From positions 1 to 64,000 of the forward strand of contig QQUJ01000001.1 of the NCBI GenBank assembly GCA_008501635.1: DNA of 64,000 nucleotides. The letters are read 5' to 3'. The position numbers were made by a program, and so were the translations under genes. The DNA comes from Pseudomonadota bacterium (GTDB lineage Bacteria > Pseudomonadota > Gammaproteobacteria > QQUJ01). Below are positions 1-64,000 of this stretch, one piece after another (the first letter of the stretch is position 1; every line of letters starts with the position of its first letter). The notes under the pieces are model-generated. The model made no database searches and was not told where the DNA came from. It saw only the letters and a program-made list of their open reading frames with translations.

Positions 1-130
1 GGCCTTAAACTCGAGCGAATGGGTTCGTCTCTTCCGTCTCATTGTTTCTCTCCAGAGCGTAGCGCTCATCATGGAGGAAGCACTTATCGTCGTCTATTGA
101 CTGTCCAATCAGCGGGGGCCATTTCTGCCC

Positions 131-318
131 GGCAAGCCGACACAGAACGCTTTCGTGAAGAGCTTCAATGGTAAATTCCGAGATTACTGTCTGGATCTGC
201 ACTGGTAGAGGATACACGCGAAACCATCGATACCTGGCGCGACCATTACAACCGCGTCAGACCACACCGATCGATCGGTAGAAAACCACCGGCCGTGTTC
301 GCCCAGCAAGTAGCCTGA
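131..318 (+). pseudogene. IS3-family transposase (orfB) 3' remnant, frameshifted
   Basis: The plus strand encodes the C-terminal end of an IS3-type integrase-core transposase in two frames. Positions 131-208 read GKPTQNAFVKSFNGKFRDYC and on to a stop, matching the conserved segment around the last catalytic Glu/Lys region. Positions 208-318 continue in another frame with DHYNRVRPHRSIGRKPP, the usual IS3 ending, and stop at TGA 316-318. The frame change and the missing N-terminal two thirds show a dead remnant. No inverted repeats were identified, so its borders are unclear. It marks the left end of the window as a place where mobile DNA has landed. Confidence 0.7.
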
Positions 319-883
319 TATGCTCAACTTTCCACATCAAACGTGGCTCACTTCTAGGGATACGGTCAACATCACCCCCAAACAGAAGTTGTCCCTAGCG
401 GCCCAGGCTCCACTTCTGAGCACTGCTAAAAACGCGGGGATTACCTTGAGAGGGGATGTCGCTTGCCATCCCCTGATATTTGACTACCCAACAAAGTGGA
501 CGCGACTTCTATCCTGACACTAAGGGTGCGCGCCGCCTCTAGGCGGAAGTCCAAATAGGAAGTTTACGAGTGGAGAGCCTACTGCGAGAGCATCGCCGCC
601 GCTCTGAGTTGCTGGGCAGGTACTTTTCATATTGCAACACAGAGCGGCGACATCAATCGCTTGTCCGGTAAACGCCGAACAATTTGTAGTATCAGAACGC
701 TGTCAGGCGGGCGGTTTGGCCAGAAGAGGAAACCCGTAGCAGTCCATTATTTTCTGGACATGATCCACCACCAATGAGTCGGCATTTCTGTGACCGCGTA
801 ACCCGTACACCCCTTGATTCAAAATAGCACATGCAACCAATATTCATTTCCGCGGGGGACAAAACAATCCCGCAAAGTACCGT
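319..883. other. intergenic stretch, no supported gene
   Basis: No reading frame here has a recognisable product or a convincing ribosome binding site. A 65-codon frame at 320-517 lacks support and is not called. A 7-bp perfect inverted repeat (GGGGATG / CATCCCC, 452-473) could form a small hairpin. The stretch lies between a transposase remnant and a ferredoxin gene and may be decayed mobile DNA. Confidence 0.5.
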
Positions 884-1135
<252 letters not shown>

Positions 1136-1238
1136 TTATTACTCTAGTTAGCGCGAAATGTCATGGGCATTTATCCTTGTCAAAGCGCTCGGAGGGTGGC
1201 ATACGCAAAAGTGGTTATACCCCGAGCACACGATACAA

Positions 1239-2255
1239 TTACTTGGGTGAATCATTACTATACGCGTTGAGAATCTCAGCACCGTGAGGACCGACAAGTT
1301 TCACATAGACGTCACTTAAGGGTGACAACTTATGCCTAAACGCCTCTCTACTCTCCGGAGTTAGTTTGGTTAAATTAACTCGCTTCTCTTTTGCGAATTT
1401 CTCTTTCCATTTATTATCATGTTCCAGTTCAAGCTTTACCTGTGACGGCACCACCTCCTGAGCAACTTCACGGATGATGTTGCGGTATTTTTCAGGGAGT
1501 TTTTCGTACCACTGCTTATTGGCAATGAAAAGACTAACGAACGGTGCGTGATTGCTCTCGACTATGTATTTTTGAACCTCATAGAATTTCATCTCTCCGA
1601 TGGCCCAGAAAGGGTTTTCCTCGCCGTCAACCGTGCCCATCTGTAGTGCCGTATAGACTTCGTGATAGCTAATTGGCGTCGGAGAGGCACCTAGTAGTTT
1701 GTAACTCTCTACGACTAACGGCGAGGCCATGGTACGAATTTTTTGCCCTTTAAAATCGTCCGGTGTATGGATTGCTTTATTAGAAGTAAACTGTTTATAG
1801 GCCTGTGGATAAATGGCAAGTCCAATTAGATCCTTTTTGTCTAGATAGGAAAAAAGCTTTCGGCCCCCATCGCCATTCATTACCTCGGCAGCTTTTTCAA
1901 GAGATCCAGGAAAAAGAAATGGAATAGAGAAAATCTGTGCTTCGGGAAATATTCCAGCTATATGCGATTCTGGCAAGATAGCCATCTGGATAGCTCCAGT
2001 TTGGGTCATTTGCCCTTGATCAGGTCCAGGCCCCAACTCTGAAGTGGGATGTATCATAATTGATACATCACCATTAGTTCTTTGTTCCACCAACTCCTTA
2101 ATTTTTAAGGCGGTTGCGTGGATTCCAGAGTTAACCGGTTCAACGTGACCAAAAGTGACCTTGTACGTAGCCTTGGCAGGTGCCTTGGTGGGCATTATTA
2201 CTACCGCTAAAGTGAGGAAAACGGCTGAAATCAATGTTGTGAGTTTTTTATTCAT
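1239..2255 (-). CDS. TRAP transporter solute-binding protein, DctP family
   Basis: This is a periplasmic substrate receptor of a tripartite ATP-independent (TRAP) transporter, about 338 residues. The start chosen is the ATG at 2255, preceded by GGAGG (in tctggaggcagtc), rather than an upstream in-frame start at 2336. From here the protein opens with a typical Sec signal peptide (MNKKLTTLISAVFLTLAVVI). The mature part shows DctP-family features: the FGHVEPVNSG opening, the PFLFPG segment and the PDDFKGQKIRT segment that carries the substrate-carboxylate Arg in this family. No DctQ or DctM membrane subunit is next to it, so it is an orphan receptor here. Its ligand is unknown; an organic or aromatic acid is an inference from the catabolic content of the window. 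Confidence 0.88.
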   Translation of the reverse strand: MNKKLTTLISAVFLTLAVVIMPTKAPAKATYKVTFGHVEPVNSGIHATALKIKELVEQRTNGDVSIMIHPTSELGPGPDQGQMTQTGAIQMAILPESHIAGIFPEAQIFSIPFLFPGSLEKAAEVMNGDGGRKLFSYLDKKDLIGLAIYPQAYKQFTSNKAIHTPDDFKGQKIRTMASPLVVESYKLLGASPTPISYHEVYTALQMGTVDGEENPFWAIGEMKFYEVQKYIVESNHAPFVSLFIANKQWYEKLPEKYRNIIREVAQEVVPSQVKLELEHDNKWKEKFAKEKRVNLTKLTPESREAFRHKLSPLSDVYVKLVGPHGAEILNAYSNDSPK

Positions 2256-2444
2256 GACTGCCTCCAGAAAGTCGTAAGACACTAGGGGAGTTCGAACAGC
2301 GACGGTCTCAGTTTGTAACTTGGTTGAGCATACCAATCGACAAAAGTACCGTTTTGCAAGATTAGCTGTTAAAACGCAATTTTATTGCGTAGTTTCACAA
2401 TCTGAAGAGAATATCCGTTGTATGTGAAGAGCTTGTGTTCGCGG

Positions 2445-2585
2445 TATGAACCCTCCTTTTTGCACTTTTCCTTTACTTATTTCCCTGATCGCACAGTTTA
2501 TCCGCACTCTTTGTTCCCTAGCATCTTTTCCTTGAGAATCGAGTCCACAAGTGAAGCAACGGGTCTCTGTGCCATCCCTGTGGGA
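2445..2585 (-). pseudogene. decayed copy of the zinc-ribbon protein encoded at 3141-3398
   Basis: An antisense frame here carries RDGTETRCFTCGLDSQGKDA followed by a basic stretch and a single Cys. This parallels KDGTEVRCFTCG and FCGVKKS in the PP0621-like protein encoded on the same strand at 3398-3141. The second metal-binding pair is damaged, the N-terminal membrane helix is missing and the frame runs on without a sensible start. It overlaps the 5' region of the hyaE-like gene on the other strand. The simplest reading is a degenerate duplicate; the resemblance was judged by eye only. Confidence 0.45.
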
Positions 2586-2634
2586 GCACATAAAGGATTG
2601 CGGTGCAGCGAGGGGTACCGGCATACTCGGCTAT

Positions 2635-3075
2635 GTGAGTTCCCAGCTCCTGATAGATCGTTTCAGCGCCGAATGCCAGGCGGCTGTCGTTACCGGCCCC
2701 GAGCGGGAGAACCTCCTGGCGGGTGAGGGTGTGCGCATCCTCTTCATCACGGGCGATGTCGAAAAGCGCCTGGAAGTGGGCGATCTGACTGTCATCTTAC
2801 GAGAAATTCTGCGCGACTACGCCGGGCGTGTTCGGGTGGCGCTCGCCGATCGGGCGGAGGAAAAACTGTTTCGTGACAGCTTCGCAATCAAGGTGCTGCC
2901 CACCCTGGTGGTATTCCGCGACGGGAAACCCATGGGGCTGATTCCCGGCCTGAAAAAGTGGGAGGAGTACATCGATATGGTGAAGCGATTATTGGGTGAA
3001 GAGCCGGTGAACGAGTTGGAGATCAATCCCTTTCTCGAGGTCTTCTTGGAAACCAAACGCTTCACGGACTTTTAG
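2635..3075 (+). CDS. HyaE/HupG-like thioredoxin-fold chaperone
   Basis: The product resembles HyaE/HupG, thioredoxin-like proteins without a CxxC active site that assist maturation and Tat export of the small subunit of [NiFe] uptake hydrogenases. Visible family features are ILFITGD, then VILREIL, then the thioredoxin-like end LPTLVVFRDGKPMGLIPGLK followed by a WEEYIDMVKRLL helix. The start is uncertain. GTG 2635 aligns best with E. coli HyaE and avoids the decayed antisense copy; GTG 2551 would add 28 residues. Neither has a clear ribosome binding site. No hydrogenase structural gene is in the window, so it is either an orphan or works with a distant hydrogenase. The nickel genes at 9.7-11 kb fit that idea. 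Confidence 0.7.
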   Translation: MSSQLLIDRFSAECQAAVVTGPERENLLAGEGVRILFITGDVEKRLEVGDLTVILREILRDYAGRVRVALADRAEEKLFRDSFAIKVLPTLVVFRDGKPMGLIPGLKKWEEYIDMVKRLLGEEPVNELEINPFLEVFLETKRFTDF

Positions 3076-3140
3076 AGGGTTCTGCGCTCGGTGCGAACCG
3101 TCGCCAGTGTGCCTCTTGCCGGCTGGCGAGTCTCGGCTGC

Positions 3141-3398
3141 TTAAGCGGCTTCCTTGTTCGGGCCGACGCGATCGCGGTCGCTTTTCTTTACGCCACAAAA
3201 GTAGCGTCCCTTCTTCTCCAGCGCGCCCTCTTTCGGCACCCAGATACCGCAGGTAAAGCACCGGACCTCGGTGCCATCTTTGCTTATGCGGTTTATCGTT
3301 GGCGGGGCCTTTTTCTGGGCTCTGTGCTGAGATCTCATGTAGAGCCACGCAGTTGCAATTACAACCGCAATCGCTGGGAGAAAGATATAGAACGTCAT
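3141..3398 (-). CDS. PP0621-like small membrane protein with zinc-ribbon
   Basis: This 85-residue protein has one N-terminal membrane helix (FYIFLPAIAVVIATAWLYM), a basic linker and a C-terminal zinc-ribbon-like pair of motifs, RCFTCG and FCGVKK. This layout matches the PP0621 family of proteobacterial proteins of unknown function. The ATG at 3398 was chosen because it places the membrane helix at the N-terminus; the frame is open further upstream to 3569. It converges tail-to-tail with the hyaE-like gene, whose stop is 65 bp away. A decayed copy of its zinc-ribbon region lies at 2445-2585. Confidence 0.7.
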   Translation of the reverse strand: MTFYIFLPAIAVVIATAWLYMRSQHRAQKKAPPTINRISKDGTEVRCFTCGIWVPKEGALEKKGRYFCGVKKSDRDRVGPNKEAA

Positions 3399-3559
3399 GG
3401 TGCGGGGAGATCCGGAGTCCAAAGACAGTGGATGAATTTTACAATTGTCGATGCTGGCCAGAGCATTGCCCATTAGGTATACACCGAGGTAATAGTTGGT
3501 TGCTTTCGCTGCGTCGGCCGCGGGGAATCGAGCGGCTGGTAATTGTGTGTTTAAGAAAG

Positions 3560-3640
3560 CTCTGATCAAGTCATGAATCCGTGTCTGGCGGCTGAAATGC
3601 TCCGGCTCGGCGTTGAAACGCTTCGCTACTACCGAAAAAG
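3560..3640. repeat. solo end resembling the MITE at 46909-47076
   Basis: CTCTGATCAAGTC at 3560-3572 is identical to positions 46918-46930 inside the left terminal repeat of the MITE at 46.9 kb. The following 60 bp (up to TCGGCGTTG-AA-GCTT) also align with the MITE interior with scattered differences. No matching right end was found nearby. It is probably a leftover end of a related IS5-type element. Confidence 0.4.
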
Positions 3641-3748
3641 TAACGGTCGGAGCATTGTCGATTTACGTATTGTTGATGTGCTTTATAGCGCAACGTGGCA
3701 AACAGGAGCGCACCTGCTCTTTCCGAAATGCTGACTATAGTTTGATCT

Positions 3749-4018
3749 ATGGTACATGTCGTTTTCACCGCCAACCTTGCACGTCACCTGCACTGCCCGG
3801 AACTGGAGTTGCCCGGTAGCACAGTACGCGAAGTTCTGGACCACTATTTCGCAGCACACCCCCAGGTGCGGCGCTACGTCCTCGATGATCAGAATGCGCT
3901 GCAACGCCACGTCAACGTCTTCGTTGAAGATCACCCAACCCTTGACCGCACAAGGCTCTCTGAGTCAGTCAAGGATGGGCAGACGATTTTCGTGTTTCAG
4001 GCTTTGTCAGGAGGCTAA
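3749..4018 (+). CDS. MoaD/ThiS-family ubiquitin-like sulfur carrier
   Basis: This 89-residue protein has a beta-grasp opening (MVHVVFTANLARHL), a GSTVREVLDHYF helix and a C-terminal SGG that ends exactly in Gly-Gly. That tail is the one adenylated and thiocarboxylated in MoaD and ThiS. The family delivers sulfur for cofactor or amino acid synthesis. No moaE, thiG or E1-like activating gene is adjacent. The gene ends 2 bp before the Asp-box protein at 4021 and the two are almost certainly co-translated, so it probably serves a pathway other than Mo cofactor or thiamine synthesis. The start follows no strong ribosome binding site. Confidence 0.85.
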   Translation: MVHVVFTANLARHLHCPELELPGSTVREVLDHYFAAHPQVRRYVLDDQNALQRHVNVFVEDHPTLDRTRLSESVKDGQTIFVFQALSGG

Positions 4019-4020
4019 CC

Positions 4021-5130
4021 ATGGAACCAAGACTGCTGGTCGCCACACGCAAAGGCCTCTTCATTCTGGAATACGCACGTGCTGCGAAGCCGCGCTGGCG
4101 TATTTCCCGAACACCGTTTCTCGGGGACCCTGTCACCATGGTTCTGAAGCTGCCGGAAAGCCGTTCGCTGTACGTCGCGCTGGATCATGGCCATTTTGGT
4201 GTCAAGCTGCACCGCTCGGATGACGATGGCCAGAGCTGGCGTGAGATAGCGGCGCCCGAGTACCCGCCCAAGCCCGACGATGTGGAAGATATCGATTTGT
4301 TCAGCGGCCAATCCATTCCCTGGTCGCTGAAGCGCATCTGGTCGCTTGCCGCAGCACCCACGGGCGAGCTTTGGTGCGGCACGATGCCAGGCGGACTGTT
4401 TCGCTCGGCCGACGGTGGCGCAAGTTGGGAGATGGTGCGTTCGCTGTGGGATCATCCGGCGCGCAAACATTGGGCCGGCGGTGGCGCGGACTGGCCCGCC
4501 ATCCACTCGCTGATCATCGATCCCCGCGATTCCAACCATATCCTGATCGGCGTATCCGTGGGCGGGGTTTGGGCGACGCGCGATGGTGGGGTGCATTGGG
4601 AAGCGCGCACCGCCGGGATGCGGGCGGCCTACATGCCGCCCGAGCAGGCCGGCGAGCCAGCGGCCCAGGATGTCCACTACATCGTGAACTGCCCCTGCGC
4701 GCCCGATGTGCTGTGGTGCCAGCATCACAACGGTGTCTTTCGCTCGCTCGATGGTGGTCGACAGTGGCGGGAGATCACCACCGTTCAGCCTTCGGTTTTT
4801 GGTTTTACGACTGCGGTTCACCCACAGGATCCCGATACCGCCTGGTTCGTGCCCGCGATCAAGGACGAGCAGCGCCTGCCCGTGGACGGCAAGCTGGTCG
4901 TTGCGCGTACGCGGGATGGCGGTGAGTCTTTCGAGGTGTTGCGTTCCGGGCTACCGCAGGAACATGCCTACGATCTGATCTATCGCCATGCCCTGGACGT
5001 GGATGCCAGCGGCGAGAAGCTCGCCTTTGGCAGTACGACCGGCGGACTCTGGGCCAGTGAAGACGGGGGCGATCACTGGGAAACGATCGCTGTTCACCTG
5101 CCGCCCGTCTATTGTGTGCGTTTTATCTGA
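4021..5130 (+). CDS. Asp-box (BNR/sialidase-like) beta-propeller protein
   Basis: The 369-residue product contains six Asp-box repeats of the form S-x-D-G-G-x-x-W, for example HRSDDDGQSW, FRSADGGASW, WATRDGGVHW, FRSLDGGRQW and WASEDGGDHW. They are spaced as in WD40/YVTN/BNR-like propellers related to exo-alpha-sialidases and plant-type HCF136 proteins. It has no signal peptide, so it is probably cytoplasmic and unlikely to be a secreted glycosidase. It begins 2 bp after the stop of the MoaD/ThiS-like gene, with AGGAGG just upstream (caggaggctaaccATG). The tight pairing suggests the carrier and the propeller act together; the chemistry is unknown. Confidence 0.8.
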   Translation: MEPRLLVATRKGLFILEYARAAKPRWRISRTPFLGDPVTMVLKLPESRSLYVALDHGHFGVKLHRSDDDGQSWREIAAPEYPPKPDDVEDIDLFSGQSIPWSLKRIWSLAAAPTGELWCGTMPGGLFRSADGGASWEMVRSLWDHPARKHWAGGGADWPAIHSLIIDPRDSNHILIGVSVGGVWATRDGGVHWEARTAGMRAAYMPPEQAGEPAAQDVHYIVNCPCAPDVLWCQHHNGVFRSLDGGRQWREITTVQPSVFGFTTAVHPQDPDTAWFVPAIKDEQRLPVDGKLVVARTRDGGESFEVLRSGLPQEHAYDLIYRHALDVDASGEKLAFGSTTGGLWASEDGGDHWETIAVHLPPVYCVRFI

Positions 5131-5137
5131 GACCTGG

Positions 5138-6331
5138 TCAGGCGGTGTCGCTACCGGAGCCCGCTGCGCCTGTCGTTAGCAGCAGATAGCACAGCATGGC
5201 CCCGCCGCCGAGTAGAAAGGCAATCCATCCCAGACCGCCGGCGGACCCATCGAAAATCGACTGCGCCACAAAGGTGGCGAGTGCGCCGCTCAACATTTGC
5301 AGAAACCCCATCAGTGCCGACGCGCTGCCGGCATTCTGCGGGAAGGGCTGCATGGCACGAGCGATGGAAGGGGGCAGCACCAGCCCCATGCCAAACTGAA
5401 AAGCCATCATCGGTACGATGACCCGCCCATAGGTCAGTTCACCCGACAGGAGCAGCAGCATCAGTCCCCCCACCATGGCGCTGGTGGTTCCAAGGATGAT
5501 CAGCCTATGCCCCGAGACTTTTCTGCGCAACCGGCCCGAGAGGTAGCTGCCGGTGGCGTACGACGCCACCGTGAAAAGCATCAGATAGCCATACTGGTGC
5601 GGCGAAGCGCCCAGCTTGTCGATGAACAGATAAGGTGCCAGGGTGTTGTATGAGAAGAGCCCCCCGAAGATGAGGCTGCCTGCCAGGACATTGCCGAGGA
5701 AGTAGCGGTTGCGAATGATGTGGAGATAGGCAGCGCCCAGGCGCAGCGGGTTCAGCGCATGGGTGGCGGTTGGTAGGTGGGACTCTTCAAAGCGGATCAT
5801 GCTCAATCCGAACAGCAGCGCCCCGAACAGTGCCAGTGCGCCGAAGTTGGCGCGCCAGCCCGCCAGTTCCTCGATGAAGCCGCCGACGATGGGTGCGAGC
5901 GCCGGCGCCAGGGCCAAGGCGGTACCAATGAAGGCAAAGATGCGCACCGCCTCCAGGCCGTGATAACGGTCACGCACCACGGCACGTGCCACCACCGGTC
6001 CGACACACGCGGCCGCTCCCTGGAGGAAACGACCTCCTTGCAGGGCCTCTATGCTGGGTGCGATGGCGCACAGGCCACTGATCAGCAGATAGACAACCAG
6101 GCCGACGAGCAGCACCGGTCGACGGCCGAAACGGTCGCTGAGCGGTCCAACCAGAAGTTGTGCAATGGCAAAACCCAGCAGAAAAAGACCCAGTGTGCTC
6201 TGGACTTCGACCGCCGGGACTGCGAAGTCGGCGGTAATTGCCGGCATCGAAGGTACGTAGAGCGTGACCGAAAAAACGCCCAGGGCAACCAGCATCGTCA
6301 GCAATACCACTTCGCCGTGCCGTGTTCGCAT
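5138..6331 (-). CDS. MFS drug efflux transporter, Bcr/CflA family
   Basis: This is an inner-membrane proton-driven exporter of about 397 residues with twelve predicted membrane helices. After the first helix comes PSMPAI. Motif A appears as GPLSDRFGRRP between helices 2 and 3, and motif C as ALAPALAPIVGGFI in helix 5; these are hallmarks of the Bcr/CflA multidrug and bicyclomycin efflux group. The ATG at 6331 was taken as start; an in-frame TTG at 6358 would add nine residues. It converges with the Asp-box protein gene, 7 bp apart. The substrate cannot be told from sequence. Confidence 0.88.
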   Translation of the reverse strand: MRTRHGEVVLLTMLVALGVFSVTLYVPSMPAITADFAVPAVEVQSTLGLFLLGFAIAQLLVGPLSDRFGRRPVLLVGLVVYLLISGLCAIAPSIEALQGGRFLQGAAACVGPVVARAVVRDRYHGLEAVRIFAFIGTALALAPALAPIVGGFIEELAGWRANFGALALFGALLFGLSMIRFEESHLPTATHALNPLRLGAAYLHIIRNRYFLGNVLAGSLIFGGLFSYNTLAPYLFIDKLGASPHQYGYLMLFTVASYATGSYLSGRLRRKVSGHRLIILGTTSAMVGGLMLLLLSGELTYGRVIVPMMAFQFGMGLVLPPSIARAMQPFPQNAGSASALMGFLQMLSGALATFVAQSIFDGSAGGLGWIAFLLGGGAMLCYLLLTTGAAGSGSDTA

Positions 6332-6552
6332 CACTTCGATTCCGTTGTCGTTCTGCAACAGGTGCCTTTCATGCCGAGGGCGTAACCATAATCGATCCGC
6401 CGGTCAGCCGCACGATGATTGGCTGTGCCAGACGGGGATAGGCGCTCCGCGTGGGGCGAGTCGTCCCGTGACGGCAAAGGTTAGCGGGGCGAATCATTAC
6501 GCTACGCCGTTGTCTCACCACATTATCGTCGGCGCGGCGATCGGGGAGTGGC

Positions 6553-7239
6553 ATGACAGTCTGTTTACGGCATCGTTCTGTGATAGACAACCTCAATTCC
6601 GGGGCAGCCCTGGCGATTGTCGGAGCGCTCCTTCTGACAGGGGCAGCGAGTGCTGAAACCGTTAACGGGCACCTGCTGGAAGCCCTGCGCCGCGGTGGCC
6701 ATGTCATCTATTTCCGGCATGCGCCTACCGAATGGTCGCAGCAGGATCGCGTGCGCAACCTTGACGACTGCACCAGCTGCGACCCATTGCGCATGCGGCA
6801 ACTCTCCGCGGAGGGACGCGCCATGGCCCAACAGCTCGGTGCGGCCATCCGCCAGCTGAAGATTCCGATTGGCCAGGTCCTGGCCAGCGAATACTGCCGC
6901 ACCAGGGAAACCGCACATCTGCTCGGGTTGGGGGAGGTGGAAACGACGCGCGACGTTATCAACGCACGTGTGGCCGATTACATCGGCGGGCGCGCGGCGT
7001 TGGCGCGCACCGCTCGTGCCCGATTGACCGCGACTCCGCCCGCTGGCACCAATACCGTGATCGTTGCTCACGGCAACGTCTTTTTGCTGGCAGCCGGAAC
7101 CCGGCCAAGTGAGGCGGGGGCGGCCATTGTGCGCGGGGATGGTCGGGGCGGATTTTCAGTGGTCGCCATGGTCGGACCCGAGGAGTGGGCTAGTCTTATT
7201 GCTATCGACAATAGGTCTGCGGAGCCCGCGGGACTGTAA
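6553..7239 (+). CDS. exported histidine phosphatase-superfamily protein
   Basis: The 228-residue product begins with a signal peptide (hydrophobic stretch at about residues 17-33, ending near ASAET). It then shows the histidine phosphatase fold. The catalytic RHG motif is seen as FRHAPTEW at about residue 56, a SEYCRTRETA motif supplies the second Arg, and VIVAHGNVF carries the second catalytic His. RHA instead of RHG is common in periplasmic members. The start ATG 6553 follows GGGGAG. It is 10 bp upstream of the Vgb-like propeller gene and likely forms an operon with it. The substrate is unknown. Confidence 0.8.
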   Translation: MTVCLRHRSVIDNLNSGAALAIVGALLLTGAASAETVNGHLLEALRRGGHVIYFRHAPTEWSQQDRVRNLDDCTSCDPLRMRQLSAEGRAMAQQLGAAIRQLKIPIGQVLASEYCRTRETAHLLGLGEVETTRDVINARVADYIGGRAALARTARARLTATPPAGTNTVIVAHGNVFLLAAGTRPSEAGAAIVRGDGRGGFSVVAMVGPEEWASLIAIDNRSAEPAGL

Positions 7240-7249
7240 GGAGGTTGCC

Positions 7250-8218
7250 ATGCAATGGCGCGCGATCGTAGTGGCACTGGTAGGCTTAGTAAGTCTGCCC
7301 ACCTATGGTACCGAGGTGACCATCGAGCACTTCCCGGTTCCGCAGGGAGCGCGTCCCCACGATGTCGCTCCCGATCCGCGGGGCGGCGTGGTCTGGTATG
7401 CCGCGCAGCGGCAAGGGGCGCTGGGGCGGCTCGATCCCACAACCGGGGAGACGCGCCACATTGAGCTCGGCCGCGGATCCGCCCCCCATGGGGTGATCGT
7501 CGGTCCCGATGGCGCACCGTGGCTTACCGATGGCGGGTTGAACGCCATCGTGCGGGTCGATCCGCAGACCTTGGCGGTTACGCGCTTCCCGCTGCCGGAG
7601 GACTCCGGCTATACGAATCTCAATACCGCCGCTTTCGATGGGAATGGCGTGCTCTGGTTTACCGGGCAATCCGGCATCTATGGGCGGCTCGATCCCAGGA
7701 GCGGCGCGCTCAAGGTCTTTCCGGCACCGCACGGTCGCGGTCCCTACGGCATCGCCGCCACGCCGCGCGGCGATATCTACTACGCGTCGTTGGCGGGCAG
7801 CCACATTGCGCGTATCGATACCGCGACCGGCATCGCCACGGTGATCGAACCGCCCACACTCCGACAGGGCGCGCGCCGTGTCTGGTCCGATTCGCAGGGC
7901 CGCATCTGGGTCAGCGAATGGAACTCGGGTCAGCTCTCGCTGTACGACCCGGCCAACGGCCAGTGGCGTGCCTGGCGGCTGCCCGGCGCCGATCCGCGCG
8001 CCTACGCGATTTATGTCGACGAGCGCGACAAGGTATGGGTCAGCGATTTCGGTGCGAACGCCATGGTGCGCTTCGATCCTGTCATGGAAACCTTCGATTC
8101 GTTTCCATCGCCACGCCGTGGTGCCGCGGTACGGCAGATTCTCGGTCGCACGGGTGAGGTGTGGGTGCCGGAATCGGGCACTGACCATCTGGTGGTCTAT
8201 CGCACCGCCCGTCAGTGA
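7250..8218 (+). CDS. exported Vgb/SMP-30-like six-bladed beta-propeller protein
   Basis: The start at ATG 7250 follows AAGGAGG at 7238-7244, which overlaps the stop of the upstream phosphatase gene. Residues 1-21 form a signal peptide, so the protein acts in the periplasm. The rest is a chain of propeller blades with recurring motifs such as W-T-D-G-G-L-N, G-R-L-D-P and W-V-S-D-F-G-A-N, typical of streptogramin B lyase (Vgb)-like and NHL/SMP-30-like proteins. Resistance activity cannot be claimed, because most chromosomal relatives have no assigned substrate. It is about 322 residues long. Confidence 0.8.
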   Translation: MQWRAIVVALVGLVSLPTYGTEVTIEHFPVPQGARPHDVAPDPRGGVVWYAAQRQGALGRLDPTTGETRHIELGRGSAPHGVIVGPDGAPWLTDGGLNAIVRVDPQTLAVTRFPLPEDSGYTNLNTAAFDGNGVLWFTGQSGIYGRLDPRSGALKVFPAPHGRGPYGIAATPRGDIYYASLAGSHIARIDTATGIATVIEPPTLRQGARRVWSDSQGRIWVSEWNSGQLSLYDPANGQWRAWRLPGADPRAYAIYVDERDKVWVSDFGANAMVRFDPVMETFDSFPSPRRGAAVRQILGRTGEVWVPESGTDHLVVYRTARQ

Positions 8219-8327
8219 TTCAGCGCTTCGTGTTGCGAAATACGCCGCCTACCGAATCCCTTCTACTGTCGGGGGAGGAGTTGGAATAAGGGTTGACGCC
8301 TCTCGGTCAATAGAGGAGATCAGAAGT

Positions 8328-9146
8328 ATGTGCGACGAAATCAGTTGTGGTGCAGGAGAACCCCGGACGCCGATCTTCGTTCCGGATGACAAGCGCCGGT
8401 TGTTTCTCAAAGGGCTTGCCTCGCTGCCGCTGGCAGCCGTTCTTGCCGATCCCCGCCTGGTGCAGGCCGCGGCCGACCGCTTGCCCATGGCGACCATCAC
8501 CCGTCCCGGCGGCACAGTAAACGGTGCCCTGGCCATACCCGCCAAGACCCCGGCGCCCGCCGTGCTTCTGATTCACGAATGGTGGGGGCTGAACGATCAC
8601 ATCAAAGCGATGGCGGCGGAATTCGCCAGCGCGGGTTTTTTGGCCTAAGCCATCGATCTCTTCAACGGTTCGGTGGCGACAACGCGGGAACAGGCGCAGG
8701 CGCAAACCCAGGGGCTTGACGCCACGGTGGCCACACAAAATGTGGTGGCTGCCGTCGCATGGTTGCGCGGGCATGAAAAGAGTAACGGCAGGGTCGGCAC
8801 TGTGGGCTGGTGCTTTGGCGGTGGCTGGTCGCTGAACGCCTCAATCGCCACCCCGGTTGATGCCACTGTTGTTTACTACGGCAGGGTCACCAAGAGCGCC
8901 GACGAAGTGAAGGCTCTCAAGGGACCGGTACTGGGGCACTTCGGTACACTCGACAAGAACATCGATGCCGCGATGGTCGCCGGTTTCGAAAAGTCCATGG
9001 CCGCAGCCGGCCGACGCGATCTGACCGTGCACTGGTACGAAGCGGATCACGCCTTCGCCAATCCCACCGGGGCACGCTACGACGAGGCGGATGCCGCGCT
9101 GGCGTGGCAACGCACGCTGGCTTTCCTGGGAAAGCATCTGGGTTGA
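8328..9146 (+). pseudogene. Tat-exported dienelactone hydrolase, broken by one in-frame TAA
   Basis: One continuous reading frame from ATG 8328 (SD gaggag at 8313) to TGA 9146 encodes a full dienelactone hydrolase-like protein, except for TAA at 8646-8648. The stop sits in GFLA-stop-AIDLFNG, where relatives have a hydrophobic residue; a TTA to TAA change is enough to explain it. A twin-arginine signal (KRRLFLKGL, about residues 23-31) precedes the fold. The second half keeps the catalytic Cys (GWCFGG), Asp (GTLDKNID) and His (ADHAF), so the mutation looks recent. A restart at GTG 8673 would lack the signal and the oxyanion region and is unlikely to be active. A sequencing error is possible. 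Confidence 0.75.
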
Positions 9147-9240
9147 TGGAGAACGACAAACGCCCAACGAGCTGACTGCCATCGGGTGGCTATACTTGAA
9201 GCTGTGGGGGCGACCATGCCCGCTACCAGAGGTCAAGACC

Positions 9241-9435
9241 ATGGCGGCAGCAGAGAAATCGAAGGATACCCAGCCCATACAGTGTGAAATTTGTCTAAGG
9301 GAGGTCCCGGCCAGCGAGGCGCGTGTGTCAGAGGCGGACGATTATATTGCCCATTTTTGCGGTCTCGAGTGCTATGAGCGATGGATCGAAAATGCCGTAA
9401 AAGACGATGATCCCGAAGAAAGTTCAAGCGAGTGA
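9241..9435 (+). CDS. small DUF3330-like zinc-binding protein
   Basis: This 64-residue protein has a CEICLREVPASEA motif followed by FCGLECYERW, a pair of two-Cys clusters resembling the DUF3330 domain and other treble-clef-like zinc sites. The C-terminus is acidic (DDDPEESSSE). ATG 9241 was chosen because everything upstream in the frame is unlike the family. It lies about 95 bp after the broken dienelactone hydrolase. Function is unknown. Confidence 0.65.
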   Translation: MAAAEKSKDTQPIQCEICLREVPASEARVSEADDYIAHFCGLECYERWIENAVKDDDPEESSSE

Positions 9436-9668
9436 TGTGTTTAACAAAGCATTACACCAATACCTGGTCTCCACGTGTATCGAACCCCCTGCACGGGGTC
9501 GGACGCTCGTCGCTGTATGGCGCATCAAACCTCAATTAACTCATTCCCGATTCGCGATGAGTAACTAGAACCTATCTCAGAATCCCCTGCGAGCTGTGCC
9601 GGTCGCTCGTGGCTCCAGCGCCAGGCGCGGCGGATCAGGCAAGATACGCCGCCCCTCGGAATCTCGCC

Positions 9669-10139
9669 TTAGAGTTTGGGCCGGCTATGGATGTGTTCGT
9701 GTTGATGCCCGTGCCCGTGGGTATGGGTGATTTTCTCCACTTCGGCGGGTACCAGATAGAGATGCCCGTGCCTGACGCCCGCCCGTGACTTGACCGAATC
9801 GGCGAACTGCCGCACCTCTTCTGTTGCACCACGCAGCACCACCGTCTCCATGCAATTGTCGTGATCAAGGTGTACATGCAACGTCGAAAGTGCCAGATCG
9901 TGATGGTGATGCTGCGCCTGGGTCAGTCGTGCGGCCAGTTCCCGCTCATGGTGGTTGTAGACGTAGGTGAGGGTGCCAATGCACTGCGCTGATTTTTCTT
10001 CCGCCAGGCGTTCGGCGCCCAGCGCATCACGGATCAGATCACGCACCGCCTCAGAGCGGTTCTTGTAGCCCCGTTGGCTGATATAGGCATCGAACTGCTG
10101 AGCCAGCTCGGTATCCAGGGATATGGTAATGCGCTCCAC
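9669..10139 (-). CDS. nikR: nickel-responsive transcriptional repressor NikR
   Basis: The protein (156 residues from GTG 10139) has the NikR layout. The N-terminal ribbon-helix-helix reads ERITISLDTELAQQFD and then RSEAVRDLIRDAL. The C-terminal ACT-like domain holds the nickel site: His residues in a histidine-rich run, the H-V-H pair and the Cys in LDHDNCMETV. GTG 10139 follows GAGGAG at good spacing and is preferred to the upstream in-frame start at 10181. An extra histidine-rich tail (HTHGHGHQHEH) probably buffers or senses metal. It is divergent from a nickel transporter gene, which it likely represses when nickel is plentiful. Confidence 0.92.
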   Translation of the reverse strand: MERITISLDTELAQQFDAYISQRGYKNRSEAVRDLIRDALGAERLAEEKSAQCIGTLTYVYNHHERELAARLTQAQHHHHDLALSTLHVHLDHDNCMETVVLRGATEEVRQFADSVKSRAGVRHGHLYLVPAEVEKITHTHGHGHQHEHIHSRPKL

Positions 10140-10256
10140 GTAAAGGCTCCTCGTCGGGTTGGCAGGCTGCAGGCCCGCCATTGTAGATCACCGCTCCTTC
10201 ACCCCCTAACCCGAGTGAAGCGCGGGGTTGACGGTCCGGGGGCGATGGCCGTAATG

Positions 10257-10286
10257 TTCATAACTATTAAGAATAAATCATAACTC
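10257..10286. promoter_or_regulatory. candidate NikR operator / promoter region
   Basis: The divergent gap between nikR and the nickel transporter contains an A+T-rich island with an 8-bp direct repeat, TCATAACT, at 10258-10265 and 10278-10285. The copies are 20 bp apart, about two helical turns, which suits a dimeric ribbon-helix-helix regulator. It does not match the E. coli NikR palindrome, so the assignment is inference. Confidence 0.35.
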
Positions 10287-10352
10287 TTACTTGGTATCCG
10301 GGGGGCACCATGATTCGAGCCGAATCAAAACGCGCGTAATGGGTGCGATGCT

Positions 10353-11009
10353 ATGAGTAGTTTGCTGCTCCTCGGGTTCGTCGTGGGGATGCGTCACGCG
10401 GTGGAGACCGATCATGTGGCGGCGGTGGCCAGCCTGGCGACCCGCAGCGGATCGACACGTCACACGATGCTGCAGGGGGCGGCATGGGGCGTGGGCCATA
10501 CCATGACACTGTTTCTGGTTGGCTCGGCGGTGCTGCTGTTGGATGTTGTCATGCCCGAGCGTCTCGCGCTCGGTTTGGAATTTGCAGTCGGCTTTATGTT
10601 GATCGCGCTCGGCGCCGATGTGCTGCGACGCCTCAATCGCGACCGCATCAATCGGGGCAGGGTACTCGATCCTCTGCGTCAGGCGATCGCTTCCCCCGGT
10701 GGATTTCCGCTGCGCGCCCTGGCGGTGGGTCTGATGCACGGCATGGCGGGCTCGGCGGCATTGATACTGCTCACCCTGCAACAGGTTCATTCGGTCGCGG
10801 AAGGTCTCGCCTATATCGCGCTGTTCGGTATTGGCTCTATCGCCGGTATGGCGGCCCTTTCTGCGCTTATTGCGCTGCCGCTGCGCTATTCTGCTCACAG
10901 CTTCAGAGGATTGCACAACGGCTTTCAGGCCATGATCGGCTTCGCCACCGTTGCGCTTGGGTTCGGCCTCGTGGTCAGGATTGCCCTTTTTGAAGGATTG
11001 TTTGTCTGA
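10353..11009 (+). CDS. nickel/cobalt transporter, NiCoT/HupN-like
   Basis: This inner-membrane protein of 218 residues has about six helices. The helix-1 motif HAVETDH (His15, Asp20, His21) is the H-x4-D-H metal signature of NiCoT-type nickel/cobalt permeases. GVGHTMTLFLVG and LMHGMAGSAAL match the other conserved histidine helices. The length is shorter than classical NixA/HoxN (over 300), as in the compact urease/hydrogenase-associated branch. It is divergently transcribed from nikR, which supports nickel uptake as its role. It may supply a distant hydrogenase or urease. Confidence 0.85.
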   Translation: MSSLLLLGFVVGMRHAVETDHVAAVASLATRSGSTRHTMLQGAAWGVGHTMTLFLVGSAVLLLDVVMPERLALGLEFAVGFMLIALGADVLRRLNRDRINRGRVLDPLRQAIASPGGFPLRALAVGLMHGMAGSAALILLTLQQVHSVAEGLAYIALFGIGSIAGMAALSALIALPLRYSAHSFRGLHNGFQAMIGFATVALGFGLVVRIALFEGLFV

Positions 11010-11047
11010 ACAACGGCAGGTGGGCGTAGAATTTGGCCGCAAGCACC

Positions 11048-11137
11048 ATGACGATATTCCTGAAAATTCTTGTTGTATGCGTCATCTGTTTCGGCGTCAT
11101 CTTCGGACTGGTCCAATTGGTCCAGTGGCTGGCGTGA
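11048..11137 (+). CDS. possible 29-residue single-pass membrane peptide
   Basis: A short frame (ATG 11048, TGA 11135-11137) encodes almost only one membrane helix, with ILVVCVICFGVIFGLVQL at its core. It lies 39 bp after the nickel transporter. There is no clear ribosome binding site, so it may be chance; it is listed because small single-helix partners of transporters are common. Confidence 0.25.
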   Translation: MTIFLKILVVCVICFGVIFGLVQLVQWLA

Positions 11138-11194
11138 ATGGGGTGTTCCGTGAAGCCCGCGCCGTGGGAGCTTGCGTCCATCTCCGGATAGACC

Positions 11195-11920
11195 TCACCC
11201 GGGGGAGGCGCGAGATCTCTGCTCTGTTTGGCCATGCGAAGAGAGAATGCGCTGTTTGGCCGCTTCGTAGGCCGCACTCGATATAACACCGATCTCTTGC
11301 AGTCGACGATGTTCGCGAAGTTCTTCCGCCAGCGCATTGGCCAAGCTACCCGTATATCCACGCTGCGCATCCCGAATCGCGCCCGAAAGGCGGGCCACGA
11401 AGTCATGGTAGCGACGGCGTGACGGACGTCCCCAGAGGAGTTCCGCCAGTTCCAGTTCGCCGTGGCGCGTGCGGTAGCACAATCGCAGACGCGATTTGTA
11501 GATGAACGCCAGGAGAAAAACGATGCTGAACGCGCCTGCGACGATTGCTGTGGGGGCCAGAGGTATCGGTAGTTCGCTGCCAACCGTGGTGGGTGACAGG
11601 AGCGTCAGCACCAAGGTCACACACAGTGCGGCTGTGGCCAGATAGATCCACAATCTGGCGATGATGAACTGCTTCTGCGGTTCGGCGTCAAGAAAAGCGA
11701 GGTTGACTCGGTAGCGGCGTTTTTGCCGCCCTACCTGCTCCAGAATATGCAGGCACTCGTCATCGCAGATTGCGAATTGACGGTAAATCCCGCGACCGGG
11801 ATTTCTTTGTACCAGATCGAAGCGTATCTGCACGGCGCGTGCTTCTGGTGCCGAATCCTCAGTGGGCACAACGGACGCCGTAAGCTGGATCTCCTCGACG
11901 GGTGCTTCCATGTCCACCAT
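11195..11920 (-). CDS. membrane protein of unknown function
   Basis: ATG 11920 was chosen because AAGGGGGG lies just upstream; ATG 11938 is an alternative. The 241-residue product has an acidic N-terminal soluble segment, two membrane helices near the middle (WIYLATAALCVTLVLTLL and AIVAGAFSIVFLLAFIY) and a basic C-terminal domain. It ends in a SHOCT-like segment, RLQEIGVISSAAYEAAKQRI. I do not recognise a family. It is transcribed in the same direction as sbcB, about 70 bp downstream of it. Confidence 0.65.
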   Translation of the reverse strand: MVDMEAPVEEIQLTASVVPTEDSAPEARAVQIRFDLVQRNPGRGIYRQFAICDDECLHILEQVGRQKRRYRVNLAFLDAEPQKQFIIARLWIYLATAALCVTLVLTLLSPTTVGSELPIPLAPTAIVAGAFSIVFLLAFIYKSRLRLCYRTRHGELELAELLWGRPSRRRYHDFVARLSGAIRDAQRGYTGSLANALAEELREHRRLQEIGVISSAAYEAAKQRILSSHGQTEQRSRASPG

Positions 11921-11988
11921 GATCCCCCCTTGGGCCATATTGACCTGAGAACTATACCTCCCGTCCCGACGTGCCTGGGCCTAATCGG

Positions 11989-13473
11989 TCACATTTTGGA
12001 AGGCATGAGCGGCGGCGTCGTCGTCGGTAGGGTGGCGGCGAGTTCGTCGCAATAGGTCTCCAGGGCGTCAATTATCGCAAGGTGTGCCGCGTTCCCGGCT
12101 TCCCGGGAACGCAGTACCGCGAGCTGCCCACGATAGGCCGTGAGCGGGGATTCAGCTTGTTCTGCGCTGCCCAGTAGTCTCTCGCGACGCCATGCCTGCC
12201 AGCGCGTGCGTTCGGTAGCCGACAGCGAGTTCGGGTAGTTGCGTGCTCGATAACGAAACAACATCTCCGGCAGGCGCGGGTCATCGAACGACGGCGCCAT
12301 TCGCGCCAGCTGCTCGGGTGCCGCGACACGGATCTGATCCATACGTGCACGGTCCGCATCGTTGAAGAAACCGCCGCTGTAGATCATCAGATCAGGATCA
12401 TTGTGCGGCTCCCAATCAGGCGTCTCGAAAACCGCGTGCAGCTTGGCGGTGAGCGGAGGGCCGGAGGCAATGAGCGCGTGGTTGGCCTCGCATTGAACAC
12501 GGTCGATGCCAAGCCGCTCGGCATCCTCGGCACGCAGCGTCGCATAGGGGACGATCACCGGCGCCTTGTTGATGTGCACGAGCTTCAGCGGGATTCGTTC
12601 GCTTCCTTCAGGGCGCTGCTCAGCGGTGGTGAAGAGCCGTTCGCGAATTGCGCCCGCGTCCAGGGTCAACAGCGCCTCGGGATCGGCGCTGAGATCATAG
12701 ACGATCACCGCGTTACGGTTGACCGGATGCCAGGCCAGCGGGATCACCACGGCGAGACAGCCTCGGGTGGCCGGATAACGGGCTGAGACGTGAACCACTG
12801 GCTTCGCCCTGGCCGGATCGAGTTCCGCGCTTAGATGACGCTTGTCGCGATGGGTATACACGTAATCGAAGAGTTTGCCCTGGCGTTTGCGGATCAGGCG
12901 GGCCAGCGCGATGGTGGCCTGCACATCAGCCAGCGCGTCATGGGCGGCACCGTGCTCGATGCCGTTGGCGGCGGTCAGATCCTCCAGGCGAAAGCTGGGC
13001 GTGCCATCCGCGTGATCGGGCCACTCGATGCCGGCGGGGCGCAGGGCACGGGTGAGGCGGGTAACATCGATCAGATCCCAGCGCGAATTGCCGTTCTGCC
13101 ATTCGCGGGCGTACGGGTCGTAGAGATTGCGATAGAGGGTGTTGCGCGTCACCTCATCGTCGAAACGCAAGGTGTTGTAGCCCAGGGCGCAGGTACCCGG
13201 TTTGGCCAGTTCGTCGTGGATGCGGGCTATGAACTCAGCCTCGGGCAGGCCGCGTTCACGCGCCAGCTGCGGTGTGATGCCCGTGATCAGGCAGGCCTCG
13301 GGTTGAGGCAGGTAGTCGTCGGCCGGCCGGCAGTAGACCACCAGCGGATCACCGATGGGTCGCAGCGCCTCGTCGGTGCGCAGACCCGCGAACTGCGCGG
13401 GTCGATCGCGCTGGGGGTCGATACCGAAGGTTTCGTAGTCGTGCCAGTAGAAACTGCGCTGCATACCAATCAT
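11989..13473 (-). CDS. sbcB: exodeoxyribonuclease I
   Basis: This 494-residue 3'-5' single-strand DNA exonuclease acts in recombination and mismatch repair. The DEDDh nuclease motifs are visible: Exo I as WHDYETFG near the N-terminus, Exo II around LGYNTLRFDDE and Exo III as HDALADVQA. These are followed by the SH3-like and helical extensions typical of ExoI; E. coli SbcB has 475 residues. The start ATG 13473 follows AAGGATT; the frame is open further upstream. It is divergent from the DUF3549 gene. Confidence 0.93.
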   Translation of the reverse strand: MIGMQRSFYWHDYETFGIDPQRDRPAQFAGLRTDEALRPIGDPLVVYCRPADDYLPQPEACLITGITPQLARERGLPEAEFIARIHDELAKPGTCALGYNTLRFDDEVTRNTLYRNLYDPYAREWQNGNSRWDLIDVTRLTRALRPAGIEWPDHADGTPSFRLEDLTAANGIEHGAAHDALADVQATIALARLIRKRQGKLFDYVYTHRDKRHLSAELDPARAKPVVHVSARYPATRGCLAVVIPLAWHPVNRNAVIVYDLSADPEALLTLDAGAIRERLFTTAEQRPEGSERIPLKLVHINKAPVIVPYATLRAEDAERLGIDRVQCEANHALIASGPPLTAKLHAVFETPDWEPHNDPDLMIYSGGFFNDADRARMDQIRVAAPEQLARMAPSFDDPRLPEMLFRYRARNYPNSLSATERTRWQAWRRERLLGSAEQAESPLTAYRGQLAVLRSREAGNAAHLAIIDALETYCDELAATLPTTTPPLMPSKM

Positions 13474-13579
13474 CGGAATCCTTTCCGTCTCTTGTGTTTT
13501 GTGGATGGCGGACCATTGTGGCACATCGATTCGGCGATGCGGCTATAATCAGCCGCCTTTTTCCGGGCAGACGCAGCGC

Positions 13580-14626
13580 ATGAACCCATTCCCGACCCTC
13601 GGCGGACTACTGGAGCAGGCCAACGCCCGCTACGCCGTCTTCGATCTCGGGCGGCGCGTCGTCAGGATTTCACAGAGCCGGTTTCGCAGGATTGAGCGGG
13701 GCGAGATACCCTATCCTCTGCCGCTGCAGCAACAGGCGTGGTTGGGCATCCTGTTTTGGGATCGAGCCAAACCGGAGCAGCACTTCGTCTGGTTCCTGCG
13801 TTTTCCGTTGGACGAACTGGGCGGACTGCAAGCGGCGGCGCGCGATGAATTCCTGGAAAGTGTGCTGCGCGCCTTGGGCAACCCGCAGGGCACCCCCCGC
13901 AATATCCAAGAGCTCCAGCAGGAGAGTCCCTACGCTTTCAAACCCCGGGAGGAGCGTCTGGCGGCTTTCCATGCCAAGGCCCTGGCTGAGCTGAAACAAC
14001 CTCCATCGCGCTATTGTGACCACGCCAGGGCCTATCTGGCCGGAACTCTGGGATACGACCAGTGGGCCTTTGTCGGGCTGCAGGGGCTCGCCGATATGGC
14101 GGCACGGCTCGGTGATCCCGGCCATTCCGAATGCGTAGCCGCAGCGATACCACACTTGCCTTTGGAGCCCCTGAGCCGGTTGTGCCAACTTCTGGAGAAC
14201 GAGCCACTGCCGAGTACTATCGGCGTGCAGTTGTGCGCGCGGTTGCTGGGCACGCTTGCCTGCGAGAAGGCCTCTATCGCCGAGATCAGCGCACTGGTGC
14301 GCGCTATCGGCAATACCTGTCGGGGCGATGTGCGCCACAGGATGATCACGGCGGCACTGGAGAGCCGCTGGGGCGCCGAAGCCGATCTGCTGGTGGCCAT
14401 TGCCGGTCGCGCGTGGGAGGCTCTGGAGGACGAAGTGCTGCGTCTGCGCTACCTGGAGGCCCTGGCGGGCAGTACGGCGGGCGGAGAACTCTTTCCGATG
14501 GTGATGCGCGACCTGCTTTTCGTACCGGGGATGCGGGCGCTGCTGCTGGAGAGCTTTCGCAATCCGGCGCGTTCGCCCGATCTGGCGGCGGCGATAGGGG
14601 CGCTGATGCAAGGGGTGGGTGGCTGA
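13580..14626 (+). CDS. DUF3549 family protein
   Basis: The 348-residue protein starts MNPFPTLGGLLEQA, continues DLGRRVVRISQSRFRRIERG and is helix-rich after about residue 150. This matches the DUF3549 family of gammaproteobacteria, which has no known function. ATG 13580 was chosen over an upstream in-frame start because the family begins here. The last 75 codons lie inside the 415-bp direct repeat that recurs at 27345. The gene is intact here and only its 3' end exists in the second copy. Confidence 0.8.
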   Translation: MNPFPTLGGLLEQANARYAVFDLGRRVVRISQSRFRRIERGEIPYPLPLQQQAWLGILFWDRAKPEQHFVWFLRFPLDELGGLQAAARDEFLESVLRALGNPQGTPRNIQELQQESPYAFKPREERLAAFHAKALAELKQPPSRYCDHARAYLAGTLGYDQWAFVGLQGLADMAARLGDPGHSECVAAAIPHLPLEPLSRLCQLLENEPLPSTIGVQLCARLLGTLACEKASIAEISALVRAIGNTCRGDVRHRMITAALESRWGAEADLLVAIAGRAWEALEDEVLRLRYLEALAGSTAGGELFPMVMRDLLFVPGMRALLLESFRNPARSPDLAAAIGALMQGVGG

Positions 14627-14813
14627 TCAGCGCGTAACGGTGCGCAGATCGGCCAGCAACTCTCCGTAGATCGCTTCCAGGGCCGTTCCGAAGGCCTGCA
14701 CCGTACTGTGTACCGTGCGGTCGGCGGCCTCCTGTCGCACCTCATAGCGTTTCGCAGGGAGCAGTACCTGACGGCCCGCTTCCAGGCTGAACTCCAGTGC
14801 GACGTGAACCACG
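14399..14813. repeat. direct repeat copy A (415 bp) flanking the nar block
   Basis: These 415 bp match 27345-27759 in the same orientation at a constant offset of 12,946 bp. By eye there are about five mismatches, two near the left end and three in the last 45 bp. The repeat covers the 3' end of the DUF3549 gene and, on the other strand, the C-terminal coding end of an ABC-transport lipoprotein gene. Both flanks diverge abruptly outside these limits. Confidence 0.92.
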
Positions 14814-15004
14814 GCGTGCGTCTCCGTCACTTCGTGAGCAAAATAACGCAGCCGGCCATGAAGAAGCTGCGTGGCTTGCCTCTCCTCCAGATAGCGAATG
14901 ATCTCCTTGGCTGCGCCGGAAGCCTCCAGGTAACCGCCAGGTGGTCGCGGATCAGTTCCGCTCGCCTGCCGGGGATATCGAAAATCAAAACCGGTCGGGC
15001 TCAC
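14627..15004 (-). pseudogene. truncated, frameshifted ABC-transport auxiliary lipoprotein gene
   Basis: The C-terminal half (VHVALEFSLEAG, then LLPAKRYEVRQEAADRTVHS) matches the intact lipoprotein encoded at 28181-27573. The last 60 residues are nearly identical because they lie in the direct repeat. Further upstream the two proteins are only related (for example RYLEERQATQLLHGRLRYF against SRFQDEGRAEQKLYGRLIRF). There is a frame change: LIRDHLA is found in one frame and YLEASGAAKE in another. No signal peptide or lipobox is present. It is therefore a chimeric dead copy beside an intact paralog. Confidence 0.7.
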
Positions 15005-15123
15005 ACGGCGGGAGTAAGGATATCGTCAAGGTCTGTCGAGAGATTGAACTGAGTGCCATAACGCAGCATATCCTGGCCGAAGCGCGGTGCTTGATTGACA
15101 CAGCGATCAAGAACGGTGCCCAT
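15001..15123 (-). other. short coding-like frame of unknown origin
   Basis: An open minus-strand frame reads MGTVLDRCVNQAPRFGQDML and ends LDDILTPAV at TGA 15003-15001. It could extend in frame up to about 15180 without an ATG. Its composition looks coding, but I recognise no family and see no ribosome binding site. It abuts the lipoprotein remnant and may be a gene fragment brought in with the nar block. The rest of the gap up to narX (15124-15478) holds no gene I can support. Confidence 0.25.
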
Positions 15124-15478
15124 CGAAATACACCGCGGCCGCTCAAGGAAGCTCAGGAGAGTCTGGCGGGGACGACCAGCTCATAATGCGCAATACCGCC
15201 TCGCCGCGACAAGGCCATCGCCGCCACGCACCGACTGGCCAAGCGGCAAATGACCTGGCAGCGCGATATGCGGGACGTGGGTGCCTTCCTTTGTCCTCAG
15301 CCGTTTGCGCACTTCCCGGATCGCCCCGAGCCTGCCGCGCGCTCAGACTATGGTCGCTGGCGGAATTACCGGCGGACGATTCGCGAAGAATGTCGCATAA
15401 TGTCTTCACGTTGAAATCCTGCTCCGAACGGCCCGATGCCCCGACGGCTCAAGACGGGAATTCATCCAGCTCCTCCGG

Positions 15479-17440
15479 ATGGCCCGCCGCATTCCTCTGC
15501 GATGGATGCAAGCCATGCTGCTTAAAAGACTCAGTACCAGAATCATCACGATTCTCTTCGCGTTCTTCCTGGTGGCGCTTGTCGCTATCGGCCTGACCCT
15601 GTTCCTCTCGTGGCAACTGCAGGGCAGCGCGGCTGCAATCAACGATGCCGGTAGCCAGCGCATGCACACCTACCGAATCGCCTACCTGCTCTCACAGGAT
15701 CCGCTTGACGATGAAGAGCGCGCTGCGGTCAGGCGAAGCATTATCGACGAAGTGGCGACTTTCGACCGGGTGATGGCCGTACTGGAGAGCGGTGATCCGC
15801 AGCGCCCGTTGTTTCTGCCGCGGGAAATCGCCATTGATCGCCTTGTGAAGCAGATGCGGCAGGAGTGGCGCGATACTATCAAGCCGCAGATCGAGCGCCT
15901 CATGGACATGACAAAGAGCGACGAGCGCGCAAGACAGATGGTGAGCTTCAATACCTCCGTCGAGAAACTCATGGTCGATCTCAACCGGCTGGTGCTGGCG
16001 GTTGAGGTCAGCAGCGCCAGCAGCACCCGTTGGCTGCGCATGCTTCAGGTCGGCCTGATAGTGTTGGCTATGATCGGAACCTCCATTCTTATCGGTTTCT
16101 TCTTCGTGATGGTGATCCGTCCGCTGCAGGAAATGCGCGACGGGATAAGGCGCATGGGCGATGCCGACTTCAGCGTGCGCCTGAAGATCCGGCGCGCCGA
16201 TGAGTTTGGGGAACTGGGCGAGGGTTTCAACCGCATGGCGGATCGCCTGGAGGATCTATACAGCACGCTGGGACAACGGGTCGAGGAAAAGACGCGCGAT
16301 ATCGAGAACAAGCACCGTGAGCTGACACTGCTCTACGAAGTGGCCGCCTATTTGAACGAACCTGTCGCGCGGGATCCGGCTTGCCGCGAGGTGCTCGAGA
16401 AGACGATGCTCCTGCTGGGCGCCGATGCTGGCCTGGTCCGGTTCATGGATATCAGCGGCGGGCAACTGCGGATCGGTGTGCATAGGAATTTATCCGAGGA
16501 CTTTCTCCAGTTCGAAGCCTGCTGGCCGGTGGGCGATTGCCTCTGCGGAGGTGCGGCGTTGGACGGCCGGGCGATTTCCTGCGTATTGACGGATCGGTCC
16601 GTGACAGGCCTGAAGCCGGCGCGCTGTAACAGCGAGGGCTTCGCTTCAATGGTCGCAATCCCGATCCATTCGAAAAATCAGATCATGGGAATCTTCAACC
16701 TGTTCTTTTACAACTCGCGCACGCTAAGTACCAACGAGACGCGCCTGCTCGAGGCGGTTGGCCAGCATCTGGGCGTTGCCATCGAGAACCAGCGACTGGT
16801 GGAACGCGAAAAGGAGCTGGCCGTCTCCGAGGAACGTAACCTGCTCGCCGCGGAACTCCACGACAGCATTGCCCAGTCGCTTGCTTTCCTCAACATTCAA
16901 TCGCAGATGCTGCAGGATTCCCTCCGGCGTGGCGACCTGGCTGAGGCGGAGGAAGAGCTGGCGCGGATCCGGGAAGGGATTCAGGAAAGCTACGATGACG
17001 TGCGTGAACTGCTGGCGCATTTCCGCATGCGTGTAGTCGATGGTGACGTAAATAGCGCCGTCGCAGGCGCCCTGGAAAAATTCGAAGAGCAGACCGGCAT
17101 CGCCACCGAGCTGGCCAGAGATAGTGAAGACGGAGAATTGCCCTCCAGGAACACCATCCAGATTCTGCATATCGTTCAGGAAGCGCTGTCCAACGTGCGC
17201 AAGCACGCTGCGGCCACTCGGGTGCGCGTGGCGATCGAACGGAACGGCCGGTGCGCGATTGTGGTCCAGGACAATGGCCGGGGCTTCGATCCCGACTTGG
17301 CGGACCTTGACAGCGATATGCACGTGGGTCTCAGCATCATGCGGGAACGTGCGCATCGCATAGGGGGGCACTTCGACATACAATCAAAGCTCGGGCAGGG
17401 CACCACGGTGACCCTTGTTCTGCCTTGCGATACGGATTGA
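15479..17440 (+). CDS. narX: nitrate/nitrite sensor histidine kinase NarX
   Basis: This 653-residue inner-membrane sensor controls nitrate respiration with NarL. A membrane helix at about residues 20-44 is followed by the periplasmic sensor, whose P-box is INDAGSQRMHTYRIAYLL. A second helix lies near residues 195-220, then come a HAMP segment with a coiled linker, a GAF-like cysteine-containing module (about 290-430), the HisKA_3 box ELHDSIAQ with phospho-acceptor His461, and an HATPase domain with VQEALSNVRKHA and DNGRGFD. This is the NarX/NarQ plan. The start is uncertain; ATG 15515 (MLLKRLS) would also place the first helix well. It ends 3 bp before narL. Confidence 0.93.
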   Translation: MARRIPLRWMQAMLLKRLSTRIITILFAFFLVALVAIGLTLFLSWQLQGSAAAINDAGSQRMHTYRIAYLLSQDPLDDEERAAVRRSIIDEVATFDRVMAVLESGDPQRPLFLPREIAIDRLVKQMRQEWRDTIKPQIERLMDMTKSDERARQMVSFNTSVEKLMVDLNRLVLAVEVSSASSTRWLRMLQVGLIVLAMIGTSILIGFFFVMVIRPLQEMRDGIRRMGDADFSVRLKIRRADEFGELGEGFNRMADRLEDLYSTLGQRVEEKTRDIENKHRELTLLYEVAAYLNEPVARDPACREVLEKTMLLLGADAGLVRFMDISGGQLRIGVHRNLSEDFLQFEACWPVGDCLCGGAALDGRAISCVLTDRSVTGLKPARCNSEGFASMVAIPIHSKNQIMGIFNLFFYNSRTLSTNETRLLEAVGQHLGVAIENQRLVEREKELAVSEERNLLAAELHDSIAQSLAFLNIQSQMLQDSLRRGDLAEAEEELARIREGIQESYDDVRELLAHFRMRVVDGDVNSAVAGALEKFEEQTGIATELARDSEDGELPSRNTIQILHIVQEALSNVRKHAAATRVRVAIERNGRCAIVVQDNGRGFDPDLADLDSDMHVGLSIMRERAHRIGGHFDIQSKLGQGTTVTLVLPCDTD

Positions 17441-17443
17441 TCG

Positions 17444-18115
17444 ATGGAAAAGCAAATTCGCGTCCTGCTGATTGACGATCACACGCTCTTTCGCAGCGGT
17501 ATTAAAGTGCTGTTGCAACGCCAGCCGGGCTTCGAGATCGTGGGTGAGGCCGGCGATGCGCTGCAGGGCGTGAAACGGGCCAAAATACTGCAACCTGACG
17601 TGGTTCTACTCGATATTCACATGCCGGGAATGACCGGGCGCGATGCGGTCAGACTGGTCGTTGACGAGGCGCCCCAGACACGCGTCCTGATGCTGACGGT
17701 TTCAGAGGATCTGGAAGATCTGTTGCACGCACTACGCGCCGGCGCGCACGGCTACCTGCTCAAGAACATCGAAACGGATTTTCTGCTGAGTGCGATCCGC
17801 AGTGCCGTCGACGGCGACTCGGTGATGTCTCCCCAGATGACCAACAAGCTGATGAAAAGCGTTCGCACAAACACGGTTGCGCAGGCTATGCCGCCGGCTG
17901 AGAAGGAACGCCTGTCGCCGCGTGAGCGGGAAATCCTTGTGTTTCTGGCCCGCGGCGCCAGCAACAAGGATATTGCCCGCAGCCTCGATCTGGCCGAAAG
18001 CACCGTCAAGATACATGTGCAGAATATCCTGAAGAAGCTCAATTTCGTGAGCCGGGTGCAAGCGGCCGTTTATGCCGTCGAGCACGGCTTGACCGAGAAA
18101 GACCAAACTGCCTGA
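17444..18115 (+). CDS. narL: nitrate/nitrite response regulator NarL
   Basis: This is a 223-residue cytoplasmic DNA-binding regulator. The receiver domain (residues 1-125) has the acidic pair Asp11/Asp12, the phospho-acceptor Asp57 (VVLLDIHMPG), the conserved Thr (LMLTVSED) and Lys (YLLKN). The C-terminal LuxR-type helix-turn-helix (about 150-215) reads LSPREREILVFLARGASNKD and continues into STVKIHVQNILKKL. It is translated right after narX and should control the downstream FNT gene and narGHJI. I found no certain NarL heptamers or FNR box. Confidence 0.93.
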   Translation: MEKQIRVLLIDDHTLFRSGIKVLLQRQPGFEIVGEAGDALQGVKRAKILQPDVVLLDIHMPGMTGRDAVRLVVDEAPQTRVLMLTVSEDLEDLLHALRAGAHGYLLKNIETDFLLSAIRSAVDGDSVMSPQMTNKLMKSVRTNTVAQAMPPAEKERLSPREREILVFLARGASNKDIARSLDLAESTVKIHVQNILKKLNFVSRVQAAVYAVEHGLTEKDQTA

Positions 18116-18290
18116 TCCGCTGAAGGGGCTAGTTCCTTCGAACTACTCCAGCCTGTTCGCCTAGGTCTAACGACCGACTTCCTGTCCTCCGAATTACTCG
18201 TTGCCCTCCTCCTATCGGCGAATGGTGAGTGGTTCCCCGCCGGGCTAAATTGGTGCCAGCGAAAATCTGTGACTAGCCCGAAAAAGTAGA

Positions 18291-19208
18291 GTGCGACGCG
18301 ATGCATGCGCGCCCCGCACGATGTACGGTCGGGCCGCCGATGAAACCGATCCGGAGAGGGATTTGGACTACTTACCACCCCCGAGGTTCATGGAAGAAGT
18401 CGAAGTCGCGAGTGAGAAGAAAGCCGGCCTGGGCACACAGGCGATGCTGTTCAAGGGTTTTCTCTCCGGCGTGTTGTTGGCCTACGCTACCGCTCTCGCT
18501 TTCAAAGTTTCGAGCGGTCTGCCGGAGGGCCTTGCTGCCCTCGTCGCCGGCGCGGTCTTTCCGGTGGGCTTCGCCATGATTGTGCTTCTTGGGTTGGAAC
18601 TCGCCACCGGGAACTTCGCTGTGCTGCCGGTAGGCGTCGTGCGCGGTAATACAACCACTGCCGGGATGCTGCGCAACTGGGGCTGGGTTTACCTGGGCAA
18701 TTTCCTCGGCTGCATCTTTGTCGGTGTGCTGCTCGCCTTCACGCTGACCGAGGGTTTTATCCAGGGATCCGGCCCCCTCGGCACCAGGATTATCGCAGTC
18801 GCCGAGTCGAAAACGCTGGTCTACGAGCACGCCGGCGCCAACGGTTGGCTGACCGCCTTCGTCAAAGGCGTTCTCTGCAATTGGATGGTCGCGCTCGGCA
18901 CTATTCTGGGATTCAGCTCGAGTGCGTCCATCGGCAAAATTGTCTCGATATGGTTGCCTGTCTCAACCTTCTTCGCCCTAGCGCTCGAGCATTCGGTGGT
19001 GAACATGTTTGTCGTGCCCACCGCCATCATTCTCGGTGCCGACATCAGCGTCGGGCAATGGCTGTTCTGGAATCAAATTCCGGTGACGCTGGGCAACGTC
19101 CTGAGCGGCGCCGTGCTGACCGGTCTGCTTCTGCATTACTGCAACAGAAGCACCGCTGCCGGCGCGCAGCACCCGACCGGTGAAGCGGTAGTGATCCGTC
19201 ACCAATAG
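18291..19208 (+). CDS. formate/nitrite transporter (FNT) family, NirC/FocA-like
   Basis: This pentameric inner-membrane anion channel protein has 305 residues with six helices. Family marks are KGVLCNWMVALG and EHSVVNMFVVPTAI, the latter with the central pore histidine. In a nar cluster it most plausibly exports nitrite or imports nitrate, in place of the usual NarK. GTG 18291 is the longest start; ATG 18321 is an alternative, and neither has a strong ribosome binding site. The soluble N-terminus is longer than in NirC. A 175-bp gap separates it from narL and likely holds the promoter. Confidence 0.87.
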   Translation: MRRDACAPRTMYGRAADETDPERDLDYLPPPRFMEEVEVASEKKAGLGTQAMLFKGFLSGVLLAYATALAFKVSSGLPEGLAALVAGAVFPVGFAMIVLLGLELATGNFAVLPVGVVRGNTTTAGMLRNWGWVYLGNFLGCIFVGVLLAFTLTEGFIQGSGPLGTRIIAVAESKTLVYEHAGANGWLTAFVKGVLCNWMVALGTILGFSSSASIGKIVSIWLPVSTFFALALEHSVVNMFVVPTAIILGADISVGQWLFWNQIPVTLGNVLSGAVLTGLLLHYCNRSTAAGAQHPTGEAVVIRHQ

Positions 19209-19217
19209 GCCGGAAAG

Positions 19218-20378
19218 ATGAATTTCAGCCTTCTCCAGATTCAACTATTGGCGGTAGCGGCAGGGGCGTGGATACTGCGACACGCGTTCCTGCGCAGTGC
19301 CCCCTCGCCGACTGCCGCAGGTGCCATTGTCATGGCAATAGGTATTTTCGGACTGGTGGTCTTCCGGCACGACGCGGCGATCCCCGCGATCCCGACCGCT
19401 GCGGCACAGCCGTTCACGATCGGACTGCTCGTCATCTGGGGCTTTATCGCCGCCTCTTACGCGGAGTCCTGGCGGCAGGGCCGAACGGCCGTCCACACCG
19501 TCTCACCGATCGACAGCTTTGCGATAGGCACCTGGGTGGCGGGCACCGCGGTTACCGCGAGAATGGTCGTGCTCGGCGTGCCCCACTGGGAGGTTCTGGC
19601 GCTTGCCCTGGCGATTGTCGCATTCGCATTGTGGCTATGGTACGTCCGGTTCGTGATTCGTGGCGCACGCGCGATTATCTCCAGCCGCGATCGGCTGCGC
19701 GCAACCGGCCGTATCCTGCTCGCGACGGTGAGCACGCAGTCGCTGGTTCTGATTGCCTGGGACCTCTTTCCCGAGTCCGACTTTCTGCGGGCGCCGGCAG
19801 TGGGGCTGATGGTGCTCGGTTTCTTGCTCTATGGCGTCGGCTTCGTACTGATCGTCCAGCGCTACTGGAGGGAACCGCGCTGGTCGCTCAGCGAGGATTG
19901 GGACAACACCAACTGTATCGTGCACGGGGCGATGTCGATCAGCGGCCTGGCTGCCGTTCAAACCGGCTTGATGCCGGAAATCGTCGGCATCGCGACATGG
20001 CTCTATGTACTGCTAGCGTTTTTGGCCGTGGAAATCGTCGAGATCGTGCGCGCGACCCTGCGGGTCCGCAGGCACGGCCTGCGCAAGGGCATTCTCACCT
20101 ATCACGCTTCCCAGTGGTCAAGAAACTTCACCTTCGGCATGTTTTGCGCCTTCACGATCGCGGTGGCTCCGGCACTCAAGGTGCAATCAGTACTGTCACC
20201 GCTGGTTCCCGTCGTCGATGGCGTGATTGTCTATGGTCCCTATGTCGTTCTGCTGTTTCTGCTTTTGGAGTGCGGCCTGTGGGTTTCCGCAAATGCCCAC
20301 AGCACAACCTTCTCTGTCCTGCTGTCGGCACGCGCGAGCGATCGGGCCGGGCAGCCTGGTGACGGAGAGCAGCGATGA
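19218..20378 (+). CDS. multi-pass membrane protein of unknown function in the nar cluster
   Basis: This 386-residue protein has about ten hydrophobic helices, short loops and no recognised motif. The general layout and a HGAMSISGLA segment resemble the TDT (TehA/SLAC1-like) anion channel group, but this is only a weak impression. It begins 9 bp after the FNT gene and is followed by narG 87 bp later, so it is transcribed with them. Transport of nitrate or nitrite, or assembly of the reductase, are possible roles. Confidence 0.6.
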   Translation: MNFSLLQIQLLAVAAGAWILRHAFLRSAPSPTAAGAIVMAIGIFGLVVFRHDAAIPAIPTAAAQPFTIGLLVIWGFIAASYAESWRQGRTAVHTVSPIDSFAIGTWVAGTAVTARMVVLGVPHWEVLALALAIVAFALWLWYVRFVIRGARAIISSRDRLRATGRILLATVSTQSLVLIAWDLFPESDFLRAPAVGLMVLGFLLYGVGFVLIVQRYWREPRWSLSEDWDNTNCIVHGAMSISGLAAVQTGLMPEIVGIATWLYVLLAFLAVEIVEIVRATLRVRRHGLRKGILTYHASQWSRNFTFGMFCAFTIAVAPALKVQSVLSPLVPVVDGVIVYGPYVVLLFLLLECGLWVSANAHSTTFSVLLSARASDRAGQPGDGEQR

Positions 20379-20465
20379 ACCGTCTTCCACTCCGCTGTCC
20401 GCCGGGATCGGGCACCGACACGAAGAACATCTGATCGTCAACGAATTTGCATAAGGAGTAAAACG

Positions 20466-23400
20466 ATGAGTCATTTCCTCGATCGACTGAAGTTCTTCGA
20501 GCGTATCCAGGGCACATTTTCCGGCGGTCACGGTATCGTCACCAACGAAGACCGCCAATGGGAAGACGCCTACCGCAATCGCTGGCGCCACGACAAGGTG
20601 GTGCGCTCCACCCACGGTGTGAACTGCACCGGCGGCTGCTCGTGGAAGATCTTCGTCAAGAATGGCTTGGTGTCGTTCGAAATGCAGCAGACCGACTATC
20701 CGCGTACCCGCGACGATCTACCGAACCACGAGCCGCGTGGCTGCCAGCGTGGCGCCTCGTTCTCCTGGTATCTCTACAGCCCGCACCGCATCAAGCATCC
20801 GCTGATCCGCGGCCGCCTGCTCGACCTGTATCGCGCCGAGCGCAAGGCCGGTAAGGATCCGGTCGAAGCCTGGGAAGCCATCCAGACGGATCCGGCCAAG
20901 CGCATCAAGTACACTGCCGTGCGCGGCCTGGGCGGTTTCGTGCGCACCCATTGGGATGAAGTGACCGAGATCATCGCCGCCGCCAACATCTACACCATTC
21001 TCAAGCATGGTCCAGATCGTATCTTTGGGTTCTCACCGATTCCGGCCATGTCGATGATCTCCTACGCCGCTGGCTCGCGCTACCTGTCGTTGATCGGCGG
21101 CGCCTGCGGTTCCTTCTACGACTGGTACTGCGATCTGCCGGCCGCCAGCCCGCAGACCTGGGGTGAGCAGACCGACGTCCCCGAAGCCGCCGACTGGTAC
21201 AACTCCACCTACCTCATCATCACCGGCGCGAATCTGCCGATGACGCGCACGCCGGACGCACACTTTGCCACCGAGGTGCGCTACAAAGGCGCCAAGGTCG
21301 TCTCGATGGCGCCCGATTATGCCGAATACGTGAAGTTTGCCGACCTCTGGATGCCGGTCAAACAGGGCACGGACTCGGCCGCCTTCCTGGCCATGGGCCA
21401 TGTGGCGCTGAAGGAATTCTACATCGCCAGGCAGGACCCCTATTTTACTGAGTACGCCCGTACTCACACCGATCTGCCGATGCAGGTGATGCTGCGTCCG
21501 TACGGCGAGGGCTATGCCACCGACCGCACACTGCGCGCTTCAGACTTCGACGGTTCGCTCGGTCAAACCAACAACCCCGAGTGGAAGACTATTGTCTATG
21601 ACGACAAGAGCAAATCTTTCGTCGTGCCGAATGGCAGTATCGGTTTCCGTTGGGGTGAAGACGGCAAGTGGAACACGCTGCCCAAGAACGCGCTCACCCA
21701 GGAAGAGATCGTCGCCGAACTGAGCTGCATCGACAGCATGGACGATGTGGTTTCGGTCGGTTTCCCACACTTCAACCAGGGCGAGCCGGGGCTGCTCTAC
21801 CGCAACGTGCCGGTGCGCAAGGTCAATCTGGCCAACGGCCAGGAGGCGTTGGTCGCCACCGTGTTCGATCTGCAGGTCGCGCAGTACGGCATCGACCGCG
21901 GCCTGGGCGGCGGCAACGTCGCCACCTCGTACGACGACGCCAACGTTGCCTATACGCCAGCCTGGGCTGAAAAGGTCACTGGCGTCAAGCGCGCCGATCT
22001 GATCCGCACCGGCCGTGAGTTCGCCGACAATGCCGCGAAAACCAAGGGTAAGTCCATGGTCATTATGGGCGCGGCGATCAATCACTGGTACCACAACGAC
22101 ATGAGCTACCGCAGTATCATGAACCTGCTGCACATGTGCGGTTGCGTGGGCCAGAGCGGCGGCGGCTGGGCGCATTACGTCGGTCAGGAAAAACTGCGGC
22201 CGCAGGCCGGCTGGGCACCACTGGCCTTCGCACTCGATTGGCACCGCCCGCCGCGTCACATGAACTCGACGACGTTCTGGTATTTCCATACCGACCAGTG
22301 GCGCTACGAGAAGGTCTCCGCCGACGGTCTGCTCGCTGAAAACGCCAAGGCCCGCTACAAGGGCTATCAGCTCGCAGATTACAACGTTGTCGCGCAGCGC
22401 ATGGGTTGGCTGCCCTCGGCTCCGCACTTCAACAAGAACCCGATCGACGTGGTCACCGAAGCCGAAAGGGACGGCGCCACCGACGAGGCCGGCATCGCCA
22501 AGTACATGATTGAGCAGCTGAAGTCCGGCAAGCTGGCTTTTGCGTATGAAGACATCGATGCGCCCGAGAACCACGTGCGCAACCTCTTCGTTTGGCGGGC
22601 CAATCTCCTCGGTTGCTCGGCCAAGGGCCACGAGTACTTCCTCAAGCACCTGCTCGGCGCGCAGAACGGCGTCATGCAGGAAGGCACCGACGGGCAAGCC
22701 TGTGAGGAAATCAAATGGCATGAGAATGGCCCGACCGCCAAGCTCGATCTAATGGTGGACATCAACTTCCGCTTGAATTCCACTGGTGCCTATTCCGACA
22801 TCATCCTGCCGACCGCTACCTGGTACGAGAAGCACGACCTCAACACCACGGACATGCACCCCTTCATCCACCCGCTGGCCGAGGCTGTGAACCCGGGCTG
22901 GGAATCGAAGTCCGACTGGCAGATCTTCCAGAACATCGCCAAGACGTTCTCCAAGCTCGCCGAGAAGCATCTTGGCACGCGCAGGGACGTCGTCGCGCTG
23001 CCGATGCACCACGATTCGCCTTTTGAGCTGGCGCAACCTCTCGGTGTCAAGGACTGGAAACGCGGCGAGTGCGAACCGATTCCAGGCAAAACGCTGCCAC
23101 TGCTCAAGGTCGTCGACCGCGACTACCCGAACACGCACAAGAAGTACTGCGCGCTTGGTCCGCTGATGACCAAGCTTGGCAACAACATCAAAGGCATCGA
23201 CTGGAATACCGAGATAGAGTACGAGGAACTGAAAGTGCGTAACGGCACTGTCCTCGAGGACGGTATCTCCAACGGCATGCCGAGCATCGCTGATGACATC
23301 GCCGCCTGCGAGGCGGTGCTGCGCATGGCGCCGGAAACAAATGGCGAAGTGGCGCACAAGTCCTGGACAGCGCTGTCACGGAAAACCGGCGTGGATCACC

Positions 23401-24218
23401 ACCATTTGTACGCTGGTCGCCAGGAGGACAAGATCACCTTCCGCGATATCCAGGCCCAACCGCGCAAGATCATCACCGCGCCGACCTGGTCGGGCATCGA
23501 GTCGGAGAAGGTCTCCTACACCGCCGGCTACACCAATATCCACGAGCACATCCCGTTCCGCACGTTGACCGGCCGTGCCCAGTTCTACCAGGACCACGAG
23601 TGGATGCTGGACTTCGGCGAGGGTTTCTGCGCCTTCCGGCCGGGTCTCGATATGAAAGCGATCGAGGCTGCGCCGGCTGCCATCAGGAAGAAACCGCACC
23701 TGGTGCTCAACTGGATCACGCCGCACTCGAAGTGGGGTATCCACTCGACCTACCAGGACAACCTGCGCATGCTCAACCTGTTTCGCGGCGGCCCTTACTT
23801 CTGGATCGCCGAGGATGACGCCAGGAGCATCGGCCTGGCGGACAACGACTGGGTCGAGGCGGTGAACGGCAACGGCGCCACGGTAGCCCGCGTCGTTGTC
23901 TCGCAGCGCGTTCCGCGCGGCGTGGCGCTGATGTACCACGCCCAGGAGAAGACCGTGAACGTTCCCGGCTCGCCCTCTACCGGCAAGCGCGGCGGCATCC
24001 TCAACTCGGTGACGCGCGTGGTGGTCAAGCCGACCAACATGGTCGGCGGCTACGCCCAGCTGGCCTACGGCTTCAACTACTACGGTACCGTCGGCACCCA
24101 GCGCGACGAGTTCGTTGTGGTGCATAAGATTGCGGATCAGGACGTGGATTGGCTGGAACGACCGCTGACGCCGGAAGGCGAAGTGCAACTCAACCCTGTC
24201 GGCATCGGCCCGCGTTGA
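20466..24218 (+). CDS. narG: respiratory nitrate reductase alpha subunit NarG
   Basis: This 1250-residue catalytic subunit binds Mo-bis-MGD and reduces nitrate at the cytoplasmic side of the membrane. The FS0 [4Fe-4S] site is visible as His50, Cys54 and Cys58 (THGVNCTGGCSW), with a further Cys in EPRGCQRGAS. The VPEAADWYNS segment matches the region that carries the Mo-ligating Asp of E. coli NarG, and TRTPDAHFATEVRYKG follows. The length equals the family norm. The start follows AAGGAG at 8 bp. It is the first gene of narGHJI. Confidence 0.97.
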   Translation: MSHFLDRLKFFERIQGTFSGGHGIVTNEDRQWEDAYRNRWRHDKVVRSTHGVNCTGGCSWKIFVKNGLVSFEMQQTDYPRTRDDLPNHEPRGCQRGASFSWYLYSPHRIKHPLIRGRLLDLYRAERKAGKDPVEAWEAIQTDPAKRIKYTAVRGLGGFVRTHWDEVTEIIAAANIYTILKHGPDRIFGFSPIPAMSMISYAAGSRYLSLIGGACGSFYDWYCDLPAASPQTWGEQTDVPEAADWYNSTYLIITGANLPMTRTPDAHFATEVRYKGAKVVSMAPDYAEYVKFADLWMPVKQGTDSAAFLAMGHVALKEFYIARQDPYFTEYARTHTDLPMQVMLRPYGEGYATDRTLRASDFDGSLGQTNNPEWKTIVYDDKSKSFVVPNGSIGFRWGEDGKWNTLPKNALTQEEIVAELSCIDSMDDVVSVGFPHFNQGEPGLLYRNVPVRKVNLANGQEALVATVFDLQVAQYGIDRGLGGGNVATSYDDANVAYTPAWAEKVTGVKRADLIRTGREFADNAAKTKGKSMVIMGAAINHWYHNDMSYRSIMNLLHMCGCVGQSGGGWAHYVGQEKLRPQAGWAPLAFALDWHRPPRHMNSTTFWYFHTDQWRYEKVSADGLLAENAKARYKGYQLADYNVVAQRMGWLPSAPHFNKNPIDVVTEAERDGATDEAGIAKYMIEQLKSGKLAFAYEDIDAPENHVRNLFVWRANLLGCSAKGHEYFLKHLLGAQNGVMQEGTDGQACEEIKWHENGPTAKLDLMVDINFRLNSTGAYSDIILPTATWYEKHDLNTTDMHPFIHPLAEAVNPGWESKSDWQIFQNIAKTFSKLAEKHLGTRRDVVALPMHHDSPFELAQPLGVKDWKRGECEPIPGKTLPLLKVVDRDYPNTHKKYCALGPLMTKLGNNIKGIDWNTEIEYEELKVRNGTVLEDGISNGMPSIADDIAACEAVLRMAPETNGEVAHKSWTALSRKTGVDHHHLYAGRQEDKITFRDIQAQPRKIITAPTWSGIESEKVSYTAGYTNIHEHIPFRTLTGRAQFYQDHEWMLDFGEGFCAFRPGLDMKAIEAAPAAIRKKPHLVLNWITPHSKWGIHSTYQDNLRMLNLFRGGPYFWIAEDDARSIGLADNDWVEAVNGNGATVARVVVSQRVPRGVALMYHAQEKTVNVPGSPSTGKRGGILNSVTRVVVKPTNMVGGYAQLAYGFNYYGTVGTQRDEFVVVHKIADQDVDWLERPLTPEGEVQLNPVGIGPR

Positions 24219-24241
24219 TACGGAATAGATAGGAGATTCGC

Positions 24242-25789
24242 ATGAAAGTTCGTGCCCAATTCGCCCTCGTCTTCAACCTCGACAAGTGCATCGGCTGTCA
24301 CACTTGTTCGGTCACCTGCAAAAACATTTGGAGTAACCGCAAAGGCGTCGAGTACGCCTGGTTCAACAACGTCGAGTCCAAACCCGGGATCGGCTATCCC
24401 AAGCAGTGGGAAAACCAGGAAGTCTGGCGCGGCGGCTGGGAACTGATGAATGGCAAGCTGCAACTGAAGTCCGGCAGCAAGCTGTGGCGCCTGCTCAACA
24501 TTTTCGCCAATCCGGACATGCCGGAAATAGACGACTACTATGAGCCCTTCACCTTCGACTACGCGCACCTGCAGAATGCACCACTGTCCGAGGCGGCACC
24601 GACCGCGCGGCCGATCTCGCAGATCACCAGTGCGAAAATGGACAAGATCGAATGGGGGCCTAACTGGGAAGATGACCTGGCCGGCGAGTACGACAAGCGC
24701 GCCAGGGACGTGAACATGAAGGGTCTCGAAAAGCAGATCTACGCGCAATTCGAGAACACCTTCCACATGTACCTGCCGCGCATGTGCAACCACTGCCTCA
24801 ACCCTGCCTGCGTCGCCGCCTGTCCCTCCGGCTCGATTTACAAGCGCGAGGAGGACGGCATCGTACTGGTCGACCAGGACAAGTGCCGCGGCTGGCGCCA
24901 GTGCGTATCTGCGTGTCCCTACAAGAAGGTGTTTTATAACTGGGAGTCGGGCAAGGCCGAGAAGTGTATCGGCTGCTACCCGCGCGTCGAGTCCGGCATG
25001 CCGACGGCGTGTTCCGAATCCTGCGTTGGCCGTATCCGTTACAACGGCGTTATGCTCTATGACGCCGACAAGATCGAGCAGCTTGCTTCGACCTCGGACG
25101 AGCAGGACATCTACGAAGCCCACCGCAGCATCTTCCTGGATCCCAACGATCCAGAGGTTATCGCAGCCGCAAGACGCGATGGTGTGCCGGAGGACTGGAT
25201 CGAGTCGGCACGCAAATCGCCGATCTGGAAAATGGCCATGGAATGGAAGATCGCCTTTCCGATACACCCCGAGTTCCGCACCCTGCCCATGGTCTGGTAC
25301 GTGCCGCCGCTCTCTCCCGTGCAGTCCGCCATTGACCAGGATCAGTTGCCAACGGAGCCGGACGGCGCTATCCCCACGGGTGACGCGCTGCGTATACCCC
25401 TGCAGTATCTGGCGAGTCTGCTGACTGCTGGCAGGATAGAACCCATCCGCGATGCCATCAACAAGCTCCTGGCCATGCGCTCCTACCAGCGCTCTGTGCA
25501 TGTGGACGGCAGAGCCGATACCCGCACCCTCGACGCCGTCGGTCTGGGCGAGCAACAAGCAAAGGACATGTACAAGTTGCTGGCCATCGCCAACTACGAA
25601 GATCGCTTTGTCATCCCCACCGGCCACGATGAACTGAATCAGGAGGACCCCTACGGCTTCCAGGGCCAGATCGGTTTCACCTTCGGCAACGATTCCTCGC
25701 CAGGTATAAGCAGCAAGTCGCTGTTCCCTGAGCGGCGCAAGGAAACGGTCGAACCCAAACAACCCGCACCGACCGCCGACGAGCACTGA
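24242..25789 (+). CDS. narH: respiratory nitrate reductase beta subunit NarH
   Basis: The 515-residue electron-transfer subunit carries four iron-sulfur clusters between NarI haem and NarG. The Cys groups are CIGCHTCSVTCKN near the N-terminus, CNHCLNPACVAACP, CRGWRQCVSACP and CIGCYP, with CSESC nearby. The Trp in CRGWRQC replaces a Cys and gives the [3Fe-4S] cluster, as in E. coli NarH. AGGAG precedes the start. It lies 23 bp after narG and 14 bp before narJ. A 549-codon antisense frame across the gene is a GC-rich shadow. Confidence 0.97.
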   Translation: MKVRAQFALVFNLDKCIGCHTCSVTCKNIWSNRKGVEYAWFNNVESKPGIGYPKQWENQEVWRGGWELMNGKLQLKSGSKLWRLLNIFANPDMPEIDDYYEPFTFDYAHLQNAPLSEAAPTARPISQITSAKMDKIEWGPNWEDDLAGEYDKRARDVNMKGLEKQIYAQFENTFHMYLPRMCNHCLNPACVAACPSGSIYKREEDGIVLVDQDKCRGWRQCVSACPYKKVFYNWESGKAEKCIGCYPRVESGMPTACSESCVGRIRYNGVMLYDADKIEQLASTSDEQDIYEAHRSIFLDPNDPEVIAAARRDGVPEDWIESARKSPIWKMAMEWKIAFPIHPEFRTLPMVWYVPPLSPVQSAIDQDQLPTEPDGAIPTGDALRIPLQYLASLLTAGRIEPIRDAINKLLAMRSYQRSVHVDGRADTRTLDAVGLGEQQAKDMYKLLAIANYEDRFVIPTGHDELNQEDPYGFQGQIGFTFGNDSSPGISSKSLFPERRKETVEPKQPAPTADEH

Positions 25790-25803
25790 GAGGAGACCGC
25801 ATC

Positions 25804-26442
25804 ATGTTCTACCGTATCGTTTCAACCCTGCTGGGATATCCAGACGCCACCCTGCGCGAGGCGCTGCCGGAAATTCGCACCGCGATTGCCGCCCAGGGCG
25901 ATTTTTCTCCGGACGAGCGTACCGTCCTCGCCGTTTTCCTTGCGGAGCTTGAAGCATTGGCCTCGGCCGACCCCACGGCCGTGGAAGAAGAGTATGTGCG
26001 CACCTTCGACATGGTGCCGGAGCACAGCCTGCACCTGACGCATCATCTGCTCGGTGAGGACAAGAACCGGGGGCCGGCGCTCATTGATTTGAGCGAGTTC
26101 TACAAGAATTGCGGATTCGAGATCAATACCAGGGAACTACCCGATTTCCTGCCGCTGATGCTGGAATTCGTCTCAATGCTGGAGGCGGGGGAGGACAAGG
26201 TATTTCTTTCTCGCTGGAACAAGGTTCTCAGGCAACTATGCACCAACCTCGAAGAGGCGGGCAGCAGTTATGCCAGGCTGGTGCATCTTGTCGAATCGCG
26301 CAGCTTGCTGGTCGGGCAGGCAGGCGATCCGGTCACACCGGCCGCCACGGTGAAAACGGATCCCTGCCTCGATGATGGCGATTTCGATCCGCCGGTCAAC
26401 TGGGCGGCGCCATCATGCAGCGCCCACCTCCGCTCCTTGTGA
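25804..26442 (+). CDS. narJ: nitrate reductase maturation chaperone NarJ
   Basis: NarJ is a 212-residue cytoplasmic chaperone that holds NarGH until Mo cofactor insertion and membrane docking. It is recognised by its helical body, VRTFDMVPEHSLHLTHHLLG and FYKNCGFEIN, and by its place between narH and narI. A GAGGAG ribosome binding site precedes ATG 25804. Confidence 0.93.
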   Translation: MFYRIVSTLLGYPDATLREALPEIRTAIAAQGDFSPDERTVLAVFLAELEALASADPTAVEEEYVRTFDMVPEHSLHLTHHLLGEDKNRGPALIDLSEFYKNCGFEINTRELPDFLPLMLEFVSMLEAGEDKVFLSRWNKVLRQLCTNLEEAGSSYARLVHLVESRSLLVGQAGDPVTPAATVKTDPCLDDGDFDPPVNWAAPSCSAHLRSL

Positions 26443-26490
26443 GTACACAAGTGAATACAGCCAACCTCGGATATCAAAAAGGAGCCGACT

Positions 26491-27177
26491 ATGGAATTGC
26501 TGCATAACTTCATCTTTGGAGTGTATCCCTACATTGCCACCACCGTGTTTCTGCTGGGCAGCTGGATCCGTTTCGACAATGAGCAATACACCTGGAAGAG
26601 CGATTCCAGCCAGCTTCTGTCGAAAGGCGGTATGCGCTTCGCCAGCAACTTCTTTCATTACGGCATCATCGGACTGTTTCTTGGCCACATTATCGGGCTG
26701 CTGACGCCACACTTTGTATTTCTGGCGCTCGGAATTTCCGACATGACCCATCAGTGGATTGCCATTATCGCCGGCACGGTGTTAGGCGGCGCATGCCTCA
26801 TCGGAGCAGTGTATCTCTGGTTCCGGCGCATGACTAATTCACGTGTGCGTTCAGCCTCACGCTGGATGGACATCAATATCCTGGGCTGGCTGGCCCTGAC
26901 TGCCGCGGCCGGCTTGCTGACCATCCCGACCTCCATCCAGCATGCCAGCGGCGGCAACCCCGAGACGATGCTCAGACTTGCGGAGTGGGTGCAGAGCATT
27001 CTCTATCTACATCCTGATCCGAAGCTGGTCATGGAAGTGAGCCCGGTCTACAAATTTCACATGTTCCTCGGTATGTCGGTCTTTCTGTTCTTGCCGTTCA
27101 CCCGGCTGGTGCATATCTGGAGCGCGCCATTCGGCTATTTCGGGCGTGCATACCAGATTGTGCGCAGCAAGCGCTGA
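26491..27177 (+). CDS. narI: respiratory nitrate reductase gamma subunit NarI
   Basis: This is the cytochrome b subunit that takes electrons from quinol; it has 228 residues and five membrane helices. The haem-ligand histidines are in NFFHYGI and LGHIIGL in the second helix, and in KFHMFLG and RLVHIWS in the last two helices, as in E. coli NarI. RFDNEQYTWKSDSSQLL is the conserved loop after helix 1. AAGGAG precedes the start. It closes the narGHJI operon; no PpiC or narK gene follows. Confidence 0.96.
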   Translation: MELLHNFIFGVYPYIATTVFLLGSWIRFDNEQYTWKSDSSQLLSKGGMRFASNFFHYGIIGLFLGHIIGLLTPHFVFLALGISDMTHQWIAIIAGTVLGGACLIGAVYLWFRRMTNSRVRSASRWMDINILGWLALTAAAGLLTIPTSIQHASGGNPETMLRLAEWVQSILYLHPDPKLVMEVSPVYKFHMFLGMSVFLFLPFTRLVHIWSAPFGYFGRAYQIVRSKR

Positions 27178-27344
27178 CGAACCACCGCCCGCGTGAAACC
27201 TCGGGAAACGTTCAACCGGCAGCGCACTGCTTCAGATCCTCGCAGCGCGACATAGCGTTGGCCATTTCAGCCTAGACGGCTGCCAGGTGCTCTTTTGGTT
27301 GCCAGTACCTGCTTGGCGCGGACGTGCGCTTCACGAATATCGCG

Positions 27345-27572
27345 ATTGCCGGTCGCGCGCGGGAGGCCCTGGAGGACGAAGTGCTGCGTCTGCGCTACCT
27401 GGAGGCCCTGGCGGGCAGTACGGCGGGCGGAGAACTCTTTCCGATGGTGATGCGCGACCTGCTTTTCGTACCGGGGATGCGGGCGCTGCTGCTGGAGAGC
27501 TTTCGCAATCCGGCGCGTTCGCCCGATCTGGCGGCGGCGATAGGGGCGCTGATGCAAGGGGTGGGTGGCTGA
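27345..27572 (+). pseudogene. 3' fragment of the DUF3549 gene
   Basis: The last 75 codons of the DUF3549 gene at 13580-14626 are repeated here almost exactly (LEDEVLRLRYLEALAGSTAG and onward to the same TGA). The N-terminal four fifths are absent, and the upstream 165 bp after narI are unrelated. It is a product of the duplication that brackets the nar block. The 27178-27344 gap holds no gene I can support. Confidence 0.85.
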
Positions 27573-27759
27573 TCAGCGCGTAACGGTGCGCAGATCGGCC
27601 AGCAACTCTCCGTAGATCGCTTCCAGGGCCGTTCCGAAGGCCTGCACCGTACTGTGTACCGTGCGGTCGGCGGCCTCCTGTCGCACCTCATAGCGTTTCG
27701 CAGGGAGCAGTACCTGATGGCCCGCGTCCAGGCTGAACTCCAGTGCGATGTGAACCACG
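27345..27759. repeat. direct repeat copy B (415 bp) flanking the nar block
   Basis: This is the second copy of the 14399-14813 repeat, same orientation. Its right side runs into an intact lipoprotein gene and the lipid transporter operon. Its left side cuts the DUF3549 sequence abruptly. Confidence 0.92.
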
Positions 27760-28181
27760 ATGCGGGTAGTCGTCACCTCGCGTTCGAAACGGATCAGCCG
27801 GCCGTAGAGTTTTTGCTCGGCGCGGCCCTCATCCTGAAAGCGTGAAATCTCGCGGACAGCACCCGCAGCGCCCAGATAGCTGGCCAGGTGATCGCGGATC
27901 AACAGCGTCGGCGAGTCGCTCCAGTGGTGATAGTGGTAGGGACGCAGATCCAGCGGCTGCTCGGGGACGAAATGGAGAAGCGCACGTTCGTGGTAGAGCC
28001 CGTTCGCCCGCAGGCGCGGGATGCCCAACGACCGGGTAATGACCGGGTTGGCTACAGGCGTCGGCCGAGGCTCCGGCAGGCGATAGAAACGCTGTTCGGG
28101 CAGGGCGCCGGAGCCCACGCAACCGGTCAATAAAGCGCCCAGGGTGAGTGGGAGCAGAATGGTGCGGAGAATGCTGTTCAT
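27573..28181 (-). CDS. ABC-transport auxiliary lipoprotein (PqiC/LetC-like)
   Basis: This 202-residue lipoprotein has a signal peptide ending in the lipobox LTGC (Cys21) and then QRFYRLPEP and ALLHFVPEQPLDLRPYHYHHW, typical of the ABC_trans_aux lipoproteins that accompany MCE transporters. It would sit in the outer membrane or periplasm and help move lipid. Its start overlaps the MlaD stop by 4 bp (ATGA), so it is translationally coupled and is the last gene of the operon. Its C-terminal 60 codons lie within direct repeat B. Confidence 0.88.
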   Translation of the reverse strand: MNSILRTILLPLTLGALLTGCVGSGALPEQRFYRLPEPRPTPVANPVITRSLGIPRLRANGLYHERALLHFVPEQPLDLRPYHYHHWSDSPTLLIRDHLASYLGAAGAVREISRFQDEGRAEQKLYGRLIRFEREVTTTRIVVHIALEFSLDAGHQVLLPAKRYEVRQEAADRTVHSTVQAFGTALEAIYGELLADLRTVTR

Positions 28182-29128
28182 TGCGCCGCCTCCGTGGCTT
28201 TGTCGGCGGGTGATTCTCCACTCAGCAGTCGACCGGGATTGTGGCGAATCTCGCGGCTGAATTCGCTGAAGTTGCGGCTGGTGCTCTCCAGATTGTGGAC
28301 GATGCTGTCCATGTTCTGCGAGACGGTACTCAGTGAGTCACGCAGGGTTTCGACCGCCATACGCAGGTCGGTACGATTCTCCGTCACTAACGCGTGAGAT
28401 TCGCTGAGCAGGTTTTCGAGTTGCTTGCCTGCGCCTTGAAATTCGCCGGCGAGTTGTGCCAGGTCACGGGTAATGCGTTCGCTCTGATCGAGCAAGGTGA
28501 CTACCCGCTGACGATTATCGGGACTCATCAGTTTGTTGAGTTCGCCGGCGCTATCGTTGAGGTTGCCAAGCAAACGTTCCACTTCGCTGGTCACCCGGCC
28601 CAGCTTGTCACCCACATCGGTGGCGAGACGGTCGACGTGTTCGTTGAGGTTGGTCAACAAGGGACGGATGCCGTTGCGTGACAGATTCTCCATCTCCAGG
28701 GCGACGCGGTTCATGGTGACGAAGATATCCTGCGGATCAGCCCCGCTCAGCGTGGCGCCCGATTTCAGCTGTTGGGTGCTGCGTCCCTCTTCGATATTGA
28801 CCACTTTGTCCGAAAGCAGCCCGGGGGCAATGATATAGGCGACGCTGTCTTCGGGGATTTTCCAGTCGGAACGGATCGCCAGAGTGAGCCGATAACGCGT
28901 GCGCGCCGCGTCGCGCTGCGGCGTGATGGCCAGCACCTGGCCGATACGAAAACCGCCGTAGGTGACTGCGGTGCCGCTGCGCACGCCCGGCACCTGCTCG
29001 AACAGAGCGTAGTACTGTTCGGCGCTGACATCACGCCCGGTGATACGGAACAGCACCACCAGCAGCAGCCCGAACATGGTCAGGGTGAAGAGGCCGACCA
29101 GAAGATAATTGACGTTGTCGCGTTTCAT
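28178..29128 (-). CDS. mlaD: MlaD/MCE-family lipid-binding subunit
   Basis: The 316-residue protein has one N-terminal membrane helix (NYLLVGLFTLTMFGLLLVVL), one MCE domain (about residues 38-120, with GVRSGTAVTYGGFRIGQV) and a long helical, coiled-coil-like C-terminus (150-300). It is longer than E. coli MlaD (183) and closer to the substrate-binding proteins of PqiB/Ttg2C-like systems with extended helices. It should hold phospholipid in the periplasm. A 232-bp gap without a gene separates it from mlaF upstream, so a secondary promoter may lie there. Confidence 0.9.
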   Translation of the reverse strand: MKRDNVNYLLVGLFTLTMFGLLLVVLFRITGRDVSAEQYYALFEQVPGVRSGTAVTYGGFRIGQVLAITPQRDAARTRYRLTLAIRSDWKIPEDSVAYIIAPGLLSDKVVNIEEGRSTQQLKSGATLSGADPQDIFVTMNRVALEMENLSRNGIRPLLTNLNEHVDRLATDVGDKLGRVTSEVERLLGNLNDSAGELNKLMSPDNRQRVVTLLDQSERITRDLAQLAGEFQGAGKQLENLLSESHALVTENRTDLRMAVETLRDSLSTVSQNMDSIVHNLESTSRNFSEFSREIRHNPGRLLSGESPADKATEAAQ

Positions 29129-29360
29129 CTCGATGAATTTTTATTGTTGCCCAATAAACCCTGTCGCCGCTTATTGAGTGCTCAGACTGCCGGGCACATC
29201 GAAAGCTTCGAAAAGTTGGACTGAAGATACCACAGGCGGGTGCTGGTTGACGGAACCAATCGACGATCAAGCGTTGCCTGCATCTGCAGGTGTTGTCGGG
29301 TATGTCCGATGGTGCCAATCGTTTCGCCGCCTGGCAGGGAGTCGAGCGCGGTCATATCGT

Positions 29361-30164
29361 TTACGGACGTCCTGTCAGACGCCGCAGGTAGGCGTCGACA
29401 TCCGGTTCCAATTCACGCGGCAGGCGGTTGATCAGGCCCTGAATACGTTCGTGATCGGAGTTGCGCACCTCGTCGACACTGCCGGTCAGGAGGATTTCAC
29501 CATGATCGAGCACGGTGATGCGATCGGCGATCTTGAAAGCGCTCTCCAATTCATGGGTCACCACCACGATAGTGATATTGAGCGCACTGCGCAGTTTGAG
29601 GATAAGCTCGTCCAGTTCCGCCGCGGCGACGGGGTCGAGTCCCGCCGAGGGCTCGTCGAAGAAAAGCATTTTCGGATCCATGATCACGGCCCGCGCCAGA
29701 GCGGCGCGCTTGATCATGCCCCCCGAAAGTTCAGCGGGTTTGAGCTTTTCGAAGCCGGCCAGATTGACAATTTCGAGTTTCATGCGGGTCATGATTTCAA
29801 TGGTGTTGCGGTCGAGCCGTGTGTGCTCGCGCAGCGGCATGCTCACATTTTCGCCGACCGTCATCGAGCCGAACAGCGCACCGCCCTGGAAGGCGACCCC
29901 CATCTCCTTGCGCAGGGCATCGAGTTCGCGACCGCTCATGCGGGTGATGTCGCGCCCCAGCAGGCGGATGCTGCCCGATGTGGGATGGGCAAGCCCGAGC
30001 AGATGCCTGAGCAGTGTGCTTTTGCCCGATCCGCTGCCGCCCATGATCACCATGATCTCACCGCGATGAACGGTGAGATTGATCCCTTTGAGGATCTGGC
30101 GTTCACCGTAGTGGGTGACCAGGTCCGTGACTTCGATCAGCGGTTCGCGTGGCGGAATCGTCAT
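29361..30164 (-). CDS. mlaF: MlaF-type lipid ABC transporter ATPase
   Basis: This 267-residue cytoplasmic ATPase has Walker A GGSGSGKST (about residue 42), a Q-loop near VAFQGGALF, the signature LSGGMIKRAALARA, Walker B MLFFDEP and the switch His in VVVTHELES. The FQGGALFGSMTVGENV segment is typical of the MlaF/Mkl group. It lies 10 bp after mlaE. In E. coli, MlaF binds the STAS protein MlaB; here a STAS gene immediately precedes mlaE. Confidence 0.92.
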   Translation of the reverse strand: MTIPPREPLIEVTDLVTHYGERQILKGINLTVHRGEIMVIMGGSGSGKSTLLRHLLGLAHPTSGSIRLLGRDITRMSGRELDALRKEMGVAFQGGALFGSMTVGENVSMPLREHTRLDRNTIEIMTRMKLEIVNLAGFEKLKPAELSGGMIKRAALARAVIMDPKMLFFDEPSAGLDPVAAAELDELILKLRSALNITIVVVTHELESAFKIADRITVLDHGEILLTGSVDEVRNSDHERIQGLINRLPRELEPDVDAYLRRLTGRP

Positions 30165-30174
30165 GCCCCGGTAT

Positions 30175-30963
30175 CTAGCGATTGAGGAAGTAGGTGAAGA
30201 TCATGTCGGAGACCACGATGCCGCTGATGGAGAGCACCACCGCACGGGTTGTCGCACGGCCGACACCCTCGGCACCGCCACGAACCTGAAAACCGTTGGC
30301 CACACCCACCAGCGTGATGATGACTGCAAACACCATACTTTTGACCAGGCCCTGGTAGATGTCCTCCGTGGTCAGCACCTCGAGCGTTTGCGAGCCGTAG
30401 ACGCTTAGCGAGTTGCCCAGTTCGGCGGCGGTAAACACGCCGCCGCCCAGCAGCCCCATGAAGTCGGCGAGTATGGTGAGTGTTGGAACCATGATCAGCA
30501 TCGCCAGCAGCAGGGGAGCAGCAAGATAGCGCACGGGATTGACGCCGATCACCCGTAGCGCATCGATCTCCTGCGACTCATGCATGGTGCCGATGCGCGC
30601 CGTGATCGCCGATCCCGAGCGGCCGGCCACCAGAATGCCAACGATAAGTGGCGCAAACTCGCGCGTCACCGAGAGTGCAATGCCGACCACCACCTGCGCC
30701 TCGGCGCCGAACTTCTTCAATGTTTCGATACCCTGGATTGCGAGCATGATGCCGACGGCGAAGGAGAGTACCGCAACGATGGGGATAGCCTGGACGCCGA
30801 TCTGCATCGCCTCGCGAAAGACACTGTCGAGGCGTACCGCCTGACGTCGCGAAGCGCCGAAAATCAGCCAGTAGAGACACTCGCCCAGCAGCGTGGTGAT
30901 ATAGCCGAGCTCTTCGATCGCCCCGTAGACGCGCCTCCCCAGTTGTTCTACAGCGGTGCGCAT
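30175..30963 (-). CDS. mlaE: MlaE-type permease
   Basis: The 262-residue inner-membrane permease of the MCE lipid transporter has about five helices. Family marks are EFAPLIVGILVAGRSGSAI and GTMHESQEIDALRVIGVNP, the coupling segment, followed by a C-terminal helix ending MIFTYFLNR. Its first base overlaps the end of the STAS gene at 30963, giving tight coupling. The direction of lipid movement cannot be told from sequence. Confidence 0.92.
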   Translation of the reverse strand: MRTAVEQLGRRVYGAIEELGYITTLLGECLYWLIFGASRRQAVRLDSVFREAMQIGVQAIPIVAVLSFAVGIMLAIQGIETLKKFGAEAQVVVGIALSVTREFAPLIVGILVAGRSGSAITARIGTMHESQEIDALRVIGVNPVRYLAAPLLLAMLIMVPTLTILADFMGLLGGGVFTAAELGNSLSVYGSQTLEVLTTEDIYQGLVKSMVFAVIITLVGVANGFQVRGGAEGVGRATTRAVVLSISGIVVSDMIFTYFLNR

Positions 30964-31301
30964 CAGCGTTCCAGAGGTTCCTGAAGCCAGTCGGTAATGG
31001 AGCTGCGGATGGCGAATACCTTGTCGAGCCGCGCCAGATGCAGCACCTGCATGGCGGTATCACTGACGCCGGCCAGCCCGAATACCCGGCCCTGCTCGCG
31101 CGCCAGCTGAAACCCCTCCACCAGGGTTGCAACGCCTGAGCTGTCGATATACTTCACAGCCGAGAGATCGATCAAGACATGTGCGCTGGCACGTACGTGA
31201 TGCAATATCTGCTTGCGAGCCTGTGGCGATTGCTGCAGATCCACATCACCGGTGAGCGCGATGACTGTGAATTGCCCCTCCACGTGTACCGGGTACTCCA
31301 T
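30963..31301 (-). CDS. STAS-domain anti-anti-sigma/MlaB-like protein
   Basis: This 112-residue single STAS domain protein has the phosphorylatable motif IDSSGVATL (Ser54/Ser55) at the start of helix 2, as in SpoIIAA/RsbV. MlaB, the STAS subunit of the E. coli lipid transporter, sits in the same kind of operon. Here the gene lies between an anti-sigma-type kinase gene and mlaE, and its stop overlaps the mlaE start. It could be both: a switch protein phosphorylated by the kinase and a binding partner of MlaF. That double role is inference. TAGGAG precedes the start. Confidence 0.85.
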   Translation of the reverse strand: MEYPVHVEGQFTVIALTGDVDLQQSPQARKQILHHVRASAHVLIDLSAVKYIDSSGVATLVEGFQLAREQGRVFGLAGVSDTAMQVLHLARLDKVFAIRSSITDWLQEPLER

Positions 31302-31340
31302 TGACCTACTCCTACGCTTGTGACCAACAGCCTATCGGAT

Positions 31341-31781
31341 CTAGCCTCCATCGGCTATCGCGGGTGGGTACCGTTTGCGCATTTCCAACACGTTACCGCC
31401 ATCGGGCGGGGGTGCGGGGTAGCGGATTTCGTCCATGATCTTATGGATCAATGACAGACCCAAACCACCGGGTCGCACTTCGGACAAGTCTCGCGGTTGC
31501 AGCGTGCTGGTGTCCACGGTTGGTGCAAAATCGATAATCCGGAACGTGAGCCAACCCGATTCGCGCTCCAGCATCAGCACCATATCGCCCGATCGCTGTG
31601 CCCCGTAGGCGTGCTGAATAACGTTCATACAGGCCTCGTTCACCGCAACCACCAATTGATGCCGCGTATCGCCATCGACCCCGGTCCCTTCCAGCGCGTT
31701 CTGAAGCTGTTCGCGGACGACTTTCAGCGCCGCGGCTTCGGCCGGCACGCGGAGCGTGAGAAGCTGTTCAACCCTGCCCAT
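31341..31781 (-). CDS. RsbW/SpoIIAB-like HATPase serine kinase
   Basis: The 146-residue HATPase_c_2 protein has the N-box VNEACMNVIQHAYG and the G-box RPGGLGLSLIHKIMDEI. These proteins are anti-sigma factors or switch kinases that phosphorylate STAS partners on Ser. Its start lies inside the end of the phosphatase gene (14-bp overlap) and it is followed by the STAS gene, so the three form a classic partner-switching set. No cognate sigma factor is nearby. Confidence 0.87.
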   Translation of the reverse strand: MGRVEQLLTLRVPAEAAALKVVREQLQNALEGTGVDGDTRHQLVVAVNEACMNVIQHAYGAQRSGDMVLMLERESGWLTFRIIDFAPTVDTSTLQPRDLSEVRPGGLGLSLIHKIMDEIRYPAPPPDGGNVLEMRKRYPPAIADGG

Positions 31782-33480
31782 GGTGATTGCCCACCATCAG
31801 TATCGTCATGTCATCGTGCAGCGCCTCGGGTGTGGCGCGCAACTGCTGGACGATTCGCTCCACGCGATCGCGCGGGGCCTGGGATTCCGAGGTGGTGATC
31901 ATCTCCACCAATCCCTTAACGCCTAATGCCTGTCCGTCGATACGCTTCGCTTCGGTGATGCCATCGGAGACGATGACCAGTGTGCCGCCGTCCAGACTGA
32001 CCTCGCCGGCCGGGAAATCCATCCCCGGCACTATTCCCAGGGGTGGTGCCTGAGCACCGAACGACTGCCTCAACTTGGTACCGCGGAACAAAAGCGCCGG
32101 CGGATGGCCGGCATTGGCGATGCGGATGGTGCCCCGCGAGGGGTCATAGAGCCCGGCAATCATGGTAACGAACATGCCGCGAATGGTGGTTTCGCAGATT
32201 TCATCGTTGATCTGGGTGAGCAACTGCGCCGGATCGTGAATGCGTTTACCCAGGCAGCGGAACAGGCTGGTGGTCTTGGCCATCAGCAAAGCGGCGTTCA
32301 TCCCTTTACCGGATACGTCGCCCAGGTTGAAGAAAATTTTGCCGTCGGGCAGGCGGAAAAAGTCGTAGAAGTCACCGGAGAGGTCACGTGCCGGGACATT
32401 GACGCCGACGATCAGCGCATCGTCCAGCGGTGGCGGCAACAGGCTGCGTTGGATCTCGCGCGCCATCTCGATCTCGCGGTCGAGTTCCGCGGCCAACTGA
32501 TCGCGTTCGCGCAGGGTCTGTTCCAGACGCCATGTGAGTTCCTGATAGCTCAGGTTCTCCTCGCTGAGCCGCAGGTTGGCCTCGCGCAGAATGTCCTGGA
32601 AATCGCTTTGCTGGGGAATTGTCAGGCTGAGGGCCGCAGCGGCTTCTTCCACCGTCTCCGGCACCGCTATCAGCAGCTGATCGGCGGTGTGCGAGTCAAA
32701 ATCAAAGTGCTTGCGGAGTAATTTGCGGCACCTGTCGATGACGTGGGTCTTGTCCTCGACCGAATAGACCGCGGCCAGCCAGTCGGCGCAGTAGAGTATG
32801 CGACAACGGGTCTCTATCTCTTCGGGCGCTGCCGTCCCGCAGTGGTGATGCTGGTCGAGCAGGGCGGCTATCTCCTCGGGCAAGCCCCACTGTCGAGCCA
32901 GGTAGGCGGCCACCTGGTCGTGAGTCACGCCGAAGTGCTGCTGTTCAAGCGCGTAGCGGTTGTCGGGATCGGCTGCAAGGATCTCCGGCAATTCCTCCAG
33001 CCGTTCGGGCCAGCGCATGAACATGACCAGCAGGCCGCAGTCCTGAAGCAGCCCAAGGGTAAAGCACTCGTCGGCGTCCTGACCGAGCGCTTTGGCCAGC
33101 AGCCGGGCACTGGTGGCACGGCGTAATGCATCCTCCCAGTGATGCGCGGGATCGAGGCCGGAGATCGCATCCGGACGCAGGGCATCGCGCACGGCGAGGC
33201 AGAGTCCGAGGTTGCGCAACGCCCGGTTTCCCAGCACGGTAACCGCCCGTTTCACCGACGTCACTTCCCTGCCCAGGCCGAAAAAAGGCGTATTGACCAC
33301 GCGCAACAACTCCGCGGTGAGCGTCGCATCCTGGCATGCCAATTCCGCCAGTTCATCGGTGGTGACATCGGCGCGCGTACAGGCCTGAATCAGTGCCATG
33401 GCAGCTTGACGCGGTTGCGGTAGGTCGCGCGGACGAATTTCGCTCAGCAGGTTGAGTGCGGTCGGGTTTTCGGTTGTCAT
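31768..33480 (-). CDS. HDOD-domain PP2C/SpoIIE phosphatase
   Basis: The 570-residue cytoplasmic protein combines an N-terminal HDOD domain (about residues 15-215, with ATLTAELLRVVNTPFFGLG and the RAVTVLGNRALRNL segment), a coiled-coil linker (about 300-350) and a C-terminal SpoIIE/PP2C phosphatase. The phosphatase has the Asp-bearing motifs DLSGDFYDFF and LGDVSGKGMNAAL, and later VIVSDGITEAK. It should dephosphorylate the STAS protein in response to a signal read by HDOD. ATG 33480 was taken; the frame is open to 33522. It is the first gene of the switch/Mla operon and is divergent from the acyltransferase-esterase gene. Confidence 0.88.
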   Translation of the reverse strand: MTTENPTALNLLSEIRPRDLPQPRQAAMALIQACTRADVTTDELAELACQDATLTAELLRVVNTPFFGLGREVTSVKRAVTVLGNRALRNLGLCLAVRDALRPDAISGLDPAHHWEDALRRATSARLLAKALGQDADECFTLGLLQDCGLLVMFMRWPERLEELPEILAADPDNRYALEQQHFGVTHDQVAAYLARQWGLPEEIAALLDQHHHCGTAAPEEIETRCRILYCADWLAAVYSVEDKTHVIDRCRKLLRKHFDFDSHTADQLLIAVPETVEEAAAALSLTIPQQSDFQDILREANLRLSEENLSYQELTWRLEQTLRERDQLAAELDREIEMAREIQRSLLPPPLDDALIVGVNVPARDLSGDFYDFFRLPDGKIFFNLGDVSGKGMNAALLMAKTTSLFRCLGKRIHDPAQLLTQINDEICETTIRGMFVTMIAGLYDPSRGTIRIANAGHPPALLFRGTKLRQSFGAQAPPLGIVPGMDFPAGEVSLDGGTLVIVSDGITEAKRIDGQALGVKGLVEMITTSESQAPRDRVERIVQQLRATPEALHDDMTILMVGNHHGQG

Positions 33481-33635
33481 AGTGTCAGTATGGCGTCCTG
33501 CGTAGGTTTTTCCTGCCTGCACAGCCGGTGAGGAGCAGGGGACTGTTAGGTATCGGCAGGTGACTGGGTCTACTCTATAGGGAACACGCGGTGTAAAGTC
33601 AAAGCACGATCACAGACTATGCGTCAGTCAGAATA

Positions 33636-35966
33636 ATGGAGTCGACGTTTCATACAGAGATAAGCCCTTCCACCTACGAGTGGTCGGTAAGGGCGATCAC
33701 TACCATCAAGAAGCTGCTGAAGGTCAATATCAAACTTCATCACAGCGAAGGCCAGATCGCCAACGGCCAGATCTTTCTTTTCAATCACTTTGCCCGATTC
33801 GAAACCTTTATTCCTCAATACCTGATCTACCAGGAAACCGGCGCCTACTGTCGCTCCATCGCTTCGAGTGAGTTTTTCAAGGAAGGCGATGTCTTTTCCA
33901 ACTACCTCCTCAGCCTGGGCGCCGTACCCAACAAGCATCCCCGATTGTTGCCGTTTCTCGCCGAGGAGATCCTGCGTGGACGCAAGGTGATCGTCTTCCC
34001 CGAGGGAGGCATGGTGAAGGATCGTCGGGTACTCGATAAACAGGGGCGTTACAGCATCTATTCGCCGACCGCGCGTGAGCGCCGTAAACACCACACCGGG
34101 GCGGCACTGCTGGCGCTGGCGCTCGATGCGCTGAAGGCTGCGATCAACAATGCCTTTCAACACGGAGACGACGCCCGTATCGAGAAATGGATGGCGCATC
34201 TGGGGCTGGAGCACGAGAGCGATCTTCTCAAGGCGGCACGCAAACCCTCGCTCATCGTCCCGGCCAATATCACCTTTTACCCGATTCGCATCGGCGGCAA
34301 TCTGCTGCATCGGGGAGTGGAGCTGGTGTCGCGCGGTTTGAGCCGGCGTCTGACCGAGGAGTTGCTCATCGAAGGCAATATCCTGTTACGTGATACCGAC
34401 ATGGATATCCGACTCGGTGACCCGGTGGATCCTGCCTCCTTTTGGAAGCACTGGGAACTCAGCCTCTTTCGCCACTTCACGCGCAATATCGAAAATATTG
34501 ACCAGATGCTGGCTCTGTCGCGCAACGGCGAGCGCTGGACGGATCGGGCCGCCGCGCGGTGGTTGCGTAATAAATCGCTGCGTATTCGCAACCTCTACAT
34601 GCACCGCATGTACGAAGGCGTGACGATCAACCTGAGCCATCTGGCCTCGAGTCTCATCATGCAGTTGATCAATCGTGGCGAAACCCGCTGTAAACGCGAG
34701 GTGTTCGACCGCATCGTCTATGTCACGCTCAAAAAACTGCAGCAGGAACCTACCGTGTATCTGCATCGCAGTCTGCGCAACCCGGACTGTTACCGCAGCA
34801 TGGCCGCCGGTCAATGCCAGGGTATCGAGCAGTTCTTCGCCGTGGTGAGCGAAGCCGGATTGGTGCAGAGGGACGAGTCTTACTACCACTTCCTTCCCAA
34901 GCTGCGCGAGGAGCACGAGTTTCACAGTATCCGGCTCGAAAACCCGATTGCGGTTTATGCCAACGAGGCCGATCCGATTGCCGCCGTTTCGACAGCGTTG
35001 CGGACAGCGCAGAAAACCGTCGGAGAACTGACTCCGCAACAACTCGCGGTCTACTATTTCGATGATGAGTGCGTGAGTTACACATGGGATCGCGCCCAAT
35101 ACCACAAGCCGCGGCACGCCGCCATCAATAGTCAGGAGACCGCGAGCGAAAGCGGCGAACCCTTCCTGCTGCAACCGTCGCAGCCGCGCCCCCTGGGCAT
35201 CATGCTGGTCCATGGCTTTCTTGCCTCGCCTGCCGAACTGGCCGAGTTCGGTGCCAAACTGGAGGCGCAGGGCTACACGGTGCTTGGCATCCGCCTTAAA
35301 GGCCATGGAACGTCGCCCTGGGATCTGCGTGACCGGGAATGGGAGGATTGGCTGGCGTCGGCAAGGCGCGGTTACGAGATTCTGTCGCAATTGGTCGAAC
35401 GGGTGGTGATCATAGGTTTCTCTACGGGAGGCGCATTGTCGCTGTTGCTGGCATCCGAGCACCCGCATCGCCTGGCCGGGGTATGCGCGGTGTCGGTGCC
35501 GCTGCGGTTCCGCAACCGCAACATGATTTTCGTGCCCTTGCTGCACGGGGCCAACCGGGTGGCGAGTTGGCTCCCCTTGTTCGAAGGCATCATCCCGTTT
35601 CGACTCAACGAATCGGAACATCCTCGCATCAATTACCGCAATATACCGGTGCGGGGACTCTACGAACTGCGGCTGCTGGTCGATCAGGCGGAGAAACGTC
35701 TGAAGGAGGTCACGTGCCCGGTGCTGGTGATGCAGGGCGATGAGGACAAGGTCGTCGATCCGAGGAGTGCGGAGATTCTTATGATGAAACTGGCGTCGCC
35801 GGCAAAAAAACTGCACGTGATTCCCTCTGAACGCCACGGGATTCTGAATGAAGACATCGGCGACACGCACGAGATCCTCGTGGGTTACTTGCAGGCGTTG
35901 GAGAGCGGTGTCGTATACACCGACGCCGATATGGATGGCGCCGATTTGGTTCCCGGCTTAGCGTGA
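33636..35966 (+). CDS. acyltransferase-alpha/beta hydrolase fusion
   Basis: The 776-residue protein joins two lipid-type enzymes. The N-terminal part (residues 30-280) has PlsC-like acyltransferase motifs: NHFARFE for the NHx4(D/E) site, and VIVFPEGG. A helical middle (about 290-500) follows. The C-terminal part (about 515-760) is an alpha/beta hydrolase with MLVHGFLASPAEL, nucleophile elbow GFSTGG, Asp in QGDEDKVVD and His in SERHGILNE, similar to carboxylesterase/monoglyceride lipases. All key residues are present, so both halves could be active. It is divergent from the partner-switch/Mla operon. No signal peptide is seen. A role in membrane lipid turnover is inferred. Confidence 0.8.
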   Translation: MESTFHTEISPSTYEWSVRAITTIKKLLKVNIKLHHSEGQIANGQIFLFNHFARFETFIPQYLIYQETGAYCRSIASSEFFKEGDVFSNYLLSLGAVPNKHPRLLPFLAEEILRGRKVIVFPEGGMVKDRRVLDKQGRYSIYSPTARERRKHHTGAALLALALDALKAAINNAFQHGDDARIEKWMAHLGLEHESDLLKAARKPSLIVPANITFYPIRIGGNLLHRGVELVSRGLSRRLTEELLIEGNILLRDTDMDIRLGDPVDPASFWKHWELSLFRHFTRNIENIDQMLALSRNGERWTDRAAARWLRNKSLRIRNLYMHRMYEGVTINLSHLASSLIMQLINRGETRCKREVFDRIVYVTLKKLQQEPTVYLHRSLRNPDCYRSMAAGQCQGIEQFFAVVSEAGLVQRDESYYHFLPKLREEHEFHSIRLENPIAVYANEADPIAAVSTALRTAQKTVGELTPQQLAVYYFDDECVSYTWDRAQYHKPRHAAINSQETASESGEPFLLQPSQPRPLGIMLVHGFLASPAELAEFGAKLEAQGYTVLGIRLKGHGTSPWDLRDREWEDWLASARRGYEILSQLVERVVIIGFSTGGALSLLLASEHPHRLAGVCAVSVPLRFRNRNMIFVPLLHGANRVASWLPLFEGIIPFRLNESEHPRINYRNIPVRGLYELRLLVDQAEKRLKEVTCPVLVMQGDEDKVVDPRSAEILMMKLASPAKKLHVIPSERHGILNEDIGDTHEILVGYLQALESGVVYTDADMDGADLVPGLA

Positions 35967-36158
35967 TTGCTGATCGGCCTCCCTGTCGCGCCGGCTGAAT
36001 GCTTTGCGAATCTCCTCTTCGGCGCTGCGCGCCTTCTCGATCGATTGAGTCTGCGATTTCCAGATGTGGTCGCGTTTCGAATCGGCGGCTTTGTCCTGGT
36101 CCGAGCAGCCGGTCAGCATTACGACGAATGTGATGACAGCGAGCGTCAACGGGTGCAT
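35958..36158 (-). CDS. small lipoprotein of unknown function
   Basis: The 66-residue product has a short signal peptide with lipobox LTGC (Cys18) followed by a highly charged helical tail (EKARSAEEEIRKAFSRRDRE). It converges with the fusion gene and overlaps its last 9 bp. It has no recognisable family, but the clean lipobox supports it as real. Confidence 0.65.
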   Translation of the reverse strand: MHPLTLAVITFVVMLTGCSDQDKAADSKRDHIWKSQTQSIEKARSAEEEIRKAFSRRDREADQQSR

Positions 36159-36282
36159 GGTTGGTTCCTCCCCGGCGAAACCCCTTTAAACTAAGCATAC
36201 GGCAAAATGGTTTGCGATGTGCACAGGCGGTATGGGCGCAGGCGCAGCGAACGCGTTGATCCCGATCGAGGGACAGAGTCTC

Positions 36283-38910
36283 TCAGTGGCTGTTCAACAG
36301 GCCGTTGGGATTGCGCAGGAAGCGCTCGAACACGGCAGCCGCAACCGGGCGTCCAAATCGGTAGCCCTGGATACAGTCGCAATCCTCCTGGCGCAGAAAC
36401 TCCTCCTGCTCACGGGTTTCGACGCCTTCGGCAATCACCACCATCTGCATGCTGCGGCCCAGGGCCATAATGGCGCGGGCGATGGTGGCATCGTTTTCGT
36501 CGCCCGGTATCTCGTGAACGAACGATTGATCGATCTTGAGTTTGTCGATGGGCAGGCGCTTGAGATACCTCAACGACGAGTAACCGGTACCGAAATCGTC
36601 GATGGCCAGCGAGACGCCCAGTTCCTTTAGCGCATCGAGGGTTTCGACAACCTGCGCGCGCCGGCCCATGAAAACGCTTTCCGTAAGTTCCAGTTCCAGT
36701 CGGTTTCCGGGAATTCCGGCAGCGGTCAGGCAGTCGCGAACCGTTTGTACAACGCTGCCGCGCATGATCTGCATGGCTGACAGGTTCACCGCTATCACAA
36801 TTGCGGGAAAACCCGCGTCATCCCAGAACCTGGCCTGAGTGCAGACGGTGTCCAGTATCCAACGCCCGAGCGGTTCGATAAGTCCGATCTCCTCGGCGAT
36901 CGGAATAAAACGCGCCGGGCTGACCATGCCCAGTTCCGGATGTCGCCAGCGCACCAGCGCTTCGGCGCCGACCAGCGCTTCGCGGCGCAGGCAGTATTGC
37001 GGCTGGTAGTGGAGTTCGAACTCCTTGTGCTCGAGCGCGCGCCGCAGGCTGGTTTCCAAAGCCAGGCGTTCGCAAGCTTCTTGGGTCAGCTCCCTGGTAT
37101 AGAACTGGTAGTTGTTGCGGCCATGGTCCTTGGCGCAGTACATCGCCGAATCAGCGTTCTTGAGCAAAGTGTCATTGTCGGTACCGTCCTCGGGGAAGAC
37201 GCTGATCCCGATGCTGACGGTGATAAACAGATCCTGATTGCTCAATGAGAAGGGTGTTTTCAACGCGTCAATGACCTTCTGAGCGACCGGGACGATGTCG
37301 CGCGCATCTTTCACATTCTCGAGGATGATGGTGAATTCATCGCCCCCCAGGCGGGCGACGGTATCGTCCTCGCGCACGCAGAGCTTGAGGCGGGCTGCAA
37401 CCTGGCAGAGCAGTTTGTCCCCAGCGGGGTGTCCCAAGGTGTCGTTGACGTTTTTGAAACGGTCGAGATCCAGAAACAGGACAGCCACCATGGTTTGATC
37501 GCGGTGACCGCGATGCAGCGCGTGGGAGAGCCTTGCTCCAAAAAGCAGTTTGTTGGGCAGGTCGGTGAGGGGATCGTGATGAGCGAGACGCTGGAGGCGT
37601 TCCTGCGACTCCTTGATGGTGGAGATATCGGTGAAGACGCCCACGAAGTTGACGATTTCGCCTTTCTCATCGTAGACGGCGTTGATGCTCAACCATTCCG
37701 GGTAGATCTCACCGTTCTTGCGCCGATTCCACACCTCGCCGCGCCAGTGTCCGGTGGCTTTGATCGATTCCCACATCGCCTGATAGAAAGCGGCGTCGTG
37801 GCGGCCGGATTGCAGCATGCTGGGATTTTTACCGATCACCTCTTCGCGCCGGTAGCCGGTGACCTGACAAAAGGCGGGATTGACGTCAACGATCCCGCGG
37901 GTCGCATCGGTGATGACGATTCCTTCCGAGGTCGCCTCGTACAGTTTGGCATACCGGCGCAGCTTTTCCTGAGTGATCAGGTTCTGGGAGAGATCACGAA
38001 AGATGCCCTGAATGAGCCGCTGGTCTCCCAGTTCGATGACGGTCGCGCCGATCTCCACCGGAATGCGGCGGCCGTCTTTATGCACCAGCAGCGCGTCGGT
38101 ATGGACCGTGTGTCCCGCTACTCCATTCTCGGCGAATCTGGCGCGGTGGTAGTGAGCCAGTTCCTCGGGATGGAGCAGGGTCTGCGGTTGGCCCACCAGT
38201 TCCTCGCGAGTGCGACCGGTCAGTTGCTGGGCCTTTTGGTTGACTTCGAGGAGAATGCCGGTGCTGGCATCGGCCACCAGGATGGCGTCGCTCGCGCCTT
38301 CCAGCAAAGCCTGGTAACGCTGTTCGGAATTCGTCAGGGCATCCTGGGCTTGGACTCTTGCCTCCGTGTTGCGGGCGTTCTGCATGGCAATCGAGGCGGC
38401 TGCAGCCAGAGTCTCAAGCATCATCTGGTCATGGGCGTCGAAGGGACGGTAGTCGCGGGTGTTGTGGATTTCGAAACTGCCGAGCAATTCGTCATCCGCG
38501 GAAAGAATCGGACAATTGAGCAGGTTATAAATCTGCAGGGCTTCACGAATCTCGGGAATGACGTGCGGATCGGTAGCGGCATGGTTGCTCAGGTAGGGAC
38601 GCTTGGTGAGTATGACCTGGCCCGGAACTCCGTAGCCTGGCGCGAAGGTAAAATCGATGCCGCGCCACTCACCGTTTGCCAGGTAGTGTTGGAACGCCAT
38701 GTGCTGACCGTTCATGACGCCGGCAGCACCGCAACCGGCATCAGTAAGCTGCAGCGCCACCTCTACCAATCGTTGCAGTATGAGGGGAATATCATTGATC
38801 CGGTTGATCTCATGAACCGCCGTAGCCAGCAGTCGAAGATGCCGGCTGTGTTGTTCCAGACCACGACCGACATCTGCCAGATCGACTGGGTCGACCAGTC
38901 TCTGATCCAT
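36283..38910 (-). CDS. GAF-PAS-PAS-GGDEF-EAL cyclic-di-GMP protein
   Basis: The 875-residue soluble signalling protein has a GAF domain (about 20-175), two PAS domains (about 195-310 and 320-440), a GGDEF domain with an intact active site (RLGGDEFTII) and an EAL domain with EALVRW, ELTES and DDFGTGYSSL. Both cyclase and phosphodiesterase motifs look intact, so either or both activities are possible. ATG 38910 (MDQRLVD) follows AAGGGG; the frame is open to 38955. It stands alone between unrelated genes. The signal sensed is unknown; small molecules or redox are typical for GAF/PAS inputs. Confidence 0.93.
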   Translation of the reverse strand: MDQRLVDPVDLADVGRGLEQHSRHLRLLATAVHEINRINDIPLILQRLVEVALQLTDAGCGAAGVMNGQHMAFQHYLANGEWRGIDFTFAPGYGVPGQVILTKRPYLSNHAATDPHVIPEIREALQIYNLLNCPILSADDELLGSFEIHNTRDYRPFDAHDQMMLETLAAAASIAMQNARNTEARVQAQDALTNSEQRYQALLEGASDAILVADASTGILLEVNQKAQQLTGRTREELVGQPQTLLHPEELAHYHRARFAENGVAGHTVHTDALLVHKDGRRIPVEIGATVIELGDQRLIQGIFRDLSQNLITQEKLRRYAKLYEATSEGIVITDATRGIVDVNPAFCQVTGYRREEVIGKNPSMLQSGRHDAAFYQAMWESIKATGHWRGEVWNRRKNGEIYPEWLSINAVYDEKGEIVNFVGVFTDISTIKESQERLQRLAHHDPLTDLPNKLLFGARLSHALHRGHRDQTMVAVLFLDLDRFKNVNDTLGHPAGDKLLCQVAARLKLCVREDDTVARLGGDEFTIILENVKDARDIVPVAQKVIDALKTPFSLSNQDLFITVSIGISVFPEDGTDNDTLLKNADSAMYCAKDHGRNNYQFYTRELTQEACERLALETSLRRALEHKEFELHYQPQYCLRREALVGAEALVRWRHPELGMVSPARFIPIAEEIGLIEPLGRWILDTVCTQARFWDDAGFPAIVIAVNLSAMQIMRGSVVQTVRDCLTAAGIPGNRLELELTESVFMGRRAQVVETLDALKELGVSLAIDDFGTGYSSLRYLKRLPIDKLKIDQSFVHEIPGDENDATIARAIMALGRSMQMVVIAEGVETREQEEFLRQEDCDCIQGYRFGRPVAAAVFERFLRNPNGLLNSH

Positions 38911-39081
38911 ACCGCACTGCCCCTTGCGCCCTGACAGCCGCACCCCCGGTGGCAAATACGCGATCCTCGGGGTGTCGTCCTGCCAATCCTGTTATTCATG
39001 ACTTGTTCACTAGGTAGTCTAGCACCACATGTCATGACAGATTCACACCAGAGATCGTTGCTCGCGAAATAATTGCGCATA

Positions 39082-40707
39082 TCACGGAACGAGGGTCTCT
39101 AGCTGGAAGGCCGCGGCCATCAGGGCCTGGGTGTAGGGGTGTTGAGGCGCATCGAAGATCTGTTCGGCGCTTCCTTGTTCGACAACCCGACCATTTCTCA
39201 TCACGATCACCTCATCGCTGAGCGCGCGGACCACTTTGAGATCGTGACTGATGAAGAGGTAGGCGAGGCGGTGGCGCTGCTGCAGTTCCCGCAGCAGATC
39301 GACAATCTGAGCCTGCACCGACATATCGAGTGCCGACGTCGGCTCATCCAGCACCACCAGTCGCGGTTTCAGCACCATGGCGCGGGCGATGGCGATACGC
39401 TGGCGTTGACCGCCGGAGAACTCGTGCGGATAACGATGGCGACTGGCGGGATCCAGTCCCACCTCTTCGAGGGCCTGAACGATGAGCGCCTCGCGCTCGG
39501 CGTCATTTGCACCAAGCGCGTGCACGTCCAGTCCCTCGCCGATGATCTGTCCCACCGACAGGCGCGGACTCAGACTGCCATAGGGATCCTGAAACACCAC
39601 CTGCAGTTCGCGGCGCAGCGGCCGCATAGCCTTGTTCTTCAGTCCCTGCAGTTCGCGACCGTTGTAACGAATCCCCCCGCGACTGCGCTCCAGACGCAGC
39701 AATGCCATGCCAAGCGTGGTCTTGCCCGAACCGCTTTCGCCGACCACGCCCACGGTATGTCCCTCCCTGATGGTGAGGGATATGCCATCAACGGCTTTGA
39801 TATTGTCGATCGTACGTCGTAGCAGGCCGCCTTTGATGGGGAACCAGACTTTGACATCCTCGGCGCGCAGGATCTCGCTGGCTTCTGCGGGGCGTCGACC
39901 CGGGTGGCCCCTGGGCTCGGCGGCGAGGAGATGTCGGGTATAGGTGTGTTGCGGCGTAGCGAACAGGGTGTCGCGATCCGTGCTCTCTACCAACGCCCCG
40001 TTTTGCATGACACACACATGATCCGCAACCTTACGCACGATACCGAGATCGTGGGTGATCAACAGCAGCGCCATGCCCAGTTCACGCTGCAGATCCTTCA
40101 GCAGCTTCAGGATCTGCGCCTGGATGGTGACATCGAGTGCGGTCGTGGGTTCATCGGCAATCAACAGATCGGGCTCGTTGGCCAGCGCCATGGCGATCAT
40201 CACCCGTTGACGCTGTCCGCCCGAAAGCTGATGCGGGTAAGCGTCGAGGCGTTGCTCGACGTTGCTCAATCCCACCAGGTTGAGCAGTTCCAGGATACGG
40301 GTTCGCGCCTGTTTCGGGGTGAGGCCGCGATGCAGTTGCAGCGTTTCGCCGATCTGTTTTTCGATGGAGTGCAGCGGATTGAGCGAGGTCATGGGTTCCT
40401 GGAAGATCATGCCAACCTGATCGCCGCGGATGGCGCGCATCACCGGTTCCGTCGCGCCGACGATCTCCTGCCCGCGGAGTTGAATGCTGCCGCGTGGGTG
40501 TTTGGCGAGCGGGTAGGGGAGGAGCTGCAGGATTGACAGTGCGGTGACCGATTTCCCCGAACCGCTCTCGCCGACCAGTGCCAGCGTTTCGCCCTTGTCG
40601 ATGTCGAACGACACATTCCGCACGGCCTCCACGACACCGCCGGGTGTGTCGAAGGTGACCGCCAGATCGCGGACCTGTAGCAGTTTGCTCGAAGGGTTGG
40701 TGGTCAT
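39082..40707 (-). CDS. yejF: microcin C/peptide ABC importer ATPase YejF
   Basis: This 541-residue double ATPase has two complete nucleotide-binding domains. Each has Walker [10 protein letters not shown], signature LSGGQRQR or FSGGQRQR and Walker B LLIADEP or LVVLDEP. The fused layout is that of YejF rather than the separate OppD/OppF. It powers the YejABEF importer for peptides and microcin C. It is last in a minus-strand operon yejA-yejB-yejE-yejF; a 186-bp gap with repeat arms separates it from yejE. Confidence 0.9.
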
Positions 40708-40720
40708 GGAACACGGATCT

Positions 40721-40889
40721 CAACGCCAAGACGCCAAGACCGCAAAAGGTATTTGTCACTCATCCTGGCGACCTCTGCGTCTTCGCGAGAGATACCATTG
40801 GGTTCGTGAGCGAACTGCCCTTGTCGGGAAACACGGAATTCTCCTTAGCGACAGCACCTCTTCGCATTTTGGCGTCTTGGCGTTGAAAG
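40721..40889. repeat. palindromic intergenic repeat between yejE and yejF
   Basis: The arm CAACGCCAAGACGCCAAGACCGCAAAAGG (in part, from 40721) recurs as the inverted arm GGCGTCTTGGCGTTGAAAG at 40871-40889. It fills the gap between yejE and yejF. The same arms occur at 41933-42024. Confidence 0.8.
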
Positions 40890-40893
40890 CTTT

Positions 40894-41919
40894 TCATAAT
40901 CTTGTCTTGCGCGGATCAAAGGCGTCACGCACCGCTTCACCGATGAAAATCAGAAGACTGAGCATCACCGCGAGCACGAAGAATGCGGTAAATCCCAACC
41001 ATGGCGCCTGCAGATTGTTTTTGCCCTGATTGAGCAGTTCGCCGAGTGACGGTGAACCCGGCGGCAGCCCGAAGCCGAGGAAGTCGAGCGCGGTCAGGGT
41101 TGTAATCGAACCGTTGAGGATAAAGGGCAGAAAGGTGAGCGTCGCTACCATGGCGTTGGGCAGGACGTGGCGATACATCACCATCCCGTTGCTGACACCC
41201 AGGGCGCGAGCCGCTTTTACGTAGTCGAAGTTGCGCGCGCGCAGAAACTCGGCACGGACGACGCCTACCAGCGACATCCAGGAGAAAAGCAGCAGCAGTC
41301 CCAGCAGCCACCAGAAATTGGGCTCCACCACGCTGGCGAGAATGATCAGCAGATAGAGCTGCGGCATGCCCGACCAGATCTCGATGAAGCGCTGAAAGAT
41401 GAGATCGGTCCAGCCGCCGAAATAGCCCTGAACCGCACCTGCTGCGACGCCGATGATCGAACTCAGAATGGTCAGCGTCAGTCCGAACAGCACGGAGATG
41501 CGGAACCCGTAGATCAGGCGCGCCGCAACGTCGCGCCCCTGGTCGTCGGTGCCCAGCCAGTTGTTGGCCGAGGGTGGCGAGGGAGCCGGGACCGTGAGCG
41601 AGAAGTTGATGCTGTCGTAGCTGAACGCCACCAGCGGCCAGACGATCCAGCCCTTCTCGTTGATCAGTTCGCGTACGTCGGGGTCTTTGTACTCGGCCTC
41701 GGTTTCCAGGAAGCCCCCAAAGTCGGTCTCGGGATAGGCCTTGAAGACAGGCATGTAAAGCCCGCCGTCGTAGTAGACCAGGATTGGTTTGTCGTTAGCG
41801 ATGAACTCGGCAAACAGCGACAGGAAAAAGAGCACCAGAAACAACCACAGCGACCACCAGCCGCGGCGGTTGGCGCGGAAGCTGTGCAAACGGCGTTGGT
41901 TGAGTGGGCTCAAACGCAT
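40894..41919 (-). CDS. yejE: peptide/microcin C ABC importer permease YejE
   Basis: This 341-residue inner-membrane permease of the BPD_transp_1 family starts with a cytoplasmic RRGWWSLWLF segment before helix 1. It has a long periplasmic loop (about 45-140) ending NWLGTDDQGRDV, characteristic of OppC/DppC/YejE, and carries the EAA-type loop EFLRARNFDYVKAARALGVS. It is followed by repeat arms on both sides within the operon. Confidence 0.9.
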   Translation of the reverse strand: MRLSPLNQRRLHSFRANRRGWWSLWLFLVLFFLSLFAEFIANDKPILVYYDGGLYMPVFKAYPETDFGGFLETEAEYKDPDVRELINEKGWIVWPLVAFSYDSINFSLTVPAPSPPSANNWLGTDDQGRDVAARLIYGFRISVLFGLTLTILSSIIGVAAGAVQGYFGGWTDLIFQRFIEIWSGMPQLYLLIILASVVEPNFWWLLGLLLLFSWMSLVGVVRAEFLRARNFDYVKAARALGVSNGMVMYRHVLPNAMVATLTFLPFILNGSITTLTALDFLGFGLPPGSPSLGELLNQGKNNLQAPWLGFTAFFVLAVMLSLLIFIGEAVRDAFDPRKTRL

Positions 41920-41932
41920 GATTGAATTTTTT

Positions 41933-42024
41933 CAACGCCAAGACGCCAAGACGCCAAGACGCCAAGATCGCAAAGGTTGCCATTGAAAGAAATCTCTTTG
42001 CGCCCTTTGCGTCTTGGCGTTGAG
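41933..42024. repeat. palindromic repeat with 4 x 8-bp tandem between yejB and yejE
   Basis: Four exact copies of ACGCCAAG run from 41935 to 41966, followed by ATCGCAAAGG. An inverted partner, CTTTGCGTCTTGGCGTTGAG, is at 42005-42024. The element lies in the 111-bp gap between yejB and yejE and belongs to the same family as 40721-40889. Confidence 0.85.
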
Positions 42025-42030
42025 TGCTTT

Positions 42031-43152
42031 TTATACATCCCGGCTCTCGAAGTCGATGCGCGGATCGATGGCGACGTACATCAGATCGCCGATCAGGTTG
42101 AGGATCAATCCGAGCAGCGTGAAGATGTAGAGCGTGCCGAACATGACGGGATAGTCGCGCTTGATGGCGGCTTCGAATCCCAGCAGGCCCAGGCCGTCGA
42201 GCGAAAAGATGATTTCGGTGAGCATCGCTCCGGTGAAGAGTATGCCGATAAACGCGCTGGGAAAGCCCGCGATAACGATGAGCATCGCATTGCGGAAGAT
42301 GTGGCCGTAGAGCACGCGATTCTCGGTGAGGCCTTTGGCGCGCGCGGTCATCACATACTGCTTGTTGATCTCCTCCAGAAATGAGTTTTTGGTGAGCATG
42401 GTCAGTCCGGCGAACCCGCCGATCACCATGGAGACGATGGGCAAAGTGATGTGCCAGAAGTAATCGGTGATCCGCTGCGGCCACGCGAGTGTCTCCCAGT
42501 CTTCTGAGATCAGGCCACGCAACGGAAACCAATCCAGGTAACGGCCGCCCGCAAACAGAACGATCAGCAGAATGGCGAAAAGAAAACCGGGTATGGCGTT
42601 GCCGACGACGACCACCATGCTGCTGGCGGCGTCGAAGCGTGTTCCGTCCCTGACCGCCTTCTTGATGCCGAGCGGGATGGAGATGAGATAGACCAGCAGC
42701 GTCGTCCACAGTCCCAGTGAGATGGAGACCGGCATCTTGTCGATCACCAGATCGATCACCGAGCGGTCACGGAAAAAACTGTCGCCGAAATCGAAGCGCA
42801 GATAGTTCTGCATCATCAGCCAGAAGCGTTCATGCGCTGGCTTGTCGAAGCCAAACTGCTTCTCGATCTGGGCGATGAATTCCGGATCCAGCCCCTGCGC
42901 GCCCCGGTACTTGCCTTGCGTTTCGCCGCCGCCGGGAGTCGCCACTTTCCCCTGGCCGGTGCCACCGCCTGTTTCACCCCCGGCGCCGCCGCTGACGCGC
43001 GCCGTAGCCTCCACCGAGAGGCCCTGTACCTGCGCGATGATCTGCTCCACGGGCCCGCCGGGTGCTGCCTGTACGATGACGAAATTGAGCACCATGATCC
43101 CGAACAAGGTCGGGATGATCAGCAACAGGCGGCGAAAGATATAGGCAAGCAC
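42031..43152 (-). CDS. yejB: peptide/microcin C ABC importer permease YejB
   Basis: The 373-residue permease starts at GTG 43152 with [20 protein letters not shown], the usual OppB/DppB/YejB first helix. A glycine-rich insertion ([15 protein letters not shown], about residues 54-75) precedes [18 protein letters not shown] and is found in YejB rather than OppB. The coupling loop is [18 protein letters not shown]. It is the second gene of the yej operon. Confidence 0.9.
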
Positions 43153-43183
43153 CGTGGTCTACCGCGCAGCCGGTTGGAATCGC

Positions 43184-43267
43184 GTAGGAGCGGCGGAAGC
43201 CGCGAATGAATTGCGAGGTATCGCGAGACAAAGCCCAATCATAATCGCGGCTTCCACCGCTCCTGCG
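43184..43267. repeat. REP-like inverted repeat between yejA and yejB
   Basis: The left arm GTAGGAGCGGCGGAAGCCGC (from 43184) and the right arm TCGCGGCTTCCACCGCTCCT (from 43245) are near-perfect inverted copies around a 40-bp centre. A single arm of the same type is at 53911-53935. Confidence 0.8.
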
Positions 43268-43289
43268 CTTGTGTTCGATGGGGCGTCCA

Positions 43290-45131
43290 TCAGCGCGCCA
43301 CCGATTTGATGCGACCTTTGAGACGCGCCTCTTTCACCGGGTCGACCCACCAGGTGTTGAACTGTGCGCCTTGCAGCGGGGTGATCTCCGGTCGCCCGAA
43401 CTTGTTCCAGTAGACGAGGCGATCGTAATCGATGTGCCAGTGGGGGATGACATAAAAGCCCCATTGCAGAACCCGATCCAGAGCGCGCACGCGGGTCACC
43501 AGGCTCTCGCGGTCGGGCGCCTTGACGATCAGGTCGATGAGCGCATCGACCGCCGGATTCTTGATGCCCGCAAAATTGCGGCTTCCCGGTTGCTCGGCGG
43601 CCGGCGAGGACCAGAAGTTGTGCTGTTCGTTGCCGGGTGAGAGCGACTGTCCCCAGACAAAGACGAATAGATCGAAATCGAAGGTTTCGAGCCGTTTGAT
43701 GTACTGTGCGGTGTCGATGGTGCGCACGCGCGCCGTAATGCCGAGTCGCTCCAGCGTCTGAATAAAGGGTAGGGTGATGCGTTCGAACAGGGGGCTCACC
43801 AGCATGATCTCGAATTCGAAGGGATCGCCGGCGGCATTGCGCAGTTTTCCCTCCTGGATCGACCAGCCGGCCTCTTTCAGCAGATTGACGGCGATACGGA
43901 GATTCTCGCGGATGCGTCCGCTGCCGTCGGTCCCCGGAGGTTGGTACTCCTCGGTGAAGACCCTCCGCGGGAGCTGGTCGCGATAGGGTTCGAGGAGTTG
44001 CAGCTCGGCGGGGCTGGGTGTCCCTTTGGCCTCCAGTTCGGAGTTCTGGAAATAGCTGCGGGTACGGGTGTACTGACCGTAAAACAGCGTTTGATTGGAG
44101 CGTTCGAAATCGAAGGCGTAGGCGAGGGCCTCGCGTACCCGTGCATCCTGAAACAGCGGGCGGCGGGTATTGTAGACGTAACCCTGCATGCCGGCCGGAC
44201 GGTCGTGTCCGATCTCCGCCTTGACCATCAACTTGTCGGCCACTTCGGGAATCTCGTAGGCGGTCGCCCAGTGCTTCGATGAGTTTTCGTTGCGGAAATC
44301 GAACTCACCGGCCTTGAAGGCCTCGATCACCACGGTGGCATCGCGGTAGTAGTCGTAGCGGATGACATCGTAGTTGTCTTGCCCGATGTTGACCGGAAGC
44401 GACTTCCCCCAGTAGTCATCGACGCGACGGTAGACGATGAAGCGTCCCGGCTCCAGCGAATCGATTTTGTAAGCACCGCTGCCCAGCGGTGGTTCGAGGC
44501 TGGTTTTGTTGAACTCACGTCCTTCCCAGAAGTGTTTTGGCAGTATCGCCTGCTCGCCGACGATCAGCGGCAACTCGCGGTTCTCGCCGTTGGCGAAGGT
44601 GAACTTGACGCGATGCGTGCCCAGCTTCTCCACCGCGCGGATATCCGTGTAGTAGTACTTCAGCTGCGGTGCGCCGTCGCGGCGAATAGTCTCGAAGGTA
44701 AAGATCACATCATCGGCGGTGACCGGCTTGCCGTCGTGCCAGCGGGCCTCCTGGCGCAGAGTGAAGATGATCCAGGAGCGGTCCGCGGCCAGTTCCATGG
44801 ACTCGGCCAGCAGGCCGTAGCGGGTGAAGGGTTCATCAGCCGAGGCGGTGGTCAGGGAATCGTAGAGGCTGCCGATGCCGTCGGCGGCCTCGCCCTTGAT
44901 GATGAAGGGATTGAGACTGTCGAAACTTCCTATGGAGGCGAGGCGCACCGTTCCCCCTTTGGGGGCATCGGGATTGACGTAGTCGAAGTGTCTGAAATCG
45001 GGTCCGTACTTGGGCGCGCCGTGCATCGCCAGTCCGTGGACCCTGACGGTCTCCGCGGCACCGGAGGCGAAGGGCGCGAGGAGGGCAGGTAACAGCAGGA
45101 CAAGCAGACGCAGATGGCAGGGGGTTCGCAT
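43290..45131 (-). CDS. yejA: peptide-binding protein of the Yej ABC importer
   Basis: The 613-residue periplasmic binding protein has a signal peptide (LRLLVLLLPALLAPFASGAA, residues 6-25) followed by the SBP_bac_5 domain: NPDAPKGGTVRLASIGSFDS at the N-lobe, WHDGKPVTADDVIFTFE in the middle and GTGSGAYKI-like GSGAYKIDSL. Its size and the FGLGLE-less, YejA-type opening (GLAMHGAPKYG) suit YejA. It is the first gene of the operon and therefore defines substrate entry for YejB/E/F. Confidence 0.9.
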   Translation of the reverse strand: MRTPCHLRLLVLLLPALLAPFASGAAETVRVHGLAMHGAPKYGPDFRHFDYVNPDAPKGGTVRLASIGSFDSLNPFIIKGEAADGIGSLYDSLTTASADEPFTRYGLLAESMELAADRSWIIFTLRQEARWHDGKPVTADDVIFTFETIRRDGAPQLKYYYTDIRAVEKLGTHRVKFTFANGENRELPLIVGEQAILPKHFWEGREFNKTSLEPPLGSGAYKIDSLEPGRFIVYRRVDDYWGKSLPVNIGQDNYDVIRYDYYRDATVVIEAFKAGEFDFRNENSSKHWATAYEIPEVADKLMVKAEIGHDRPAGMQGYVYNTRRPLFQDARVREALAYAFDFERSNQTLFYGQYTRTRSYFQNSELEAKGTPSPAELQLLEPYRDQLPRRVFTEEYQPPGTDGSGRIRENLRIAVNLLKEAGWSIQEGKLRNAAGDPFEFEIMLVSPLFERITLPFIQTLERLGITARVRTIDTAQYIKRLETFDFDLFVFVWGQSLSPGNEQHNFWSSPAAEQPGSRNFAGIKNPAVDALIDLIVKAPDRESLVTRVRALDRVLQWGFYVIPHWHIDYDRLVYWNKFGRPEITPLQGAQFNTWWVDPVKEARLKGRIKSVAR

Positions 45132-45251
45132 TACAGCCTCTTTTTCGTTGTGGGTGCGACCGGAGTTGGGCCTAGTGTAACCAAATCAACTCGGTGCGCG
45201 CAGGGGCGCGAGTCTCCCCTATTAGGTGCGGTGCCGGGAGGACGGTTCCCC

Positions 45252-45284
45252 AAAAGCGCGACGCCCGCACACCGGGTGCGGGCG
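45252..45284 (-). terminator. intrinsic terminator after paaK1
   Basis: On the minus strand CGCCCGCAC and GTGCGGGCG form a perfect 9-bp stem (arms 45276-45284 and 45262-45270) around a 5-base loop. CGCGCTTTT follows on the RNA side. It lies 22 bp past the stop of the phenylacetate-CoA ligase gene and before yejA. Confidence 0.75.
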
Positions 45285-45305
45285 CTGAAGGGAGACAGGA
45301 GGGGA

Positions 45306-46646
45306 TCAGTTCTTGCGCAGATCGCGCACGCGTACCGCCTTGCCCTGGGAACGCGGTACCTCGCCGGGCCGCTTCATCTCCACGGTGCAGGTGACGCCGA
45401 TCAGTGATTTGATGTGGTGACGGATTTCCTGCGCCAGGGCGGGATAACCGCTCGCGGCGGTCTGCGGGGCGGCCTCGACTTCGACGGTGAGATCGTCCAT
45501 CGAACCCTCGCGACGCACCACCAGTTGATAGTAGGGGGCGATGCCCGCGAAACCCACCAGCACCGCCTCGACCTGCGAGGGATAGAGATTGACGCCGCGG
45601 ATGATCAGCATGTCGTCGTTGCGCCCGGTGACGCGCAGGATGCGCACATGGGTACGACCGCAGGCACAGGGCTCATCGGTCAGGCGGGTGATATCACGGG
45701 TGCGGTAGCGGATCATCGGCAACGCCTGTTTGGTGAGGGTGGTGATCACCAGTTCACCCGATGCGCCCATGGGCAGCGGTGCGCCCGATTCGGGGTCGAT
45801 GATCTCGAACAGGAAGTGATCCTCCCAGCCGTGCAGCCCGGCGCGTTCTTCCATGCACTCGGCGGCCACGCCCGGCCCCATGATCTCCGACAGGCCGTAG
45901 TTGTCGGCGGCGCGTATCCCCAGACGCCGATCGAGCTCGGCACGCAGCGCTTCGCTCCACGGTTCGGCGCCGAAGAAGCCGACGGCCAACGGCGTCGCGC
46001 GCAGATCGACCCCCATCTGCTCGGCGACTTCGGCGATGTTGAGCGCGTAGGAGGGTGTTGCGCAGAGCACGCGCGCCCCGAAATCCTGCAGCAACAGCAC
46101 CTGCTTTTCGGTATTGCCGCCGGACATGGGAATCACCGTGCAGCCGAGACGTTCCGCGCCATAGTGGCTGCCCAGGCCGCCGGTGAACAGGCCGTAGCCG
46201 AAGGCGTTGTGGACGATATCGCCGGGCCGGGCGCCGCTGGTGGAGAGGGTGCGTGCCATCAGATCGCACCAGGTGTTGAGGTCGTCTCGCGTATAGCCGA
46301 CCACGGTCGATTTGCCGGTGGTGCCGGAGGAGGCGTGCAGGCGCACCAGTTGCTCGCGCGGCACGGCGAACAGGCCGAAGGGGTAGGCATCGCGCAGATC
46401 GCTCTTGACCGTGAACGGGAAACGCCGCAGATCGTCCAAGGACTCCAGATCAGAGGGTGTCACTCCCGCCGCTGTGAATTTTTCCCGGTAGCGGGGAACA
46501 TTTTCATAAGCGTGAGGCAGCAGATTTTTCAGCCGCTGCAACTGCAGAGCGGCCAGATCGGAGCGCGGCAGCGTCTCCAGTTCCGGCTGGTAGTAATAAC
46601 CGTCTCGGGTGCCGGGATTGATCCCCAGTCGTGCGGTCGATGCCAT
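45306..46646 (-). CDS. paaK: phenylacetate-CoA ligase paralog 1
   Basis: This 446-residue cytoplasmic adenylate-forming enzyme would convert an arylacetate, ATP and CoA to the CoA thioester. The P-loop-like motif is LHASSGTTGKSTVVGYT, followed by GAEPWSEALR, DNYGLSEIMGPGVA, the hinge GRNDDMLIIRG and the C-terminal Lys in SQGKAVRV. GGGGGAGG precedes ATG 46646. It is the last gene of the aromatic region and ends at a terminator. Its C-terminal 80 residues are almost identical to paralog 3, while the N-terminal part differs more, so its preferred acid may differ. Confidence 0.9.
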   Translation of the reverse strand: MASTARLGINPGTRDGYYYQPELETLPRSDLAALQLQRLKNLLPHAYENVPRYREKFTAAGVTPSDLESLDDLRRFPFTVKSDLRDAYPFGLFAVPREQLVRLHASSGTTGKSTVVGYTRDDLNTWCDLMARTLSTSGARPGDIVHNAFGYGLFTGGLGSHYGAERLGCTVIPMSGGNTEKQVLLLQDFGARVLCATPSYALNIAEVAEQMGVDLRATPLAVGFFGAEPWSEALRAELDRRLGIRAADNYGLSEIMGPGVAAECMEERAGLHGWEDHFLFEIIDPESGAPLPMGASGELVITTLTKQALPMIRYRTRDITRLTDEPCACGRTHVRILRVTGRNDDMLIIRGVNLYPSQVEAVLVGFAGIAPYYQLVVRREGSMDDLTVEVEAAPQTAASGYPALAQEIRHHIKSLIGVTCTVEMKRPGEVPRSQGKAVRVRDLRKN

Positions 46647-46786
46647 GTTTCCTCCCCCTCGGTGCTGTGCGGGAGCGGTACGCAGCGCGACGTACCGCAG
46701 AGCACGTTGCGTGGTTTGGCCGTTCCCCCGTTCCTGCTTCGTTGGCAGGATCGATTTCAGTTGATGCGACTCGCCCCTCGCGGTGT

Positions 46787-46876
46787 TCCTTCTCCCCGGG
46801 ACGGGGGAGATGAGGGGGAGGGTTTGATTAAAGCGTTTCCCTCACCCCAGCCCTCTCCCAACGGGAAGGGAGAGAC
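46787..46876. repeat. CCCTCACCCC-type intergenic inverted repeat
   Basis: Two G/C-rich arms face each other: CCTTCTCCCCGGGACGGGGG (from 46787) and CCCTCACCCCAGCCCTCTCC (from 46840), ending GGGAAGGGAGAG. Elements of this kind are scattered in many proteobacterial genomes. It lies between paaK1 and the MITE. Confidence 0.65.
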
Positions 46877-46908
46877 AACGAATCGCAGCTTTTTCGACTT
46901 CTCGGGTT

Positions 46909-47076
46909 CTAGGGATCCTCTGATCAAGTCGTGTTCAGCGATTCTGCAGCCCAGAAGCGACGATTTCGGCGTTGGAAAGCTTGGCAATAACTGCCTATTA
47001 CGCGCGCTTTCCGCCTTGAACTCGTCGCTTCTGGACAACACTCTCATCTAAACAGACTTAATCAGAGGTTCCCTAG
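46909..47076. mobile_element. IS5-type MITE (168 bp)
   Basis: The terminal repeats CTAGGGATCCTCTGATCAAG (46909-46928) and CTTAATCAGAGGTTCCCTAG (47057-47076) are inverted with two mismatches; the match continues to 22 bp. CTAG at each outer edge fits the 4-bp YTAR target duplication of IS5-family elements. A second, perfect 13-bp inverted pair (CCAGAAGCGACGA 46951-46963 and its partner 47022-47034) lies inside, so the whole element folds on itself. It encodes nothing. Confidence 0.8.
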
Positions 47077-47624
47077 TTGATCGTCCGGTATTTCATGCGG
47101 ATCTCTGCCGGATGTTCCTGGGCTTCGCCGCGCCGCCTGCGACGTTTCGATTCGATGATCGAGGCGATCTCCTTCGGATCACCGAAGTAAATGCAATGCC
47201 CCAGGCAGATATTGTCGGCGCACGCCGGTATCAGTCCCTTTTCTACCCGATGATGGCAGAGATTGCACTTCTGGGTGATGTTTTCGCCGTGATTCATGGT
47301 GATCGCCCCGGTGGGGCAGGCATCGACGCAGATCTCGCAGCCGATGCACTCGTCGTAGTCCATCACCACGATACCGTCGTCGCGCGACTCGATGCAGAAC
47401 ACCGGGCAGACCTCGATGCACGGGTGACCGTCGCAGAGCGAATGGGTGCAGGCGTTGACGTTGTAAGTGAAGGCCAGTTCGCCATCGACCAGTTTGGGCC
47501 CGTCCTCCAGCACATCGATCAGCTTGACGCCGTGGTCGGTGTTGTTCTCCTGCTTGCACGCCACCTCGCAGGCCAGGCAACCCCAGCACGCCTCGTGATC
47601 GATGATCAGTGCCAGCTCACCCAT
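47073..47624 (-). CDS. 4Fe-4S electron-transfer subunit of a molybdopterin oxidoreductase
   Basis: This 183-residue DmsB/PadC-like subunit carries up to four [4Fe-4S] clusters. The Cys groups are CWGCLACEVACK, CTHSLCDGHPCIEVCP, CIGCEICVDACP and CNLCHH with CADNICLGHC. No Tat signal is present, so it works in the cytoplasm. Its start overlaps the end of the catalytic subunit gene by 8 bp. It should pass electrons from that enzyme to an acceptor; no membrane anchor gene follows. The stop lies next to the MITE, whose end overlaps the last bases. Confidence 0.88.
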   Translation of the reverse strand: MGELALIIDHEACWGCLACEVACKQENNTDHGVKLIDVLEDGPKLVDGELAFTYNVNACTHSLCDGHPCIEVCPVFCIESRDDGIVVMDYDECIGCEICVDACPTGAITMNHGENITQKCNLCHHRVEKGLIPACADNICLGHCIYFGDPKEIASIIESKRRRRRGEAQEHPAEIRMKYRTIN

Positions 47625-49785
47625 GGCTGCTGCCTTCCTGGTTCTCGGAACGATAGATTTTGCACAGCAGGGTACGCACGCTGGTGGCCCCCATGGCCGG
47701 ATCGCAGGACTCGTAGGAGTTGTCGGTCAGCACGTTGATGTTGGAGTCGTTCCAGCCGTGGCCGGGATCTTTCTTCTCCGGGTACCACCATGCGTGCTGC
47801 GCGCCGAGCACCTGGGGATGGATACCGGAGAATATTTTGGCACGCTGCTTGGCTCTGCCGCGCAGTGATTCGATGGTCACCCAGTCGCCCTCTTTGATGC
47901 CGAGCTGTTTTGCAGTGTCCGGGTGAATCTCGATGAAAGGCTCGGGGCGTTGCTCGCGCAGCCACGGTGACTGAAAGTTTTCGGTGTGGAAGTAACCCGG
48001 CGAGCGGGCGCCGGTCACCAGGATGTAGGGGAACTCCTTGAGCAGCTCGGGCGTGCTTACGGGACTCTCCGACGGTTCGCGGTAGCGGGGCAGCGGGTCG
48101 TAACCCCACTCCTCGAGTTTGGTGGAGTAGAGTTCGAACTTGCCGGTGGGTGTTGAGAAACCCTTGGTCTTGTACTTTTCGTAGCTCATCTCGCCACGAA
48201 TGTACTTCATCTCCTTGAACTCTTTCCAGGTGATGCCCATGGGTTCGAGGATGTAGTCCAGTCCGCCTTCGAAATTGTCCCACCAGTGCTCGCCCTGGCC
48301 GACGCGGTGCGCCAGATCGTTGAGCATCTCATGGTCGGAACGGCACTCGGCGATCTCGACGACTTTGCGGCGCGGCAGGATATAACCGTGACGTTTCCAG
48401 AAATCCGCGACGTAGTCCATCTCCAGCCAGGTGGCGGCCGGGAGTACGATATCTGCCAGCTCTGCGGTAGGGGTGATGAAGAAGTCCGCCACGGCCATGA
48501 ACTCCACCTTCTCCAGCGCCTTGTAGACCTCCTGCGCGTTGGCGCGGGTCATCACCGGGTTGGAGCTGATGAAAAAGCACATCTTCACCGGGTAGGGCTC
48601 TTCGTCGATGATCGCATCCCACACCGCCTTGGGATTCATGATGGCGAAGTTGTGGGCCAGCTTGAAGCGGTCGCCGCCGAGGCGTTTGGCCTTCTGCTCC
48701 GCGGAGATCTCTTTGTGGGCGCCGAACTGCCCGACGTTGCGTACCTTGGGCGTCTTGAACAGCACCTGTCCGCCCTTGCGATCGATGTTGCCCGTGAGCC
48801 CCATCAACGCCATCAATGTGCGGTTGTTGTCGGCGCAGTTGATCTGCTGCTCAATGGCCACACCCCATTGGATGCCGGCCGACTTGGCCGTGGCGTACAG
48901 GCGCGCGGCCGCGGCGATCTTCTCCGCCGGCACCCAGGTGATCTCGGCCACCTTGTCCAGCGGGTACTCCTTGACGCGTTCGACGAAGGGTTCCCAGCCG
49001 TGCACGTGGTTGGCAACGAATTCTTTATCGTAAAGTTCTTCCTCGATGATGCAGTGAAGCATGCCCAGCGCCAGTGCCGTGTCGGTACCGGGACGCAGCT
49101 GCAGCCACAGATCGGCGCGCGCGGCGAGGCGCGTCATGCGCGGATCAACCACGATCAGCCTGGCGCCTTCCTCGATGGAGACCGACAGCGATTCGCCCTT
49201 GTATTCATCCGAGTTGCCGATGACCAGGTTGTTGCCCCACACCATGATGCATTCCGGATGGTTCTCGTAGTCGACGATGGGATTGGAACCGCAGGTAATG
49301 ATACTGGTGGAGATACGCGGGCCATAGCAGAGGTGCCCGGCGGTGAGCACGTTGGGCGTGCCCAGCAGATTGGCGAAACGGTAGATCACCGCTTCGTTTT
49401 CACGCCCGGTGCCGTAGCCCATGACGATGGATTCGGCGCCGAACTCGGCCTTGTAGCCGTTGATTTTTTCAGCGATGGTATCCAGTGCCTCGTCCCAGGT
49501 GATCCGCTCCCACTGGCCGCTGCCCTTGGGGCCGATGCGCTTGACGGGATGCAGCAGACGATCCGGATGATAGGCGATCTGCGTGGTCGCCAATCCTTTG
49601 CTGCACAAGGTGCCGTGCGCGATGGGACACTCCGGGTCGCCCGCGATCTTCTCCACCTTGTTGTCCTTGGTGTAGATCAATACGCCGCAGCCGCCGTGGC
49701 ACATACGGCAATGACTCTTGGTGACGGAGTCGTAGCCATAGACCTCCTGCTCACGCTCGGCGTTTGAGTATACGAACTCGACCAT
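47617..49785 (-). CDS. molybdopterin-dependent oxidoreductase catalytic subunit (PadB-like group)
   Basis: The 722-residue DMSO-reductase-family enzyme has an N-terminal [4Fe-4S] site (CRMCHGGCGVLIY, then Cys in GTLCSKGLA), the cofactor-binding segments VWGNNLVIGNSDE and LPAATWLEMDY, and a C-terminal molydop_binding domain (about 600-710). HLCYGPR is near the expected Mo-ligand position. No Tat signal is seen, so it is cytoplasmic. AGGAGGGGG precedes ATG 49785. The substrate is unknown. The place between paaK1 and the AraC/paaK2 genes suggests oxidation of an aryl-acetyl-CoA or a related compound; the true padB gene would lie beyond 64000. Confidence 0.85.
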   Translation of the reverse strand: MVEFVYSNAEREQEVYGYDSVTKSHCRMCHGGCGVLIYTKDNKVEKIAGDPECPIAHGTLCSKGLATTQIAYHPDRLLHPVKRIGPKGSGQWERITWDEALDTIAEKINGYKAEFGAESIVMGYGTGRENEAVIYRFANLLGTPNVLTAGHLCYGPRISTSIITCGSNPIVDYENHPECIMVWGNNLVIGNSDEYKGESLSVSIEEGARLIVVDPRMTRLAARADLWLQLRPGTDTALALGMLHCIIEEELYDKEFVANHVHGWEPFVERVKEYPLDKVAEITWVPAEKIAAAARLYATAKSAGIQWGVAIEQQINCADNNRTLMALMGLTGNIDRKGGQVLFKTPKVRNVGQFGAHKEISAEQKAKRLGGDRFKLAHNFAIMNPKAVWDAIIDEEPYPVKMCFFISSNPVMTRANAQEVYKALEKVEFMAVADFFITPTAELADIVLPAATWLEMDYVADFWKRHGYILPRRKVVEIAECRSDHEMLNDLAHRVGQGEHWWDNFEGGLDYILEPMGITWKEFKEMKYIRGEMSYEKYKTKGFSTPTGKFELYSTKLEEWGYDPLPRYREPSESPVSTPELLKEFPYILVTGARSPGYFHTENFQSPWLREQRPEPFIEIHPDTAKQLGIKEGDWVTIESLRGRAKQRAKIFSGIHPQVLGAQHAWWYPEKKDPGHGWNDSNINVLTDNSYESCDPAMGATSVRTLLCKIYRSENQEGSSHG

Positions 49786-50076
49786 TCTCGATACCCCCTC
49801 CTGTTCTTTCCAGGGACTAACTTAACCACTCGCGGCGTATGGGGGAATGGAATAATCGGCGTTAGGCGGGTAATTATCTGCAATTAGCCAGCGTTGGATT
49901 GGTATCAGATAGGTAGGGCGCAATCCCCTTGCGCCTTCGGGATCAATAGGGACAGGGACAGAGACATTGATTCTGTGGCAGCACGGTGAATTCACACAAG
50001 CAACGGTAGATCAATGACTCCGACCCCAGTGACGGACCCCATTGACGCCCGATTCCTTGATTTTGGCAGCTTTTCC
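49786..50076. other. intergenic gap with repeat-like remnant
   Basis: This gap between the molybdoenzyme gene and the araC-type gene has no supported gene. GGGACAGGGACAGAGACATTG at about 49949 resembles scattered flanks of small transposable elements. A promoter for the molybdoenzyme operon is expected here, but no clear -10/-35 pair was picked out. Confidence 0.4.
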
Positions 50077-50949
50077 TCAGCCGGCTTTGAATGCCTGCGG
50101 TGATGTCTTGGCATGCCTCCGAAACACTTTGCTGAAGTAGGAGGAGTCTGAAAAACCGAGCTGCTCGGCGATTGTTTTGATCTTCATATCAGTGAAGCGC
50201 AGATTGCGTTTGGCCTCCAGTATCAGACGCTCTTCGATGATCTGTTTGGCGGTCTTTCCCAGGTGTTGTTTTACGGCTGCCGAGAGTTGCCGTGGGGTTG
50301 TGGCAAGCGCTTGTGTGTAGAATTCGACGTCATGATGTATCGTGTAGTTGGCCTCCAGCACGGTTAGGAATCTGCTGAGTAGAGAATTGTCGGCCTCGCT
50401 GTTCTCATGCGCGGTTGCGCTGTCATAAAGCAGCCGCTCTATCTTGATGAGCAGCGCTTGCAGGAGATGCTGAAGGACGGCAACGTCGGCCGTTGGATAC
50501 GTGTGCTCATACTCTTCGTCAATCAGTTTCAGCAGCTGTTTGATGGATTGCGAATCCTTCTTATCGATATGCAGCGCGGGCAGCGTTTGAACGTTGTTGA
50601 ACAGCGCGTGGTAGAAACGGCCTGCCGGTGTCGCCGAGTCGGGAAGAAAATCATCGGTAAAGCTCAAGACATAACCGTGAATTCCTTTCGCTTCCAGGAA
50701 GCAGTGCACCTGACCCTGCGCGATCAGGTAAACAGTGTCGGGGTGTATCGCGAGGCGTTTGCCGTCGATTTCGTGCTGGCCAGCTCCGGAGGCTACCCAG
50801 ATCAGCTCCTGAAAGTTATGGCGATGGGGTCGTTCGTTTTTCACGACTTGTGGTCGTGGATAGTAGAGATCGCGAAGTCTGCGAATTTGGAAGGCGACCG
50901 GTTGCGCCCTGTCCAGGTCGATATGTGGAATCTGAGGTGAACCGGTCAT
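50077..50949 (-). CDS. AraC-family transcriptional regulator
   Basis: The 290-residue protein has an N-terminal cupin ligand domain (about 20-110; ERPHRHNFQELIWVASGAGQ and then YLIAQGQVHCF) and a C-terminal double helix-turn-helix (about 200-290; TPRQLSAAVKQHLGK, then MKIKTIAEQLGFSDSSYFSK). It lies in the middle of the aromatic acid cluster and is the best candidate for a local activator responding to an arylacetate. It is downstream of paaK2 and separated from it by a strong hairpin. Confidence 0.9.
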   Translation of the reverse strand: MTGSPQIPHIDLDRAQPVAFQIRRLRDLYYPRPQVVKNERPHRHNFQELIWVASGAGQHEIDGKRLAIHPDTVYLIAQGQVHCFLEAKGIHGYVLSFTDDFLPDSATPAGRFYHALFNNVQTLPALHIDKKDSQSIKQLLKLIDEEYEHTYPTADVAVLQHLLQALLIKIERLLYDSATAHENSEADNSLLSRFLTVLEANYTIHHDVEFYTQALATTPRQLSAAVKQHLGKTAKQIIEERLILEAKRNLRFTDMKIKTIAEQLGFSDSSYFSKVFRRHAKTSPQAFKAG

Positions 50950-50977
50950 GGTGAATCAACGCTAGCTTGTCATGCGG

Positions 50978-51006
50978 CCTCTGACGCGTTTGCGACGCGT
51001 CAGAGG
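50978..51006. terminator. strong hairpin between paaK2 and the AraC gene
   Basis: CCTCTGACGCG and CGCGTCAGAGG form a perfect 11-bp stem around a 7-base loop. No U-run follows on the minus strand, so it may attenuate, stabilise the paaK2 mRNA end or act as an operator rather than terminate fully. Confidence 0.5.
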
Positions 51007-51019
51007 TATCGCTGGGCCG

Positions 51020-52342
51020 TTACTTTTTACGCAGATCCTTGACACGCACCGCCTTACCCTGGGAGCGCGGCACCTCGCCGGGCTTTTTCATCTCGACTTT
51101 GCAGGTCACACCGATCATCGATTTGATGTGGTGACGCGCCTCGGCAGCGACCTCGGTATAACGCGACGGATCGGTCTCCGGCAGCGCTTCCGCTTCCACC
51201 GTCAGGTCGTCCATGTTGCCTTCACGCCGAACTACCAACTGATAGTAGGGAGCGATTCCTTCCTGGCCCACCAGCACCGCTTCAACCTGCGAGGGGTAGA
51301 CGTTGACGCCGCGGATGATCAGCATGTCGTCGTTGCGCCCGGTGACCCGCAGGATGCGCACGTGGGTGCGGCCGCAGGCGCAGGGCTCGTCGGTGAGGCG
51401 GGTGATGTCGCGGGTGCGATAGCGAATCATCGGCAGCGCCTGCTTGGTGAGCGTGGTGATGACCAGTTCGCCGGTGTCGCCCATGGGCAGCGGTTCACCG
51501 CTTTCCGGGTCGATGATCTCGAACAGGAAGTGATCCTCCCAGCCGTGCAACCCCGCCTGGGCTTCGCAGCACTCGACCGCCACGCCCGGTCCCATGATCT
51601 CGGAGAGGCCGTAGATGTCGACCGCCTTGATGCCCAGGTGCTGCTCCAGTTCGGCACGCATGGCGTCCGACCAGGGTTCGGCGCCGAAGATGCCGATGGC
51701 CAATGGGCCGGAGCGCAGATCGATGCCCTCCTGCTCGGCCAGTTCGGCGATATTGAGCGCGTAGGAGGGCGTGGCGCAGAGGGCGCGGGCGCCGAAGTCC
51801 TGCAGCAGCACGATCTGCTTTTCGGTGTTGCCGCCGGACATGGGTACGACCGTGGCGCCGAGCCGCTCGGCGCCATAATGGGCGCCCAGGCCGCCGGTGA
51901 ACAGCCCGTAACCATAGGCGTTGTGGATGATGTCGCCGGGGCGCACACCGGTGGCGGCCATGGAGCGGGCCATCAGATCGGCCCAGGTGCCGATATCGTC
52001 GCGGGTGTAGCCGACGACCGTGGGTTTACCGGTCGTTCCGGACGAGGCATGGATCCGCACCACCTCCTCGCGCGGTACGGCGAACAGGTTGAAGGGGTAA
52101 GCATTGCGCAGATCGTCCTTCACGGTGAAGGGCAACCAGCGCACGTCGTCCAGATCGTTGACCTTATCGACCGGCAGGCCACAGGCATCGATGACCTGGC
52201 GGTAATGTGCAACGTTCCGGTAAGCGCGGCGCAGGGTTGTCTGCAGGCGTTCGAGCTGTAACTTCTCCAGCTGGTCGCGGGGCATGGCCTCCACTTCCGG
52301 CTGAAACATATAGCCGTCGCCTCCTACCTTTTTGTCACTCAT
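51020..52342 (-). CDS. paaK: phenylacetate-CoA ligase paralog 2
   Basis: This 440-residue adenylate-forming ligase has the same motif set as its neighbours: IHASSGTTGKPTVVGYT, GAEPWSDAMR, DIYGLSEIMGPGVA, GRNDDMLIIRG and the C-terminal SQGKAVRV Lys. It differs from paralogs 1 and 3 mainly in the C-terminal domain (EALPETDPSRYTEV against EAAPQTAASGYP). GGAGGGGAG precedes ATG 52342. It follows the ior-type genes on the same strand and probably belongs to their transcript. Confidence 0.9.
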   Translation of the reverse strand: MSDKKVGGDGYMFQPEVEAMPRDQLEKLQLERLQTTLRRAYRNVAHYRQVIDACGLPVDKVNDLDDVRWLPFTVKDDLRNAYPFNLFAVPREEVVRIHASSGTTGKPTVVGYTRDDIGTWADLMARSMAATGVRPGDIIHNAYGYGLFTGGLGAHYGAERLGATVVPMSGGNTEKQIVLLQDFGARALCATPSYALNIAELAEQEGIDLRSGPLAIGIFGAEPWSDAMRAELEQHLGIKAVDIYGLSEIMGPGVAVECCEAQAGLHGWEDHFLFEIIDPESGEPLPMGDTGELVITTLTKQALPMIRYRTRDITRLTDEPCACGRTHVRILRVTGRNDDMLIIRGVNVYPSQVEAVLVGQEGIAPYYQLVVRREGNMDDLTVEAEALPETDPSRYTEVAAEARHHIKSMIGVTCKVEMKKPGEVPRSQGKAVRVKDLRKK

Positions 52343-52390
52343 CGGCTCCCCTCCAATTTGTGCGTTTCGAATTGTACGTTTCGAACTAGT

Positions 52391-53851
52391 TTACGAATTT
52401 TGGCCTATGACAGCACGGTAACCCGCATCGGGGTTGTCGCGAGCCGCTTTCAATGCCTCGCCAACGGCGGATCTTGTCGCCTCGGGTCGCGCCTGCAGAT
52501 TCTCCGCCCAGCCGGTGAAGAGCCCGTCCAGGCACTCGATGCCGCGTTCGCGCACCTGGCCGTAACCCCTTGCCCAGACTGCCAGTTCAGCCACCTGACA
52601 GGCCAATCCGTAATCGTAGGCAGTGGCTGTGGTTACCGCCGCCAGCCATTGATCGATGGCGTTCTGCTCGCGGGCGAAGCCCACGCTGCGCGGCCGCCAG
52701 GGGCGCAGCCCGGCAAGAAAGCGTAACGCGGCGTAGCCCCAGGCCGATGTGGTGGGCAGCCGCAGCGAACGGCCGGCGGGTTTGCCCGGCGCGGGATCGC
52801 GGATCAGCCGGGCGAGCCGGGGCGGCAGGATCATGCGGATCTCCGCAGGGCCCGGTTTGAGGAATTCGGCCACCCGCAACGGCTCGCCGCCTATTGCGCC
52901 GACCTCGTCGCGAATCCTTGCCAGGCGTCCTGCGCGGGTCTTCAGCTGGGCGACGCGGATCACATCCTCGTAGCTCATCCAGGCGGCGAGCCGCCGCGCC
53001 ACCTCCTGTGAGAGGCGGTAGGCATTCCCCTCGCCACCGTGCTCGGCGTCGAGCGCGATAACGGGTAGCAGCCGATCCAGGTAGCGCTGGGCGTAATCGG
53101 TGTTCTGGTAGTCGATCAACCGTGCCAGGCCATGTCCGACCATGGGCCGCAGCGCCGCGGGCAACTGATCCAGCGCCTGGCGGAAGGCGTCCGGCACAGG
53201 TTGGAAGATTGCGCCAGGGGGTGCAACCGCCGCCGTGTCGTCTTGCCGGGCCAGAGCATAGCCGGTTTCAAAGGCGCGCAGATTGGCCTCCACCGCCACC
53301 CCGCGATGACGGATCGCATCGCGGTAACAGTCGGGTTCTATGGGCAGGCTGCCGCTGCCGGCAATCGCTCCCAGCATCACCGCATTGATGGCCGCGCCGC
53401 CTGTATCGACCGCATCGAGGCGGATCAGTCGCCGTGCAGCACCGCGCAGGGCCTGCAGGATCGGCATAGGATCAATGCTGCCATCACCGGCAATCACCTT
53501 CTCGGCAGTGCTGAAAACACGCAGTGCCGTGCTGATGACCGTTGTGTTGGCGGTGACCAGGCCTTGATCCAGGGCGCGACCCGCCTCGGTGGGCTCCATG
53601 GCAGCCACCAGGTCCACATCACCGGCGCTGGGGAAGAGCGAGAAGATGGGGTGGCTGGCCGGATCGCGCTGCGGGAACAGCTCGAAGTAGTAGGTCGTGG
53701 CGCCGGTGCGCTGGGCGACGCCGGGAATCGAGGTGCCCTGGGCGGGATAGCCGGCTTCACGGGCCGCCTCCACCAGCCAGTCGGCGAGCACACCGCCACC
53801 CTGGCCGCCAAGAGCGCCGATGAGCACGGTAAGGGGACGGTCAGGCGTCAT
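52391..53851 (-). CDS. indolepyruvate oxidoreductase beta-family subunit, long form
   Basis: The 486-residue protein begins with the gamma/beta pyruvate-oxidoreductase fold (LIGALGGQGGGVLADWLVEA, GTSIPGVAQRTGATTYYFE), as in IorB. It continues with a C-terminal domain of about 280 residues (from about 210) that is absent from short archaeal IorB. This long form occurs beside IorA in proteobacteria. It pairs with the gene upstream to oxidise arylpyruvates to aryl-acetyl-CoA. GAGG precedes ATG 53851. Confidence 0.87.
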   Translation of the reverse strand: MTPDRPLTVLIGALGGQGGGVLADWLVEAAREAGYPAQGTSIPGVAQRTGATTYYFELFPQRDPASHPIFSLFPSAGDVDLVAAMEPTEAGRALDQGLVTANTTVISTALRVFSTAEKVIAGDGSIDPMPILQALRGAARRLIRLDAVDTGGAAINAVMLGAIAGSGSLPIEPDCYRDAIRHRGVAVEANLRAFETGYALARQDDTAAVAPPGAIFQPVPDAFRQALDQLPAALRPMVGHGLARLIDYQNTDYAQRYLDRLLPVIALDAEHGGEGNAYRLSQEVARRLAAWMSYEDVIRVAQLKTRAGRLARIRDEVGAIGGEPLRVAEFLKPGPAEIRMILPPRLARLIRDPAPGKPAGRSLRLPTTSAWGYAALRFLAGLRPWRPRSVGFAREQNAIDQWLAAVTTATAYDYGLACQVAELAVWARGYGQVRERGIECLDGLFTGWAENLQARPEATRSAVGEALKAARDNPDAGYRAVIGQNS

Positions 53852-53910
53852 AGGTCACCTCGGTTTGAATTGAATGGGCCTCGCGTCTTGGCGCGAGACA
53901 AAACTCAAAC

Positions 53911-53935
53911 GAATCGCGGCTTTCGCCGCTCCTAC
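53911..53935. repeat. single REP-like arm between iorA-like and iorB-like genes
   Basis: GAATCGCGGCTTTCGCCGCTCC matches the right arm of the inverted repeat at 43245-43267 and is itself a small palindrome. It lies in the 107-bp gap between the two ior-type genes. Confidence 0.55.
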
Positions 53936-53958
53936 CCATGGTGTGAGCGTATGAGTCA

Positions 53959-56115
53959 CTATGAGGCCCCCATCATTTTGAGCAACCTGGCGGAAACCCC
54001 GGCGCGCAACCGCTGCCATCGGTTGGGATTGCTGATCTTCTCCGCCCGGTAGAAGGAGGGGCAGAGCGTGGCCCCTTGCGCTGCGGAGCCGCATAGTCCG
54101 CAGGCCACGCAACTCGCCTCGACGTACGCCGTGGGACCATCCTTGAGCGGATCCAGCGCTGCTTTCAAGGTAAGCGACGGGCAGCCCGAGAGACGCATGC
54201 ACGAGTGATCGCCGCTGCAGACATCGGCATCGACCCCGAAGCGTGCCTTGGCCACGGGCTTGCCGGCCTTGGCCAACTCCGCGCTCTTGCGTTTTTCGCG
54301 GCGCTGACGGGCCAGCATGCACTCCTGGTCGGAGATGATGACGCGCAGTTCCGGGCCGCGTCGCGCCAGGGCCTCGCGCAGCACGCCCATGGTTTTGGTG
54401 ACATCGTAGGCGTCGACACGCTTGATCCAGCGCACGCCCATGCCGCGCAGCGTCTTCTCAATGGAGATCTCGCGCACGTCGCCCCACGGGGTTGAACCGC
54501 TGGAGGGGACATGTTGCTGGCCAGTGGCCGAGGCGTAGCCGTTTTCAAGAATGATCAGCACCGCATCGTGACCGTTCCAGAAGGCGTTGGCCGCTCCTGT
54601 GGTGAGGCCGCCGTGCCAGAAGCCGCCGTCGCCCATCACCGCCACCGTGGGCTGGTCGAGGGCACGCCCCACGGCACCGCCGCTGGCGAGACTCAAACCG
54701 TAACCCAGGACCGAGCTGCCCATGTTGAAAGGCGGCAGGGTGGCAAAGGTGTTGCAGCCGATATCCGAAGAGATGTGTATCGGCCCGGTCTCGCGCATCA
54801 GCAGTTTGAGCGCGGTGAAGAGCGGGCGCTCGGGGCAGCCGGTGCAGAAACTGGGCGGGCGTTGGGGAATCTCGCCCGGTGACAGGGCACGCGCCGCGGC
54901 GACCTTCTGGGCGCGTTGCGCCTGCAGGGCACCGGCCGTTTTGCCGAGATCGGCGGGTGCCACCAGGGCCATCCAGGCAGCCAGCCCGTCGCGTACCACG
55001 TCGGCGACGTACTCGCCTGCTTCGGGCAGCACGTTCTTACCGGAAATGCGCACCGGGATGCCGGATTGCTGCGCCAAGGTACAGACCTGCTGCTCGATGA
55101 GCGCCGGGTTGCCCTCTTCGACGATCAGTATTTCGTCCTTGTCTTGAAGAAAATCGGTGATCTGCCCGGGTACCAGCGGGTGGATGGCGTTGAGTACCAG
55201 CAGCGGGATGTCGGTATTGCCCAGGGCATCGGCTGCGCCGAGCAGGTGCAAGCCGCGCATGACGACCGTGTACGTGCCTCCCTGGAGGATGATGCCCACG
55301 CGCTTGCGTTTGCCGGGAAACAGTTCGTTGATGCCGTGGTCGACAATGAAACGCTGCGCGGCGGGCAGACGCTCTTCGAATTTGGCCTTTTCCTGCAGAT
55401 AGGTGGAGGGGGGCAGGACGATACGCCCGAAGTCGTAGCGCACCTCGCGGATCGGGTTCTTGGGGCCGAAGGCCGGCGCCTGGTTCGCCTTGCAGACGAA
55501 GGAGCCGGTCAGGTGTGCGGCGCGGATGCGCAGCGACATCATCACCGGCAGATGGCACGCCTCGGAAAGGGCGAAGGCCTGCTCGGTTGTTTCGACCAGC
55601 TTGGGCAGGTGATAGCGCGGGTCGAGCAACGGGATCGAGGATTTGAGCGCCGTGGGGTGGGTACGCTCCTGAATGACGCTGGCGCCCTCGCCGTAGTCTT
55701 CACCGATGATGATCAATGCTCCGCCGGTGACACCGGCCGAGGCGAGGTTGGAGAGCGCATCGGAGGCGACGTTGGTGCCGACGATGGATTTCCAGGTCAC
55801 CGCCCCGCGCAGCGGGTAGTGAATGGAGGCACCGAGCAGCGCCGCGGCACCGGCCTCACTGGCCGAGGCCTCGAACTGCACGCCCAATGGTTCCAGCACC
55901 TGGGAGCGGCAATCCGCCAGCACGTCCATCAGGTGCGAGACCGGTGCTCCGGGATAACCCCCTACGTAGGCGACGCCGGACTGCAGCAACGCCTTGGTCA
56001 CGGCAAGGATCGCCTCGCCGTGGAAGGTCTCACCCGCGCCGAGGCGCAGCTGCTTGACCTGATTCGCAAACGAACGTTCCGCGCCACCGGTGGCGCGGGC
56101 TGCCTGTACCGCCAT
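53959..56115 (-). CDS. iorA: indolepyruvate:ferredoxin oxidoreductase alpha subunit
   Basis: The 718-residue enzyme decarboxylates arylpyruvates (from Phe, Tyr, Trp) to aryl-acetyl-CoA and reduces ferredoxin. It has the N-terminal POR domain (GYPGAPVSHLMDVL), a middle domain, the TPP-binding segment SSDIGCNTFATLPPF with VAVMGDGGFWHGGL, and C-terminal ferredoxin-like Cys groups (CSGDHSCMRLSGCP and CVACGLCGS). ATG 56115 was chosen because GGAG lies 7 bp upstream; a TTG start two codons earlier is possible. It feeds the CoA ester pool that PaaK also produces. Confidence 0.9.
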   Translation of the reverse strand: MAVQAARATGGAERSFANQVKQLRLGAGETFHGEAILAVTKALLQSGVAYVGGYPGAPVSHLMDVLADCRSQVLEPLGVQFEASASEAGAAALLGASIHYPLRGAVTWKSIVGTNVASDALSNLASAGVTGGALIIIGEDYGEGASVIQERTHPTALKSSIPLLDPRYHLPKLVETTEQAFALSEACHLPVMMSLRIRAAHLTGSFVCKANQAPAFGPKNPIREVRYDFGRIVLPPSTYLQEKAKFEERLPAAQRFIVDHGINELFPGKRKRVGIILQGGTYTVVMRGLHLLGAADALGNTDIPLLVLNAIHPLVPGQITDFLQDKDEILIVEEGNPALIEQQVCTLAQQSGIPVRISGKNVLPEAGEYVADVVRDGLAAWMALVAPADLGKTAGALQAQRAQKVAAARALSPGEIPQRPPSFCTGCPERPLFTALKLLMRETGPIHISSDIGCNTFATLPPFNMGSSVLGYGLSLASGGAVGRALDQPTVAVMGDGGFWHGGLTTGAANAFWNGHDAVLIILENGYASATGQQHVPSSGSTPWGDVREISIEKTLRGMGVRWIKRVDAYDVTKTMGVLREALARRGPELRVIISDQECMLARQRREKRKSAELAKAGKPVAKARFGVDADVCSGDHSCMRLSGCPSLTLKAALDPLKDGPTAYVEASCVACGLCGSAAQGATLCPSFYRAEKISNPNRWQRLRAGVSARLLKMMGAS

Positions 56116-56325
56116 ATTCAACTCCGTTTATCGATAGGGGGAGGTGGCAGGCCACCGTCCCCGTTGCCGCTCAATGCAAAGAGAAATTGCGCCGCTCTTG
56201 GCTCGCAGATTCCCTAAGTCTAGGCGCTGTTGACCATCCACCGGGTGTGGATCGTCCCGCTACCGGGCCAAAGCCCGTTTGCGGTCCATGCGCCTCGCGA
56301 TAAAGGAGTTGTCGCATGAACCGAT

Positions 56326-57663
56326 TTACTTCTTCCGCAGGTCCCGTACGCGCACCGCCTTGCCCTGGGAACGGGGTACCTCGCCGGGTCGTTTCAACTC
56401 CACCTTACAGGTGACGCCGATCATCGATTTGATGTGGTGGCGGATCTCCTGTGCCAGCGTCGGATAGCCGCTTGCGGCGGTCTGCGGGGCAGCCTCGGCC
56501 TCGACCGTGAGATCATCCATCGAGCCCTCGCGGCGCACCACCAGCTGGTAGTAAGGGGCAATGCCTGCGAAACCCACCAGCACCGATTCGACCTGCGAAG
56601 GATAGACGTTGACACCGCGGATGATCAGCATGTCGTCGTTGCGCCCCGTGACGCGCTTGATGCGCACATGGGTGCGCCCGCACGCGCAGGGCTCGTCGGA
56701 GAGATAAGTGATATCGCGGGTGCGGTAGCGGATCATCGGCAGCGCCTGCTTGGTGAGCGTGGTGATCACCAGTTCACCCGATGCGCCCATGGGCTGCGGC
56801 TCGCCGGTTTCGGGATCGATGATCTCGAACAGGAAGTGGTCTTCCCAGCCGTGCAGTCCGGCACGCTCTTCGCGGCACTCGGCGGCCACGCCCGGTCCCA
56901 TGATCTCGGAGAGACCGTAGATATCGACCGCGGTGATTCCCAGCCGCTCATCGAGTTCGGCACGCAGCGCATCGGACCAGGGCTCGGCGCCGAACACGCC
57001 GATCGACAATGGCAGCGAACGAATGTCGATGCCTTCCGCCTCCGCCAGCTCGGCGATGTTGAGCGCATAGGAAGGGGTGGCGCACAGCGCCTTGGCGCCG
57101 AAATCCTGCAGCAGCACGATCTGCTTTTCGGTGTTGCCGCCCGACATGGGTACGACGGTCGCTCCCAGGCGCTCGGTGCCGTGGTGGGCCCCCAGGCCGC
57201 CGGTGAACAGTCCGTAGCCGTAGGCGTTGTGGACGATGTCACCGGGACGCACGCCGGTCGACGCCAGCGAGCGGGCCATCAGATCAGCCCACATGTCGAT
57301 GTCCCCGCGCGTATAGCCGACCACCGTCGGCTTGCCGGTGGTGCCGGAGGAGGCGTGCACGCGCACCAACTCCTCGCGGGGTACCGCGAACATGCCGAAA
57401 GGGTAGGCGTTGCGCAGATCGTCCTTCACCGTGAAGGGGAACCTGGCGAGATCGGCAAGCTCCCTGAAGTCATCGGGCGTGACGCCTGCGGCATCGAAAC
57501 CGGTGCGATAGTGGGCCACGTTGTCGTAGGCGTGGCGCAGCATCTTTTTCAGGCGCTCGCGCTGCAACTCGGCGAGTTCGCCGCGCGGCAGGGTTTCGAA
57601 TTCGGGCTGGAAATAGTAGCCGTCGCTCGTGACCGGTTGCGGTGTCGGGTTAATAGCACTCAT
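56326..57663 (-). CDS. paaK: phenylacetate-CoA ligase paralog 3 (padJ/paaK)
   Basis: This 445-residue adenylate-forming ligase has VHASSGTTGKPTVVGYT, GAEPWSDALR, DIYGLSEIMGPGVA, GRNDDMLIIRG and the C-terminal catalytic Lys in SQGKAVRV. GGAGGGG precedes ATG 57663; the frame is open to 57750. It directly follows padI, as the ligase gene does in known pad clusters, so it is the best candidate for the dedicated phenylacetate enzyme. Its C-terminal domain is nearly identical to paralog 1, about 10 kb away. Confidence 0.9.
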   Translation of the reverse strand: MSAINPTPQPVTSDGYYFQPEFETLPRGELAELQRERLKKMLRHAYDNVAHYRTGFDAAGVTPDDFRELADLARFPFTVKDDLRNAYPFGMFAVPREELVRVHASSGTTGKPTVVGYTRGDIDMWADLMARSLASTGVRPGDIVHNAYGYGLFTGGLGAHHGTERLGATVVPMSGGNTEKQIVLLQDFGAKALCATPSYALNIAELAEAEGIDIRSLPLSIGVFGAEPWSDALRAELDERLGITAVDIYGLSEIMGPGVAAECREERAGLHGWEDHFLFEIIDPETGEPQPMGASGELVITTLTKQALPMIRYRTRDITYLSDEPCACGRTHVRIKRVTGRNDDMLIIRGVNVYPSQVESVLVGFAGIAPYYQLVVRREGSMDDLTVEAEAAPQTAASGYPTLAQEIRHHIKSMIGVTCKVELKRPGEVPRSQGKAVRVRDLRKK

Positions 57664-57778
57664 CTCGTTCCCCTCCGTATAGCTCTCCCCAGAGCATCTC
57701 GATTGATTGATCGTTCTCGCGCAGCACCGGCATGCGCGCAATGGACGCAAAGTTTATCGCCGGTCTTGCTTGGTGAGC

Positions 57779-57907
57779 TTGGCGTCCTGGAGAGACCATT
57801 AGCCGCTCCATTTACCGAGAATTTCCTCTCGCCAAGCCACCAGGAACTGCGAATCGATACCCGAAAGTCCTTTGCGGTCTTCGCGTCTTTCCGTCTTGGC
57901 GCGAGAG
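57779..57907. repeat. intergenic repeat between padI and paaK3
   Basis: Degenerate arms of the yej-type repeat are seen: AGCTTGGCGTCCTGG (57777-57790 area) and CTTTGCGGTCTTCGCGTCTT with CGTCTTGGCGCGAGA (57870-57906). They fill most of the 249-bp gap. Confidence 0.5.
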
Positions 57908-57912
57908 CCAAC

Positions 57913-59262
57913 TCAGCTCGCCTGATGGCTCGCATCGTCTGTCACTCGCTGAAAACCGCGCAGCACCCGCAGCCGCTCGTCGACCACCTTTTGCAGGTGC
58001 TCGGTCTGGTGGGCCTCCAGGTGCCGGTATTTACCCATCAGACCGATATAGCTCGCCAGCGCCAGCGGCTTGTCGATGGGATGCGTGAAACGCAACCCCG
58101 TTTCAGGCGCGAACTCCCAGAGCGGCGCAAAATTGGTCTCCACCCCTTTGCGGCACGCCTCGATGGTCTTCTCGGCCGGGATACGCCAGCCGGTCGGGCA
58201 GGGCGAATAGATGTGCAGGTAGGCAAAGCCGTGCTGTGTGGCCGCCAGCGCCTTGTTCAACTTGTCGTAGTAATCGTCCATGAAGGCCAGCGAGGCGGTA
58301 GCCACGTAGGCGCAGTTGTGCATCATCATGATCAGCGGCAGATTCTTGCTGTCGGTCGGTTTGCCTTTGGCGCTGGAGCCCACCGGCGTGGTGGATGTCC
58401 AGGAGCCGAAGGAGGTGCAGCCCGACGATTGCATGCCGGTGTTCATGTAGCCTTCGTTGTCGACCACGATGAAGAGAATCTGTTCGCCGCGTTCCGCCGC
58501 ACCCGAGAGCGACTGGAAACCGACATCGCCCGCGCCGCCATCGCCGGCCAGCGCCACCATGGTCACATCGCGCCCGACGCGGTTGTACTGACGCTTGATA
58601 CCTGCCAGCATCGAGGCGGTGTTGGTGAGCAGCGGGTGGAAGATCGGCACCTTGGCGCCGGTACGCCCATTGTAGCCCACCGTGCCCATGCCGGGGATGC
58701 AACCGGGGGGTGCGGCCACCACCACGTTGTCGCCGATGCGGCGCAGGCTGTGGCGGATCATCAGCTCCGAATTGCAGCCCTGGCAGGCCGACAGCCCGGC
58801 GACGAAGAGGTCTTCCTCGGCGCCGTACTGGTTATAGATCTCGGCAGTACGGTTGAACTCCAGCGCGCCGTGCGGACAGGCCTTCACGCAGGCCGGATCG
58901 CCGTCGCAGAGGTCGCACTTGGCGACGTGACCCAGGGCGGCGTTGTGACTGATGCCCGCGTAGACGCAACCCACGGTACACAACAGGCAGTTGACGCATA
59001 GCGAGCCGTCCCAGTCGATGACGCCGTTGTCGTCGTTCTTCGCCAACGCGGCGGCGGGGCAGTTCATGACGCACTTGGGATCGCCGCACTGGCGGCAGAT
59101 GGCGAGTTCGGCGGGTATGCCGGCGCTGCCGCCGATGATCTGCAGTCGCGAATGCACCAGATCAGCGGTGCCGGATTTGGCCTGTGCGCAGGCGCTCATG
59201 CAGTCGCCGCAGCCATCACAGTGCTGGGCGTGGAAGGCGATGGTGGAATGGCTGATACCCAT
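57913..59262 (-). CDS. padI: phenylglyoxylate dehydrogenase beta subunit (TPP, Fe-S)
   Basis: The 449-residue subunit has an N-terminal ferredoxin region with four Cys groups (CDGCGDCMSACAQ, CRQCGDPKCVMNCP, CVNCLLCTVGCVY, CDLCDGDPACVKACP). The TPP-binding pyrophosphate domain follows: CQGCNSELM, then ALAGDGGAGDVGFQS and DNEGYMNTGMQ. It works with PadEFGH to turn phenylglyoxylate and CoA into benzoyl-CoA plus CO2. The start follows AGGGAGA. A 53-codon ORF ends just before it. Confidence 0.92.
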   Translation of the reverse strand: MGISHSTIAFHAQHCDGCGDCMSACAQAKSGTADLVHSRLQIIGGSAGIPAELAICRQCGDPKCVMNCPAAALAKNDDNGVIDWDGSLCVNCLLCTVGCVYAGISHNAALGHVAKCDLCDGDPACVKACPHGALEFNRTAEIYNQYGAEEDLFVAGLSACQGCNSELMIRHSLRRIGDNVVVAAPPGCIPGMGTVGYNGRTGAKVPIFHPLLTNTASMLAGIKRQYNRVGRDVTMVALAGDGGAGDVGFQSLSGAAERGEQILFIVVDNEGYMNTGMQSSGCTSFGSWTSTTPVGSSAKGKPTDSKNLPLIMMMHNCAYVATASLAFMDDYYDKLNKALAATQHGFAYLHIYSPCPTGWRIPAEKTIEACRKGVETNFAPLWEFAPETGLRFTHPIDKPLALASYIGLMGKYRHLEAHQTEHLQKVVDERLRVLRGFQRVTDDASHQAS

Positions 59263-59265
59263 AGT

Positions 59266-59427
59266 TTAAATCTCCCTGCCCGCGTGGTGGGCGACGGGTT
59301 CAAAGTGCAGTGTCAAGCTGGCGAAACGTGAAGCCGGATTGGGTCTGGATTCGAACAGTACAACCTCTGTCTTGATGCCAGAACTGCTTGCGCTATCCAG
59401 TTCGACTTGTCTCGTAAGCCTGTTCAT
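59266..59427 (-). CDS. 53-residue ORF between padH and padI
   Basis: ATG 59427 follows AAAGGCGGA, and the frame ends 4 bp before the padI start, so it fits the operon spacing. The product, MNRLTRQVELDSASSSGIKT and on to HFEPVAHHAGREI, matches no family I know. Another start, ATG 59451, is 6 bp after padH. It may be a small subunit or a chance frame. Confidence 0.4.
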   Translation of the reverse strand: MNRLTRQVELDSASSSGIKTEVVLFESRPNPASRFASLTLHFEPVAHHAGREI

Positions 59428-59456
59428 CTTTGGTCCGCCTTTGCTCACCATGCGGG

Positions 59457-60716
59457 CTAGCGCCAGATCTGCGACATGAGCGTACGGCCTGTTTGCAACG
59501 GCTGCGCCAGGAACTGCTCCCTGACCGGTGTCAGGTCGACCTCGCGCAGAATGAGTTGCCAGAGCACCCCGCCATCGAGTGGATCGTTGATCGCCGAAGC
59601 GCCGAGCAAGCGACCGTCGCGCAGCAGGAATTTGCGATAACGCCGGTTGGGCAGGTCGTTTTCGGTGACCACTTCGGCACCGTCGCAGCGATCGAGCCCT
59701 ACCGCTACCGCCTGTTCGCCGAAGAAGGTGTAGGTATTGAGCGGCACCGCGCCGGGAAATGGTTTGACGGCAGGGTCGCCCGCCATGGCCATGCCGGCGA
59801 TGCGCCCCTGTTCGACGGCGTTGGGCAGGATGCCGTTGATCACCTTGCGCTTCGGGTCGTAGAAGTTGCGCGCCTGGGCGACGTCACCCGCTGCCCAGAC
59901 ATTTTCGACGTTGGTGCGCATGGTGTCGTCGACCAGAATCCCCTGATCGGTGAGGATGCCGGAGCCGGCTAGAAAGTTGATCTCCGGGGTGACCCCGGTG
60001 GCGACCAGCAGGAGATCGGTGCACATCTCTTCGCCGTTGTCGAGCGAGACGACGAGACAGTCGGGATCGCTCTGGTGACCGGCGGTGGTGACGGTATGCC
60101 CGAGGCGCATGTCGACGCCGTTGTTGGTGAAGGCGTCGGCGATCAGATCCGAGGCGGTCTGGTCGAAGTAGCCGGCCAGCACCCGTGACTCGCGCTCGAC
60201 GACGGTGACCGCGACGCCCGCCTTGGCCAGGTTTTCGGCGGCGTGCATACCGATCAGCCCCGCGCCGAGCACCACCGCGCTGCGTACCTGCTCGCGTGCC
60301 TCGCGCAGCGCGATGGCATCGTCGAGGGTGCGCAGCACCCGGAAGGGGACATCGCTCAGTCCGGCGATAGGCGGCACGATGGCGCGTGCGCCCGTGGCGA
60401 GCAACAGCTTTTCGTAGCCGAGCACCATGCCGCCGGCGAGCTGAATGCGCTTCTCCTGTGTCTCCACCCCGATGACGCTGGTGTCGAGCTGCAGGTCAAT
60501 GTCGTTGTCGGCGAAGTAGTCGGCTGAACGCAGTCCAACCCGATCCGGCAGCGAGCGTCCCGAGACCACATAAGGCAGCACCGTGGGCGAGTAGGGCGGA
60601 TGGGCGTCGCGGGTCACCAGGGCGAGACTGCCGCTCTGATCCCAGAGCCGGATGGCATGCGCCGCTTCGAGCGCTGCGTGGCTGCTGCCGACGATGAGAT
60701 AGTCGTAACGGTCCAT
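59457..60716 (-). CDS. padH: phenylglyoxylate dehydrogenase epsilon subunit (FAD/NAD)
   Basis: The 419-residue flavoprotein has an N-terminal FAD site (YDYLIVGSSHAALEAAHAIR), a second nucleotide-binding site (SAVVLGAGLIGMHAAENLAKAG, shown in part) and the AGDVAQ motif near residue 290. It passes electrons from PadEFGI to NAD+. The start ATG 60716 was chosen because AAGGAG, which overlaps the padG stop, is 6 bp upstream; ATG 60722 is two codons earlier. Confidence 0.9.
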   Translation of the reverse strand: MDRYDYLIVGSSHAALEAAHAIRLWDQSGSLALVTRDAHPPYSPTVLPYVVSGRSLPDRVGLRSADYFADNDIDLQLDTSVIGVETQEKRIQLAGGMVLGYEKLLLATGARAIVPPIAGLSDVPFRVLRTLDDAIALREAREQVRSAVVLGAGLIGMHAAENLAKAGVAVTVVERESRVLAGYFDQTASDLIADAFTNNGVDMRLGHTVTTAGHQSDPDCLVVSLDNGEEMCTDLLLVATGVTPEINFLAGSGILTDQGILVDDTMRTNVENVWAAGDVAQARNFYDPKRKVINGILPNAVEQGRIAGMAMAGDPAVKPFPGAVPLNTYTFFGEQAVAVGLDRCDGAEVVTENDLPNRRYRKFLLRDGRLLGASAINDPLDGGVLWQLILREVDLTPVREQFLAQPLQTGRTLMSQIWR

Positions 60717-60726
60717 GGCCATCTCC

Positions 60727-61932
60727 TTAGGCGTCTTCGTTGAGCCAGATGGGAAGGTCGATGCGCTCGCCGTCGCGCACCCGGGCGACGGTTTCGATGA
60801 CGCGTGTGAAATCCTCGGGCGTGATGTCGGCGCCGGCCAGGCCGCCGATGAAACTCACCGCGGGGACCCGTTCGGGCAGGTGGTAGAGGGCGCCGAGAAT
60901 ATCCTGGTAGAGCGGCCCGCAGTTCCAGCTGAAGCTGACCGCGCGGTCCACTACGCCGATCGCCTTGACCCTGCTGAGCGCCGCCTTGATGGCCGCCAGC
61001 GGGAAGGGTCGGAAGGTCTTGATCTTGATCAGCCCCACCGTCTCGCCGCGATCGCGGGCCATGTCCACCGCGTCCTTGCCGGCGCCGGTCATGCTGCCGA
61101 TGGTGACGATGGCGTAGTCGGCGTCGTCGAGGCGGTACTCCTCGACCAGCGGCGCGTAGTGACGCCCGAACCCCTTGCTCCATGCCTCGTGCACTTCGGT
61201 GATGACACCCAGCGCGTTCTGCATCCCCTGGCACTGACCCTTGCGATAGCGCACGAACATCCCCGGTCCAGGGCCGCCGGCACCGCCGGTGAGCGGGTCG
61301 ACCGCCATCGGGCGCTCGGGATCAAGGGCGACATGCCAGTTGGTATCGCGGGTGCCGAGGAAGGCGTCCACCGCGGCCTGATCGGGCACCTCGACACCGG
61401 TCACCCCGTAGGAGAGGTAGTTGCCGTCGTGGTTGACGTTGATCGGCAGCATCACGTCGCGGTGTTCGGCAATGCGGTAGGCCATGATGGTGGTGTCGAG
61501 GATCTCCTGCACCGACTCGCAGTACATGTGGATCCAGCCCGCCTCGCGCACCAGCATCGCATCCTGCTGCCCGCCCCACACCGATTGCGGCGTCAAGGTG
61601 TCGCGGGTCACCAGCGAGGCGACCATGGGCAGGCGCATGCCCGGTGTGCGGATGTAGGGCTCGAACATGAAGGCCAGCCCCGGACCGCAGGTGGCGGTGT
61701 AGGTGCGCGCGCCGGCGAGGCAGGCGCCCTGCAGCGCGGAGAGCACGCTGTGCTCACCTTCCACATTCATCAGATCGGCGTCCATCACCCCGTCGGCGAT
61801 GAACTGCGAGACATACTCCACCAGCGAGGACTGGGGGGTGATGGGGTAGACGGCGACCACATCGGGACGCGAGCGGACGACGCCCCAGGCGGCGGCTTCG
61901 TTGCCGTCGCAGACGATCTTTTCGGCGCTCAT
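60727..61932 (-). CDS. padG: phenylglyoxylate dehydrogenase alpha subunit
   Basis: The 401-residue POR alpha-type subunit has VYPITPQSSLVEYVSQF at the N-terminus, VEGEHSVLSALQGACLAGAR and YTATCGPGLAFM, as in 2-oxoacid:ferredoxin oxidoreductases. The C-terminal part (GRDRGETVGLIKIKTFRPFP and VVDRAVSF) is the POR II domain. Its start overlaps the padF stop (ATGA). Confidence 0.92.
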   Translation of the reverse strand: MSAEKIVCDGNEAAAWGVVRSRPDVVAVYPITPQSSLVEYVSQFIADGVMDADLMNVEGEHSVLSALQGACLAGARTYTATCGPGLAFMFEPYIRTPGMRLPMVASLVTRDTLTPQSVWGGQQDAMLVREAGWIHMYCESVQEILDTTIMAYRIAEHRDVMLPINVNHDGNYLSYGVTGVEVPDQAAVDAFLGTRDTNWHVALDPERPMAVDPLTGGAGGPGPGMFVRYRKGQCQGMQNALGVITEVHEAWSKGFGRHYAPLVEEYRLDDADYAIVTIGSMTGAGKDAVDMARDRGETVGLIKIKTFRPFPLAAIKAALSRVKAIGVVDRAVSFSWNCGPLYQDILGALYHLPERVPAVSFIGGLAGADITPEDFTRVIETVARVRDGERIDLPIWLNEDA

Positions 61933-62219
61933 TTACCCACCTCCTCAACCATGGCGATGGCGTTGTGCGGGCACTCGAAGGCGCAGATGCCGCACCCTTT
62001 GCAGCTGGCGAGATCGATATCGAACCAGCGCGGTTTCTCCACCACGCACTGCACCGGGCAGTAGATCCAGCAGGTGGCGCACTTGACGCATTTGTCGCGG
62101 TCCACCACCGGGCGCTCGGCGCGCCAGTCACCGGGCAGCATGGCGCTGCATTCGGTGGCGATGGGGCAGAGGTTGTTCGGTATCTGCGAGGCGTCATAGG
62201 GCGTGCGTGGTGTGTTCAT
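61929..62219 (-). CDS. padF: phenylglyoxylate dehydrogenase delta subunit (ferredoxin)
   Basis: This 96-residue 2[4Fe-4S] subunit has CVKCATCWIYCPVQC and CKGCGICAFECP. It is the delta-type ferredoxin component of 2-oxoacid oxidoreductases. ATG 62219 overlaps the padE stop (ATGA); the frame is open further upstream but only as a shadow of padE. Confidence 0.92.
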   Translation of the reverse strand: MNTPRTPYDASQIPNNLCPIATECSAMLPGDWRAERPVVDRDKCVKCATCWIYCPVQCVVEKPRWFDIDLASCKGCGICAFECPHNAIAMVEEVGK

Positions 62220-62788
62220 GCGGCTTTCTCCCCACCCAGTTCGAAGACCTGGGTCTCGGCGTAGCCGCGCTCGATGGCATCCATATTCTGGCGCAGGCCG
62301 GCGTCGCGAAAATTGGCGGTCTGGAGCCCTTTCTTCAGCGATTCCAGACCCACCACGCCGGTGGTGCGGGCGAAAGCGCCGAGCATGATGGTATTGGTGA
62401 TCGGGCGGCGGAACAGATCCATGGCGATGCCCACGGCATCGCACAGGCCGACCCGGGCCAAGGTGGCGGGTAATGCCAGGTCAGCCAGGGATTTTTGCGT
62501 CGCCTGGATCAGCGTACCGCCGGGCTTCATGCCGGCGAAGATATCGACCGCATTGGCGACTGATGGGTCGATGCAGAGAATGAAATCGGGATCGTAGATA
62601 TTGTTGATGCGGCGGATCTCTTGGTCATCGAAGCGCAGAAAGGCCGCCACCGGCGCACCACGTCGTTCGAAGCCGAACGCCGGGATGGCGGTGACGAACT
62701 TGCCCTCTTCGACCAGAGCCTTGGCCAGTATCTTGGAGGCCAGTACCGCACCCTGGCCGCCGCGGCCATGAAAGCGCACCTCGTGCAT
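62216..62788 (-). CDS. padE: phenylglyoxylate dehydrogenase gamma subunit
   Basis: This 190-residue POR gamma-type subunit begins MHEVRFHGRGGQGAVLASKI, the typical opening, and has IPAFGFERRGAPVAAFLR and GAFARTTGVV. ATG 62788 follows GGAGGGG and is preferred to an in-frame start at 62845. It opens the padEFGHI set. A repeat of about 70 bp separates it from padD. Confidence 0.92.
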   Translation of the reverse strand: MHEVRFHGRGGQGAVLASKILAKALVEEGKFVTAIPAFGFERRGAPVAAFLRFDDQEIRRINNIYDPDFILCIDPSVANAVDIFAGMKPGGTLIQATQKSLADLALPATLARVGLCDAVGIAMDLFRRPITNTIMLGAFARTTGVVGLESLKKGLQTANFRDAGLRQNMDAIERGYAETQVFELGGEKAA

Positions 62789-62818
62789 GGTTCTCCCCTC
62801 CTGCTGTCTAGAGTTGCC

Positions 62819-62890
62819 TTGCGCAAAGGGCGCCAAGCAAACCAAAAGTAATCTCTTTGCGCTGCTGGCGTCTTTGCGCCTTTGCGCGAG
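62819..62890. repeat. intergenic repeat between padD and padE
   Basis: CTTGCGCAAAGGGCGCCAAG and an inverted partner around CTTTGCGCTGCTGGCGTCTT, ending TTTGCGCGAGG, form a degenerate palindrome of the same family as the yej-gap repeats. It fills the gap between padD and padE. Confidence 0.6.
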
Positions 62891-62909
62891 GTCCAGCTCA
62901 ATTCAAACC

Positions 62910-63794
62910 CTACCAGCCGGGTTTGGTGCCCGGTCCGGGTTTGCCGCCACCCCGCGCCGCGCTGTGATCGATCGCAAAGCCCTGGTTGTAGGAGGCGCGC
63001 GTGATGATGATGGCCTTCATGTACCAGCCGCCAAAACCCGCCAGTGCACCCGCGGCGACACCCAACGGTATGGCGTACCCGGTGAAGGCGAGGGCGGTGG
63101 CCGCTAGTATGGCCGGCGCTACTCCGCCCAGCAGGGCGACGATGCCGTCGGCATCCCGCAACACCTGCAGGGCGGCCAGTGGCGCATCGCCTTCGAGGCC
63201 GGCGCGATAGGATTTCCAGGCGCCAAAGCGCATCACGCTGAGCGCTAACAACAGCACCAGCACGGTGCGCCCCGCGGCGGCGACGGCCTCGGTGGAGAGC
63301 AGCGGCATCAGAACCAGAAAAAAAGCGGCGCCTTCGGTCAATCCCGTGGTGAGGATCAGCGGTACGATGCGTGGTGTGCGCCATACCGGGATGCCGCGCG
63401 AGGCGTGCAGGATCCGGCCTTGGCAAAAAAGAAAAACGGCCGCCAGCACCGCCAGCAGAACCACCAGTCCGATCCACTGAAACCACAGCGCCAATGCCCC
63501 ACACAGCATCAGCGGCATTGCCACGATGGCTTCCCGGGTCATCCACGAAGTGTATGGATTGAAGAATACGTGCAGCGCCCGTAGCGGGCGGCCGATCTCC
63601 AGCCAGACCATCGACAGCCCAAGGGCCACGAAGACCAGGCCTGCGAGCGTGGGCATGAAGACGGGCGCACCCAGAAGTCCGGCGACGAGGGTCACCATCA
63701 GCAGGCCGGTGCCGGTGCCGCCACCGATAAAGTTAGCGGCCGCCCGCCAATCCCACGTGTCCTGCAGGGTGGGGGCAGCAGGATTGAAGCTCAT
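62910..63794 (-). CDS. padD: phenylacetyl-CoA:acceptor oxidoreductase membrane anchor (NrfD/DmsC-like)
   Basis: The 294-residue inner-membrane protein has about eight helices. The N-terminal TWDWRAAANFIGGGTGTGLL and LEIGRPLRALHVFFNPYTSW motifs are those of NrfD/DmsC/PadD anchors. The sequence IITRASYNQGFAI near the end fits the same group. It would pass electrons from PadBC to quinone. Its start overlaps the padC stop (ATGA). Confidence 0.85.
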   Translation of the reverse strand: MSFNPAAPTLQDTWDWRAAANFIGGGTGTGLLMVTLVAGLLGAPVFMPTLAGLVFVALGLSMVWLEIGRPLRALHVFFNPYTSWMTREAIVAMPLMLCGALALWFQWIGLVVLLAVLAAVFLFCQGRILHASRGIPVWRTPRIVPLILTTGLTEGAAFFLVLMPLLSTEAVAAAGRTVLVLLLALSVMRFGAWKSYRAGLEGDAPLAALQVLRDADGIVALLGGVAPAILAATALAFTGYAIPLGVAAGALAGFGGWYMKAIIITRASYNQGFAIDHSAARGGGKPGPGTKPGW

Positions 63795-64000
63795 GACTTA
63801 TCCTCCTGGTCGATCCCGTCCCAGAGGTAGTAGAACCCAGGATTGGTACCCAGCTCCTCGTGCATGCGAAACCACTTGTTCTCGGCCAGCAATTGCGAGA
63901 CGTTGCTGTCGGGATCTTCGATATCGCCGAATACCAGGGCGTCGGCAATACAGGCATTGGCGCAGGCCGGTGTGGCATCGGGATCGATGCCCGGGGTCAG
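63791..64000 (-). CDS. padC: phenylacetyl-CoA:acceptor oxidoreductase Fe-S subunit, C-terminal part
   Basis: Only the last 69 codons are in the window; the gene continues past 64000. They show TPACANACIADALVFGDIED, the C-terminal Cys pair of DmsB/PadC-type subunits, and end NPGFYYLWDGIDQEDKS. The ATGA overlap with padD makes it part of the same operon, and padB would be expected further upstream. Confidence 0.8.
   Translation of the reverse strand: MTPGIDPDATPACANACIADALVFGDIEDPDSNVSQLLAENKWFRMHEELGTNPGFYYLWDGIDQEDKS

Follow-up and report, generated by a model that had tools for sequence, protein, structure and literature searches.

Post-translational control of inter-membrane lipid transport is an open question, and the stretch of DNA analysed here (the window, 64,000 nucleotides in length) raises it in a concrete form: does a partner-switching module that is encoded in one operon with an MCE lipid transporter act directly on this transporter? 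Our reading, to which we give a probability of roughly two in three, is that the operon encodes an Mpc-like MCE lipid transporter with a phosphorylatable STAS protein as its MlaB-equivalent, which is controlled by its own kinase and phosphatase. The idea that MlaB is phosphoregulated is not new, as it was hypothesised by Thong et al. 2016 (PMC5016091) and Kolich et al. 2020 (PMC7367683), who named no kinase or phosphatase; what is added here is a candidate kinase, a candidate phosphatase and a wider family. In a literature search that reached few subscription journals and no preprints, no report was found that connects MlaE or MCE systems to partner switching. If our reading is true, partner switching extends from transcription to the direct control of an ABC transporter. 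Moreover, because a matched kinase, phosphatase, STAS protein and ATPase occur in many species, the question of phosphoregulation becomes a plain biochemical test.

Gene content of the operon and its closest transporter relatives

The operon occupies positions 27573-33480 on the minus strand, and the identities, order and strand of its genes agree with the earlier note as judged by Pfam and sequence. It starts with an HDOD-PP2C phosphatase of the SpoIIE/RsbU type (570 aa, 31768..33480; Pfam HDOD 6e-47, SpoIIE 1e-44), which is followed by an RsbW/SpoIIAB-like HATPase serine kinase (146 aa, 31341..31781; Pfam HATPase_c_2 1.6e-27), the STAS switch protein with the predicted phosphosite Ser54 (112 aa, 30963..31301; Pfam STAS 3e-17) and an MlaE-family permease (30175..30963; Pfam MlaE 2e-69). 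The remaining genes encode an MlaF-type ATPase of the subfamily that we call F*, with a Y-L-R-R-L-T tail (29361..30164; ABC_tran 1e-33, LSGGM signature), an MCE protein, which is a long MlaD of 316 aa with a C-terminal extension (28178..29128; Pfam MlaD 9e-13), and a PqiC/MpcA-like ABC_trans_aux lipoprotein with an 'LLTGC' lipobox, whose Pfam match lies at the cut-off (27573..28181; ABC_trans_aux 6e-6). The first three genes had been described as overlapping end to end; this is true of the phosphatase and kinase genes, which share 14 nt, but the kinase and STAS genes are 39 nt apart (31302..31340, minus strand), and AGGAG ahead of the STAS ATG gives the STAS gene a ribosome-binding sequence of its own. 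The STAS stop and the mlaE start do overlap, by one common base (TGATG). This overlap is not itself conserved, being found at 29 of 102 loci, with a gap of less than 60 nt at most others.

The joint presence of MlaE, MlaF and an MCE protein places the transporter among the MCE systems of the Mla/Mpc type. MlaE scored above the TIGR00056 cut-off and did not reach the canonical MlaE model; the operon is not a canonical MlaFEDCB operon, as MlaC is missing and MlaE, MlaF and MlaD are under the Mla-specific NCBIfam cut-offs. It resembles E. coli MlaFEDB (PMC7367683, PMC5016091) in the pairing of a STAS protein with an MlaF-type ATPase, in a phosphorylatable Ser/Thr after a conserved Asp and in a Tyr-x3-Leu MlaF tail. 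Unlike in E. coli, the STAS gene precedes mlaE and its product is of the anti-sigma-antagonist type, with its own kinase and phosphatase, a long MlaD and a PqiC-like lipoprotein are present in the operon, and the genome keeps a separate true MlaFEDCB. The chimeric Mla-Pqi system MpcEFDA of Brucella abortus, compared here by its published description (PMC12436622) and not by sequence, has the same E-F-long D-lipoprotein order, a PqiC-like lipoprotein and a STAS domain associated with the permease and ATPase. In Brucella, however, this domain forms an N-terminal fusion with the permease MpcE, whereas that of the operon is a separate protein; additionally, the text of PMC12436622 does not mention phosphorylation and describes neither a kinase nor a phosphatase.

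A partner-switching module without a sigma factor

The three upstream genes have the composition of an RsbU/V/W-type partner switch, with a predicted PP2C phosphatase that retains its Asp ligands, a predicted HATPase_c_2 kinase and a STAS protein with a Ser after the Asp. The genes thereby resemble RsbU-RsbV-RsbW and SpoIIE-SpoIIAA-SpoIIAB, down to the DSSG phosphosite of the STAS substrate. The kinase and the phosphatase that are predicted to act on the STAS protein are both encoded in the operon, and their catalytic residues are essentially invariant. The metal-ligand residues D30, D48, D166 and D217 (PP2C-domain numbering) are 100% conserved in 123 phosphatase relatives, while in 133 kinase relatives E49, N53, D84 and G105-G108 are invariant, including the catalytic Glu and Asn of the N-box of HATPase_c_2 serine kinases (E49, N53, 100%). 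The only SpoIIE domain of the genome is that of the operon's phosphatase and its only intact RsbW-like protein is the operon's kinase, which means that competing machinery is absent. The HDOD-PP2C protein is predicted to be both the sensor and the STAS phosphatase; in many of its relatives a GAF domain takes the place of HDOD.

The DSSG motif of the STAS protein is intact (IDSSG), and in a sample of STAS proteins collected without using the pattern, D53-S54 and Ser54/Ser55 were each present in 57/57. A Ser or Thr at the site equivalent to Ser54 is common to most STAS proteins, so the presence of Ser54 alone proves little. By family score the protein is of the anti-sigma-antagonist type, with TIGR00377 above its cut-off and the NCBIfam mlaB_1 equivalog at 32.6 bits, far from its cut-off of 90. 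In the structure model Ser54 is predicted to begin a helix (54-69), and the folds of RsbV/SpoIIAA match first, with MlaB also among the matches. It had been called the only STAS protein, which is correct within the operon but not for the genome, where seven PF01740 matches include a true MlaB.

This family resemblance could mean that we are dealing with a partner switch of the conventional kind, whose target is a sigma factor or some other regulator (as for RsbU/V/W, HsbR/HsbA or SypE/SypA), and that it adjoins the transporter because of envelope co-regulation. Both the STAS protein and the kinase best resemble the RsbV/SpoIIAA and RsbW families, and a partner switch does not need a sigma client: SypE/SypA of Vibrio fischeri (PMC10120452, PMC4517449) is likewise a kinase-phosphatase-regulated STAS system without a known one, although there the output of SypA is biofilm control by an undescribed mechanism and no MCE transporter is involved. 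Unlike in the Rsb and SpoII systems, the operon has no sigma factor and its predicted client is an ABC ATPase. No sigma gene adjoins it either, as had been noticed; the flanks identified by Pfam are narGHJI, an acyltransferase/hydrolase, a GGDEF-EAL protein and an Opp-type ABC protein. A sigma-motif regular expression gave zero matches when it was run over all of the loci, but this motif is too crude for the result to carry weight. The conserved neighbours at 80 orthologous loci, which span Gammaproteobacteria and Rhodospirillales, are MCE genes and not sigma genes. When the surroundings of the STAS gene were searched for another conserved client, only one subset emerged, in which orthologous modules adjoin FHA, PPM phosphatase and CHASE2-cyclase genes. 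These neighbours favour the conventional reading and make a second output possible, but most of the 80 loci have no alternative conserved neighbour, and F* is also present in all but one of the genomes of that subset. Moreover, a conventional switch leaves unexplained the co-occurrence with one MlaF subfamily that is described below, and we consider it unlikely.

Genomic pairing of the STAS protein with one MlaF subfamily

At least 577 STAS relatives were found. The survey of gene order that the earlier note had called for showed a kinase upstream and an MCE transporter gene at most 400 bp downstream at 68 of 80 STAS orthologues from the genomes of other species, and the layout is far beyond chance; it was present in about one in six of the sampled gammaproteobacterial genomes. 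Among 369 sampled Gammaproteobacteria, the STAS protein and F* occurred together, mostly adjacent, in 56 of the 61 genomes with either (p~5e-60), which is the pairing with a specific MlaF that is expected of an MlaB. The association persisted when linked pairs were excluded (p~1e-6), and in eleven genomes that were examined both are present and lie far apart. Similarly, where the module is located away from MCE genes in archive genomes, F* was found elsewhere in an F*-MlaE operon in 8/8. Five genomes were exceptions, two of them at contig ends; the real exceptions were one with the STAS protein and no F* (G329) and two with F* and no STAS protein (G081, G250). At several loci (L055, L064, L072, L197) F* comes immediately after the STAS gene, with no MlaE gene; this indicates the ATPase as the partner of the STAS protein. 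Additionally, mlaF-E-D-C operons that are driven by F* have no MlaB or STAS gene nearby according to HMM searches, while the canonical mla loci of the same genomes have it, as if the switch STAS protein replaced MlaB for the F* operons. Mutual information between STAS and the kinase, MlaF, MlaE or MlaD in 76 non-redundant operons raised no pair type above shared ancestry.

The same pairing would also be seen if the STAS protein were a constitutive, MlaB-like structural subunit of F*, with the kinase and phosphatase controlling something else or barely affecting transport and the cluster reflecting co-expression. In E. coli, MlaB is required for MlaF assembly irrespective of any known phosphorylation (PMC5016091, PMC7367683), and in our comparison the Ser was retained by MlaB proteins too, as well as by two STAS-MlaE fusions. 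However, the 80 archive loci uncut by a contig end have, with a single exception, a kinase directly upstream of the STAS gene, either separate or fused to the phosphatase, and the catalytic residues of this kinase do not vary. A purely structural subunit should remain beside its transporter; instead, where the module is found away from the transporter, the STAS gene has relocated together with the kinase and phosphatase genes. A purely structural role is, in our judgement, improbable.

Our preferred reading, a STAS protein that switches F*, agrees with the tail of this ATPase. In F*, Tyr (125/126) and Leu (126/126) align with Tyr261 and Leu265 of E. coli MlaF, whose C-terminal Tyr-x3-Leu tail docks at the MlaB interface (PMC7367683). 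This tail is absent from the ATPase of the genome's third, STAS-less MCE system and from those ATPases, few in the sample, whose genes adjoin a STAS-MlaE fusion. We rejected the possibility that the operon's MlaF lacks an E. coli-type extension and is thus unable to grip the STAS protein: the F* tail is about three residues shorter and keeps Tyr-x3-Leu, and even an E. coli MlaF that lacks the extension is able to bind MlaB (PMC7367683). A separate MlaB that binds the operon's ATPase had been named as an observation that would count against the switch. Such an MlaB is encoded on another contig (C30), but in a canonical mlaFEDCB operon with its own MlaF, so there is no obvious competition for the operon's ATPase. 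Since the latter falls into another MlaF subfamily, we do not regard this MlaB as a refutation.

Proposed switch and a possible shared power unit

In the proposed mechanism, the unphosphorylated STAS protein would bind the helical subdomain of F*, with the C-terminal tail of F* holding on to it in the manner of MlaF and MlaB in E. coli; without this binding the transporter would not be assembled and hydrolyse ATP. Phosphorylation of Ser54 by the RsbW-like kinase would release the STAS protein and probably turn the pump off, and the HDOD-PP2C phosphatase, putatively signalled through its HDOD domain, would dephosphorylate it and restore transport. In E. coli, Thr52 of MlaB, the equivalent of Ser54, is central in the MlaF interface and T52E lowers MlaF binding (PMC7367683). 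The T52A variant keeps MlaF binding and abolishes ATPase activity (PMC5016091), which means that this residue does not simply switch binding on or off. The direct phospho-switch on lipid transport that was proposed at the outset is favoured by much more than adjacency, namely by conserved gene order, by co-occurrence even when unlinked, by a STAS protein in the place of MlaB and by the conserved F* tail, and stands as a candidate mechanism.

The STAS protein might also do both, acting as the MlaB of F* and feeding a signalling output, e.g., with its free phospho-form or the free kinase informing transcription or second-messenger enzymes of the state of the transporter. The FHA/PPM/cyclase neighbours of one subset are consistent with this, as are several genomes in which two F* transporters seem to share a single STAS gene, but these neighbours could be unrelated, and we hold such a dual role to be very unlikely. 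A tentative and rather doubtful extension of the preferred reading is that two lipid transporters of the same cell draw on one phosphorylatable STAS-ATPase pair as a switchable power unit that they share; if true, lipid flow along both routes across the envelope would be set simultaneously by the kinase and phosphatase. A single F* was found beside both an Mpc-like set (E, D and lipoprotein) and an Mla-like set (E, D and C) without its own ATPase gene at loci L045, L053, L062 and L200, and two F* transporters with one STAS module were found in genomes G135, G262, G306 and G324.

Organisation and conservation of the switch-transporter operon

Seven genes, all on the minus strand, fill positions 27573-33480 of the window and encode a HDOD-PP2C phosphatase (33480-31768), an RsbW-like HATPase kinase (31781-31341), a STAS protein (31301-30963), MlaE (30963-30175), MlaF (30164-29361), a long MCE/MlaD protein (29128-28178) and an ABC_trans_aux lipoprotein (28181-27573). 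The earlier note described the switch genes as overlapping end to end, which holds for the phosphatase and kinase genes (14 nt) and for the STAS stop and the mlaE start (one common base) but is wrong at the kinase-STAS junction, where 39 nt separate the two genes. Its statement that no sigma factor is nearby was confirmed, as none was found among the neighbouring genes, which were narGHJI and those for an acyltransferase/hydrolase, a GGDEF-EAL protein and an Opp-type ABC protein. The protein encoded by the divergent neighbour (33636-35966, plus strand; 776 aa) has an alpha/beta-hydrolase domain, matches acyltransferases weakly and is possibly lipid-related. The 232-nt gap between mlaF and mlaD (29129-29360) is a possible insertion or internal promoter; in most of the relatives viewed, both genes abut or overlap.

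The transporter has the same make-up as Brucella Mpc (2025, PMC12436622), in which, unlike in the window, the STAS domain is fused to the permease. Phosphoregulation of MlaB was proposed as an open question in 2016 (PMC5016091) and 2020 (PMC7367683). Searches confined to an open-access library of papers turned up no account of an MCE transporter associated with a kinase-phosphatase-STAS set.

An alignment of seven STAS orthologues, run against 84,980 species genomes, matched at least 577 relatives, and 80 of these loci were analysed. A kinase gene upstream and an MCE transporter gene no more than 400 bp downstream were present in 68 of the 80; eight had the kinase and no MCE gene, and the remainder lay at contig ends or lacked the kinase. 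The sensor domain of the phosphatase was variable, with HDOD in 35/72 and GAF in all four of the non-HDOD proteins checked by Pfam, and in a number of loci the phosphatase was fused to the kinase. The record titles name Gammaproteobacteria and Rhodospirillales, and in a few cases other groups. In eight loci (L079, L080, L099, L110, L111, L113, L130 and L193), an orthologous phosphatase-kinase-STAS or kinase-STAS set without adjacent MCE genes adjoins genes for an FHA protein and a PPM phosphatase; ferredoxin and mutS genes lie near such loci, in some cases with CHASE2-cyclase genes, and all of these genomes except that of L193 encode F*, the MlaF subfamily of the window's ATPase, elsewhere.

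Association of the STAS protein with the F* ATPase

In an even sample of 369 genomes of the class Gammaproteobacteria, to which the window belongs, STAS was present in 58, F* (window-type MlaF, E<=1e-75) in 59 and both in 56 (Fisher p 5e-60). There are five exceptions: G011 and G230 are at contig ends, while G329, G081 and G250 look real. In fifty pairs the genes are no more than 5 kb apart, and contig ends divide another two; because linked pairs are inherited together, they carry little weight as independent evidence. The association nevertheless persists when genomes with a linked pair are set aside (4 with both, 2 with STAS only, 3 with F* only and 308 with neither; p ~1e-6). Moreover, all eight archive genomes whose STAS module is away from MCE genes encode F* elsewhere (61-66% identity), each within an F*-MlaE operon. 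The two genes are far apart in eleven genomes in all across the archive and class samples, since one of the eight apparently recurs in the latter as G042.

The switch STAS as a probable replacement for MlaB

The switch STAS appears to take the position of MlaB. Three gene layouts include F*: the window's own, phosphatase-kinase-STAS-E-F*-D-lipoprotein; phosphatase-kinase-STAS-F*-E-D-C (L048, L069, L075, L195, L208), with a variant in which E-D-C adjoins STAS and F* is convergent at the end (L190, L191, L239, L240); and a bare F*-E-D-C set in genomes whose switch module is encoded at another site (L184, L186, L188, L189). A profile search detected neither MlaB nor any other STAS in F*-E-D-C loci and gave clear MlaB matches in the canonical mla loci of module-bearing genomes. 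A quick, low-resolution F* tree has the layouts changing several times. In L055, L064, L072 and L197, STAS is followed by F* without an adjoining permease gene, an order that implicates the ATPase as its partner. Four loci (L045, L053, L062, L200) have one F* gene beside two permease sets, an Mpc-like E-D-lipoprotein set and a Mla-like E-D or E-D-C set without its own ATPase, which suggests that the ATPase is common to both. Genome G021 has an MlaE-D-C operon that lacks an ATPase on one contig (L242, contig C44) and, on another, a STAS-F* pair that lacks a permease (L046, contig C14).

The window's own genome (3.93 Mb, 98% complete) has three MlaE loci, in the window and on contigs C30 and C19. 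Contig C30 carries a canonical mlaFEDCB, and contig C19 a third MCE set without STAS. The earlier note's claim that the switch protein is the only STAS protein is thus valid for the operon and not for the genome. The note took a separate MlaB that binds MlaF as evidence that would refute a phospho-switch on the transporter; a separate MlaB does exist on contig C30, yet it has its own MlaF, which carries the C-terminal extension and is 43% identical to that of the window. The only SpoIIE-type phosphatase and the only intact RsbW-like kinase of the genome are in the window. A second, broken partner switch lies at ~110.3-110.9 kb of contig C30 (L025:1773-2413), where an HsbA-like STAS (DSSALG) is followed by a 99-aa remnant, a receiver-like start joined to a HATPase end; the PP2C is gone.

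Conserved residues and the proposed control of transport

The STAS motif Asp53-Ser54-Ser55-Gly56 was found in 57/57 proteins of a sample not chosen by it; the 80 archive loci were chosen by DSSG and are uninformative on its conservation. Kinase residues Glu49, Asn53, Asp84 and Gly105-Gly108 and the metal-binding Asp residues of the phosphatase are invariant or nearly so, and judging by these sequences all three proteins look active. In a single-sequence STAS model (mean pLDDT 73), Ser54, the predicted phosphosite, opens helix 54-69. The nearest solved folds are of the RsbV/SpoIIAA types, with a match to MlaB that is also significant; by family score the protein is of anti-sigma-antagonist type and falls short of the MlaB family model. 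On this evidence, it probably works like MlaB, although the curated test does not place it in that family.

In E. coli, a C-terminal extension of MlaF puts Tyr261, Leu265 and Leu266 at the interface with MlaB (PMC7367683). The F* tail aligns with this extension (the E. coli sequence used was checked) and is about three residues shorter, with Tyr at the Tyr261 position in 125/126 sequences (Phe in one) and Leu at the Leu265 position in 126/126. The tail is absent from the third MCE system of the window's genome and from three sampled ATPases encoded next to permeases that carry a STAS-like extension at the N-terminus. Further MlaE-type permeases of relatives (L250, L251, L245) have an N-terminal STAS or STAS-like domain, with DSAG in two and WNTG in the third, in which the Asp-Ser motif is lost; the adjoining ATPases lack the Tyr-x3-Leu tail.

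The counterpart of Ser54 in E. coli MlaB is Thr52, which sits centrally in the MlaF interface and whose phosphomimetic replacement, T52E, lowers MlaF binding (PMC7367683). Both ATPase activity and the retention of MlaF in the complex require MlaB (PMC5016091). By analogy, the pump would be assembled and active with dephosphorylated STAS, phosphorylation of Ser54 by the kinase would turn it off, and the HDOD-PP2C phosphatase would turn it on again; we infer this sign of control from E. coli. The T52A variant of MlaB keeps binding and loses ATPase activity (PMC5016091), and hence the site may govern catalysis besides binding.
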